From NCBI GenBank assembly GCA_016195095.1, contig JACQAE010000300.1, positions 1 to 40,465 on the forward strand: a stretch of 40,465 nt of DNA. The letters are read 5' to 3'. Shown piece after piece: positions 1 through 40,465 of this stretch; positions within the stretch are counted from its first letter, which is position 1; each line of letters opens with the position of its first letter. This stretch comes from Pseudomonadota bacterium. Its GTDB lineage: Bacteria; Pseudomonadota; Alphaproteobacteria; Rhizobiales; Xanthobacteraceae. Below the pieces are notes generated by a model. The model had not been told where the DNA came from and made no database searches. It saw only the letters and a list, made by a program, of their open reading frames with translations. The position numbers and the translations under genes were made by a program.

Positions 1-114
1 ACGGTGCGCGGCGCCGGTGGGCTTGCCGTGCACGGTTATCTCGGCATCACGGCGTTCGGCCGCACGCTGACCTGGACGCGCGCCGGGGGCCACATGCCGA
101 GGTGCCGGCGGTGA
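1..114 (+). CDS. 3' end of an unidentified gene (partial)
   Basis: Frame 1 is open from the window edge to a TGA at 112-114 and encodes about 37 residues. Nearly every third codon position is G or C, as in the genuine genes of this window, which favours real coding over chance. The visible tail is rich in glycine, threonine and arginine and I do not recognise the family. The remainder of the gene lies to the left of the window. The other two forward frames are closed or have poorer codon usage. Confidence 0.4.
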   Translation, partial: TVRGAGGLAVHGYLGITAFGRTLTWTRAGGHMPRCRR

Positions 115-136
115 TTGCGAGCGACAAGCATTGCCG

Positions 137-157
137 CGAAAAGGCGCAGTCTTTTCG
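137..157 (+). terminator. short hairpin after the partial gene
   Basis: CGAAAAG (137-143) and CTTTTCG (151-157) form a perfect 7-bp stem with a 7-base loop, 22 bases after the stop of the partial gene. There is no long T tract after it, so it is at best a weak intrinsic terminator. From here to the next gene at 314 I see nothing else. Confidence 0.3.
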
Positions 158-313
158 TGCGCGATGATGCCCGAATTCAAACCGCTGGGAGGCAGCCGCG
201 ATCCCGGCGGCACGTTCCCGCGTGCCGTCCGCCGCGGTCGGCGCGCGCGGCCATGACCGTTTCATACGTGGCGGACGCGGTTTGCGCGCGCCAGGACGTC
301 GGGGACTGAACGC

Positions 314-1669
314 GTGCGCATGGTCGCGGTTACCGGCGGATCCGGCCAGCTCGGCACGCTGATTGTGGAGCGGTTGGTTAATCGCCACGACGTCGATGTG
401 GTCGTTTCGATCGACGTCAAACCGCCCGGCATCGCGTCGGCCAAGCTGCGCGCCGTGCATGCGGACGTGCGCGACGGCGATCTCGCCCGCCACCTCGCCG
501 GCTGTTCGGCGCTGGTGCATTGCGCCTTCCTGGTCACCACGAACGCACCGGCGCCTGAATTCCGCGCCATCAATGTCGAGGGCAGCATCAACGTCTTCAC
601 GGCGGCGGCGGCGGCCGGGGTCATGACGATCGTGCATCTGTCCTCGATCATGGCCTATGGCTGCGTGCGCGGGCATCCGGTCCCAATCACCGAGGACGCG
701 GCGCGCGTCGAGCAGCCGGATTTTCCCTATGCGGCGTGCAAGTTCGCGCTCGAGGCCTATCTCGACCGGTTCGCGGCCGAACACCCGCACATCGCCGTCT
801 GCCGCATTCGGCCGAACGTACTGCTTGGGCGCGACGTTCCGCACGTGCTCGGCCGGCTCTTGCGCTACAACCTGGTGCCCGACTTGGATGAGGCTCCGCT
901 GCCAATCGTGGCCGACGAGGACGTCGCCGATCTCGTGCTGCTGGCGCTGGAGAAACGCGCGCGCGGCGCCTTCAATGCCGCGGCCAGCGACCTGCGTAGC
1001 GCGGACGAATTGGCGGCGGCGTTCGGGATGCACGTGCTGCGCATCCCCATGGCGCTGGTCTACCCTTACATGGCGCTTGACTGGGGTCTCAAGCGGATCG
1101 GATCGTGCCTTCCCTATGATGCCGCGTGGCTCACGCGCACGCGCGGCGTGACGCTCGTTGCCTCAAGCGCGCGCGCACGGGCCGAACTCGGTTGGCAACC
1201 GCGTTACCCGACGGCGGAATCGGTCCTGCGGCGGTTTCACGCGATCGCGCCGCGGCGCTTCGACCACGACTTGCGGCTGGCGCTGTGGCTATTGGCGCGC
1301 GCCGGCCGCCGGCCGGACGCGAGCCTTGCCGGGCAGGTGGCGTGCGTGCACCTGTGCGTCACCGGGCGCAACGGCGGCGACCGTTCGCTGCTCGTCGCGG
1401 ACGCGCGCGGTCGCGTCCTCGGCGGGCGCCCCGGCCATCCCACGAGCGCGGTGATTGTCGGCGCGGCTACGCTTGCGCACATCCTTTCGCGCCAAATCGA
1501 TATCGAGGCGGCGGCGCGCGAGGGTGCGCTGCGGCTGGAGGGTGACGCCGGGGGGCGCATTATTCTCGCCTGGCTGGTGGCGACCTTGGCCAGGCTCGCG
1601 GATGAGTCTGGACCGCGCGGCATTGCCGCGCGCGCGATCACGCGTCGGCTCGCCAAAGCAGGGGGTTGA
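314..1669 (+). CDS. NAD-dependent epimerase/dehydratase (extended SDR) with C-terminal extension
   Basis: Extended short-chain dehydrogenase of 451 aa starting at GTG 314 (ATG 320 is an alternative two codons in). The N-terminal Rossmann motif TGGSGQLG is at residues 7-14 and the catalytic Y-x-x-x-K pair is Y139/K143, with serines at 110-111 in the usual place. Enzymes of this family act on nucleotide-sugars, sterols or related alcohols; the substrate cannot be read from the sequence. The protein is about 120 residues longer than a typical epimerase. The extra C-terminal part (from about residue 330) has a weak resemblance to SCP2/sterol-binding-like domains, which would fit a lipid substrate, but that is an inference. 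The gene stands alone, between the partial gene and a converging desaturase. Confidence 0.8.
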   Translation: MRMVAVTGGSGQLGTLIVERLVNRHDVDVVVSIDVKPPGIASAKLRAVHADVRDGDLARHLAGCSALVHCAFLVTTNAPAPEFRAINVEGSINVFTAAAAAGVMTIVHLSSIMAYGCVRGHPVPITEDAARVEQPDFPYAACKFALEAYLDRFAAEHPHIAVCRIRPNVLLGRDVPHVLGRLLRYNLVPDLDEAPLPIVADEDVADLVLLALEKRARGAFNAAASDLRSADELAAAFGMHVLRIPMALVYPYMALDWGLKRIGSCLPYDAAWLTRTRGVTLVASSARARAELGWQPRYPTAESVLRRFHAIAPRRFDHDLRLALWLLARAGRRPDASLAGQVACVHLCVTGRNGGDRSLLVADARGRVLGGRPGHPTSAVIVGAATLAHILSRQIDIEAAAREGALRLEGDAGGRIILAWLVATLARLADESGPRGIAARAITRRLAKAGG

Positions 1670-1810
1670 CCCCCCACCATTGTGCCATGGAGCGTGCGCC
1701 GCGCTTGCGGCGCGGGATTAATCGAAATTAAATGGCGCCGCCGCGCCAAGGCATTGATCGACGCCTAATCATTCGTAAAACCTGCGGCTACTTTTGAGAA
1801 TCACGCGCGC

Positions 1811-1856
1811 GAGCATTTTCCGGCGAAGTGAGAACCTGTTCGCCGCGGAAAATGCG
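1811..1856 (+). repeat. 46-bp palindromic repeat, family B, copy 1
   Basis: Imperfect palindrome with arms GCATTTTCC and GGAAAATGC outside and GGCGAA/TTCGCC inside, around the core AAGTGAGAACCTGTT. It matches 37249-37294 at nearly every base and 29440-29485 in reverse orientation. It lies between the stop of the epimerase gene and the stop of the desaturase gene, so transcription from both sides would run into it and it could act as a bidirectional terminator. The family is common in intergenic DNA of Bradyrhizobiaceae relatives. Confidence 0.85.
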
Positions 1857-1909
1857 ACAAAGTCAAAGAAAATAGAGCGCCTTCCGGTTCAATTGAAATG
1901 GAAAAAGCT

Positions 1910-2995
1910 CTAAGCCGAGATGGCGTCGCTGCCCGGTCGTTGCAGGTGCTGGATATCACGCGCCGGCCGGCGCATGAGGAAACGCGCAACTTCGGTAAAA
2001 TAGCTTGGCGATGTGACCGAATGGTAGAGCGAATCCGCCGGCAGCGCGGCGGCGATGCGCCGATGCGCTCGCGCCATGTTGTGATAGGGGATGCTGGGGA
2101 AAAGGTGGTGCAGCGCGTGCAGGTCGAAGCCGAGCGGGGCCAATAGCGAGGTGACGACGCGATTGCGGGTAAAGTTGAACGAATCGAGGACCTGATCGAT
2201 TCGATTGCGCGCGTTTCCATCCGATTCGTAGCGGTGGCCGACCATGATGCGGATGCCGTGCAGGAAGAGAACGCACACAATCACCGCGTAGATGTGCAAG
2301 ACGGAGGTTACCGGCGCTATTCCCAATAGCAGACCCAAGCCGCAAACCAAGAGATAGAAAAAACAGGCAATTTCCTGGATGCGCCACACCCGACGCTCCG
2401 TCGCCGTCGGCGCCGTGCGTCGCGAAAGGCCAAGTATGCCCAGGCTCGACGCGCGCGTATCGACCCAGCGACGAATCCGCGGGCTTACCCAGGCGGCGAC
2501 GAGCAACCCGCTAAAGCGCGCGACGTAGATCAGCGGCAGAAGAAAGCTCGCCACGAATAAGGCGGCGGCGCCGCGCAGCCCGCGCAGGCGCGGGGGAAAA
2601 TACTCAACGTCATCGTAAGTGCCGAACGCCTCGTCGGAATGGTGGTTGCGATGGTCGGAATAAAGAAACGACGGAATGAGCAGCGGAATGCCGATGAGCA
2701 CGTTCCAGCCAATCTCGAAGCCCGGCATTCGGCGCCCATGATGCGAGAGTTCGTGATTGAAATAGGACGCCCGATAGAGCGCCAGCACCGCCACGAAAAA
2801 GCCGCCGATCGCCGCCGGCGAGCCTGAAAGGATCGCCCAGGGAAACGGCATCGACAGGTAAAGGCCGGCCGCGGCAATGACCACGCAGATCACGAGATCG
2901 GTCCAGAAAATCCCCGCGCGCGGCGTATGCAGGTCTCTTACCAGGTGCGTGAGCTCCCGGATGGGCAGACGATTCTCGATATAAGCACTGTCCAA
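1910..2995 (-). CDS. membrane fatty acid desaturase
   Basis: Integral-membrane di-iron desaturase. All three histidine clusters are present: HELSHH, HRNHH about 30 residues later, and a C-terminal HALHH followed by LFP. Hydrophobic segments sit between them, as in acyl-lipid/acyl-CoA desaturases, which insert a double bond into membrane fatty acids using O2. There is no ATG near the N-terminus. I place the start at TTG 2995 because a GGGGCGGA stretch lies just upstream; an in-frame TTG at 3049 would add 18 residues. The protein is about 361 aa. It may equally act on a carotenoid or another lipid, since the histidine pattern does not settle the substrate. It is a single gene, transcribed away from the hairpin at 3239. 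Confidence 0.85.
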   Translation of the reverse strand: MDSAYIENRLPIRELTHLVRDLHTPRAGIFWTDLVICVVIAAAGLYLSMPFPWAILSGSPAAIGGFFVAVLALYRASYFNHELSHHGRRMPGFEIGWNVLIGIPLLIPSFLYSDHRNHHSDEAFGTYDDVEYFPPRLRGLRGAAALFVASFLLPLIYVARFSGLLVAAWVSPRIRRWVDTRASSLGILGLSRRTAPTATERRVWRIQEIACFFYLLVCGLGLLLGIAPVTSVLHIYAVIVCVLFLHGIRIMVGHRYESDGNARNRIDQVLDSFNFTRNRVVTSLLAPLGFDLHALHHLFPSIPYHNMARAHRRIAAALPADSLYHSVTSPSYFTEVARFLMRRPARDIQHLQRPGSDAISA

Positions 2996-3346
2996 GGTTC
3001 CGCCCCGTGATTGCCGGCGGATGATGGCATCGCGGGCATGCGCGCACAAGCCGAACGATCATCGCCACGAAGGCGGGGCCGATATTCTCCAGCCGACGGG
3101 CTCGCGCGCTGTTGTGAATTCGAGCTGGCACGCAAGCGCGTGCCGCCTTATTCGAACCGGCGAGCATTCAATTCTTTTTTTTCTGACGCTTTTGGCGCGA
3201 CCAACCGGTGCTCCCGGTCGAAAAACATGCTCGTGGTGCGACCCAAGGCGATGGTCCGCATCGCTTTGGGTCGGTCGCCCGGGGACCGCATACGTTCGCG
3301 GGCCCACCCGCCCGACATTCGGCCATCAAATGTCAGGGTCAGGCCA
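2996..3346. other. intergenic region between desaturase and SDR
   Basis: About 350 bases with no convincing gene. It should contain the desaturase promoter, which I cannot pin down: an A/T-rich patch at about 3168-3190 is the likeliest place. It also holds the strong hairpin described separately at 3239-3273. Confidence 0.5.
3239..3273. terminator. 15-bp stem hairpin downstream of the SDR gene
   Basis: CGACCCAAGGCGATG (3239-3253) pairs with CATCGCTTTGGGTCG (3259-3273), leaving the loop GTCCG. Only one of 15 positions is a G-U type pair. Read on the minus strand it starts 74 bases after the SDR stop, and a TTTTT run follows about 13 bases later. It may be a terminator or a member of a dispersed palindrome family; the sequence alone does not decide. 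Confidence 0.6.
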
Positions 3347-4042
3347 CTAGATGCGGCCATAGACCGGCACGATCGCCCCGCGCGTAACGGCGTTCGTTGG
3401 CGAGGCGAGAAAAAGAATGCTGCGCGCGATTTCGGTGGGGTCCGGCCAGGCTGCATGATCGGCGTTGGGCATATCGCGGCGATTGGCGGGCGTATCGATC
3501 ATCGAGGGCGCGACCGCGTTGACCAGAATGCCATGTTTGGCGACTTCCTCGGCGAATGCGACGGTAAAGGCGGCGACCGCCGCCTTCGCCGCGGCATAGG
3601 CCGCCATGCCCGCGCCCTGCCGCCATTCCAGCGCCGGACGCGCGGCGACATTGACGATGCGTCCGCCACCGGCGGTCATGGCATTCGCCGCCGCGCGGCA
3701 GCACAGAAAGCAGGTCATCAGGTTCATGTCGATGAGCCGCGCGAGGTCGTCCTTGCGCGCGCGCGCGACCGGTCCGAAGGCAAAGCCGCCGATGAGGTGG
3801 ATCGACGCCCAGAGCCGTGGCACGCCGGCGTAAAGCCGCGCCACCGCCGCTTCATCCGCCATGTCGCCCTCGGCGACGAGACGTACGCGCGCGTCGTCGC
3901 CGAGCGCGAATGCCGCTCGTTCCGCGGCGTCGACCCAGGGCACGTGGCAAACCGCGCCGGCCGCGACTAGCGCGCCGACGACGGCGCTCCCCAGCGCCCC
4001 GGTTCCCCCGGTCACAACGACGTGTCGGCCGCCAAATTCCAT
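3347..4042 (-). CDS. short-chain dehydrogenase/reductase, atypical active site
   Basis: Classical SDR of 231 aa with the cofactor motif TGGTGALG at residues 11-18, N107 in a MNLM context and the catalytic Y149-x-x-x-K153. The serine normally found about 13 residues before the tyrosine is absent: the stretch reads NVAARPAL rather than NVSS. The enzyme may therefore be inactive, or use another residue. I chose ATG 4042, since GGGGCGGG lies upstream; ATG 4069 would add 9 residues with no ribosome site. It is divergent from glpD, with 116 bases between the two starts. Substrate unknown. Confidence 0.8.
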   Translation of the reverse strand: MEFGGRHVVVTGGTGALGSAVVGALVAAGAVCHVPWVDAAERAAFALGDDARVRLVAEGDMADEAAVARLYAGVPRLWASIHLIGGFAFGPVARARKDDLARLIDMNLMTCFLCCRAAANAMTAGGGRIVNVAARPALEWRQGAGMAAYAAAKAAVAAFTVAFAEEVAKHGILVNAVAPSMIDTPANRRDMPNADHAAWPDPTEIARSILFLASPTNAVTRGAIVPVYGRI

Positions 4043-4158
4043 GCCCGCCCCGTGGCGCCACTGTCCCATGGACAAGGGGGGCGTTGCAACTCTGCACTTG
4101 AGCCATGGCCCGCCGGCACGCGATGCTGCAGGCGCGGCGGGAATCAGGCGGAGGCGCC

Positions 4159-5655
4159 ATGGCCGAGTTCGACCTTGCGATCATCGGTGGCGGCGTCAAC
4201 GGCGCCGGCATCGCGCGCGACGCGGCCGGACGCGGGCTGAAAGTCCTGCTGGTCGAGCAGCGCGACCTCGCCTCGGGCACGTCGTCGGCCTCGACCAAGC
4301 TCATTCATGGCGGGCTGCGCTATCTTGAGCACGGCGCGTTACGGCTGGTGCGCGAGGCGCTGATCGAGCGCGAGGTGCTCCTGCGCATGGCGCCGCATCT
4401 GGTGCGGCCGTTGCGTTTCATCCTGCCGGTGGAGGAGGGCGGCCGCGCCGCCTGGATGCTGCGGCTCGGCCTGTTCATTTACGACCACCTCGGCGGTCGC
4501 AAGATCCTGCCGCCCTCGCGCGCGCTCGACCTCGCCGGCCACCCGTTCGCGCATCCGCTGCGCCGGCGCTACGTATCGGGATTTGAATATTCCGACTGTG
4601 CGGTCGACGATGCGCGCCTCGTTGTGCTCAACGCGCTCGACGCGGCCGAACGCGGCGCTGTCATCCGCACGCGCACGCGCTGCGTACGCGCGGAGCGCGC
4701 GCGGGACTGGACGCTGGTGCTCAACGCGCGCGGCCGGCGCGAGGAAGTCACGGCACGGGTCCTCGTCAATGCCGCAGGCCCCTGGGTCGCGCAGGTGCAT
4801 GAGAACGTGCTGCGCCTCGGCGGGCGCTGCCCGTTGCGGCTCGCCAAGGGCAGCCATATCGTGGTGCGCCGGCTGTTCGATCACGCCGCCGCCTACCTGT
4901 TCCAGGGGCCAGACCGGCGCGTGGTTTTCGCGCTGCCGTTTCTCGACGATTTCACGCTGATCGGAACCACCGACGTGGACTTCGACGCCGACCTCGACAT
5001 GGTCGCGCCGTCGGCCGAGGAGATCGAATATCTGTGCCGCATGGTCAATACTTACCTGCGCGAAACGGTGATGCCGGCGGACGTGGTGTGGGCGTATTCC
5101 GGCGTGCGCGCGCTCTATGACGACGGCAATAAGCGCGCCGACGACGTGACGCGCGATTACATGATCACGCTCGATCGCCCGTTCGGCGCGCCGCCGCTGG
5201 TGACGGTTTATGGCGGCAAGATCACGACCTATCGGCGGCTTGCGGAATCGGTCATGGCGCGCATCGCGGATTTTTTCGTCTGCGGCCCAGCCTGGACGTC
5301 GGGAACGCCGCTGCCTGGCGGCGATTTTCCCCATAACGGGGTCGAGCGTGAATGCGCGCGCGCGTGCGAACGCTGGCCGTTCCTCGCGCCGGCGCAGGCG
5401 CGCCGGCTGGTCGCGAGCTACGGCACGCGCATTGCCAGGGTGCTCGGCGACGCGGCGTGCGCGGCCGACCTCGGCCAGGATTTCGGCGCCGGGCTGACGG
5501 CCGCCGAAATCGGCTATCTCATGCGCTGCGAATGGGCGCAGACGGCTGACGACGTGTTGTGGCGGCGCGGCAAGCTCGGGCTGTTGCTGAGCGCGGGCGA
5601 ACGCGCCGCGCTCGACCGGCATATGACCGACGCCGCCCGCGCGCCGGCGGGATGA
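4159..5655 (+). CDS. glpD: aerobic glycerol-3-phosphate dehydrogenase
   Basis: FAD-dependent membrane-associated enzyme that oxidises sn-glycerol-3-phosphate to dihydroxyacetone phosphate and passes the electrons to quinone. At 498 aa it has the usual length (about 500). The FAD-binding motif GGGVNGAG is at the N-terminus, followed by the family segment [19 protein letters not shown], with KGSHIVV, the GTTDVDFD segment and [14 protein letters not shown] further on. ATG 4159 is chosen because GGCGGAGG lies directly before it and the Rossmann strand begins there; an upstream ATG at 4105 has no such site. It is followed after 14 bases by glpK, so the pair makes a glycerol-use operon. No glpF or glpR is seen in the window. 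Confidence 0.95.
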
Positions 5656-5669
5656 ATTCGGAGCGGGGC

Positions 5670-7169
5670 ATGGCGAAAACGCATCTATTGGCCATCGATC
5701 AAGGAACGACGTCGACGCGCGCCATCGTGTTTGACGCAGCGCTCGCGCCGATCGCCTCCGAACAGCGCGAATTCGCCCAGATTTTTCCGGCGCCGGGTTG
5801 GGTCGAGCACGATCCCGAGGAAATCTGGGCAAGCGTCCTTGCGACAGCGCGCGCGGCGCTGGCGCGCGCAGACCTCACCGCAGGCGACATCGCCGCCATC
5901 GGCATTGCCAACCAGCGCGAGACGACGCTGGTATGGGACCGCGACAGTGGCCGACCGCTGCATAATGCCATCGTTTGGCAGGACCGCCGCACCGCGCCGG
6001 CCTGCGATGCATTGCGCGCCGAGGGCCATGAGCCGCGGGTCACCGCCACGACCGGGCTGTTGCTCGATGCCTATTTCTCCGCGACCAAGCTCGCCTGGAT
6101 TCTCGACCACGTCGAAGGTGCCCGCGCCGCAGCCGCGCGCGGCACGCTCGCCTTTGGCACGATCGACACTTTCCTGCTGTGGCGGCTGACCGGCGGCAAG
6201 GTGCACGCGACCGACGCTACCAACGCCGCGCGCACGCTGCTGTTCGATATTCACCGCGGCGCCTGGGACGACGACCTTGCGCGCCTATTTGCCGTTCCCA
6301 CCGCGCTGCTGCCGGACGTGCGCGATTGCGCTGGCATGTTCGGCGTCACCGATCCGGCGTTGTTCGGCGGCGCCATCGCGATCCGCGGCGTTGCCGGCGA
6401 TCAGCAGGCGGCGACCATCGGGCAGGGTTGCTTCGCGCCCGGCATGCTCAAATCGACCTATGGCACTGGCTGCTTCGCGCTCCTCAATACCGGGGCGACG
6501 GCGGTCACCTCGCGCCGGCGGCTGCTCACCACAATCGCCTACCAGCTTGACGGACGGCGCACCTATGCCATCGAGGGCTCGATCTTCATCGCCGGTGCCG
6601 CGGTGCAGTGGCTGCGCGACGGCCTCGGCCTGATCCGCGAGGCCGCGCAAGTGGGCGAGCTCGCGGCGCGGGCCGATCCGCACGATCAGGTCTACCTCGT
6701 GCCCGGCTTCGTCGGCTTGGGCGCACCGTGGTGGGACGCATCGGCGCGCGGCGCGATCTTCGGGCTCACGCGCCAGTCCGGTCCCGCCGAAATCGCGCGC
6801 GCGGCACTCGAAGCGGTCGGCTATCAGACCCGCGACCTGATCGAGGCCATGCATGCCGATTGGCCGGCGGCGGCCGATGCCGGCACGGTGCTGCGCGTCG
6901 ATGGCGGCATGTCGGCGAGCGACGCGGCGATGCAATTCCTCGCCGATATCCTGGCCGCGCCGGTCGAGCGTCCGGCGGTCAAGGAAACGACCGCGCTGGG
7001 CGCCGCCTATCTCGCCGGGCGCGCGGCGGGACTATGCCCCGAGCCGGACACCTTTGCCGCGCGTTGGAAATGCGAACGACGATTCTGCCCGCGCATGGAC
7101 GCGGCGACGCGCGCGCGTAAATGGAACGGCTGGCGGGACGCGGTGCGCCGCACGCTGAGCGGGGATTGA
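5670..7169 (+). CDS. glpK: glycerol kinase
   Basis: FGGY-family kinase that phosphorylates glycerol with ATP to glycerol-3-phosphate, the substrate of the upstream GlpD. It has 499 aa, close to the 502 of E. coli. Family landmarks are [13 protein letters not shown] at the N-terminus, [18 protein letters not shown] and the C-terminal [21 protein letters not shown] 5670 is preceded by GGAG at a good distance; ATG 5652, which overlaps the glpD stop, would add six residues. The G-K-G-G-T-R loop that forms the fructose-1,6-bisphosphate inhibitory site in E. coli GlpK is not present (the region reads FGGAIAIRG), so that form of feedback is probably missing. Confidence 0.95.
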
Positions 7170-7277
7170 CCCGACGTGGCGGCGCGCCGGGGCGGGCGCA
7201 GCCGCTAAAATTGTCACGATCGGCTTCACCGCATCATAATGCCGGCCTGCTCTAATGCGTCCGGGACAGAGGGGGGT

Positions 7278-7862
7278 ATGAGCGCCCATGCGGGTGCAGC
7301 CGGATGGCGCGTTATGGCTTCTTTTATGTCGAGCAGCGTGGAGAAACTCGTGCATCCGCTGACGTTGCTCATTGTCGACGACAATCAGTACATGCGCAAA
7401 GTCGTGCGCAATCTCCTCGTGAGCATCGGCGTCAAGAACGTGCACGAGGCGGTCGACGGGATCGCCGGACTTGAGGCGATCCGCATGCTATCGCCCGATA
7501 TCGTGATCGTTGACTGGGAAATGCCGCTGCTCAATGGGTCGGAAATGGTTCGCATCGTGCGCTCGCCGGGCGTCTTTCCCGTCCCCGACGTGCCGTTCAT
7601 CATGCTGACCGGGCACGGCGAACGCTGGCGCGTGCGCGAGGCCATACGGCTCGGCGTCAACGAGTATCTCATGAAGCCGGTCTCGGCGCAGGCGCTGCTC
7701 GACCGCATGATTTCGATCATCGCCAAGCCGCGCCGCGTCGTCCAGGTCGGCGACTATTACGGGCCAGAACCGCGGCGCGTCACCGGCGAGCCGGCGCGGG
7801 CGCCGGAAATCGTAACGCAGGACGTCGTGGTGCCGGAGATCGCGGCGGCGTCGGCGGCGTGA
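7278..7862 (+). CDS. single-domain response regulator (CheY-like)
   Basis: Receiver-only protein of 194 aa. The phosphorylation site is complete: acidic pair D34/D35, phospho-acceptor D79 in VDWEMP, T111 in LTGHG and K133 in LMKPVS. There is no DNA-binding or enzymatic output domain. After the receiver comes a tail of about 50 residues, rich in Pro, Val and Ala. ATG 7278 follows an AGAGGGGGG ribosome site; ATG 7327 is a weaker alternative. No histidine kinase is adjacent; the only one in the window is the degenerate kinase at 20.8-23.8 kb. The output is probably through protein-protein contact. Confidence 0.88.
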   Translation: MSAHAGAAGWRVMASFMSSSVEKLVHPLTLLIVDDNQYMRKVVRNLLVSIGVKNVHEAVDGIAGLEAIRMLSPDIVIVDWEMPLLNGSEMVRIVRSPGVFPVPDVPFIMLTGHGERWRVREAIRLGVNEYLMKPVSAQALLDRMISIIAKPRRVVQVGDYYGPEPRRVTGEPARAPEIVTQDVVVPEIAAASAA

Positions 7863-8075
7863 AAACGGCCTACGCGCGCGTCGACGGTGGGCGCCGGTGG
7901 TCCGACGCCCGAAAATCGCCACCCCCTCGGATCGCGTCGCATTGCGATCGAATCGATCCAGAAAGAAAAAGCTGATCGAAGTTCGTGGTTTTGAGCTCGA
8001 TACCGTCCGAAAACCGCATCGCGCTTTTCGCCGTCTTGCTCTAGGAATGATGCCGCCAGATTGGACGGTGTCACG

Positions 8076-9197
8076 ATGCGACGTGGATTTGCGCCGTGGG
8101 CGGATGCCGGCGCGCGCGCGCTGCTGCGCCTTCAAGGGGTGAGCAAACGTTATGGCGACATCGTCGCCGTGGACGCGCTCGACCTCGACATATTCGAAGG
8201 CGAGTTTTTTGCGCTGCTCGGACCCTCGGGCTGCGGCAAGACCACGCTGCTGCGCCTATTGGCGGGGTTCGAGACGCCAGCGCAGGGCAGCATCCTGCTC
8301 GCTGGCGAGGACATCGCGGCCGTGCCGCCCTACCGGCGGCCGGTCAACATGATGTTCCAGACCTATGCCCTGTTTCCGCATCTCTCGGTTGCCGGCAATA
8401 TCGCCTTCGGCCTGCGCCAGGAGCGGCTCGGGCGGGCGGCGATCGAGGCGCGCGTCGCCGAGATGCTCGCGCTCGTGCAGCTTGAGGGGCTTGGCGCGCG
8501 CAAGCCGCACCAACTCTCCGGCGGCCAGCGCCAACGCGTCGCGCTGGCGCGCGCGCTCGCCAAGCGGCCGCGCGTGCTGCTGCTCGACGAGCCGCTCGCG
8601 GCGCTCGACAAGAAGCTGCGCGCGCAAACGCAGTTCGAGCTCGTAAATCTGCAAGCGCGCCTTGGCACCACATTCGTGATCGTCACGCATGACCAGGAAG
8701 AGGCGATGACCATGGCGCACCGCATCGGCGTCATGGACCGCGGCCGGCTGATGCAGGTGGCCGAGCCGTCCGAGCTTTATGAGCAGCCCAATTCGCGTTG
8801 GGTGGCGGGGTTCATCGGCGAGGTGAACCTGATCGAAGGCCGCGTCGCGGCGCTTGAGCCCGGCATTGCCGTGGTCGCCGCGCTCGGCGGCCATTTCCGC
8901 GTCGGCGCGACGGCTGGCGTTGGTCCTGGCGACAGCGTGTGCATCGCCGTGCGGCCGGAGAAGGTTCGTGTCGCAAACGCGCCGGCCGCGGCCCCGACGG
9001 ATAATTGCCTTGCCGGCAGCGTCGTCGATATCGGCTATCTCGGCGGCATGTCGAGCTACCAGGTGCGCGTCGCCGACGGATTCCTGGTCAGGGCCGCGAT
9101 CGCCAACGCGACGCGCCGCACGACCCCGCCGATCGGCTGGGACACGCAGGTATGTCTGACCTTCGCGCCGCAGGACGCCGTCCTGCTGACGCGGTGA
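8076..9197 (+). CDS. potG: ABC transporter ATP-binding protein, spermidine/putrescine type
   Basis: Cytoplasmic ATPase of a PotG/PotA-type importer, 373 aa. Walker A GPSGCGKTT is at residues 49-57, the signature LSGGQ at 147-151, Walker B with DEP at 171-173 and the switch histidine H205 in VTHDQEEA. A C-terminal TOBE-like regulatory domain follows from about residue 235. ATG 8076 is used; a TTG at 8061 would add five residues. The two permease genes follow at once (12 bases to the next). A polyamine is the likely substrate by family, but related transporters take other cations or amino acids, so the specificity is inferred. No binding-protein gene is seen beside it. Confidence 0.85.
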   Translation: MRRGFAPWADAGARALLRLQGVSKRYGDIVAVDALDLDIFEGEFFALLGPSGCGKTTLLRLLAGFETPAQGSILLAGEDIAAVPPYRRPVNMMFQTYALFPHLSVAGNIAFGLRQERLGRAAIEARVAEMLALVQLEGLGARKPHQLSGGQRQRVALARALAKRPRVLLLDEPLAALDKKLRAQTQFELVNLQARLGTTFVIVTHDQEEAMTMAHRIGVMDRGRLMQVAEPSELYEQPNSRWVAGFIGEVNLIEGRVAALEPGIAVVAALGGHFRVGATAGVGPGDSVCIAVRPEKVRVANAPAAAPTDNCLAGSVVDIGYLGGMSSYQVRVADGFLVRAAIANATRRTTPPIGWDTQVCLTFAPQDAVLLTR

Positions 9198-9208
9198 AAG
9201 GGCGTGCG

Positions 9209-10126
9209 ATGATGGCTCGCTGGCGCGGTGGGCAGGGCAATTGGTGGGCGGCGTTCGTGCGGCTGGCGCCAACGCTCTGGCTGGCGGCGTTCTTTCTGCT
9301 GCCATTCTTGATCATCGTCAAGATCAGCCTGTCGCAGACGGCAATCGCGCAGCCGCCCTATACGCCAACATTCGACCTCGCGGCCGGTCTCGCGGGGCTG
9401 CGCGCCTTCCTCGCCGCGCTGTCGCTGGAAAGCTACCGTATCCTCGGGTCGGATTTCCTCTACCTCGCGTCCTATCTCAAGAGCCTGCAAGTCGCGGCGG
9501 TGTCGAGCGTCATCCTGCTCATCATCGGCTATCCGATCGCCTATGGCATGGCGCGCCTGCATCCGCGCTGGCAGCCGATCGCGCTCGTCCTTGTCATCCT
9601 GCCGTTCTGGACCTCGTTCCTGATCCGCATCTATGCGTGGATCAACATCCTGCAACGCGAGGGCCTCTTCAACACGGCCCTTGCCGCTCTCGGGCTCGTG
9701 GACACGCCGGTGGCGTGGCTTTCCAGCGACACGGCGGTCTATATCGGCATCGTCTATTCGTATCTTCCGTTCATGGTATTGCCGCTCTACGCGACGCTCG
9801 AAAAGACCGACGCGACGCTTTTGGAGGCAGCGGCCGATCTCGGCTGTCCGCGCTGGCGGGCGTTTTGGCTGGTGACGGTTCCGTTGTCGGCCCCGGGGGT
9901 CGCGGCGGGGGTGCTGCTATGCTTCATTCCCATTTTCGGTGAATTCGTCATCCCTGACCTGCTCGGCGATTCGCGCAGCGTCATGATCGGACAGACGCTG
10001 TGGACCGAGTTCTTCGCCAACAAGGATTGGCCCGCGGCGTCGGCGGTGGCGGTGGTGCTGGTCGGCATTTTGCTGCTGCCGATCGTGCTGCATCAGCGCG
10101 CGCAGGCGCGCGCGGATAAGGACTAA
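9209..10126 (+). CDS. potH: ABC transporter permease, PotH type
   Basis: Inner-membrane permease of 305 aa with about six hydrophobic segments and the cytoplasmic EAA loop (LLEAAADLGCPRWRAFW) that docks on the ATPase. The segments LPFWTSFLIRIYAW and FGEFVIPDLLGDS are typical of PotB/PotH proteins. ATG 9209 (or 9212) lies 12 bases after the stop of the ATPase gene, so the two are co-transcribed. The downstream partner permease is separated by a 107-base spacer that contains a dispersed repeat. Confidence 0.87.
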   Translation: MMARWRGGQGNWWAAFVRLAPTLWLAAFFLLPFLIIVKISLSQTAIAQPPYTPTFDLAAGLAGLRAFLAALSLESYRILGSDFLYLASYLKSLQVAAVSSVILLIIGYPIAYGMARLHPRWQPIALVLVILPFWTSFLIRIYAWINILQREGLFNTALAALGLVDTPVAWLSSDTAVYIGIVYSYLPFMVLPLYATLEKTDATLLEAAADLGCPRWRAFWLVTVPLSAPGVAAGVLLCFIPIFGEFVIPDLLGDSRSVMIGQTLWTEFFANKDWPAASAVAVVLVGILLLPIVLHQRAQARADKD

Positions 10127-10229
10127 AGCATGATCCGGAAAAGTGGAAACCGGTTTTCGCAAGAAATTCACGCCCGAACGAAGTGCCAGTGCCATCGCAT
10201 GATTCAACCTGAAGCAATAAGGCTCTAGC
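10127..10229 (+). repeat. dispersed palindromic repeat inside the pot operon (family A)
   Basis: Starts right after the PotH stop with AGCATGATCCGGAAAAGTGG, continues with AAACCGGTTTTCG and ends with AATAAGGCTCTAG just before the PotI start. The core is the same AAGTGG-AACCGGTT found in the tandem array at 20155-20403. The start codon of the next gene is 5 bases beyond its end, so it forms most of that gene's leader. Confidence 0.8.
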
Positions 10230-10233
10230 CGCC

Positions 10234-11046
10234 ATGCGCCCGGCGCCGTCGCTGTTCAACATCGTCTCGGTCGCCTGCGGGCTTGCGTTCCTTTATTTGC
10301 CGATCGCGGTCCTCGTCGTCTATTCGTTCAACGCCTCGCGTCTCGTGACCGTCTGGGGCGGCTGGTCGCTGCGCTGGTATGGCGAGCTTATCGGCGACCA
10401 AGCCCTGATCGCGGCGGCAAGGACTTCGCTCCTCATTGCTCTCGCCTCGGCCAGCGCGGCGACGCTGCTCGGCACGCTCGCGGCGCTGGCGATCACGCGG
10501 TTTGGCGCCGATCGCGGCCGCACGGCGCTCTCGGCGATGGTGCTCGCACCGCTGGTCATGCCGGAAGTGATCACCGGCCTGTCGCTGCTGCTGTTGTTTG
10601 TTGCCATCAATCTTGATCGCGGATTCCTGACGGTGACGATCGCGCATACGACCGTGACCATGTGCTTTGTCGCCGTCGTCGTGAAGGCGCGCCTCGCCGA
10701 CCTCGACCGCAGCCTGGAGGAGGCGGCGATGGACCTCGGCTGTCCGCCGGCGCGCACGTTCCTGACCGTGACACTGCCGCTGATCGCGCCGGCGCTCGCG
10801 GCCGGATTTCTCCTTGCCTTCACGCTCTCGCTCGATGACCTTGTCATCGCGAGCTTCACCACCGGTCCGGGCGCGACGACCTTGCCGATCCGCATCTATT
10901 CGGACGTGCGGCTTGGCGTGAAGCCGGAAATCAACGCGATCTGCACGATCATGATCGCCACCGTCGCGCTCGCCTTGATTGTCGCCTCGCTGGCATTGCG
11001 CCGTGCAAGTTCGGCCACCACTTCGCGGCGCCCCGGCGCCGCCTGA
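10234..11046 (+). CDS. potI: ABC transporter permease, PotI type
   Basis: Second permease of the importer, 270 aa, with about six membrane segments and the EAA loop LEEAAMDLGCPPARTF near residue 165. The late segment FTLSLDDLVIASFTTGPG is characteristic of PotC/PotI. ATG 10234 has only a poor ribosome site because its leader consists of the repeat at 10127-10229. Together with the ATPase and PotH it forms a complete membrane part of a transporter. The next gene downstream converges on it from the opposite strand with a 44-base gap. Confidence 0.87.
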   Translation: MRPAPSLFNIVSVACGLAFLYLPIAVLVVYSFNASRLVTVWGGWSLRWYGELIGDQALIAAARTSLLIALASASAATLLGTLAALAITRFGADRGRTALSAMVLAPLVMPEVITGLSLLLLFVAINLDRGFLTVTIAHTTVTMCFVAVVVKARLADLDRSLEEAAMDLGCPPARTFLTVTLPLIAPALAAGFLLAFTLSLDDLVIASFTTGPGATTLPIRIYSDVRLGVKPEINAICTIMIATVALALIVASLALRRASSATTSRRPGAA

Positions 11047-11090
11047 AAGTATTTTCCAGCGTCAAGCCGAATGCGACCATTGCAAATCGT

Positions 11091-11423
11091 CTATTCGCTG
11101 CTGCGGCCGGGCGGGCGGAAAATATACGCGATGAACCACAGCGGCACGATGATGAGTGCGCCAAGGAGCAGGTTTGGCAAGGCCCAGGCCAAGCCGCGGC
11201 GCGCAAGCTCCAACACACGCTCCGGCGCCAGCCCGACCTCGCTCATGAGCTGTTCGGCGGTGATGCCGAAATGCGCGAGGATGGTGCCGACGATCAGCGA
11301 CGCAACCGCGACCTTGGCGACCGTGCGCAGGAAGCTTGCCAGCATCCGTGCCTCATGGCGATAAAGCTCAATTAGCCGGCGCGCGCCCTGCGCCGCAGGC
11401 TGATTCGCATGCCGGCCGATCAT
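11091..11423 (-). CDS. small membrane protein, DUF6460-like
   Basis: Protein of 110 aa with two hydrophobic segments, roughly residues 32-55 and 78-102, the second reading LPNLLLGALIIVPLWFIAY before an RPPG tail. The layout matches small conserved membrane proteins of Rhizobiales that I associate with DUF6460; the function is unknown. The start is ATG 11423. It follows the AsmA-like gene on the same strand with a 110-base gap and may belong to its transcript. Confidence 0.7.
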   Translation of the reverse strand: MIGRHANQPAAQGARRLIELYRHEARMLASFLRTVAKVAVASLIVGTILAHFGITAEQLMSEVGLAPERVLELARRGLAWALPNLLLGALIIVPLWFIAYIFRPPGRSSE

Positions 11424-11533
11424 AGTGGATCATCGGCATGCCGCCACGCGTGACGCGGGCGCCGAGAGCGCGATCTCTTGCGAAATACCGTTGCCACTTT
11501 TCGGGATCAAGATCCCGCAGAACGGACCAGGTG

Positions 11534-13441
11534 CTACCGCGATGCGGCTGCGCCGGATTGAGCGCCATTGCCGCCCGCGAGCGGCGCCACATCCGGAGGC
11601 GCGCGCGTCCTATTGGCGTTGAGATGCGGTGTGGCGGCGCCGGAGCGCCTGATCAGGCTCTGCGGGTCGGGCAAAATGAGCGGGTCATCCCATGGCCCCT
11701 GGACGATAAACGGAAGATCAAACGCGCTTGCCTGGTCCTTGGCGCTGGACAGGAGGCTGGCCGTCCCCTTCAGATCGATTTCGCGCGTCGCGATTGCGGC
11801 CAAGCCGGTCGCCGCGATACGCACCGCCGGACCCTCCAGGCGCAGCTCGGCGATATGCGCATGCCCGGCATTCGCCTTCACGGCAAATGCAATCTGCGTG
11901 AACGCGGTGCGGCCGCTGCGGAATTCGCCGCCGCCGGAAAGCGGCCGGCGTTCCAAGCGGCGCAACAGCTGCTCGACATTAAATCCGTTCAGGCCGCCGC
12001 CGCGCGCGTCAAGGCTGACATTTCCCGATAGACTGCCAGCGATCGCGTGCACGCTTTGACCGGATCCGGCGGCCGCGACATTGATCGTGCCCTTGCCCTC
12101 GACGCGGCGGACGCCAAACATATCCCGGAGGCAGCGTTCGAGATCGACATCGGTGAAAATGACTCGTGCGCTGACGTCGGCGCCGGCGTCTGACCGCGCG
12201 AGCGCGAGCGAACCTTGCACAAGGCCGCCAAAGGCCTGTGATTCACCGATGGTCAGCGCCAACTTGCCCCCGCGCAGGTTGGCGCCGAGCGCCGTGCGCC
12301 CAAGGCGCGCCTTGTCGATGAGCACCTCTTGTGCCGAGAGTCGCAGGTCGAGATCGATGGCTTCCAATCCGTCGAGTGCGATCGGGCCGCGGTCCCATTC
12401 GCGCGAATCCGCCGTCAGCAGGCGGAAATTCGCGATATAGGGATTGAGGTCGAGCCGCGGCATCGCCAGCGTTCCCTGCACGCTCTGACGGCCGTCGGTG
12501 GCGATGGATAGCACGCCCTCCGCGGCATTGCCATCAAGCTCGACATGCGCTTGCGAAAGCGAAATCGTCCCGCCGACGGCGACCGCCTGCGCCTTGAGCG
12601 AGAAGTGGCCGAATCCGCCGCCCGGCAGCATGCGATGGCCGCTCCAGCGCATCGCCTGGCGCAATGACGGCGCGTCGGCGGCAAGCGTGCCGTCGATCTT
12701 GACGGTCGGCAGGCGGCTGATCGCGCCCTCGAATGCGAGCTTGAGTGGGGCGCCGCCGATGCGGATTTTCACGCCCGAGCGTTCACCGACGAGGGCGGCG
12801 AAGAAGTTGCTGATGACGAGGTTGGCCTCCACCGGCTCGTCGCGCCACACGAAGCGGCCGGTGGCGCCGAAGGAATTCGAGATCGACGGCCATGCAAGCG
12901 ACATGTCGATGTCGCCGATGGTTTCGTCGATGCCGCGCAGCGGATCGCGGTATTCGACGATCCCGCCGGCGACGCGGATTTCCGAGAACACGGCCGCGCG
13001 CGGCCCGGCGGCGTCCGGGCGCAGCGTGCGCGCCAGCGTCTCGACAAGCGCCGACCAGTTGGAGCGACCGCCGGCGCCGACATCGATCACGATGCGCGGC
13101 CGCAGCAGGGAAATATCGGCCACTTCGACGCGTCCGAGGAGCAGCGGAAACAGGTGCAGGTTCGCGGTCAGCCGCTCGGCGCGCAGCGGCGGTTCGCCGT
13201 CTTGAGCGGAGCCAAGCACCACGTCGGAGAAGTTGACGGCGCCGAAGGGAAACAGCGATACTTCGGCCGCCCCGCGCAGGATGGGATCGAGCCTGCTGGC
13301 GGCGCGGATTTCCGCCTTCACCGCCTCGCGCACGCTCTGGGAGGAAATCATGACCGGTGCCAGCGCCAGCGCGGCGACGCCAACGGCGGCGAGCGCAAGC
13401 GCGGCCAGTCCCAGACGTCTGAAGCCGAGGGCCGCAGTCAA
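11534..13441 (-). CDS. AsmA family protein
   Basis: Large protein (about 635 aa) with one N-terminal membrane segment (LGLAALALAAVGVAALALAP) followed by a periplasmic part made of AsmA-type repeats: an N-terminal domain with VSLFPFGAVNFSDVVLG and RAERLTANLHLFPLLLG, and a C-terminal domain with LSGNVSLDARGGGLNGFNVEQLL. AsmA-like proteins are inner-membrane-anchored and are implicated in outer-membrane biogenesis and lipid transfer. No ATG fits the start; TTG 13441, just before the hydrophobic segment, is the best choice. Farther upstream the open frame runs into the scoB coding region and has no plausible protein content. Downstream of scoAB by about 130 bases; a functional link is not evident. 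Confidence 0.82.
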   Translation of the reverse strand: MTAALGFRRLGLAALALAAVGVAALALAPVMISSQSVREAVKAEIRAASRLDPILRGAAEVSLFPFGAVNFSDVVLGSAQDGEPPLRAERLTANLHLFPLLLGRVEVADISLLRPRIVIDVGAGGRSNWSALVETLARTLRPDAAGPRAAVFSEIRVAGGIVEYRDPLRGIDETIGDIDMSLAWPSISNSFGATGRFVWRDEPVEANLVISNFFAALVGERSGVKIRIGGAPLKLAFEGAISRLPTVKIDGTLAADAPSLRQAMRWSGHRMLPGGGFGHFSLKAQAVAVGGTISLSQAHVELDGNAAEGVLSIATDGRQSVQGTLAMPRLDLNPYIANFRLLTADSREWDRGPIALDGLEAIDLDLRLSAQEVLIDKARLGRTALGANLRGGKLALTIGESQAFGGLVQGSLALARSDAGADVSARVIFTDVDLERCLRDMFGVRRVEGKGTINVAAAGSGQSVHAIAGSLSGNVSLDARGGGLNGFNVEQLLRRLERRPLSGGGEFRSGRTAFTQIAFAVKANAGHAHIAELRLEGPAVRIAATGLAAIATREIDLKGTASLLSSAKDQASAFDLPFIVQGPWDDPLILPDPQSLIRRSGAATPHLNANRTRAPPDVAPLAGGNGAQSGAAASR

Positions 13442-13572
13442 GGGCGCTGATCCGATCGGTCGGTTGGTGGTTACCTGCGCGACTATAGCGGCGGCGCGTG
13501 AACGTGCAACCCGCCGCGCTGGTTTGTTCAATTCCCGGCCGCGACAAGCCGGCCGGCGGCTCGATGGCGCGA

Positions 13573-14223
13573 CTACTTCAGGCCGGCGGCGAGCGTGTAA
13601 TCCGCCAGCGTGCGCTTGCGAATCTCGTCGACGCTCACGCCGGCGGCGATCTCGGTCAGCGTCATGCCGCCGCCGCCCTTCTTGTCGATGGTGAAGACGC
13701 CGAGATCGGTGATCACCATATCGACGACGCCCGCCCCGGTGAGCGGCAGCGTGCATTTGCGCAACAGCTTGGGCTCATCCTTGGCCGAATGCTCCATGAC
13801 CACGACGACCTTCTTCACGCCGGCGACGAGATCCATCGCGCCGCCCATGCCCTTAACCATCTTTCCCGGAATCATCCAGTTGGCGAGATCGCCATTGGCG
13901 GCGACTTGCATGGCGCCAAGAATTGAGAGGTCGATGTGACCGCCGCGGATCATGGCGAATGAGTCGGCGCTGGAAAAATAGCTCGTCGTCGGAAGTTCGG
14001 TCACCGTCTGCTTGCCGGCATTGATGAGGTCGGGATCCTCCTCGCCCTCGAATGGGAACGGCCCGGTGCCGAGCATGCCGTTCTCGCTCTGCAACTGCAC
14101 GTTCATGCCGGCGGGGATGTAGTTGGAGACGAGGGTCGGAATGCCGATCCCGAGATTGACGTAGAAACCGTCGCGCAGTTCCTTGGCGGCGCGTTCGGCC
14201 ATCTGCTCGCGTGTCCAGGGCAT
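13573..14223 (-). CDS. scoB: 3-oxoacid CoA-transferase subunit B
   Basis: Beta subunit (216 aa) of the acetoacetate:succinyl-CoA transferase, which activates acetoacetate so it can enter central metabolism. The catalytic glutamate lies in the [12 protein letters not shown] motif, and the family segments NLGIGIPT and [14 protein letters not shown] are present. ATG 14223 follows a ribosome site 15 bases after the scoA stop, so the two subunits are co-translated. Ketone bodies or PHB breakdown would supply the substrate, and a phasin gene is found 10 kb away. Confidence 0.93.
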
Positions 14224-14238
14224 GGAAGCTCCTTGCGG

Positions 14239-14940
14239 TCAGGCGCGCTTGCGCACGGTACGCTGTTCGATGTGCTTGGTCGCGTTGGGCACGTGCACGA
14301 TGCGCTGCACGAAGACGCCAGCGGTGACGATGTGGTCGGGATCGAGGCCGCCGGGCTCGACGAGGTGCTCGACCTGCGCGACCGTGATTTTGCCCGCCGT
14401 CGCCATCATCGGGTTGAAATTGCGCGCCGTCTTTCGATATACGAGGTTGCCTTCGCTATCGCCCTTCCAGGCGTGCACGATCGCCAGGTCGGCGATAAGT
14501 CCGCGCTCCAGGATATAGCGCTCGCCGCCGAATTCGCGCTCGTCCTTGCCCTCCGCGATTATGGTGCCGACGCCGGTCTTGGTGAAGAAGGCCGGGATGC
14601 CGGCGCCGCCGGCGCGAATGCGTTCGGCCAGCGTGCCCTGCGGGTTGAATTCGATGTCGAGTTCGCCGGCGAGAAACTGCTGCGCGAAGGTCTTGTTCTC
14701 CCCGACATAGGAGGAGATCATCTTCTTGATCTGGCGGCTTTCGAGCAGGATGCCGAGGCCGATGCCGTCGACGCCGGCATTGTTGGACACGACCGTGAGG
14801 TCGCGCACGCCCGATTCGCGGATGGCCTGGATGAGCGTTTCGGGGATGCCGCACAGGCCGAACCCGCCGGCCATGATCAGCATACCGTCCTTGAGCAGGC
14901 CGGCGAGCGCGGCGCGCGCGTTAGGATAGACTTTCTTCAT
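14239..14940 (-). CDS. scoA: 3-oxoacid CoA-transferase subunit A
   Basis: Alpha subunit (233 aa) of the same heteromeric family I CoA-transferase. The CoA-binding glycine motif GGFGLCGIPE lies near residue 26, with VSNNAGVDGIGLG, the GAGIPAFFTKTGVGT segment and LVYRKTARNFNPMMATA following as in the family. ATG 14940 is preceded by an AGGGG ribosome site. It is the first gene of the scoA-scoB pair; its promoter should be in the 230 bases up to the fbpB stop. Confidence 0.93.
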   Translation of the reverse strand: MKKVYPNARAALAGLLKDGMLIMAGGFGLCGIPETLIQAIRESGVRDLTVVSNNAGVDGIGLGILLESRQIKKMISSYVGENKTFAQQFLAGELDIEFNPQGTLAERIRAGGAGIPAFFTKTGVGTIIAEGKDEREFGGERYILERGLIADLAIVHAWKGDSEGNLVYRKTARNFNPMMATAGKITVAQVEHLVEPGGLDPDHIVTAGVFVQRIVHVPNATKHIEQRTVRKRA

Positions 14941-15132
14941 GGTCCCCTCATGTCCTCCACGGCGCCGGAAAACGCGTTGACCTCGCGGTCAGGAGAATTC
15001 TCTAGCGCGCCGCGCGCCCTGCCGCAATCGCCCCGGCGGAGCGGGTAATGGGCGGCCGGGCGTGTCTTTACGCGAGCGGAAACGGGTGAGCGGTCAAGAT
15101 CATGCTCTGCGCCAAGAGAATCGATCGCGTTC

Positions 15133-15163
15133 ATGATTTTGGATCGGGTCGATCCGAAATCAT
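15133..15163. terminator. 13-bp stem hairpin between scoA and fbpB
   Basis: ATGATTTTGGATC (15133-15145) pairs with GATCCGAAATCAT (15151-15163) around the loop GGGTC with one wobble position. On the minus strand it begins only 6 bases after the fbpB stop, a likely place for a transcription terminator or 3'-end protecting stem. The flanking sequence resembles a dispersed element of this bacterial group, and the fbpB TAG stop lies in a CTAG at its edge. Confidence 0.6.
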
Positions 15164-15169
15164 CGCGTC

Positions 15170-16906
15170 CTAGGCCGACATGCGCGCCGCCCCGCTGGCG
15201 AATTCCGCCGACAGGTCGGCTAGGCGCACCATGTAGACAACGGGAACGACGCCCACGGCGACGATCATCAACGCCGCCAAGGCACCCTCCTCGAAGCTGC
15301 CGCGGGTCGCGAACTGGTAGACATAGGTCGAAAGCGTTTCGACGTTCAACGGCCGCAACAGCAGGGTTGCCGGCAGTTCCTTGAGACAATCGACGAAGAT
15401 CAGGAGGGCGGCGCCAAAAATGGCAGGGCGGGCGAGCGGAATGTGCAACGTGCGCGTCACCGTCGCGGGACCGGCGCCAAGCAGGCGGGCGCTGTCGTCG
15501 AATGCGGTGGTGATGCGCGCGAAGCCGGATTGGGCGAAGCCGACCGAGATGGCAAGAAAGCGCACGACATAGGCGATGACCACCGCCGCGCCTGAGCCGG
15601 CGATGAGGAGCCCGACCCCGACCCCGGCAACCGCGCGAGTGACGGCGTTGATGCCGTCGTCCAGCGCCACGAGCGGCGTCAACATGCCAAGCGCCAGAAC
15701 GGTCCCCGGCATTGCATAACCGATGCCGGCGAGATTGACGCAAGCGGCGATGAAGGCGTTCGGCAGCCAGCGCAGCGCCGCGACCACGCCAAAGCCGAGC
15801 GCCAGCACGATCCCTGTCGCGGCCGCGGCATAGGTGATCGTGTTCAATGTATGCGCCAGCAGCGCCTTATCAAAGCCCGCGAACAGGCTGCGCTCGATCA
15901 CCTGCCAGGCAAGGAATCCCGCCGGAAGGAAAAATCCCAGCGTCACCGGCAGCACGCAGGCGAGGGTGGCCAGCCAACCGCGTGCGCCGGAAAGGACGAT
16001 CGGCGTCACAAGTTGCGAATCCTGCGCCGGTGCGGCAAAACCGCGCCGCCGCCGTCCATAGCGTTCGAGCGCCACCAGCGCCAGCACCGCGAGCAGCATC
16101 AGGCTGGCGATCTGCGCCGCGCCCGTCAGGTTGCCGCGATTGAGCCAGGTGGAAAAGATCGACAGCGTCAGGGTCCGCACGCCGAGATATTCGCTAGCAC
16201 CGATATCGTTGAGCGTTTCCATCAGCGCGAGCGCGAGCCCGACCGCGATCGCCGGACGCGCCAGCGGCAGCGTGATGGTGCGCACGAGCCGCACCGGCCG
16301 CGCGCCAAGGACGCGCGCCGCCTCGATATAGGCGGTGCATTGTGTTTGGAACATCGCGCGCGAGGCAAGATAGACATAAGGGTAGAGCACAAAACCGATG
16401 ACGCCGATCGCTCCACCGAGCGAGCGAATCGGCGGAAACCAGTATTCGGCCGGGCTCTGCCATCCGAAGGCGGCGCGCAAGGCGGTCTGCACCGGCCCGG
16501 CGGTGTCGAGAATATCGACATAGACATAGGCGACAATGTAGGTCGGGATGGCGAGTGGCAGCGGCAAAAGCCACACCAGCTTGGCGCGGCCGGGGAACTG
16601 AAACGTCGAAATCAGCCAGGCGGCGCCGACGCCGATACCGGTCGTCAACGCTGCGACGCCGGCGAGCAGCAGGGCGGTCTCGACAAGGCTGTCGGGTATC
16701 ACGTGCGCAATCAGGTGCGCCCACAGGTCGCCACTGTCGCCGCTTGCTATCACGATCAGGCTCGCCGCCGGCCCCAGCACCAAGAGCCCCGTGATCGCGG
16801 CCAGTGCCAAGGCAACAATACGCGGCGCGCCGGCGGCAAGGCGTGGCGCTTTCGCCCACAATTGCCGCCGATCGCCGCTGTCTGCGGTTTGACTATTGAC
16901 GCTCAT
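15170..16906 (-). CDS. fbpB: iron(III) ABC transporter permease, fused two-domain type
   Basis: Inner-membrane permease of 578 aa made of two homologous halves in one chain, each with its own EAA loop (EAARVLGARPVRLVRTITLPLARP near residue 230 and a second DDSARLLGAGPATVTRTLHIPLARP near residue 480), as in FbpB/SfuB/CysTW-like iron permeases. About 12 membrane segments are expected. ATG 16906 is used; a TTG at 16915 would add three residues. It lies 69 bases downstream of fbpA on the same strand. No ATPase gene follows: the next gene on this strand is scoA. The ATPase must be encoded elsewhere or shared. Confidence 0.88.
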   Translation of the reverse strand: MSVNSQTADSGDRRQLWAKAPRLAAGAPRIVALALAAITGLLVLGPAASLIVIASGDSGDLWAHLIAHVIPDSLVETALLLAGVAALTTGIGVGAAWLISTFQFPGRAKLVWLLPLPLAIPTYIVAYVYVDILDTAGPVQTALRAAFGWQSPAEYWFPPIRSLGGAIGVIGFVLYPYVYLASRAMFQTQCTAYIEAARVLGARPVRLVRTITLPLARPAIAVGLALALMETLNDIGASEYLGVRTLTLSIFSTWLNRGNLTGAAQIASLMLLAVLALVALERYGRRRRGFAAPAQDSQLVTPIVLSGARGWLATLACVLPVTLGFFLPAGFLAWQVIERSLFAGFDKALLAHTLNTITYAAAATGIVLALGFGVVAALRWLPNAFIAACVNLAGIGYAMPGTVLALGMLTPLVALDDGINAVTRAVAGVGVGLLIAGSGAAVVIAYVVRFLAISVGFAQSGFARITTAFDDSARLLGAGPATVTRTLHIPLARPAIFGAALLIFVDCLKELPATLLLRPLNVETLSTYVYQFATRGSFEEGALAALMIVAVGVVPVVYMVRLADLSAEFASGAARMSA

Positions 16907-16975
16907 GCACGGCAATACTGGTTAAATCAGGCCGACGCCGTCGCAAGCACGCGACTGGCGCGCGCGCCGCGCGCA

Positions 16976-18001
16976 TCAGCGGTCAAAACCAATCTGGTCG
17001 ACGAGATCGGCCGCCGCCTTGCGCTGCTCGGCGATCGTCGACAGCGGCATCGGGTCGGCGTTGAGCGCGCCAAAGCTCGCGATCGTCGGGTTGACCGCGA
17101 CGCCGGCGCGCACTGGATATTCGTAATTGACGTCGGCATACATGAGCTGCGCCTTTTCGCCGACCAGCCACTCGATCAGCCGCATGGCGTTGGCCTTGTT
17201 CGGCGCGTGCTTGGCCAATATCACGCCCGACAGGTTCACGTGCGTGCCGCCATTCTTGAACGTCGGCAGGATGACCTTCGTCGCCTGCGCCCACGGCTTC
17301 TGCGCCGCATTGGCGTTCGCCATCAGTGCCCAGTAATAGGTATTGCCGATTCCGAGATCGCACTTGCCGGCGGCCACGTCGCGCGCCTGCTCGCGGTCGC
17401 CGCCCGAGGGCTTCTGCGCCAGATTGGCCTTGAGGCCGTGCAGCCAATCGGCGGCCGTACCGGCGCCGAGTTTGGCGATCGCGGCCGCGAACAGCGCGTT
17501 GTTGTAATTATGCTGGCCGGAGCGGATGCAGATCCTGCCTTTCCATTTCGCGTCGGCCAATTCCTCGTAGGTGATCGCGTCCTGCGCGACGCGCTCCCTC
17601 GACGCGTAGACGACGCGCGCGCGCATCGAAATGCCGTACCAGTGGCCTTCCGGATCGCGATATCGCGGTTCGACGACGCGTTCGAGGAGGTCGGACCGGA
17701 TCGGTTGCGTCACGCCGGCGCGCACCGCGTCCTCCAGCCGGCCGATATCGACCGTGAGCAGCACGTCGGCCGGGCTGTTGGCGCCTTCGGCGCGGATGCG
17801 CTGTTCGAGCCCTGAACTCGCCGAAATGACGTTCACCTTCAGGCCGGTATCCTGGCTGAATGCCTCGAACAGCGGCGCCATCAGTTTGGACTCGCGGTAG
17901 GTGTAGACGTTGACCTCGCCGGACTGCGCCAACGCTCCGCCCAAGCCGAATGCCAGGACGACAACGGATCCGATCATCACGCGCAAACGGGTGCAAGTCA
18001 T
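16976..18001 (-). CDS. fbpA: periplasmic iron(III)-binding protein
   Basis: Substrate-binding protein of 341 aa with a clear Sec signal peptide (residues 1-26, ending ALAQ) and a mature part starting EVNVYTYRE. The adjacent tyrosine pair Y222-Y223 in GNTYYWAL is the ferric-iron ligand pair of FbpA proteins, and YADVNYEYPV near the C-terminus is another family landmark. It captures Fe3+ in the periplasm and hands it to the downstream FbpB. ATG 18001 is preferred because the signal peptide starts there; TTG 18007 is a possible upstream start. The promoter region holds several TGGAA half-sites (see 18135-18186). Confidence 0.92.
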   Translation of the reverse strand: MTCTRLRVMIGSVVVLAFGLGGALAQSGEVNVYTYRESKLMAPLFEAFSQDTGLKVNVISASSGLEQRIRAEGANSPADVLLTVDIGRLEDAVRAGVTQPIRSDLLERVVEPRYRDPEGHWYGISMRARVVYASRERVAQDAITYEELADAKWKGRICIRSGQHNYNNALFAAAIAKLGAGTAADWLHGLKANLAQKPSGGDREQARDVAAGKCDLGIGNTYYWALMANANAAQKPWAQATKVILPTFKNGGTHVNLSGVILAKHAPNKANAMRLIEWLVGEKAQLMYADVNYEYPVRAGVAVNPTIASFGALNADPMPLSTIAEQRKAAADLVDQIGFDR

Positions 18002-18134
18002 GGCCAATGCTCCTGCGCACGAGGTTCAAGGCCCCGTGGTAGCGTTTCCGCGCCTCGACGGCGCTTCTTGGAGCGTCCTTTAGGCCCTGTATGGCGCCAG
18101 CGTCAAGAAAAGTTCTCGTGTAACATCAGTATGT

Positions 18135-18186
18135 TGGAATGGTTCCAGGGTATCCTTTCCTGGAAGTGTTCGAAACTGGAAGTGTT
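18135..18186. promoter_or_regulatory. cluster of TGGAA/TTCCA half-sites upstream of fbpA
   Basis: Four copies of one pentamer in 50 bases: TGGAA at 18135-18139, its complement TTCCA at 18143-18147, and two direct copies inside CTGGAAGTGTT at 18160-18170 and 18176-18186. The first two form a palindrome with a 3-base centre; TTCCAGG/CCTGGAA (18143-18149/18159-18165) form another. Such spacing suggests an operator for a regulator of the iron transporter about 130 bases downstream, but no known Fur or Irr box is recognisable. The rest of 18002-18236 holds no gene. Confidence 0.35.
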
Positions 18187-18236
18187 TGCCGTGCGAAGAC
18201 AAGGACAACGCCTGGCCTAGCGCGCCGGCGATCGTG

Positions 18237-19256
18237 TCACCCAGGCGGCGGCGTGGCACCGGCAAGGACGGTCTGCATCAGGCCGCGATCGATATTCTGC
18301 CCGCTGACGACCACGGCGGCCGGGCCCGTGCCCGCGTGCTCGCGCCGTTGCATGAGGGCGGCGAGCGCGGCGGCGCCGGCGCCTTCGGCCAGGGTATGGG
18401 TATCGCTGAATAGAACGCGGATCGCTTCGGCGATTTCGTCGTCGGTGACCTCGACAATTCGCTCGCAGCCGTTGCGGATAACGGCAAGCGCATGCGCGTC
18501 GGGCACGCGCACGGCCATGCCGTCGGCGAAGGTGCGCGCGACATTGGTCGCGATGCAGCGCCCCGCGTCCGCGGAGACGCGGTAGGCGTTGGCGCCCGCG
18601 GCGACGACACCGACGATGCGCGTCGCAAGCCCGAGCGCATCGCGCGTGCCGATCACGCCGCAAATGCCGGTGCCGAGCCCGATCGGCACATAGACCGTGG
18701 CGAGGTCGGGCCGGGCGTCGAACAGCTCCCACGCGTAGGTGGCGACGCCAAGGATGAGATCGCGATGCAACGACGGCGCGTAGGCAAGGCCGCGCTCGGC
18801 GGCGAGCGCTACCGCGTGTTCGCGCGCGGCGTCGAAATCCGCGCCGTGCTCGATGAGTTCTGCGCCAAGCGCACGCATCGCCGCGTTCTTTTCGGCTGAA
18901 TTGCCATGCGGCACCACAATGACGCGTGCAATCCCGGCACGGGCGCAGGCAAAGGCCAGCGACTGGCCGTGGTTGCCGCGCGTGGCGGTGACCAGGCCGG
19001 AAATATCCGGCCGCGCGCGCCGCAGCCGCTCGACATAGACCAGCCCGCCGCGCACTTTAAAGGCGCCGGTCGGGGTGTGGTTCTCGTGCTTGACGATGGT
19101 CTCGATGCCGGTGCGCTGGCGCAGCAGCGGCCAGGCATATTGCGGCGTCGCCGGCACCGCCTCGCGCACGATCGCCAGCGCCTCTTTGATGTCGGCCAGG
19201 GTAAAGGGCGGCTCGCCGCGCTCACCCGCGATGCCTGGGCCGCCGGTGGTGCTCAC
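18237..19256 (-). CDS. threonine dehydratase-like PLP enzyme
   Basis: Fold-type II PLP enzyme of about 339 aa. The cofactor lysine is in PTGAFKVRGG, the phosphate/substrate loop reads ATRGNHGQS and the glycine-rich loop is PIGLGTGICG. These match catabolic threonine/serine dehydratases, which convert threonine to 2-oxobutyrate and ammonia. The relatives named EutB (hydroxyectoine use) share the same motifs, so the exact substrate is open. GTG 19256 is chosen because a GGAAAGGCGG ribosome site precedes it; a TTG at 19289 would overlap the stop codon of the upstream DUF1194 gene by four bases. Either way the two genes are probably co-transcribed. No ACT domain is present, so allosteric control by isoleucine is not expected. 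Confidence 0.85.
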   Translation of the reverse strand: MSTTGGPGIAGERGEPPFTLADIKEALAIVREAVPATPQYAWPLLRQRTGIETIVKHENHTPTGAFKVRGGLVYVERLRRARPDISGLVTATRGNHGQSLAFACARAGIARVIVVPHGNSAEKNAAMRALGAELIEHGADFDAAREHAVALAAERGLAYAPSLHRDLILGVATYAWELFDARPDLATVYVPIGLGTGICGVIGTRDALGLATRIVGVVAAGANAYRVSADAGRCIATNVARTFADGMAVRVPDAHALAVIRNGCERIVEVTDDEIAEAIRVLFSDTHTLAEGAGAAALAALMQRREHAGTGPAAVVVSGQNIDRGLMQTVLAGATPPPG

Positions 19257-19285
19257 CTTGTCCGCCTTTCCAACGCCGCCGCGCT

Positions 19286-20089
19286 TCAATCCACACCGTA
19301 TTGCTGGACGTGCGGGGCCATGGCGATTTCGGCGATGAGTTTATTGAGCACGGCGCGCCCGAAGGACTCGAAGTTTTCCGCCACCATGACAAAGGCGCCG
19401 GGCCCGCCAATGACCTGATCGCGATAATACTTGGCGAGCCCGCCGGGTGGATTGGTGTGTTCGGGGTTCCACGATAGCGGCCGGTCGCTGAGGATGACAA
19501 GGCCGTTGATGGTCACGCCCTTGGCCAATGCCTCGTCGCGCGCGGCGGCGACGTCGCGCCCGGAATTGTTAGTGCCGTCGCCGGATACATCGATCGTGCG
19601 GCGGCGCGCCGCATAGGGCGCGCGCTCGAATTGCTCCATGGCAAATTCGATGCCGCCGCTGATCGACGTGCGGTCGGCGAATGAGCGCGGCGCTTCGACA
19701 AGCTGATCGCCGAAGCGTCGCGCGCTGGCATCGTCGTCGATGACGGTCCAATCAATGACAAGCTTGCGCGAGCCGGCGCCCGACCATTCCAGGTAGCACA
19801 CCGCGATGCGCGCGCGCGGACCAGAGCGAACCGCGGCGAGGACGCGCGGGTCGGCGATCGCGGCGGCATAGCCCTCGCGCTGCAACTGGAATTTGCGCGC
19901 GTCAACGCTGCGCGACACGTCGGCGGCGAGCACGAGGAGAAGGTCCACGGGCTCCGCCGCGCGGACGGGGCTGGTCAGCAGGACCACCACCGTGGCGATG
20001 AGCGCGGCGATGGTTGCGGATATGGCCGTGGCGGTCGGTGCCGCGATGACTTTAGCGATGATTTTGGCGATTGGTCCGATGGCGGGCAT
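19286..20089 (-). CDS. DUF1194 von Willebrand-like exported protein
   Basis: Protein of 267 aa from ATG 20089, with an N-terminal hydrophobic segment (ATIAALIATVVVLLTSPVRAA) that looks like a signal peptide or anchor. The domain that follows has the metal-site pattern of a von Willebrand A fold: D-V-S-R-S in strand one, a threonine in DRTSISGG, and DVSGDGTNNSG. This composition marks DUF1194, a family found in alphaproteobacteria whose function is unknown. It follows the repeat-rich gap at 20.1-20.8 kb and precedes the dehydratase gene with a stop/start overlap or near-overlap. Confidence 0.85.
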   Translation of the reverse strand: MPAIGPIAKIIAKVIAAPTATAISATIAALIATVVVLLTSPVRAAEPVDLLLVLAADVSRSVDARKFQLQREGYAAAIADPRVLAAVRSGPRARIAVCYLEWSGAGSRKLVIDWTVIDDDASARRFGDQLVEAPRSFADRTSISGGIEFAMEQFERAPYAARRRTIDVSGDGTNNSGRDVAAARDEALAKGVTINGLVILSDRPLSWNPEHTNPPGGLAKYYRDQVIGGPGAFVMVAENFESFGRAVLNKLIAEIAMAPHVQQYGVD

Positions 20090-20154
20090 TGCAATGGCGT
20101 CCCGGGCGTGCGCCGGGACGCGCACTCGCACCCCGGTCGCGGAGTTACATTAGA

Positions 20155-20403
20155 GCATGGTCCCGAAAAGTGGGAACCGGTTTTCGGATAAGATCATGCT
20201 TGCCTAAGAGCCATGATCGCGAAAAGTGGGAACCGGTTTTCGGATAAGATCGTGCTTGCCTAAGAGCCATGATCCCGAAAAGTGGGAACCGGTTTTCGGA
20301 TAAGATCATGCTTGCCTAAGAGCCATGATCGCGAAAAGTGGGAACCGGTTTTCGGATAAGATCGTGCTTGCCTAAGAGCCACGATCGCGAAAAGTGGGAA
20401 CCG
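20155..20403. repeat. 56-bp tandem repeat array (4.3 units), family A palindrome
   Basis: The anchor CGAAAAGTGGGAACCG occurs at 20164, 20220, 20276, 20332 and 20388, exactly 56 bases apart; the fifth unit is cut off after it. Each unit can fold: CATGATC/GATCATG outer arms and CCGAAAA/TTTTCGG inner arms around GTGGGAACCGG. Units alternate between two versions (units 1 and 3: CCCGAAAA with ATCATGC; units 2 and 4: CGCGAAAA with ATCGTGC), so the array is really a 112-base dimer copied twice. Most substitutions keep the arms pairable through G-U pairs. It lies upstream of DUF1194 and downstream of the kinase gene. Spacers are not unique, so it is not CRISPR. Confidence 0.95.
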
Positions 20404-20453
20404 ATTGGCCGCGGATAGTGCACTCAAGCGGCACTCATCGATCGCAAGACATA

Positions 20454-20495
20454 TTGATGGCATCGCGAGACGGCTTGATGGCATCGCGAGACGGC
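20454..20495. repeat. 21-bp direct repeat, two copies
   Basis: 20454-20474 and 20475-20495 are identical 21-base units starting TTGATGGCATCGCGAG; a decayed third copy precedes them at about 20441-20453. They lie 50 bases beyond the 56-bp array in the same intergenic region. Both strands happen to be open here, but neither has a plausible start or protein content. Confidence 0.8.
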
Positions 20496-20682
20496 AAAAT
20501 GTCGCGAACGTTTCCGTCAATATCGCGGCAATATTCAATCAATTTTCGAGGCGCACCTTAACCGCTCCGGGCCGCAGGACCCTTCGGCGCAATACTCGAG
20601 ACCGGAATTGCGGCGGTGATCCGGCACCGTCACGTCGTGTGCCGGCTCATCCGCAGTCGGCGCAATTTTCCGCGACCATTCC
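20496..20682. other. gene-free stretch within the repeat-rich gap
   Basis: No gene recognised. One 7-bp hairpin, CCGGCAC (20621-20627) with GTGCCGG (20639-20645), is the only structure seen. Confidence 0.4.
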
Positions 20683-20749
20683 CCAAAGCGTTTTCGCGCG
20701 TAGAAAACGCGAAAAAAAAACCAAAGCGTTTTCGCGCGTAGAAAACGCG
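20683..20749. repeat. two tandem AAAGCGTTTTCG hairpins (family C)
   Basis: A 29-base unit starting CCAAAGCGTTTTCGCGCG is repeated exactly at 20683-20711 and 20721-20749. Each forms GCGTTTTC/GAAAACGC with a 7-base loop. The following bases up to GGCAAGGCTCTAG at about 20806 continue as in the long form of this family that I know from Bradyrhizobiaceae, where the loop carries AAGTGG and CCGGTT; here that loop is shortened. The element lies directly after the kinase gene on the minus strand and its final CTAG supplies the gene's TAG stop. Confidence 0.8.
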
Positions 20750-20803
20750 TCAAAACAAAAGGCCTTTGCCCCGGTTTTGATTCCATCTCAGCAGGGCAAG
20801 GCT

Positions 20804-23800
20804 CTAGGCGCCCGCCGCCGCGTGGAAGGTCACTTCGACCAGCGTTCCATCATCGGCTCTACTTGTGATGCGCAATCGGCCCCGGTTAGCCTGCGCGAGC
20901 GCGCGCGTCAGCGGCAGGGTGAGCGTGCCGTTGGCCGGGGTGGTATCCGCCATCCTGCGCGTCGGTTCGAGCAGCGCCTCGATCTGGTCCCCCTTGAGGC
21001 CGCCGCCGCTGTCGCGCACCCGTAGCACCACGCCGCCCTCGTCGCACGCGGCGGTCGAAACGATGACCTGGCCGCCGCTGCCCGCCGAGGCGATCGCGCC
21101 GGCGATAAGGTTTGCCACGATCTGGCGCACCGAGCGCGCGTCGGCCATGACCGGCGGCAGCCCCGCGGACGGTGCGGCGCGGATGATGACGCGCTCGCGG
21201 CTTGCTTGCGGCTGGACTTGGGCCACGCATTCGCGCACGGCGGCGTTGAGATCGAGGCTGGCGAAGGACAGATCGAACCTGCCATTCTCGATGCGCGACA
21301 AATCAACGAGCTCGTTAAGCAGCGTGACGATCGTCTCGCCCGCGGCGCGAATATCGCGCAGATAGGCTTGAATTTGCGCTTCGCCGCCCGCCGACAATTT
21401 CTCGTCGAGCAAGATTTCGGCCATTCCGGTGATCGTGTTGAGCGGCGTCCTGACGTCATGGCTCATGCGGGCGAGAAATTCGGCCTTGGTCGTGGCCGCT
21501 TGTTCGGCAGCGCGGCGCGCGCCGGCGAGTTCCGCGTCGGCATGCTTGGCCTGCGTGATGTCGCGCAGGAGGGCACCGATTTTCGTCCCGCCTTCGCCAA
21601 TGCGAACGAGCGACATGAGAACCGGCACGACGCCGCCATCGCGGTGGCGGGCCACGAGTTCGCGTGCTCCCTTGCCGGTATTTTCGGCGCTGCCCTCGCG
21701 CATTCGCGCCAGCAATTCGGTGGCGACGCGCCGGCTTTCCGGCGTAAACAGCGCGATCAGCGGGTGCTGCGCCAATTCGCCCGCGCCATATCCGAACAGC
21801 AATTCCGCGCGCCGATTGGCGCTCGCGATGCGCTCGCCATCGTCAAGCACCAGGGTGCCGTCGCTAGTGGTGTCGAGGATGGCGCGCAAATCGCGAATTT
21901 CGTCCTGTGCCTGGCGCAAGGCAGCGTCGCTCGCGCCGACGCGGATGGAGGCCGGCGCATGTACCACGACAAGGGCCAGCGCCGGCTCGCCGTCGAACGG
22001 AATGGAGATGAGCCGGCCCTGCAAGGGGGTGCTCGCGCCCTGAGGCGTGGCCAGCGCAAAAGCGCGGCCGTCGCCTTCGCTATTGGCGTCGGGCTCAATA
22101 AACAGGCCGTCGAGCCCGCCGGCTTCGGTGATGGCTTCGAGGCTGCGATAGCCGGTCCAGTCGAGAAACACCCGGTTTGCATGGAGGAGCTTGTCCAGCC
22201 GGTAGACGAGAATGCCGACTGGAAGCCGGTCGATAAGCGCGCGATGATCCGCGCTCGCTTCACGCATCGGCGCTGCGTCCGTGTTCGCTGCGGTTATTCC
22301 GCGCAGGTCGGCTGGCGCTGGCGAACCGCGCTCACTCGGATTGCGTAGCCGCGCGGAGAGCTCGCGCGCGAGTTCGTGGAACGCCTTGCGTTCGACCGGG
22401 CTGAGCGCCGGCGCCTTCGTCTCGGCGGCCAAAACGGGGACGCGGAACGGCACGACGTTCTCTGGCATCGTCTTGAGCGCCGGCGGTTCGTCGTTGCGCG
22501 CGGCATTGGGTATTGGCGCGGTCGGCGCGCCGGGCGGCGCCGGCGCAGCAGCATCGGTGGGGGCGGTTTGTGGCTCGTCCGCAGGGCCCGGCGTTTGCGG
22601 GGCGGCGGGGCACGCTTGCGGCACCGGTGCCGCGGTGTTGCCAGCGTCCGCCGCGATCGCGCCGCCGCGCCGTGCCGCAAGGATCACGGCTATTCGTTCG
22701 CGATCACGGCAGACGCCGAAGCCGCGGTAGCCAAGGAAAGTCCGCTCGCGGTCAAAGATCGGCAGGCCGGAAAGTTCGACCTGCAGCCGTTCCGTGCTGT
22801 CATCCACGGGGCAGGCGATGGCGATGCCGCTCCACGTGTCGCGGCGCGTGACCGCGCGCATGACGTCGTCGCTTGGATCGAGCCCCAGCGCGGCGGCGAT
22901 CTGCGGCCAGGGGCGGCCGAAAGCGGTCGCGGTGCGCGGGCCGATCAATTCGACGAATTCCTCCGAGGACAGCGAAAATCGTCCCTCGGCGTCCATCTGC
23001 CAGGCAAATCGCAATGCAGGCGCCGGCCGGGCAACCTGCAAATCCAACGGTGCCGGCGCGTTCGCGGCAGGCGCCGATTGCGTCGCCGCCTCGCCGTCCG
23101 GCACGGGCGCGGCGGACGGCGGCGCGGCCGAGGCGGCAAGCGCAACAGGCACGAACGCATCATCGCTCGCTGGCGCCGGTTGCCGCCGTGGCGGCGAGAA
23201 ATCCACCGCCAGCACGCTGGTCGCGTCGGCGCCAAGGCGCAGGATGACGACCGGGCCAAGTGTCGATTGTCCTTCGCTTCGCCCATGCGCGATCGCCGTG
23301 CGCGCCAGCGCTTCGATCCCGATATCCGCCAAGGACTGGGCGCGGCCGAGCAGGCGCGCGCCGGCCGCGGTCGCGTGAATGCGCCTGCCGTCGGCGGCGA
23401 AGGCGGCGATCGGCGCCTGCGTCTGCGCCAGCACGCGCAGGACGCGCTCATCGAGGCGCAGCGCCGGCCCGGCATTCTCGCGGGCAATGATGAGGATAGC
23501 GGCGCTGTCATCGCCAAGCGTGACGAGCGCGCAGGAACACAGAAGCAATCGGCCCGCGTCGGCACCGAAGCCGCGCAGCCGTTCGAGCCGCGCCGTGCCG
23601 GACGTTGGCAGCGTCGCAGCCAACCGCAGCACGTCGCTTACCGCCGGGTCGTCGCGCGTAAATCGCCGCGCCTGGCGCGCGCCCGGCTCGGCCAGCCGCG
23701 ACATCGCCGCCGCGATGGGGTTGGCCCAAAGCAGCCGGCTCGCGTCCACGCTCCATAGCCAGGCCGGCGCCAAGGCCGTCGCCAGCGCCGCTATGCGCGT

Positions 23801-23839
23801 ATCGTGCAGGTAATCGCGTTCGTCGGAAGTCGCTGTCAT
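20804..23839 (-). CDS. multi-PAS sensor histidine kinase with degenerate ATP-binding domain
   Basis: Protein of about 1011 aa from ATG 23839, no obvious membrane segment. In order: an N-terminal PAS-like region, further PAS domains, a Pro/Ala-rich linker (about residues 420-530), two more PAS domains (around RALIDRLPVGILVYRL and RAILDTTSDGTLVLDD), then HisKA and a CA domain. The phospho-acceptor is H794 in MSHDVRTPLN. The architecture resembles PleC/PdhS-like cell-cycle kinases of Rhizobiales. The CA domain is abnormal: the N-box reads NLIAG, so the second Mg-binding Asn is G914; the G1 box keeps D943 (RDSGGGL); the G2 box, normally GTGLGL, is GTLTL (971-975). It may therefore not bind ATP and could act as a phosphatase or scaffold. 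It is a single gene upstream of the repeat-rich gap. Confidence 0.85.
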   Translation of the reverse strand: MTATSDERDYLHDTRIAALATALAPAWLWSVDASRLLWANPIAAAMSRLAEPGARQARRFTRDDPAVSDVLRLAATLPTSGTARLERLRGFGADAGRLLLCSCALVTLGDDSAAILIIARENAGPALRLDERVLRVLAQTQAPIAAFAADGRRIHATAAGARLLGRAQSLADIGIEALARTAIAHGRSEGQSTLGPVVILRLGADATSVLAVDFSPPRRQPAPASDDAFVPVALAASAAPPSAAPVPDGEAATQSAPAANAPAPLDLQVARPAPALRFAWQMDAEGRFSLSSEEFVELIGPRTATAFGRPWPQIAAALGLDPSDDVMRAVTRRDTWSGIAIACPVDDSTERLQVELSGLPIFDRERTFLGYRGFGVCRDRERIAVILAARRGGAIAADAGNTAAPVPQACPAAPQTPGPADEPQTAPTDAAAPAPPGAPTAPIPNAARNDEPPALKTMPENVVPFRVPVLAAETKAPALSPVERKAFHELARELSARLRNPSERGSPAPADLRGITAANTDAAPMREASADHRALIDRLPVGILVYRLDKLLHANRVFLDWTGYRSLEAITEAGGLDGLFIEPDANSEGDGRAFALATPQGASTPLQGRLISIPFDGEPALALVVVHAPASIRVGASDAALRQAQDEIRDLRAILDTTSDGTLVLDDGERIASANRRAELLFGYGAGELAQHPLIALFTPESRRVATELLARMREGSAENTGKGARELVARHRDGGVVPVLMSLVRIGEGGTKIGALLRDITQAKHADAELAGARRAAEQAATTKAEFLARMSHDVRTPLNTITGMAEILLDEKLSAGGEAQIQAYLRDIRAAGETIVTLLNELVDLSRIENGRFDLSFASLDLNAAVRECVAQVQPQASRERVIIRAAPSAGLPPVMADARSVRQIVANLIAGAIASAGSGGQVIVSTAACDEGGVVLRVRDSGGGLKGDQIEALLEPTRRMADTTPANGTLTLPLTRALAQANRGRLRITSRADDGTLVEVTFHAAAGA

Positions 23840-24331
23840 CGCTATCGAACTTTGCCGGCGCGCAGCGCGCGGCTGCATGGTCAACAAATTCTTAAGTGCC
23901 GCCGGCCGGTGCGTCCACGCATCCCGGCGGCGAAACGCACACAACCGGTGGCTAACCTTAATCGTCCGCTCGCAGCCTAGACCGAAAGGATTATTGTGCA
24001 GTGCAATATTTTCTATTGCATTGCACTAGAATTCGATGTATTTTTTATCGCAATGAAGCTGCCGGTTAATCCGGCGATGACGCGCATTTTTTCGACGAAA
24101 CGGACACCGGTTCGCCACAGAAACGCGCTAAACATCGATGCTGGAGCGCATTTTGATCAGGATAACCTCGTCCGCGCAGGCGTTTATGCGCTGCCGGGGC
24201 GGCTGGTCGGCTTAGGCCATCCACTGCGTTGGATGTGCTCTTGCAGCAATTTCAATCGCGACCCCGGGCCGACAGCAAGGGCGGCAGGTTCGGATGTCCT
24301 GATAATGGTGCCGCCCCGAAGGATGAGTGCC
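23840..24331. other. divergent intergenic region, kinase/phasin
   Basis: About 490 bases with no gene. A forward frame is open back to 23996, but only the part from 24332 looks like phasin and the rest has no protein-like content. The region holds the palindrome at 23996-24026 and a locally A/T-rich stretch (about 23990-24055) where the promoter of the phasin gene probably lies. Confidence 0.5.
23996..24026. promoter_or_regulatory. palindrome upstream of phasin, possible PhaR operator
   Basis: GTGCAGTGCAATA (23996-24008) and TATTGCATTGCAC (24014-24026) are inverted repeats with one mismatch around TTTTC. The TGCA-rich arms recall the TGC/GCA sites bound by PhaR, the polyhydroxybutyrate repressor that controls phasin genes in alphaproteobacteria. 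It lies about 300 bases before the phasin start. That PhaR binds here is inference from the context and the motif type. Confidence 0.5.
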
Positions 24332-24811
24332 ATGGAAGACGTGAACGCGAACAAAAAGACGACGCGGCGGCAGGAAGCAACCGGTGCGTTCGAGATGCCG
24401 AAGTTCGAGATGCCGAAGATGGAGATCCCCGCGGCGTTCCGCGATATCGCCGAAAAGGGCGTGTCGCATGCGAAGGAAAATTACGAGAAGATGAAAGTGG
24501 CGGCCGAGGATGCAACCGACCTGCTTGAGAACACGTTTGCAACCGCGAGCAAGGGTGCGGCCGATTATGGCGTCAAGGTGATCGAGGCGGCGCGTGTGAA
24601 TACCAACGCCGCGTTCGACTTCGCCTCCGCCATGTTGGGCGTCAGGTCGCTGTCGGATATGGTCGAAATCTCGACCACGCACATGCGCAGCCAGTTCGAG
24701 GCGATGCATGCGCAGACCAAGGAGCTTACCGCGCTGGCGCAGCGGGTTGCGACCGACACGGTCGAGCCGGTCAAGGACGGCGTCAACAAGGCGTTTCGCA
24801 AGGTCGCCTGA
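24332..24811 (+). CDS. phasin family protein
   Basis: Granule-associated protein of 159 aa that coats polyhydroxybutyrate granules. The typical Rhizobiales N-terminus is present, with the repeated EMPKFEMPKMEIP at residues 21-33, followed by AAFRDIAEKG and AKENYEKMK. The rest is a long amphipathic helix of the phasin_2 type. ATG 24332 follows GAAGGA at 8 bases; ATG 24323 would add three residues. A strong terminator follows at 24852, so the gene is probably monocistronic. Related genes here: scoAB for acetoacetate activation. Confidence 0.92.
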   Translation: MEDVNANKKTTRRQEATGAFEMPKFEMPKMEIPAAFRDIAEKGVSHAKENYEKMKVAAEDATDLLENTFATASKGAADYGVKVIEAARVNTNAAFDFASAMLGVRSLSDMVEISTTHMRSQFEAMHAQTKELTALAQRVATDTVEPVKDGVNKAFRKVA

Positions 24812-24851
24812 TTGCGATCGCCTCGTAGAATTCACAAGGCTTGCAGGCATG

Positions 24852-24884
24852 AAGCCCGGGACCGCGTCCCGGGCTTTGTTTGTT
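24852..24884 (+). terminator. intrinsic terminator after phasin
   Basis: AAGCCCGGGAC (24852-24862) and GTCCCGGGCTT (24866-24876) make a perfect 11-bp stem with the loop CGC, followed by TGTTTGTT. It starts 40 bases after the phasin stop codon. Confidence 0.88.
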
Positions 24885-24945
24885 GCGCTGGCGTCGGGAT
24901 TGCGCGCGCAACGTGGCCGTCGCAGTGGGGTCGGCGCACCCATAC

Positions 24946-24974
24946 TTGCCAAAATCCACACGCGCTCATAGGGT
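24946..24974 (+). promoter_or_regulatory. probable promoter of tRNA-His
   Basis: TTGCCA (24946-24951), a 17-base spacer and TAGGGT (24969-24974) place a start at about 24981, 12 bases before the tRNA. The boxes are a moderate match to the housekeeping consensus. Confidence 0.5.
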
Positions 24975-24992
24975 TCCGCTCGCGCGGCCCTT

Positions 24993-25069
24993 GCAGCTGT
25001 AGCTCAGTTGGTTAGAGCGCCTGACTGTGGATCAGGAGGTCGGTGGTTCAAGTCCACCCAGCTGTACCA
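24993..25069 (+). tRNA. tRNA-His (anticodon GTG)
   Basis: A 77-base cloverleaf with encoded CCA. Acceptor arm GCAGCTG pairs with CAGCTGT; the anticodon arm is CCTGA-CTGTGGA-TCAGG with GTG at 34-36; the T arm is GGTGG/CCACC around TTCAAGT. The base before position 1 is T, so there is no templated G-1, and the discriminator is A73. This is the form described for tRNA-His in Rhizobiales and related alphaproteobacteria, in contrast to most bacteria (G-1 and C73). Confidence 0.96.
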
Positions 25070-25445
25070 CGACAGGTCCCGCCGGCGATCCGATATGTCC
25101 GGCCGGTCGGCTGAAGCGATCCACGCCAGCGCCTGTTTGGCGCGGGTAGCGCGCCAACCGCGCTGGCGCACATGAAAGCCGCCGCGTGCGCAAACGGCGC
25201 GGTCATGAGCATTTACCGGCTCAAGGCGTGATCGAGACCCGTGATCGAGACTATTGCCATTCCGCGTCGGCGGCGCCGGCGCGGATCCCGCGTGGCCTTG
25301 CCCGCGATCGATAACGCCCGCTTTCACGTCGGGCGCTGACGATTTTTTGTGCGCCTGCACAATATCGCGGCGGCGAACGTTGCGCCAAGCATACCTTGCA
25401 CCTTGATATTACACGATTAGCCGCGTCCGCGCCGGCGCTGATCGC
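25070..25445. other. intergenic region upstream of the cyanate operon
   Basis: No gene. Reading frames across it, including one antisense to the tRNA, have no protein-like content. Two similar motifs, TTGCGCC and TTGCACC, occur between about 25379 and 25402 and could be activator half-sites for the downstream sigma-54 promoter, but they do not match the NtrC consensus well. Confidence 0.4.
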
Positions 25446-25462
25446 TTGGCATGGGCATTGCA
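25446..25462 (+). promoter_or_regulatory. sigma-54 promoter of the cyanate operon
   Basis: TTGGCATGGGCATTGCA matches the -24/-12 pattern TGGCAC-N5-TTGCA; the GG (25448-25449) and GC (25460-25461) are separated by exactly ten bases, as sigma-54 requires. The predicted start is near 25472, giving a leader of about 70 bases before the first gene. It is the only such match I noticed in the window and it stands before nitrogen-acquisition genes, which fits RpoN/NtrC control. Confidence 0.7.
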
Positions 25463-25540
25463 CATGCATGACGTAAGCGGGGGCAAGCGCGGATCGCGGC
25501 GCTTGCGGTCCGCCGTCGGACTCCTTGGGAGCGCCATGCC

Positions 25541-26938
25541 ATGTCCACATTCGATAACCCGTTCGATCCCGCGCGGCATCTGAATTCATCCGGTTGTTCC
25601 TGCGGGCGGCATGCGAGCCAAGCCGAGCATGCGCGCGACCTGCCGGCGCAGACGCAAGCACACGAACTTGCCGCGAGCGACGACAAGCGTTTCGAGACGG
25701 TCGTGGCGTCGGCCGTCATGCGCAAGCTGTTCCCGCGCGACGCCGCGCGGCGCGCATTTCTCAAGTCGCTCGGCGCATCGACCGCGCTTGCCGCGATCGC
25801 GCAATTCTTTCCGCTCAAAACCGCGACGGAAGTCTTCGCCCAGGGCGGTCCGATCGAGAAGAAGGACCTCAAGGTCGGGTTCATTCCGATCACCTGCGCC
25901 ACCCCGATCATCATGGCGCATCCGATGGGCTTCTACGCCAAGCACGGGCTCAACGTCGAGGTGATCAAGACCGCCGGCTGGGCGGTGGTGCGCGACAAGG
26001 CGCTCAACGGCGAATATGACGCCGCCCACATGCTCTCGCCGATGCCGCTCGCGATCACCATCGGCGCCGGCTCGCGCCCGATTCCCTACACCATGCCGGC
26101 GGTGGAAAACATCAACGGCCAGGCCATCACGCTCGCCATGAAGCACAAGGAGCGGCGCGATCCGAAGTCGTGGAAGGGCTTCAAGTTCGCGGTGCCCTTC
26201 GACTATTCGATGCACAATTCTCTGCTGCGCTACTATGTCGCCGAGCACGGCATCGATCCCGATCAGGACATCCAGATCCGCTCGGTGCCGCCGCCGGAAA
26301 TGGTCGCCAACCTGCGCGCCGAAAACATCGACGGCTTCCTCGCGCCCGATCCGGTCAACCAGCGCGCGGTCTATGACGGCGTGGGCTTCATCCACATTCT
26401 CTCCAAGGACATCTGGGACCGCCATCCCTGCTGCGCCTTCGCCGCGTCGAAGGATTTCGTCACCACCATGCCGAATACCTATGCCGCATTGCTCAAGGCC
26501 ATCATCGACGCGACCGCGTTCGCCGCCAAGCCGTCCAATCGCAAGCAGATCGCGCAGGCGATCGCGCCGGCGAACTACCTCAACCAGCCGGTCACGGTGG
26601 TCGAGCAGGTTCTCACCGGCACCTTCGCGGACGGGCTCGGCAAGGTGCAGGTGGTGCCCGACCGCATCGACTTCGACCCGTTCCCGTGGGAATCCTTCGC
26701 CGTGTGGATCCTCACGCAGATGCATCGTTGGGGCCAGATCAAGGGCGACGTGGATTATGCCGGCGTCGCGCGCCAGGTGTATCTCGCGACCGACACCGCC
26801 CGGCTGATGCGCGAGGTCGGGCTCACCGCGCCCACGGCGACGAGCAAGACGTTCGTGGTCATGGGCAAGACCTTCGACCCCTCGCGGCCGGAGGAATACG
26901 TCAAGAGCTTCGCCATCAAGCGCGCGGTGAAAGCGTGA
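25541..26938 (+). CDS. NrtA/CmpA-family binding protein, Tat-exported, of the cyanate operon
   Basis: Periplasmic substrate-binding protein of 465 aa, of the nitrate/bicarbonate/cyanate type. The twin-arginine signal is at residues 70-75 (RRAFLK) followed by a hydrophobic stretch, but it is preceded by an unusual 69-residue leader with the motif CSCGRHASQAEH (C19, C21, H24, H30). After cleavage the mature part starts near residue 100 with the core VGFIPITCATPIIMA and later segments such as VPFDYSMHN and FLAPDPVNQRA, as in NrtA. ATG 25541 follows GGAG at 9 bases. Its stop overlaps the permease start (GTGA). The substrate is inferred to be cyanate because of the cyanase gene downstream; nitrate or another anion cannot be excluded. 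Confidence 0.87.
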   Translation: MSTFDNPFDPARHLNSSGCSCGRHASQAEHARDLPAQTQAHELAASDDKRFETVVASAVMRKLFPRDAARRAFLKSLGASTALAAIAQFFPLKTATEVFAQGGPIEKKDLKVGFIPITCATPIIMAHPMGFYAKHGLNVEVIKTAGWAVVRDKALNGEYDAAHMLSPMPLAITIGAGSRPIPYTMPAVENINGQAITLAMKHKERRDPKSWKGFKFAVPFDYSMHNSLLRYYVAEHGIDPDQDIQIRSVPPPEMVANLRAENIDGFLAPDPVNQRAVYDGVGFIHILSKDIWDRHPCCAFAASKDFVTTMPNTYAALLKAIIDATAFAAKPSNRKQIAQAIAPANYLNQPVTVVEQVLTGTFADGLGKVQVVPDRIDFDPFPWESFAVWILTQMHRWGQIKGDVDYAGVARQVYLATDTARLMREVGLTAPTATSKTFVVMGKTFDPSRPEEYVKSFAIKRAVKA

Positions 26939-27774
26939 CGTCCTCGCTCGGCCTGCGCGCCGCCGTCGTCTCGGTCGCGCTGTTTGCCATGTTCGTCACC
27001 GCCTGGCATCTGGCCACGCGCGGCACCGGAGTCGTGGCGCAGCTTGACCCGGAATACGCCAAGCTCATGGGTGCGACCGCGACCCAGGGCAAATCGGCGA
27101 TGCCCGGCCCGCTCGATGTCGGCGCCAAGCTGTGGGAGCACGTGCGCCGGCCGTTCTACGACAACGGTCCCAACGACAAGGGCGTCGGCATCCAGCTCGC
27201 CTATTCGATCGTGCGCGTCGCCATCGGCTATTTTGCCGCGGTGCTGGTCGCCGTGCCGATCGGCTTCATGATCGGCATGTCGCCGCTCCTGAGCCGCGCC
27301 TTCGACCCGTTCATCCAGGTGCTCAAGCCGATCTCGCCGCTCGCCTGGATGCCGCTCGCGCTCTACACGATCAGGGATTCCGGGCTTTCCGCGATCTTCG
27401 TGATCTTCATCTGCGCGCTGTGGCCGATGATGATCAATACCGCGTTTGGCGTCGGCAGCGTGCGGCGCGAGTGGCTCAACGTCGCGCGCACGCTCGAGGT
27501 CGGCACGCTGCGGCGTGCGTTCACGATCGTTCTGCCGGCCGCCGCTCCGACCATACTCACCGGGATGCGCATTTCGATCGGCATCGCCTGGCTGGTGATC
27601 GTCGCCGCCGAGATGCTCGTGGGCGGCACCGGCATCGGCTACTTCGTTTGGAACGAGTGGAACAATCTCTCCATCGCCAACGTCATCACCGCCATCCTCG
27701 TGATCGGACTGACGGGCATGGTGCTCGATCAAATCCTCGCGCGCCTGACGCGCCTCGTGACCTTTCCGGAGTGA
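26935..27774 (+). CDS. ABC transporter permease of the cyanate operon
   Basis: Inner-membrane permease of the NrtB/SsuC family, 279 aa from GTG 26935. There are about six membrane segments and an EAA-type loop (LNVARTLEVGTLRRAFTIVLP) that contacts the ATPase, with the terminal GGTGIGYFVWNEWNN typical of the family. It starts four bases before the end of the binding-protein gene and ends 6 bases before the ATPase gene, so all three are translated together. Confidence 0.9.
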   Translation: MTSSLGLRAAVVSVALFAMFVTAWHLATRGTGVVAQLDPEYAKLMGATATQGKSAMPGPLDVGAKLWEHVRRPFYDNGPNDKGVGIQLAYSIVRVAIGYFAAVLVAVPIGFMIGMSPLLSRAFDPFIQVLKPISPLAWMPLALYTIRDSGLSAIFVIFICALWPMMINTAFGVGSVRREWLNVARTLEVGTLRRAFTIVLPAAAPTILTGMRISIGIAWLVIVAAEMLVGGTGIGYFVWNEWNNLSIANVITAILVIGLTGMVLDQILARLTRLVTFPE

Positions 27775-27780
27775 GCCGCG

Positions 27781-28695
27781 ATGCCGGGCGACGGATTCAT
27801 CTCGATCGAGGGCATTACCAAGCGCTTCGCCGCGCCTGGAGGTGGCGTCACCACCGTTTTCGAGGACCTGTGGCTGGCGATGCGGCGCGGTGAGTTCGTG
27901 TGCATCATCGGTCATTCCGGCTGCGGCAAGACGACGGTGCTCAACATCCTCGCCGGGCTCGACACGCCCTCGCAGGGCGCGGTGATCGTGGACAACCAGG
28001 CAATTGAGGGACCGAGCCTCGACCGCGCGGTGATCTTTCAAAGCCACGCGCTATTGCCGTGGCGCAGCGTGATGGGCAACGTCGCCTATGCGGTCGCCTC
28101 GAAATGGCGGCGGCGCTCGCATGCCGACATCGCCGCGCAGGCGCAGAAATTCATCGATCTCGTCGGGCTCTCCGGCGCCGAGGCCAAGCGGCCCGCCGAG
28201 CTTTCCGGCGGCATGAAGCAGCGCGTCGGTATCGCGCGCGCCTTGTCCATCGAGCCCAAGATCATGCTCATGGACGAGCCGTTCTCCGCGCTCGACGCGC
28301 TCACGCGCGGCACGCTGCAGGACGAGGTGCGCCGCATCTGCCTGGAAACCGGGCAGACGGTGTTCATGATCACGCATGACGTCGATGAGGCCATCTATCT
28401 CGCTGACCGCATCGTGCTGATGACCAACGGTCCCGGCGCACTGTTCGCCGAGATCGTCGAGAACCCGCTGCCGAAGCATCGCGGCCGCAACGACCTGCAC
28501 AAGCACCCGCGCTACTATGGCGTGCGCAACCACATCATCGATTTTCTCGTCGCCCGCTCCAAGACCTTCGCCGAGGAGATTGGGCCGGGCGGCTTTGACC
28601 GGCGCAATGTGCCGCTGGTACGGCCGGGCGCGATCGAGCCGCCACGCGTCGCCGCCGAGACGCCGCCGGCGCGGGTCGCCGCCGCCGCGCGCTGA
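27781..28695 (+). CDS. ABC transporter ATPase of the cyanate operon
   Basis: Cytoplasmic ATPase of 304 aa, NrtD/SsuB type. Walker [10 protein letters not shown] is at 44-52, [14 protein letters not shown] carries the Q-loop region, the signature LSGGM is at 141-145, Walker B DEP at 165-167 and the switch histidine H199. The C-terminal 50 residues form a Pro/Ala-rich tail absent from most NrtD. Together with the binding protein and permease it makes a complete importer feeding the cyanase. Confidence 0.92.
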
Positions 28696-28784
28696 TATTC
28701 GAGCCTATGGCACCAATTTCGGCGGTGTTGGCCGTGGCGCGAGGCACGAGCGTTCACCGCAACGACATGAGCAGGGAGACGACC

Positions 28785-29273
28785 ATGAAACGTTCCGACC
28801 TCACGGAGAAAATCCTCGACGTTAAGCGCGAGAAGGGTTGGACCTGGAAACATATCTGCGGCGAAATCGGCGGCTTCTCACCGACGCTCATCGTCGGCGC
28901 GCTGCTTGGCCAGATGAAGCTGACCAAGCCGCAGGCGGCCAAGGCGGCCGAGCTTTTCGCGCTGAGCAAGGCGGAGGCGGCGATGCTCAACGAGGTGCCG
29001 ATGCGTGGTGCCGGCGTGGCGATGCCGCCGAGCGATCCGCTGATCTACCGGCTCTACGAACTGGTCATGGTCAATGGCCCGGCGCTCAAGGCGCTGATCG
29101 AGGAGGAATTCGGCGACGGCATCATGTCGGCGATCGATTTCGACATGACGATCGAGCGCCAGCCCGACCCCAAGGGCGACCGCGTGCGCCTGGCCATGTC
29201 CGGCAAGTTCCTGCCCTACAAATATTACGGCGCCACCGGCAATACCGCGCAGTACGGCTTCAAGGAGGATTGA
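28785..29273 (+). CDS. cynS: cyanase (cyanate hydratase)
   Basis: Converts cyanate and bicarbonate to ammonia and CO2, releasing nitrogen. It has 162 aa; the catalytic residues R89, E92 (IYRLYEL) and S115 (GIMSAIDF) align with R96, E99 and S122 of E. coli CynS. ATG 28785 has a GGGAG site 7 bases upstream; an in-frame ATG at 28767 would add six residues. The C-terminus runs about 16 residues past the usual end (after KFLPYK). It is the last gene of the operon, 89 bases after the ATPase gene. No cynT carbonic anhydrase, which often accompanies cynS, is seen. Confidence 0.95.
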   Translation: MKRSDLTEKILDVKREKGWTWKHICGEIGGFSPTLIVGALLGQMKLTKPQAAKAAELFALSKAEAAMLNEVPMRGAGVAMPPSDPLIYRLYELVMVNGPALKALIEEEFGDGIMSAIDFDMTIERQPDPKGDRVRLAMSGKFLPYKYYGATGNTAQYGFKED

Positions 29274-29393
29274 CCCGCACGCTCGCCGCGCGTCGCAACC
29301 GCGCCTTGGCGATGGCCACGACGCCGGCAACGCCGCTCGGCGCCTGAGCCACAAGCCGATTGCGGCGCGTCACCGATTGCGCTTGCGGGCGCG

Positions 29394-29415
29394 TTGCGTT
29401 TCACGTGAAACGCAA
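29394..29415. promoter_or_regulatory. parS: candidate chromosomal parS site
   Basis: A perfect 22-bp palindrome whose 14-base centre is GTTTCACGTGAAAC (29398-29411), the core of the ParB-binding parS sites of Caulobacter, Bacillus and others (consensus TGTTTCACGTGAAACA); the outermost consensus pair T/A is C/G here. No other copy was noticed in the window. It lies between cynS and an exported-protein gene, in a region with no gene. Chromosomal parS sites cluster near the replication origin. Confidence 0.75.
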
Positions 29416-29439
29416 AGCACTCCATTTTCTTGGCGTTGT

Positions 29440-29485
29440 CGCAATTTCCGCGGCGACGCGGTTCCCCTGTCGCCGGAAAATGCTC
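29440..29485 (-). repeat. 46-bp palindromic repeat, family B, copy 2 (inverted)
   Basis: Reverse-strand copy of the element at 1811-1856, with the same arms GCATTTTCC and GGAAATTGC and core ACAGGGGAACCGCGT. It differs at several positions from the other two copies. It lies 25 bases after the parS candidate and 40 bases before the next start codon. Confidence 0.75.
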
Positions 29486-29528
29486 TACTGGCCGGCGCCG
29501 ACCCCTCGAAGGTGGTCAGCGGGGGCCC

Positions 29529-30725
29529 ATGCCTGTATTCGCCGTTCGATACCTCTATCCAACCGTCCTGGCCGCCTGCGTGCTTTGGCCATGCGCGGCG
29601 GCGGCATGGCGGGTCGCCAGCGGGCAAGGCGCCGCCAATTCTCAGAACGTTGTCGCGGCGGCGGACCTTGCGCAGCGCGCGGCAGAATATCGGCGCAAGC
29701 TCAAGGCCTACACGATTGCGCGCGCGGCCTTCGAGGCGAAGGCGGCCGCATATTGGGAGGCGATCGCCGAAAAGCGGCGCGGCCGCTTCGCCAAGCGGCG
29801 CAAGGGCGAGGCGATCGTCATTGCGGATTATGTGCTCGTGCAGCCACCGCGCTATGCCGGGCCGTCGCGCCCGGTCGATCCCGCCGCGCCGACGCCGGAA
29901 ATTCCGCGCCGGCAGTTACCCGTGGCCGCCGATTTTCTCGCCGCCGCCATGGAGCACTTCGCCTTCGTGCCGCAACGCGCCGCGCGCGAAATCGACTTCA
30001 AGCGCGCCTATGCGAGGGTTGCCGCCGAGGCCGGGCTCACGCGCACGCAGGCAGTGCGCGTCTATGGCTTCGAGGCCGGCGGCAACGGAACGCACGACGT
30101 GCAGGCGGGTCTTGAACATGCGCGCCCCGGCGCGCGCGCGATCTCGACCGCGCTTGGCTATAATCAACTGCTCGTCGCCAACAGCATCGACATTCTTGCC
30201 GACGACGGCGACGCGTTCGTGCGCAAGCTCACGGCACGGGCGGCGACGCTCGGCGACGCGCGGCCGGCGCTCGAGGCTAAGATTGCGGTGCTGCGCCGCA
30301 TGATCGCGTTCAGCCGCAGCGTTCCCTATGCCTGGAGCGCGCATGTCAAGCTCGGCGAGACGCCGAAGGGCATGGCGCTGCACGCGCTCAATCTCGACAT
30401 TGATATCGGCCCGCTCCTGCAGACGCAGAAGCTTCTCGACTCCGTCGTGTTCGCCAGACGCAAGGGCCATGCCGCGCCGCTCAGCGCGGCGGAACTCGAA
30501 ATGATGAACCTCACCGGCGACGGCAATGGCTTCGACATGGTGACAATGCCGCAAGCGATGCGCGCGGCGGTGCCGACGGCGAACTTCTTCCAGCGCGGTG
30601 GCTATGAGCGCAACCCGGTCGCGATCAAGAACAATACGGTCGCGACGCTGATCACGGCGACCGATGCGCGCATGGATCGCGAGGAGAGGCTGCCGGGCGC
30701 GCGCGAATTGGCGGCGGGATTCTAG
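29529..30725 (+). CDS. exported lysozyme/transglycosylase-like protein
   Basis: Protein of 398 aa with a short signal-like N-terminus (residues 1-26, LAACVLWPCAAAAW). I do not recognise a named family with certainty. Residues 155-225 recall a lytic-transglycosylase fold: a putative catalytic E182 in YGFEAGGNG, then ISTALGYNQLL with Q213, similar to the E-S-G-G and G-x-x-Q pattern of SLT enzymes. The preceding region (40-95) is a charged, probably coiled helix. A role in cell-wall turnover is therefore possible but inferred. ATG 29529 is used; an open frame continues upstream through the repeat. The gene stands alone. Confidence 0.75.
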   Translation: MPVFAVRYLYPTVLAACVLWPCAAAAWRVASGQGAANSQNVVAAADLAQRAAEYRRKLKAYTIARAAFEAKAAAYWEAIAEKRRGRFAKRRKGEAIVIADYVLVQPPRYAGPSRPVDPAAPTPEIPRRQLPVAADFLAAAMEHFAFVPQRAAREIDFKRAYARVAAEAGLTRTQAVRVYGFEAGGNGTHDVQAGLEHARPGARAISTALGYNQLLVANSIDILADDGDAFVRKLTARAATLGDARPALEAKIAVLRRMIAFSRSVPYAWSAHVKLGETPKGMALHALNLDIDIGPLLQTQKLLDSVVFARRKGHAAPLSAAELEMMNLTGDGNGFDMVTMPQAMRAAVPTANFFQRGGYERNPVAIKNNTVATLITATDARMDREERLPGARELAAGF

Positions 30726-31003
30726 GCAGCACGCTCACCGCCGAATGTCGCGCCGCCGGCCGCGCGTCATTCGCGTGCGCCGGCCTGCCGAGGAAATCGA
30801 GCGGCGAACGGTGTTCGTGTCGCGGATGCGATCGACGCGATCCCCGCGCGCAAGCGCCAATTCCAATCACAACGACGTGAAGCGGCTGGCGCGCGCGCGC
30901 GCGTGCGTAACCGTTGGGCGCTTGCGGGCGAATAACCTTGTGGGTGACGGCGACATCGGTTCGCCGGAAAGATTCTGATTATGCATTCGAAGGGAGAGCG
31001 CAA
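30726..31003. other. intergenic region
   Basis: No gene, strong hairpin or recognised repeat seen. The ribosome site AGGGAGA for the next gene is at its right end, about 30991. Confidence 0.4.
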
Positions 31004-31372
31004 ATGCGAGCGAAATATTTTCTGCCACTCGCCGCGATATTGGTGGCCACCATGGCGGATGCCGGAACCAGCGCTGACGCCGCGCAGAAATGGTGCGGGC
31101 GTACGCGGATGGGTTCGGTCGACTGCGGCTATCATTCGTTGCGCCAGTGCCGGGCCGGCGTGAGCGGGCACCGCGGCACGTGTTTCCGTGCGCGCCGTGC
31201 GCCGGGAGTGCCGGTTGTCGCGCCGGCCGCGATGATCGCGCCGGCCGCGCGCACGGCGCGGTGGTGCGTGCGCTACCGGAACGGAGCATCGAATTGCGGC
31301 TTTACCTCGTTGCGGCAATGCCGCGCGACGGCCTCCGGGGTTCGCGGGAATTGTGTGCGTTTCGCGCGATGA
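31004..31372 (+). CDS. secreted protein with two DUF3551 units
   Basis: Small exported protein of 122 aa: signal peptide (about residues 1-26, LAAILVATMADA), then two copies of a cysteine motif. Each copy reads W-C-x-R-x-x-x-G-x-x-x-C-x-[FY]-x-S-L-x-Q-C-R-A and ends with a G-x-C pair: one at about 31-62 (WCGRTRMGSVDCGYHSLRQC), the other at about 88-120 (WCVRYRNGASNCGFTSLRQC). This is the DUF3551 pattern, a family abundant in Bradyrhizobiaceae and of unknown function; four cysteines per unit suggest two disulfides. ATG 31004 follows an AGGGAGA site. Confidence 0.85.
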   Translation: MRAKYFLPLAAILVATMADAGTSADAAQKWCGRTRMGSVDCGYHSLRQCRAGVSGHRGTCFRARRAPGVPVVAPAAMIAPAARTARWCVRYRNGASNCGFTSLRQCRATASGVRGNCVRFAR

Positions 31373-31627
31373 ACCTTGGCGAGCATTGCGAGTACCGGAG
31401 CGCGGACCGAGCGCCGCGCGTCCGGGCTCGGGCTGACAGCGTCGCGGCGTGCCGAACGGGCCGGCGGTTTGACGAATGACGGCGGTGCGCCGGCAGGATT
31501 GACCGGCGCGCGCCACGGGCACGGACGCGCGATCACGCACGCGTGAACTTCTCCGGTGCGGAATGCGGTCGATTGCGCTGCGCAACGGCGTATCGTCAAG
31601 CCGCATTGTCAACAAAGGGAGAAACCC

Positions 31628-32209
31628 ATGATGGGACGTAAGGCATTCGGCGTGACGCTGTTGGCGATCGCGACGGCCGCGATGGCTTTGCCGGCCGTGG
31701 CGCAGTCAACCAACGCGCCCTACGGAACGGCGAAATTCGAAACCTATTCCGACATCGACAGCCTCAAGACGCTCAAGGTGGTGTGGGATTTCAACTTCAC
31801 CGACCCCAAGGCGGTCGGCGGCGTGTTCAACAATCTCAACGCGTTGTTGAAGGCGACCGCGGAATTCGGTCCGCACGATATCGACCCCATCAAGGTGGTG
31901 ATCGTCTCGCACGGCCCGGAAATCGTTGTTTTTGCCAAGAAGAACTACGAAAAATACAAGGAGATCGTCGATCGCGCGGCGAGCTTCGCCAAGCAGGGAA
32001 TCCGCATCGAGATCTGCCGCAACGCCGCGACCGCGCAGGGTTTCAAGGCGGAGGACCTGCACGGATTTACCACCGTCGTGCCGGCCGGACCCTATGCGTT
32101 GGCCTATTGGCAGGCCAAGGGCTATTCGCTCAACGCCGTCGGGGCGACGGCGCCGACGCCGCCGATCAGCGCGCTCAACAAGGCGGATACCAACGTGGCG
32201 TCGCGTTGA
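31628..32209 (+). CDS. periplasmic DsrE-family protein
   Basis: Exported protein of 193 aa with a signal peptide (residues 1-26, ending ALPAVAQ). The mature part has a DsrE/DsrF-like fold: KVVWDFNFTDP, VKVVIVSHGPEIVVFAKKNYEKY, RIEICRNAATAQGFKAEDL. One cysteine (in EICRN) sits where DsrE-type proteins often carry the functional one. The cytoplasmic relatives transfer sulfur; the exported group has no known role. ATG 31628 is preceded by AAAGGGAGA. A strong hairpin follows 46 bases after the stop, so it is probably a single-gene unit. Confidence 0.82.
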   Translation: MMGRKAFGVTLLAIATAAMALPAVAQSTNAPYGTAKFETYSDIDSLKTLKVVWDFNFTDPKAVGGVFNNLNALLKATAEFGPHDIDPIKVVIVSHGPEIVVFAKKNYEKYKEIVDRAASFAKQGIRIEICRNAATAQGFKAEDLHGFTTVVPAGPYALAYWQAKGYSLNAVGATAPTPPISALNKADTNVASR

Positions 32210-32255
32210 AGAACGACATTTCCGCGCGCAAAGGCGCGCGGGCGGACTGAGCGTC

Positions 32256-32293
32256 GACCGTCATCGGTTCGACATGACCGACCGATGACGGTC
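32256..32293. terminator. terminator between dsrE-like gene and pirin
   Basis: GACCGTCATCGGT (32256-32268) and ACCGATGACGGTC (32281-32293) form a perfect 13-bp stem with a 12-base loop, followed by CTTCATTTCTTG. The flanking genes converge here, and the stem can serve both. A weaker 7-bp hairpin precedes it (about 32222-32241). Confidence 0.8.
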
Positions 32294-32375
32294 CTTCATT
32301 TCTTGATTTGCCAATTTGCCGCGCGGCGAGCGGGTGGTCGCGGCGCAAGGCCGCGTTTGCGCGCGGGCGCTTCTT

Positions 32376-33284
32376 TCACGCCGGCCTGATGAAAGTCCCG
32401 TTGCGCAGCTCATTCACCGCCTGCTGCAGTTCGTCGCGCGTATTCATGACAATCGGGCCATGCCAGGCGACCGGCTCCTTGATCGGCTTTCCGGAGACGA
32501 GCAGAAAGCGCACGCCCTCCTCGCCCGCCTGCACGCGCACCTCGTCGCCGCGATCAAAGAGAACGAGCGAGCGGTTGCCGGCGGTCTCGCGCACCAGAAC
32601 ATCGCCTGCGGGCGAGGTCTTTTCCGTGAGCACGCCGAACGGCGGCGAGGCGTCGGAGAATTGGCCGGCGCCCTCGAATACATAGGCAAAGGCATGGCGC
32701 TCGATCTCGACCGGCAGGGTCTTGCGCTTGCCCGGCGCGACGGAAATATCGAAATAGCGCGGGTCGGCGGCGACGCCCTCGACGGCGCCGCGGCGGCCAC
32801 GGAAATCGCCGCAGATGATGCGCATGCGCGTGCCGTCGTCCTCGACGATCTCTGGGATGGCGGCGGCGGCGATGTCCTGATAGCGCGGCCGCGTCATCTT
32901 GAGCGCCGAGGGCAGGTTGGCCCAGAGTTGGAAGCCGTGCATGCGGCCGCGCGTGTCGCCCCGCGGCATTTCCTGATGCATGATCCCGCTTCCCGCGGTC
33001 ATCCATTGCACGTCGCCGGCGCCGAGCATGCCGCTGTTGCCGAGGCTGTCGCCATGCGCGACGGTGCCGGCAAGCACATAGGTGATGGTCTCGATGCCGC
33101 GATGCGGATGCCAGGGAAAGCCGGCGAGATAATCGTCCGGCCGGTCATTGCGGAAATCATCGAGCAGCAGGAACGGGTCGAACGCGGTCGTGTCGCCGAA
33201 ACCAAAGGCGCGGTTGAGTTTCACGCCGGCGCCTTCGAGCGTGGGCGTCGACTGCACGATGCGCTTGACCGGACGGATGGACAT
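32376..33284 (-). CDS. pirin family protein
   Basis: Cupin-type pirin of 302 aa. The metal ligands are complete: H59 and H61 in the signature HPHRGIET, H103 and E105 in MHQE. Bacterial pirins bind Fe and some act as quercetin 2,3-dioxygenases or as modulators of metabolic enzymes; which applies here cannot be told. ATG 33284. It is divergent from gshA, with 299 bases between them that should hold both promoters and the inverted repeat at 33419-33442. Confidence 0.92.
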   Translation of the reverse strand: MSIRPVKRIVQSTPTLEGAGVKLNRAFGFGDTTAFDPFLLLDDFRNDRPDDYLAGFPWHPHRGIETITYVLAGTVAHGDSLGNSGMLGAGDVQWMTAGSGIMHQEMPRGDTRGRMHGFQLWANLPSALKMTRPRYQDIAAAAIPEIVEDDGTRMRIICGDFRGRRGAVEGVAADPRYFDISVAPGKRKTLPVEIERHAFAYVFEGAGQFSDASPPFGVLTEKTSPAGDVLVRETAGNRSLVLFDRGDEVRVQAGEEGVRFLLVSGKPIKEPVAWHGPIVMNTRDELQQAVNELRNGTFIRPA

Positions 33285-33418
33285 TGCTGGACCTCGTTGC
33301 GGGCGGCCTGGCGCTCATGTGGGGACTGGGGATTGCGAGGTAAAGGGCGGCGTCGGCGACGTGGACGGGACAGGCTCGGGCGCGCAATGGTTCAGGCCGG
33401 CGCCTGCCGTGGCCAATA

Positions 33419-33442
33419 TTTCACGCGTGGAACGGCGTGAAA
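33419..33442. promoter_or_regulatory. inverted repeat between pirin and gshA
   Basis: TTTCACGC (33419-33426) and GCGTGAAA (33435-33442) are perfect 8-base inverted repeats separated by GTGGAACG. The position, 135-165 bases from each divergent start, suits an operator, but no regulator is known and it may be chance. Nothing else was seen in 33285-33583. Confidence 0.35.
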
Positions 33443-33583
33443 GGTTAATGGCGGCAACGGCAATGCTGGGCGCGGCGCGCCGTGGAACAAGGGGCGGCGC
33501 GCGAATGCGAGCAATGCGGGCGACGCCTTTGCCCGCGCTGCCAGTCCGTGTAAGGTCGCGCCCCGTTTGCCGCCGGATATTCC

Positions 33584-34954
33584 ATGGCCCGTGACCAGAC
33601 CGACATGACGCCCATCGCGACGCGCGACGAACTCGTCGCGTGGTTCGAGCAGGGCTGCAAGCCGCGCGCGGCGTTCCGCGCCGGCACGGAGCATGAGAAA
33701 TTCGCCTTCACGCTCGATGGCCATCGCCCCGTCCCCTATGGCGGGCGGCGCGGCATCCGCGCGCTGCTCGTGGGCATGCAGCACCTGCTGGGCTGGGATC
33801 CGATAACCGAGGGCGACAAGATCATCGGCATGTTCGATGTCACCGGCGGTGGCGCGATCTCGCTCGAACCGGGCGGGCAGTTCGAACTCTCCGGCGCGCC
33901 GGTGGAGAGCGTGCATCAGACCTGCAAGGAATTGATGGCGCATCTGACGCAATTGCGCGAAGTGGCGGCGCCGCTCGGCATCGGCTTTGTCGGACTCGGC
34001 ATGACGCCGGACTGGAAGCGCGCCGATATGCCGGTGATGCCCAAGGGCCGCTATCGCATCATGACCGGCTACATGCCCAAGGTCGGCGGGCTCGGCCTCG
34101 ACATGATGTACCGCACCTGCACGGTGCAGACCAATCTCGACTTCTCCAGCGAGGCCGACATGGTCAAGAAGCTGCGCGTATCGCTGGCGCTGCAACCGGT
34201 GGGCACGGTGCTGTTCGCCAATTCGCCGTTCAGCGACGGCCGGCCGAATGGCTTCCTCTCGTTCCGTTCGGAAATCTGGCGCGACACCGATGCCGATCGC
34301 TCCGGCATGCTGCCTTGGGCGTTCGAGCCGGGAATGGGCTTCGAGCGCTGGGTCGATTACGCACTCGACGTACCGATGTATTTCCTCAAGCGCGGCGACG
34401 CCTATATCGATGTCGCCGGCCAGTCGTTCCGCGATCTGCTTGCCGGTACGCTTGCCGCGCATCCGGGCGAGCGCGCCACCATTTCCGACTGGGCCAATCA
34501 CATTTCCACGATCTTTCCCGAGGTGCGCCTCAAGCGCTACCTCGAAATGCGCGGCTCCGATGGCGGGCCGTGGCGGCGGCTGCCGTCGCTGCCGGCGTTC
34601 TGGATCGGGCTCATGTACGACGATACCTGCCTCGACGCCGCCTGGGATCTGGTCAAGGATTGGAGCGCGCAGGAACGCCAGCAACTGCGCGACGACGTTC
34701 CCCGGCTCGGCTTCAAGGCGAGGATCCATGGCCGCTCGCTCCTTGACGTCACGCGCGACTGCCTGGCGCTCGCCCATGCCGGACTGGCGCGCCGCCATTG
34801 CCTCGACCACAAGAACGAGGACGAGACCAAATATCTCGCCCCGCTCGACGAGGTCGCCGCGCAGGGCCGCACGCCGGCGGAGGAATTGCTCGAGAAGTTC
34901 CACGGGCCCTGGGGCGGGCGCGTCGATCCCATCTATACGGAATATGCCTATTGA
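33584..34954 (+). CDS. gshA: glutamate-cysteine ligase
   Basis: Catalyses the first step of glutathione synthesis, ATP-dependent joining of glutamate and cysteine. The sequence (456 aa) is the plant/alphaproteobacterial class of the GCS2 superfamily: TEHEKF near residue 35, FDVTGGGAISLEPGGQFELSGAP around 85-105, MYRTCTVQTNLDFSSE around 180 and SFRSEIWRDTDADRSG. ATG 33584; ATG 33605 would remove seven residues. It ends 24 bases before the convergent LysR gene, with a small stem between them. Confidence 0.93.
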   Translation: MARDQTDMTPIATRDELVAWFEQGCKPRAAFRAGTEHEKFAFTLDGHRPVPYGGRRGIRALLVGMQHLLGWDPITEGDKIIGMFDVTGGGAISLEPGGQFELSGAPVESVHQTCKELMAHLTQLREVAAPLGIGFVGLGMTPDWKRADMPVMPKGRYRIMTGYMPKVGGLGLDMMYRTCTVQTNLDFSSEADMVKKLRVSLALQPVGTVLFANSPFSDGRPNGFLSFRSEIWRDTDADRSGMLPWAFEPGMGFERWVDYALDVPMYFLKRGDAYIDVAGQSFRDLLAGTLAAHPGERATISDWANHISTIFPEVRLKRYLEMRGSDGGPWRRLPSLPAFWIGLMYDDTCLDAAWDLVKDWSAQERQQLRDDVPRLGFKARIHGRSLLDVTRDCLALAHAGLARRHCLDHKNEDETKYLAPLDEVAAQGRTPAEELLEKFHGPWGGRVDPIYTEYAY

Positions 34955-34955
34955 T

Positions 34956-34978
34956 GGCGCGCGGCGCGATTGCGCGCC
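34956..34978. terminator. short hairpin between gshA and the LysR gene
   Basis: GGCGCGC (34956-34962) and GCGCGCC (34972-34978) form a 7-bp stem in the 24-base gap between convergent stops. No T tract follows, so its strength as a terminator is doubtful. Confidence 0.4.
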
Positions 34979-35860
34979 TTACTCCGCGGCGTGGCGCGTC
35001 TCGGAGAGATTTTCAAGCGATGAGACGATGTGGCCGGCGAGCGCGTCGGCGAGGGGGGAGCGTTCATGCCGGTTGCGCACGAGGCCGACGCGGCAGTACG
35101 GCAGTTCGGGAAATCCCTCGGCGGGCGTGAGCACGCGCATCCCCGGGCGCATACCGGATTCGGGAAAAACGGAAACCGCCAGGCCAGAGAGTACGGCGGC
35201 CGCCACCGCGCCGGAATTGGCGCTGGTAAAGAGCACGCGATAGCGACGTCCAATGCTCTCAAGCTGCTCGATCGCCGTGCGCCGCCACAGGCAGTTGGGG
35301 CGCCCGAGCGCCAGCGGCAGCGGATCCTCGGCATGAATTGCGTGGCGGCTAGAGGCGACCCACAGCAAGCGTTCGCGGCGAAAATACTCCGCTGCTCGGT
35401 TGCTTTCACAATTGGTGATGATGGCGAGATCAAGCTCGCCAAGGTCGACATGCCCAATGAGTTCCGTTGACGGCGCGCAGGTCACGGTCAGCTCGGCGCC
35501 GGGATAGGCGCGCGCGAAGCGCGCCATGATCTCCGGCAGGTAGCGGTCGGCATAGTCGTCGGGAACGCCAAGCCGCACGCGGCCGGCAAGTTCGCCCTCC
35601 GAAAACGTGCCGAGCGCCTCAAGGTTAAGCTTGACGATGCGGCGGGCGTAGTCGAGCAGCCGCTCGCCATCCTCAGTGAGCTTCGACGCGCGGCCATCGC
35701 GCGCGAAAATCGCGCGGTCGAGCCGCTGCTCGAGCCGTTTCATCTGCATGGAAACCGCAGACTGGGTTTTATGTACGATTTCGGCTGCCTTGGTGAAGCT
35801 GCCGGTCTCCGCAATGGCCAGAAACGTACGCAATTGTTCGATGTCGATAAGTGCGGTCAT
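34979..35860 (-). CDS. LysR-type transcriptional regulator
   Basis: Protein of 293 aa with an N-terminal winged helix-turn-helix (IDIEQLRTFLAIAETGSFTKAAEIVHKTQSAVSMQM, residues about 5-40) and a C-terminal effector domain of the type-2 periplasmic-binding fold (GRVRLGVPDDYADRYLPEIM onward). The usual role is control of a divergent or nearby gene in response to a small molecule. ATG 35860 starts the HTH; ATG 35938 would add 26 residues without domain content. It is divergent from the DUF1127 gene, with 211 bases between the chosen starts, so that gene is the natural target. Confidence 0.92.
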   Translation of the reverse strand: MTALIDIEQLRTFLAIAETGSFTKAAEIVHKTQSAVSMQMKRLEQRLDRAIFARDGRASKLTEDGERLLDYARRIVKLNLEALGTFSEGELAGRVRLGVPDDYADRYLPEIMARFARAYPGAELTVTCAPSTELIGHVDLGELDLAIITNCESNRAAEYFRRERLLWVASSRHAIHAEDPLPLALGRPNCLWRRTAIEQLESIGRRYRVLFTSANSGAVAAAVLSGLAVSVFPESGMRPGMRVLTPAEGFPELPYCRVGLVRNRHERSPLADALAGHIVSSLENLSETRHAAE

Positions 35861-36071
35861 GATCGTGGCTTTGCCTGGGTAGGGGCGGGAGGGAAAATCC
35901 ATTTCATCATAATTGCTGATTGTTTCGATGACAAACATTCGTTTTGATTATCAATGGCCTCATGCCAAATGGGCTACGGCGGCACGCGCAAGCGCCGCAC
36001 GTTTCACCCCGGCGCGACGGCGATCGACGCGCGAACCGCCACGATTGCAGGCCCATTATTTGGCGACGCCC

Positions 36072-36431
36072 ATGGTCACCTTTGTCACGCGAATGAATGC
36101 TGTCACCCGAATGAACCCAAAGACCGCACGGAGGCTTGCGGCTGGCGTTGCGGCATGGCGCAAGGTCGCCGAACTGATGCGGCGTGTCCGGTTGGCATAC
36201 AGGCATCGCAAGGCGCTGATCCTGTTGGCGCGCGTCGATGACCGCATGCTCGCCGATATCGGCCTCACGCGTGGCGACCTGCGCGACGCGGCGGCGCTGC
36301 CGAAGTGGAAGGATCCCACCGCACTCCTGTATGCGCGCGCGGCGGAGAAACGCCTGAGCGCGCGGCCGATGGCGCGGGAGGCACCGATGCATGCCGGCTC
36401 CACCCTGGTGCCCGACGGCACCGCCTGGTGA
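36072..36431 (+). CDS. DUF1127 family small protein
   Basis: Basic protein of about 119 aa. The DUF1127 (YjiS-like) motif is RHRKALILLARVDDRMLADIGLTRGDL, a short helical unit. Members often contribute to phosphate, carbon or stress control, and some bind RNA, but the role is generally unknown. The start is uncertain: ATG 36072 is used, ATG 36093 and 36111 are within reach, and an open frame extends back to 35928 with a less typical N-terminus. Divergent from the LysR gene and followed by a strong terminator about 80 bases after its stop. Confidence 0.8.
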   Translation: MVTFVTRMNAVTRMNPKTARRLAAGVAAWRKVAELMRRVRLAYRHRKALILLARVDDRMLADIGLTRGDLRDAAALPKWKDPTALLYARAAEKRLSARPMAREAPMHAGSTLVPDGTAW

Positions 36432-36509
36432 GGTCACGGCACGCCGCCCGTCGCGAGGCTTGATTTTTGCTTGGTAGGACAGCGCGGTCCCCTCTTGCTG
36501 CCTGCCATT

Positions 36510-36544
36510 CGCCCGCCGGCCCTCGCACCGGCGGGCGATTTTTT
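36510..36544 (+). terminator. intrinsic terminator of the DUF1127 gene
   Basis: CGCCCGCCGG (36510-36519) and CCGGCGGGCG (36528-36537) form a perfect 10-bp stem with an 8-base loop, followed by ATTTTTT. It is a textbook rho-independent terminator about 80 bases after the DUF1127 stop. Confidence 0.92.
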
Positions 36545-36704
36545 CTCCGGACTCGACGTGTTTGGCGACGCATTCGCGGCCGCAGCGCTTTCCGATTCAA
36601 TCGAAACGCGAAGCGCTTTAGCCGCGGATTGTCGTTGCGGTCACTGATGCCAGCTTGTATTCCCGCCTGGGGCGGCGGGATTCGGGCAGCAACCTGGACC
36701 TACC

Positions 36705-37238
36705 ATGATGCGTTGGGTTGTGGCGCTGGCGATCGGGGTGGGCCTGTTGGCGCCTTCCGCGGTGCTCGCGCAAGTCGGTTACGACCGCTATGGCAGCGAT
36801 TACGCGAGCTTTCCGGTGCGCTCCGGCGACCCGGCGGTCTGCGCGTTGCGCTGCGAGCGCGAGGGGCGCTGCCGCGCCTGGTCGTTCACCTATCCCTCCG
36901 CCGCCGCGCCGGCCGTGTGTTGGCTCAAGAATCACGTGCCGCCGCGCGTGGAAAACAATTGCTGTGTCTCCGGCGTCCGCGGCGCCGGCGTCGTCGCGCC
37001 ACGGCGTGGCGGCGTCGAATTTTCCATCGACCGGATCGGCGGCGACTACCGCCAATTTGACATCTCGCCTGACCCGACCGGCAAGGAATGCGCGCAGGAA
37101 TGCCAATCCGACCCGCGCTGCCGGGCGTGGACCTATCTGCGGCCCGGCTACCAGGGGCCGCAGGCGCGTTGTTTTCTCAAGGATCGCATCAAGCCGCCGC
37201 GGCGGCGGCCGTGCTGCATTTCCGGGGTGGTGCGCTGA
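36705..37238 (+). CDS. secreted protein with two PAN/apple domains
   Basis: Exported protein of 177 aa with a signal peptide (residues 1-22, ending AVLAQ). Two PAN_4-like units follow: first about 25-88 (YDRYGSDYASF ... CALRCEREGRCRAWSF ... CWLKNH ... NNCCVSGV), second about 106-176 (IDRIGGDYRQF ... CAQECQSDPRCRAWTY ... CFLKDR ... PCCISGV). Each has six cysteines, consistent with disulfide-bonded apple folds that bind proteins or sugars. Partner unknown. ATG 36705 (or 36708). The gene is followed by a family B repeat. Confidence 0.87.
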   Translation: MMRWVVALAIGVGLLAPSAVLAQVGYDRYGSDYASFPVRSGDPAVCALRCEREGRCRAWSFTYPSAAAPAVCWLKNHVPPRVENNCCVSGVRGAGVVAPRRGGVEFSIDRIGGDYRQFDISPDPTGKECAQECQSDPRCRAWTYLRPGYQGPQARCFLKDRIKPPRRRPCCISGVVR

Positions 37239-37248
37239 ACCGAATTCG

Positions 37249-37294
37249 GAGCATTTTCCGGCGAAGTGGGAACCGGTTCGCCGCGGAAAATGCG
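37249..37294 (+). repeat. 46-bp palindromic repeat, family B, copy 3
   Basis: Nearly identical to the copy at 1811-1856: arms GCATTTTCC/GGAAAATGC and GGCGAA/TTCGCC around AAGTGGGAACCGGTT. It lies between the stop codons of the convergent PAN and tldD genes, so it may work as a bidirectional terminator. Confidence 0.87.
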
Positions 37295-37304
37295 ACAATG
37301 CGTG

Positions 37305-38729
37305 CTAGCCGGTGCCGCCGACCGTGATGCGGTCCATGCGCAGGGTCGGCTGGCCGACGCCGACGGGAACCCCCTGGCCGTTCTTGCCGCAGGTTCCAAT
37401 TCCGGGATCGAGCGCGAGGTTGTTGCCGATCATGCTCACGCGCCGCAGGTCGGTCGGGCCATTGCCGATGAGCATCGCGCCCTTGAGCGGCGCGCCGACG
37501 CGCCCGTTCTCGATGCGGTAGGCCTCGGTGCATTGGAATACGTACCGCCCCGACGTGATATCCACCTGGCCGCCGCCGAAATGCACGGCGTAGATGCCGT
37601 TCTTGACCGAGGCGATGATTTCGGCCGGTTCGCGTTCGCCCGCCAGCATGCAGGTATTGGTCATGCGCGGCATCGGCGCGTGACCATAGCTCTCGCGCCG
37701 GCCGTTGCCGGTCGGCTGCATGCGCATTAGCCGCGCGTTCTGGCGGTCCTGCATGTAGCCGACGAGAATGCCGTCCTCGATCAGCACGGTGCGCGCGGTG
37801 GGCGTGCCCTCGTCGTCGATGGTCAGCGAACCGCGGCGCGAGGCAAGGGTGCCGTCGTCGATGACTGTCACGCCCTTGGCGGCCACCTGCTGGCCCATCA
37901 GGCCGGAGAATGCCGATGTCTTTTTGCGGTTGAAGTCGCCCTCCAGGCCGTGACCGACGGCCTCGTGCAACATGACGCCGGGCCACCCGGCAGCCAGCAC
38001 GACATCCATTTCGCCCGCCGGCGCCGGAATCGATTGCAGGTTGACGAGCGCCTGGCGCAGGGCCTCGTCAACGCCGTCGCGCCAATTGTCCTCGCTGATG
38101 AAGGTGTCGTAGCCCTCGCGGCCGCCAAAGCCGTGGTTTCCGCTCTCTTGGCGGTCTCCTTCGCCGGCGACGATCGTGACGTTGACGCGCACGAGCGGGC
38201 GCACGTCGCGAAAGATCTGCCCATGCGCGCGCATGATTTCCACGACCTGCCAGGATGCGGCAAGGCTCGCGGTCACCTGCCGCACGCGCGTGTCCTTGCC
38301 CCGCGCGTAGGCGTCGATGGCCTCGAGTAGCGCCACCTTGGCCGCGAATGCCGGCGAGGCCAGCGGGTTGTCGTCGCCATAAAGACGCTTGTTGGTGCGT
38401 CCGGGCGGCTCGGCATATTGCCCGGCATAGCCGCCCTTGACGGCGCGCACCGCTTCCGCGGCGCGCGCAAGCGCCGCCTGCGAGACGTCGGAGGAATGCG
38501 CGTAGCCGACCGCCTCGTCCTTGACGGCGCGCAGCCCGAAACCCTGCGCGGTGTCATAGGTCGCCTGCTTGAGGCGGCCATTGTCAAAGACGAACACCTC
38601 CGACTGCCGATATTCCAGGAACAGTTCGCCGTCATCGGCGCCGTCGAGGCCGCGCTCAAGTGCCTGTACGACGTGGGCATGCTCGAGGCCGGCATTGTCG
38701 ATCAGGGATAAGGTGGCGGCGGCGGTCAT
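37305..38729 (-). CDS. tldD: TldD metalloprotease
   Basis: Zinc-dependent peptidase subunit of 474 aa. The metal-binding motif is HEAVGH (H255, E256, H260) in GVMLHEAVGHGLEGDF, and the C-terminal half has the family segments GNGRRESYGHAPMPRMTNT and CTEAYRIENGRVGAPLKG. TldD works with TldE (PmbA) to trim modified peptides and toxins such as CcdA/microcin precursors; tldE is not in the window. ATG 38729. It follows ialB on the same strand with a 174-base gap, in the tldD-ialB-ctaC order known from Rhizobiales. Confidence 0.95.
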   Translation of the reverse strand: MTAAATLSLIDNAGLEHAHVVQALERGLDGADDGELFLEYRQSEVFVFDNGRLKQATYDTAQGFGLRAVKDEAVGYAHSSDVSQAALARAAEAVRAVKGGYAGQYAEPPGRTNKRLYGDDNPLASPAFAAKVALLEAIDAYARGKDTRVRQVTASLAASWQVVEIMRAHGQIFRDVRPLVRVNVTIVAGEGDRQESGNHGFGGREGYDTFISEDNWRDGVDEALRQALVNLQSIPAPAGEMDVVLAAGWPGVMLHEAVGHGLEGDFNRKKTSAFSGLMGQQVAAKGVTVIDDGTLASRRGSLTIDDEGTPTARTVLIEDGILVGYMQDRQNARLMRMQPTGNGRRESYGHAPMPRMTNTCMLAGEREPAEIIASVKNGIYAVHFGGGQVDITSGRYVFQCTEAYRIENGRVGAPLKGAMLIGNGPTDLRRVSMIGNNLALDPGIGTCGKNGQGVPVGVGQPTLRMDRITVGGTG

Positions 38730-38903
38730 GGAATCCTCAACGGGTTGCGGGCCTCGGCGGGCTCATCTCAAAATAGGCATTGCGGCGCGCCTTTGCGAGC
38801 GTCCCGCGCGCACGAACGGGGTCGATGCGTCGGTATGGCCGCAAGTCTGAGCCCTTTGCCCTCCACGGCAATACCTCGGCGGTCGATTGGCCTTGGCCAT
38901 GAC

Positions 38904-39452
38904 CTAAGGGAGCTTGTCAAAGCCGTCGCCAAACCCCTTCAGGCTCATCGGGAACCCGATACCTTCCTCGGGTGTCTGGAAAATGATGAATGTCGCCGTC
39001 GTCCCAGCGCGAAACTTGGTCAACAGCGAATCGTCCATCACCACTTCGGCGACGCAGCCATTGGGCAGGCAACGCACGAATCCAGCCTTGCCAAGGTCCG
39101 TCTGGTCGATCTTGAGGCCAAGGCCCGAGGGTATGAGCACACCCAGCGGCGCGACGACGCGCATCAGGCGCATCTTCTGGTCCGCGGTCTTGAGCACGAC
39201 AATCGTCAGCCCGACATTGGCACGGTCCTCGGCCACGACGCTTTGCATCAGCGCGCATTGTTCATTTTGCGCGCCGGGCGGCGTATCGCAGCGGATCTGC
39301 CAGTCATTGTGAACGGAGCGCACTGCGCCTTGCGCGAAGGCGGCGCTGGCGAGCGCGATCAATGTGCAAAGCAGCGCAGACTTCGCGCCGACGACCTTGG
39401 CCGCCAAGCGCCACGCCCGCGATAATTCGCGCCCTGCACGAACTCTGCTCAT
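38904..39452 (-). CDS. invasion-associated locus B (IalB) family protein
   Basis: Exported protein of 182 aa with a signal segment (residues 23-41, LCTLIALASAAFAQ) preceded by a long basic n-region, then the IalB domain: HNDWQIRCDT, CALMQSV, GLGLKIDQ and FVRCLPNGCVAEVVMDD. Four cysteines probably make two disulfides. IalB proteins occur widely in non-pathogenic Rhizobiales, so invasion is not implied. ATG 39452. Divergent from ctaC. Confidence 0.9.
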   Translation of the reverse strand: MSRVRAGRELSRAWRLAAKVVGAKSALLCTLIALASAAFAQGAVRSVHNDWQIRCDTPPGAQNEQCALMQSVVAEDRANVGLTIVVLKTADQKMRLMRVVAPLGVLIPSGLGLKIDQTDLGKAGFVRCLPNGCVAEVVMDDSLLTKFRAGTTATFIIFQTPEEGIGFPMSLKGFGDGFDKLP

Positions 39453-39857
39453 CGATCAGTTCCAGGACCGACCGGCCCGTTCGCGCGCGCTTTCACTTCG
39501 CCGAATCGCATCTCCCGCACCTTGGCCATCGCACCCGATGTGGGTACACGCTGTCCGGTCGATGTCAAGCTGGCGCATGGCGGTCCAAAACCAATGAATT
39601 GGGCCAAAATCGCCGGCGGAAGGCGTCGTCGACGCCCTGCCTGTGCAGGGCGGGTCGGCCACCGCATCTGGTGCATTGCGAGCAGGGCCGAATTGTGGTT
39701 TGAGATGCGCCAGATGTGCCTGCGTCGCCCCCGCGCAGGTTGACCGTTTGCCGCGCCGCCTTGACCACGATCGATCACCGATTCGGTCATCGCCGGGTTG
39801 ACGGGCTGCGACAGCGGTCGGCAACGGCCGCGATCCGCCGAAGGAGCATGAACGACG
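39453..39857. other. divergent promoter region, ialB/ctaC
   Basis: About 405 bases without a convincing gene. Two overlapping hairpins are visible: GGCGTC/GACGCC at 39622-39636 and GCCCTGC/GCAGGGC at 39634-39651. The AAGGAG ribosome site of ctaC is at 39841-39846. I see no clear Fnr/FixK box. Confidence 0.5.
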
Positions 39858-40465
39858 ATGCCGGTGTTTATTCGCTTGATTGCCGCGACGGTTGGCGCGA
39901 TCGCGCTGCTGGCGGCTGGTGACGCGGCCTTTGCGGGCGTTGGGCAGCCCTCCGCGTGGCAACTCGGCTTCCAGCAATCGGTGACACCGGTCATGGACGA
40001 CATCGCGTCGTTCCACGATTACTTGCTGTGGGTCATCACCGCGATTACGGCCTTTGTACTTGTGCTGCTGATCGTCGTCATCGTGCGATTTAACGCCAAG
40101 GCCAACCCCACTCCCTCGCGCACGACGCACAATACCGCCATCGAGATCGCCTGGACGGTGATCCCGGTCGTCATTCTTCTGTTTATCGCGATCCCCTCGT
40201 TCAAGCTGCTGTTCTTCCAGCTCAACACGCCGCCCGCCGATATCACCGTCAAGGCGACCGGCAAACAGTGGTACTGGACCTACAGCTATCCCGACAATGG
40301 CAAGTTCGAATTCGACTCGTTGATGCTGCAGGACGATGAGCGCAAGAAGCTCCAGCCGGAGCCGCCACGCCTCTTGGCCGTCGACAATGAAATGGTGGTG
40401 CCGGTGAACAAGGTCGTGCGCATGCACGTCATCGGCGCCGACGTGATCCACGCCTTTGCCGTGCC
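39858..40465 (+). CDS. ctaC: cytochrome c oxidase subunit II (partial)
   Basis: First 202 codons of the subunit that accepts electrons from cytochrome c at the CuA centre. A signal peptide (residues 1-25, AAGDAAFA) is followed by two membrane segments (WVITAITAFVLVLLIVVIV and WTVIPVVILLFIAIPS) and the periplasmic domain with KATGKQWYWTYSYPD. The first CuA histidine lies in the final HVIGADVIHAFAV; the remaining Cu ligands are beyond the window edge. ATG 39858 has AAGGAG 12 bases upstream; ATG 39848 is out of frame. The coxA, ctaB and ctaG genes are expected to follow. Confidence 0.95.
   Translation, partial: MPVFIRLIAATVGAIALLAAGDAAFAGVGQPSAWQLGFQQSVTPVMDDIASFHDYLLWVITAITAFVLVLLIVVIVRFNAKANPTPSRTTHNTAIEIAWTVIPVVILLFIAIPSFKLLFFQLNTPPADITVKATGKQWYWTYSYPDNGKFEFDSLMLQDDERKKLQPEPPRLLAVDNEMVVPVNKVVRMHVIGADVIHAFAV

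Follow-up and report, generated by a model that had tools for sequence, protein, structure and literature searches.

An alphaproteobacterial PdhS/CbrA-type histidine kinase homologue with its phospho-acceptor histidine kept and most ATP-pocket landmarks lost, and a related clade with an altered G2 box

The window, the whole stretch of 40,465 nucleotides that was analysed, carries a large gene of the pdhS/cbrA type at positions 20804-23839. Read on the plus strand, these positions are interrupted by stops; the gene sits on the minus strand, where the frame is unbroken across 1011 codons. The full minus-strand open reading frame (20804-23944) begins with TTG and has 1046 codons for amino acids, but the ATG at 23839, giving 1011 residues, is the more likely start because several homologues begin at the same Met in the N-terminal alignment. 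The product of 20804-23839 is called the study protein here. Its residues are numbered in the TTG frame and lie 35 above those of an earlier note on this DNA, which gave no strand (its H794 is His829 and its position 914 is 949). The locus and the domains of the product are as follows.

19286..20131, minus strand: DUF1194 gene, conserved downstream neighbour (Pfam PF06707)
20804..23839, minus strand: pdhS/cbrA-type gene, open frame, 1011 residues from ATG (NCBIfam PdhS match)
20819..21142, minus strand: HATPase_c (CA) domain (Pfam PF02518); the model keeps the fold, with the lid not confidently modelled
20912..20932, minus strand: G2 box NGTLTLP, all three Gly replaced (alignment)
20960..20962, minus strand: F-box Phe replaced by Thr995 (alignment)
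20996..21013, minus strand: G1 box DSGGGL, D and both G kept (alignment)
21089..21112, minus strand: N-box NLIAGAIA, Asn949 to Gly and Lys952 to Ala (alignment)
21281..21487, minus strand: HisKA/DHp domain, H829, D830 and T833 intact (Pfam PF00512)
21368..21403, minus strand: DHp loop, EKLSAGGEAQIQ where ERFGPxGNERYx is expected (alignments)
21458..21460, minus strand: phospho-acceptor His829 in the H-box MSHDVRTP
21566..21892, minus strand: PAS domain adjoining the kinase core (Pfam PF00989, residues 685-793)
22706..23017, minus strand: PAS-like domain C (AlphaFold2 model and alignment; limits by eye)
23201..23458, minus strand: PAS-like domain B (AlphaFold2 model; limits by eye)
23480..23767, minus strand: N-terminal PAS-like domain A (AlphaFold2 model; limits by eye)
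23996..24811, plus strand: phasin gene, conserved neighbour (Pfam PF09361); true start probably inside the open reading frame

The Pfam matches to PAS, HisKA and HATPase_c all score above their cut-offs, and PdhS is by far the best NCBIfam model (438 bits, E 6.7e-131), in line with the PdhS/PleC-type kinship proposed earlier. This score falls below the curated cut-off of 2000 bits of the PdhS equivalog NF041593, as do those of three relatives tried (L018, 672; L013 of the 48-sequence clade described below, 580; L036 of the same order, 625). An AlphaFold2 model of residues 36-480 (44 sequences, mean pLDDT 82.7) contains three PAS-like folds, most blocks of which reach a pLDDT of about 90 or more; the ten columns of the N-terminal alignment that never vary all fall in domain C. 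The top Foldseek matches of this model are PAS proteins, at low whole-model TM-scores of about 0.2-0.3. The model of the DHp-CA core (mean pLDDT 81) preserves the CA fold, with ATP-lid residues 196-207 below 50. The Pfam domains, the PdhS profile match and the three PAS-like folds together mark the study protein as a predicted soluble multi-PAS histidine kinase homologue of the large PdhS/CbrA type. By description, it resembles CbrA of Sinorhizobium meliloti, PdhS of Brucella abortus and PdhS1 of Agrobacterium tumefaciens, which are likewise reported to be large and to have no membrane part (PMC3577659). Of 53 loci of relatives longer than 4.4 kb, 15 have the DUF1194 neighbour and 22 have the phasin gene at the opposite flank; with both neighbours recurring, the locus, like the sequence, supports orthology to the PdhS/CbrA-type kinases of its bacterial family.

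The H-box is normal. H829, D830, T833 and P834 are kept, as in most canonical rows (with D for E at 830), so the histidine does lie in an MSHDVRTP box as first described, and an E/DxxT/N phosphatase motif of HisKA type (D830..T833) follows it, as a motif only. In the ATP pocket, six of ten landmarks are lost: Asn949 is replaced by Gly, Lys952 by Ala, the F-box Phe by Thr995 and the G2 glycines by Asn, Thr and Thr; N945, D978, G980 and G982 are retained. The N-box reads NLIAGAIASA where most relatives have NLLSNSIKFT, and the G2 box reads NGTLTLPLT where most have GGTGLGLPLT, in an alignment anchored by the ungapped LPLT. The Gly in place of the second N-box Asn and the GTLTL in place of GTGLGL had both been noticed before and stand; the N-box Lys, the F-box Phe and the DHp loop are further losses. 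The loop reads EKLSAGGEAQI instead of the usual ERFGPxGNERY, and the (F/Y/L)G...Y pattern of PdhS-type proteins, absent here, is kept in 130 of the 131 other rows (the exception is L121, genus g8). The intact N, F and G2 boxes expected of an active histidine kinase are lacking, and kinase activity has very probably been lost. The pseudokinase-like character suggested in the earlier note is borne out in that the ATP-pocket residues are lost while the H-box is kept, and the observation extends wider than first noted.

At a threshold of 1e-50, long matches occur in 121 of 149 genomes of the bacterial family. The motif table comprises 132 orthologues, from 117 of these 121 genomes and from all 15 same-order genomes with a match (24 searched); G014 was handled apart, and G067, G093 and G151 lie outside the table, the core of G093 (L185) having a canonical G2 box. 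An apparent N-terminus-only PdhS in G070 was rejected, as its contig ends at that point. In what follows, the rest of the family means the study protein's bacterial family outside the 48-sequence clade, genera g3 and g10 and the study protein itself. Aligning the CA domain with homologues, the check proposed earlier, sets the study protein well apart: six landmarks are broken, against none in 54 of the 56 rest-of-family rows (one in the other 2). All 15 same-order rows have none broken; in g3, four of seven rows have none and three have one; in g10, two of five have none and three have one; rows of the 48-sequence clade have 1 to 7. Departures of other kinds also occur: genus g15 (L167) has lost the His, the second N-box Asn and the G2 box and retains ERFGPIGNERY, and four of five g10 rows have Gly at the acid position.

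The residue losses in the study protein are read as neither chance nor a simple assembly slip, because the changes span many codons in an unbroken frame of coding-type composition (GC3 is of coding type in all domains and 0.86 in the CA region), because no frame hides the boxes, and because the Asn at 949 and the last of the G2 glycines are each kept in 56/56 rest-of-family rows and 15/15 same-order rows. A scan of all frames of the region found neither a GxGxG(L/M/F) nor an NLxxN(A/S) motif, which rules out canonical boxes concealed in another frame.

The earlier statement that related kinases have canonical boxes holds for most relatives and fails for a clade of 48 sequences from 13 genera of the same bacterial family (SH-aLRT 100; 100/99 for 23 sampled rows in the mixture-model tree). 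Every one of the 48 has another residue for the third G2 Gly; the N-box Lys/Arg is replaced in 39 of them and the second Asn of that box in 16. The His is kept in 46, and the acid at +1 and D978 in every row. Fifteen rows have lost T+4, a residue associated with phosphatase activity. Loss of ATP binding is predicted for this clade too, less certainly than for the study protein, because the N-box Asn survives in many rows and D978 in all. One of the 13 genera is probably Bradyrhizobium: the PutA of G024 (genus g25) aligns ungapped over 666 residues (1355 bits) to PDB entries 6bsn and 3haz, which we take to be from Bradyrhizobium japonicum.

Selection on the clade was gauged from hand-picked pairs within genera (13 for the clade, 11 canonical and 3 for g10; some rows are used twice, and the canonical set has one g3 pair). 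Median omega for CA is 0.055 in the clade (highest 0.344), 0.102 in the canonical set and 0.365 in g10; for DHp, the medians are 0.044, 0.054 and 0.341, respectively. The g10 values range from 0.22 to 0.58 over DHp and CA pairs, and both domains look relaxed in that genus. The CA domain of the 48-sequence clade is maintained under strong purifying selection, given its median of 0.055. Because a clade that has lost the third G2 Gly keeps its CA under such selection, an altered CA can remain useful in this family. Related genera have long kept a similarly altered version of this kinase, which makes it probable that the study protein works without being a kinase. Between the study protein and this sister clade, whose altered G2 box goes with a constrained CA, the clade is the more interesting finding.

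Whether the two share one loss depends on the placement of the study protein. The first, quick tree (LG+G4) puts it in a starred group of 60 rows; in the mixture-model trees, it takes no settled place among mostly canonical lineages, and in the careful tree, g10 and the 23 sampled clade rows group without it (97/89). Residues differ as well: the study protein has Pro1011 where 41 of the 48 have Ser, and lacks the His at 952 that 38 of the 48 have. Its best 14 core matches, from a search that found such matches in 195 genomes, all have GTGLGL; this is a weak pointer, because its median identities to both groups are nearly equal (DHp, 48% to the rest of the family and 48% to the clade; CA, 51% and 48%). 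A separate origin of its lesion is favoured, and no more firmly than that, because the AU test does not reject the study protein and the clade as one group (p 0.78); the tree constrained in this way outscores the quick free one by 11.9 log units. A shared origin is set aside, without firm exclusion, on the careful tree and the differing residues.

The rates within the protein are uneven. With branch lengths re-fitted per domain on a fixed tree, the distance of the study protein from the family root is 1.03 for the N-terminus (median 1.11 in the rest of the family), 1.20 for DHp (0.22) and 1.60 for CA (0.37), so the DHp and CA rates are roughly 4-5 times those of canonical relatives and the N-terminus evolves at an ordinary rate. 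Among 114 rows (L117 was dropped from the tree as too short, and two rows from the PAS part), it has the highest CA/N-terminus ratio, 1.56, against 0.21-0.86 in the rest of the family and 0.65-1.12 in the 48-sequence clade; its DHp/N-terminus ratio of 1.17 is high, yet exceeded in the clade (up to 2.00). Such acceleration, the lost DHp loop and the weak constraint on g10 of the same family (DHp/CA omega 0.34/0.37 in the three pairs) would fit a relaxed copy that is heading to a pseudogene and has not been repurposed. This outcome is unlikely: the 1011-codon frame is intact, the N-terminus evolves at the usual rate, coding GC3 is kept in all domains, and both neighbours of the locus are conserved in relatives.

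The H-box residues bear on another explanation, a phosphatase-only or phosphotransferase PdhS in which kinase activity is lost and His829, Asp830 and Thr833 would still dephosphorylate a regulator such as DivK. The acid and T+4 are kept, as this requires, and A. tumefaciens PdhS2 offers a parallel: its predicted kinase-null form H271A complements and its predicted phosphatase-null form T275A fails, and its authors, in overexpression experiments, conclude that the phosphatase dominates (PMC7003649). The explanation, somewhat unlikely overall, keeps its share of probability because PdhS2 works mainly through that predicted phosphatase. PdhS2, however, is described as a small membrane kinase (PMC3577659), whereas the study protein is large and predicted to be soluble. 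T+4 also varies freely in lineages with altered ATP boxes: over the tree of 131 rows, 15 of the 51 that lack the third G2 Gly have lost T+4, compared with 1 of the 80 that retain this Gly, through at least 11 changes. The DHp of the study protein, its loop gone, evolves about five times faster than canonical. Retention of H, D and T+4 alone would be weak evidence for a phosphatase, because the DHp domain is at the median only 48% identical to the rest of the family.

That the study protein might be an active kinase with a tolerant ATP pocket is very unlikely. Although the G1 Asp and glycines, the first N-box Asn and the H-box are kept and the fold is preserved in the model, the Mg-binding Asn, the Lys, the F-box Phe and the three G2 glycines are all replaced together. 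DivL of Caulobacter, a pseudokinase of the DivK-CckA relay, is instructive here: it binds TNP-ATP weakly (57 uM), is reported to have neither kinase nor phosphatase activity and to stabilise DivK~P, and lacks autokinase activity even as Y550H alone, the label appearing with DivK~P and ATP together (PMC4211667).

The earlier note called the lesion the opposite of that in DivL. This is apt in so far as DivL has Tyr for His and a weakly ATP-binding CA, whereas the study protein keeps H829 and has lost its CA boxes; it is not new in kind, since the combination of a kept His with an altered CA already has a precedent in RetS of Pseudomonas. RetS is the nearest solved DHp-CA by sequence (4e-28), and its entry 6dk8_A has the highest TM-scores in the best 50 Foldseek rows of the core model (0.79/0.86, 29% identity); ZraS comes first by E-value, and DivL (4q20) is among the matches listed. 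The H-box SHEIRTP is present in RetS, and what it lacks is the first Asn of the N-box, the second Gly of G1, the F-box and some of G2. The two proteins share a type of lesion and not the individual residues, because the second Asn and the Lys of the N-box and the last G2 glycine, all lost in the study protein, are still there in RetS. RetS is, moreover, a hybrid kinase of another bacterial class with another sensor, and the two lesions would be convergent at most. Its transmitter is reported to be kinase-off and to act on GacS in mixed dimers, blocking autophosphorylation, siphoning phosphate and dephosphorylating the receiver (PMC12189002, PMC11330419). A ChrS whose CA is frameshifted is reported to increase, by a direct or an indirect route, the output of HrrS, its partner, although no contact was observed for the truncated protein (PMC9491836).

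A kept His next to a degenerate Bergerat domain is also found in ChpT and Spo0B, which are small dedicated phosphotransferases with no PAS arrays and are likened here by description only. Among the matches listed in a search of open-access titles and abstract openings, where subscription journals are thinly covered, there is no PdhS/CbrA orthologue without ATP boxes. The sole listed text that pairs 'PdhS' and 'pseudokinase' concerns cancer signalling.

The same genome has 19 HisKA matches including the study protein, 17 of them above the Pfam cut-off. The genome encodes DivJ-like (L144), PleC-like (L145) and CckA-like (L154) kinases, named by likeness of the H-box region to those of DivJ, PleC and CckA; ChpT (Pfam PF10090) is also encoded. 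Paralogues that retain intact boxes are present as well. With these kinases and ChpT present, the relay need not use the study protein as a kinase. A simple pattern scan reads a G2 box in 15 of the 18 other HisKA proteins; by this pattern, L156, L158 and L159 have none, and the frame of L156 stops 71 residues past the start of its match.

The best single reading, on the precedents of RetS, DivL and ChrS, is an ATP-independent modulator: a PdhS/CbrA orthologue whose CA is folded and would have no productive Mg-ATP binding. It is held at just short of an even chance, and action by contact instead of catalysis is inferred less surely than the loss of kinase activity. On this model, the CA domain would still fold and, with Mg-ATP not productively bound, autophosphorylation would not occur; the PAS array, still constrained, would presumably sense or localise, or its N-terminus might recruit a partner, as the N-terminal domain of B. 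abortus PdhS is reported to bind FumC and its C-terminal domain DivK (PMC2957392). The DHp-CA part, as a dimer or mixed dimer, could then bind partners and alter their activity as DivL and RetS do; candidate partners are DivK~P and an intact member of the PdhS family, such as the DivJ-like or PleC-like kinase that the genome also encodes. Several features count against the modulator. A phosphatase or phosphotransferase would require H829, D830 and T833, and all three are present; G1 and the first N-box Asn are intact. Binding of DivK is doubtful, because the DHp loop, which presumably docks DivK and is kept in nearly all other rows, is missing here. In S. meliloti, by comparison, symbiosis is reported to depend on CbrA, which is called a DivK kinase (PMC11500502); the study protein has neither the ATP boxes nor the DHp loop.

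More broadly, a CbrA/PdhS kinase may have turned, perhaps repeatedly, into a stable pseudokinase within one alphaproteobacterial family, a proposal that is tentative and rated rather below an even chance. This would have happened in the ancestor of 13 genera, Bradyrhizobium probably among them, in which DHp and altered CA alike remain strongly constrained, the DHp loop is kept and the phosphatase Thr drifts, and where the protein might serve as a second, DivL-like reader of DivK~P; it would have happened again in the genus of the study protein and in g15, where the His is also gone. A clade with a constrained CA minus an ATP box would offer a natural series for roles of the CA domain apart from catalysis. 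Should the CbrA relatives of this large group be unable to use ATP, the CtrA relay would differ there in the wiring of its upstream half, and models based on S. meliloti, Brucella or Agrobacterium would not apply to that group.

Besides the histidine kinase gene, the window carries several other genes:

4105-7169, FGGY kinase adjoining an FAD-dependent oxidoreductase whose C-terminal domain is that of a glycerophosphate oxidase
24993-25069, tRNA-His(gtg), near a phasin gene
25541-29273, parts of a nitrate/sulfonate-type ABC transporter, then cyanase (cynS)

The oxidoreductase and FGGY kinase form a glpD/glpK-like pair, and 25541-29273 is a cyanate or nitrate uptake cluster.

When family genomes were searched with the window's kinase, 14 gave no match at 1e-50 (G001, G004, G006, G008, G013, G018, G021, G064, G070, G074, G080, G083, G096 and G105). 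These 14 yielded only weaker hits, chiefly to the kinase core, some starting at residue 245 or about 466; in G070 the N-terminal match is cut by the contig end. Judged from such matches, full-length PdhS may therefore be absent or strongly diverged in these genomes. A shortened orthologue of 717 aa, L169, occurs in G062; it has no match to residues about 260-450, nor to the PAS domain adjoining the kinase.

The phospho-acceptor His is itself missing from some orthologues. One is the PdhS/CbrA-type protein of genus g15:

L167 (genome G014), frame 1014-4004, + strand

The second N-box Asn and the G2 box are also lost in L167, and no match was found there to the PAS domain preceding the DHp; despite the missing His, the DHp loop is still present (ERFGPIGNERY). 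Within the 48-clade, a clade of 48 orthologues that all have the third G2 Gly replaced, single rows show His replaced by Gln (L112, genus g67) and by Arg (L121, genus g8), the DHp loop being likewise lost in L121.

In genus g10, Gly replaces the acid adjoining the His (GHGLR) in four rows (L050, L052, L094 and L103), where the ATP boxes are almost whole. The g10 lesion is a different one in the same protein, and constraint is weaker in the orthologues of this genus.
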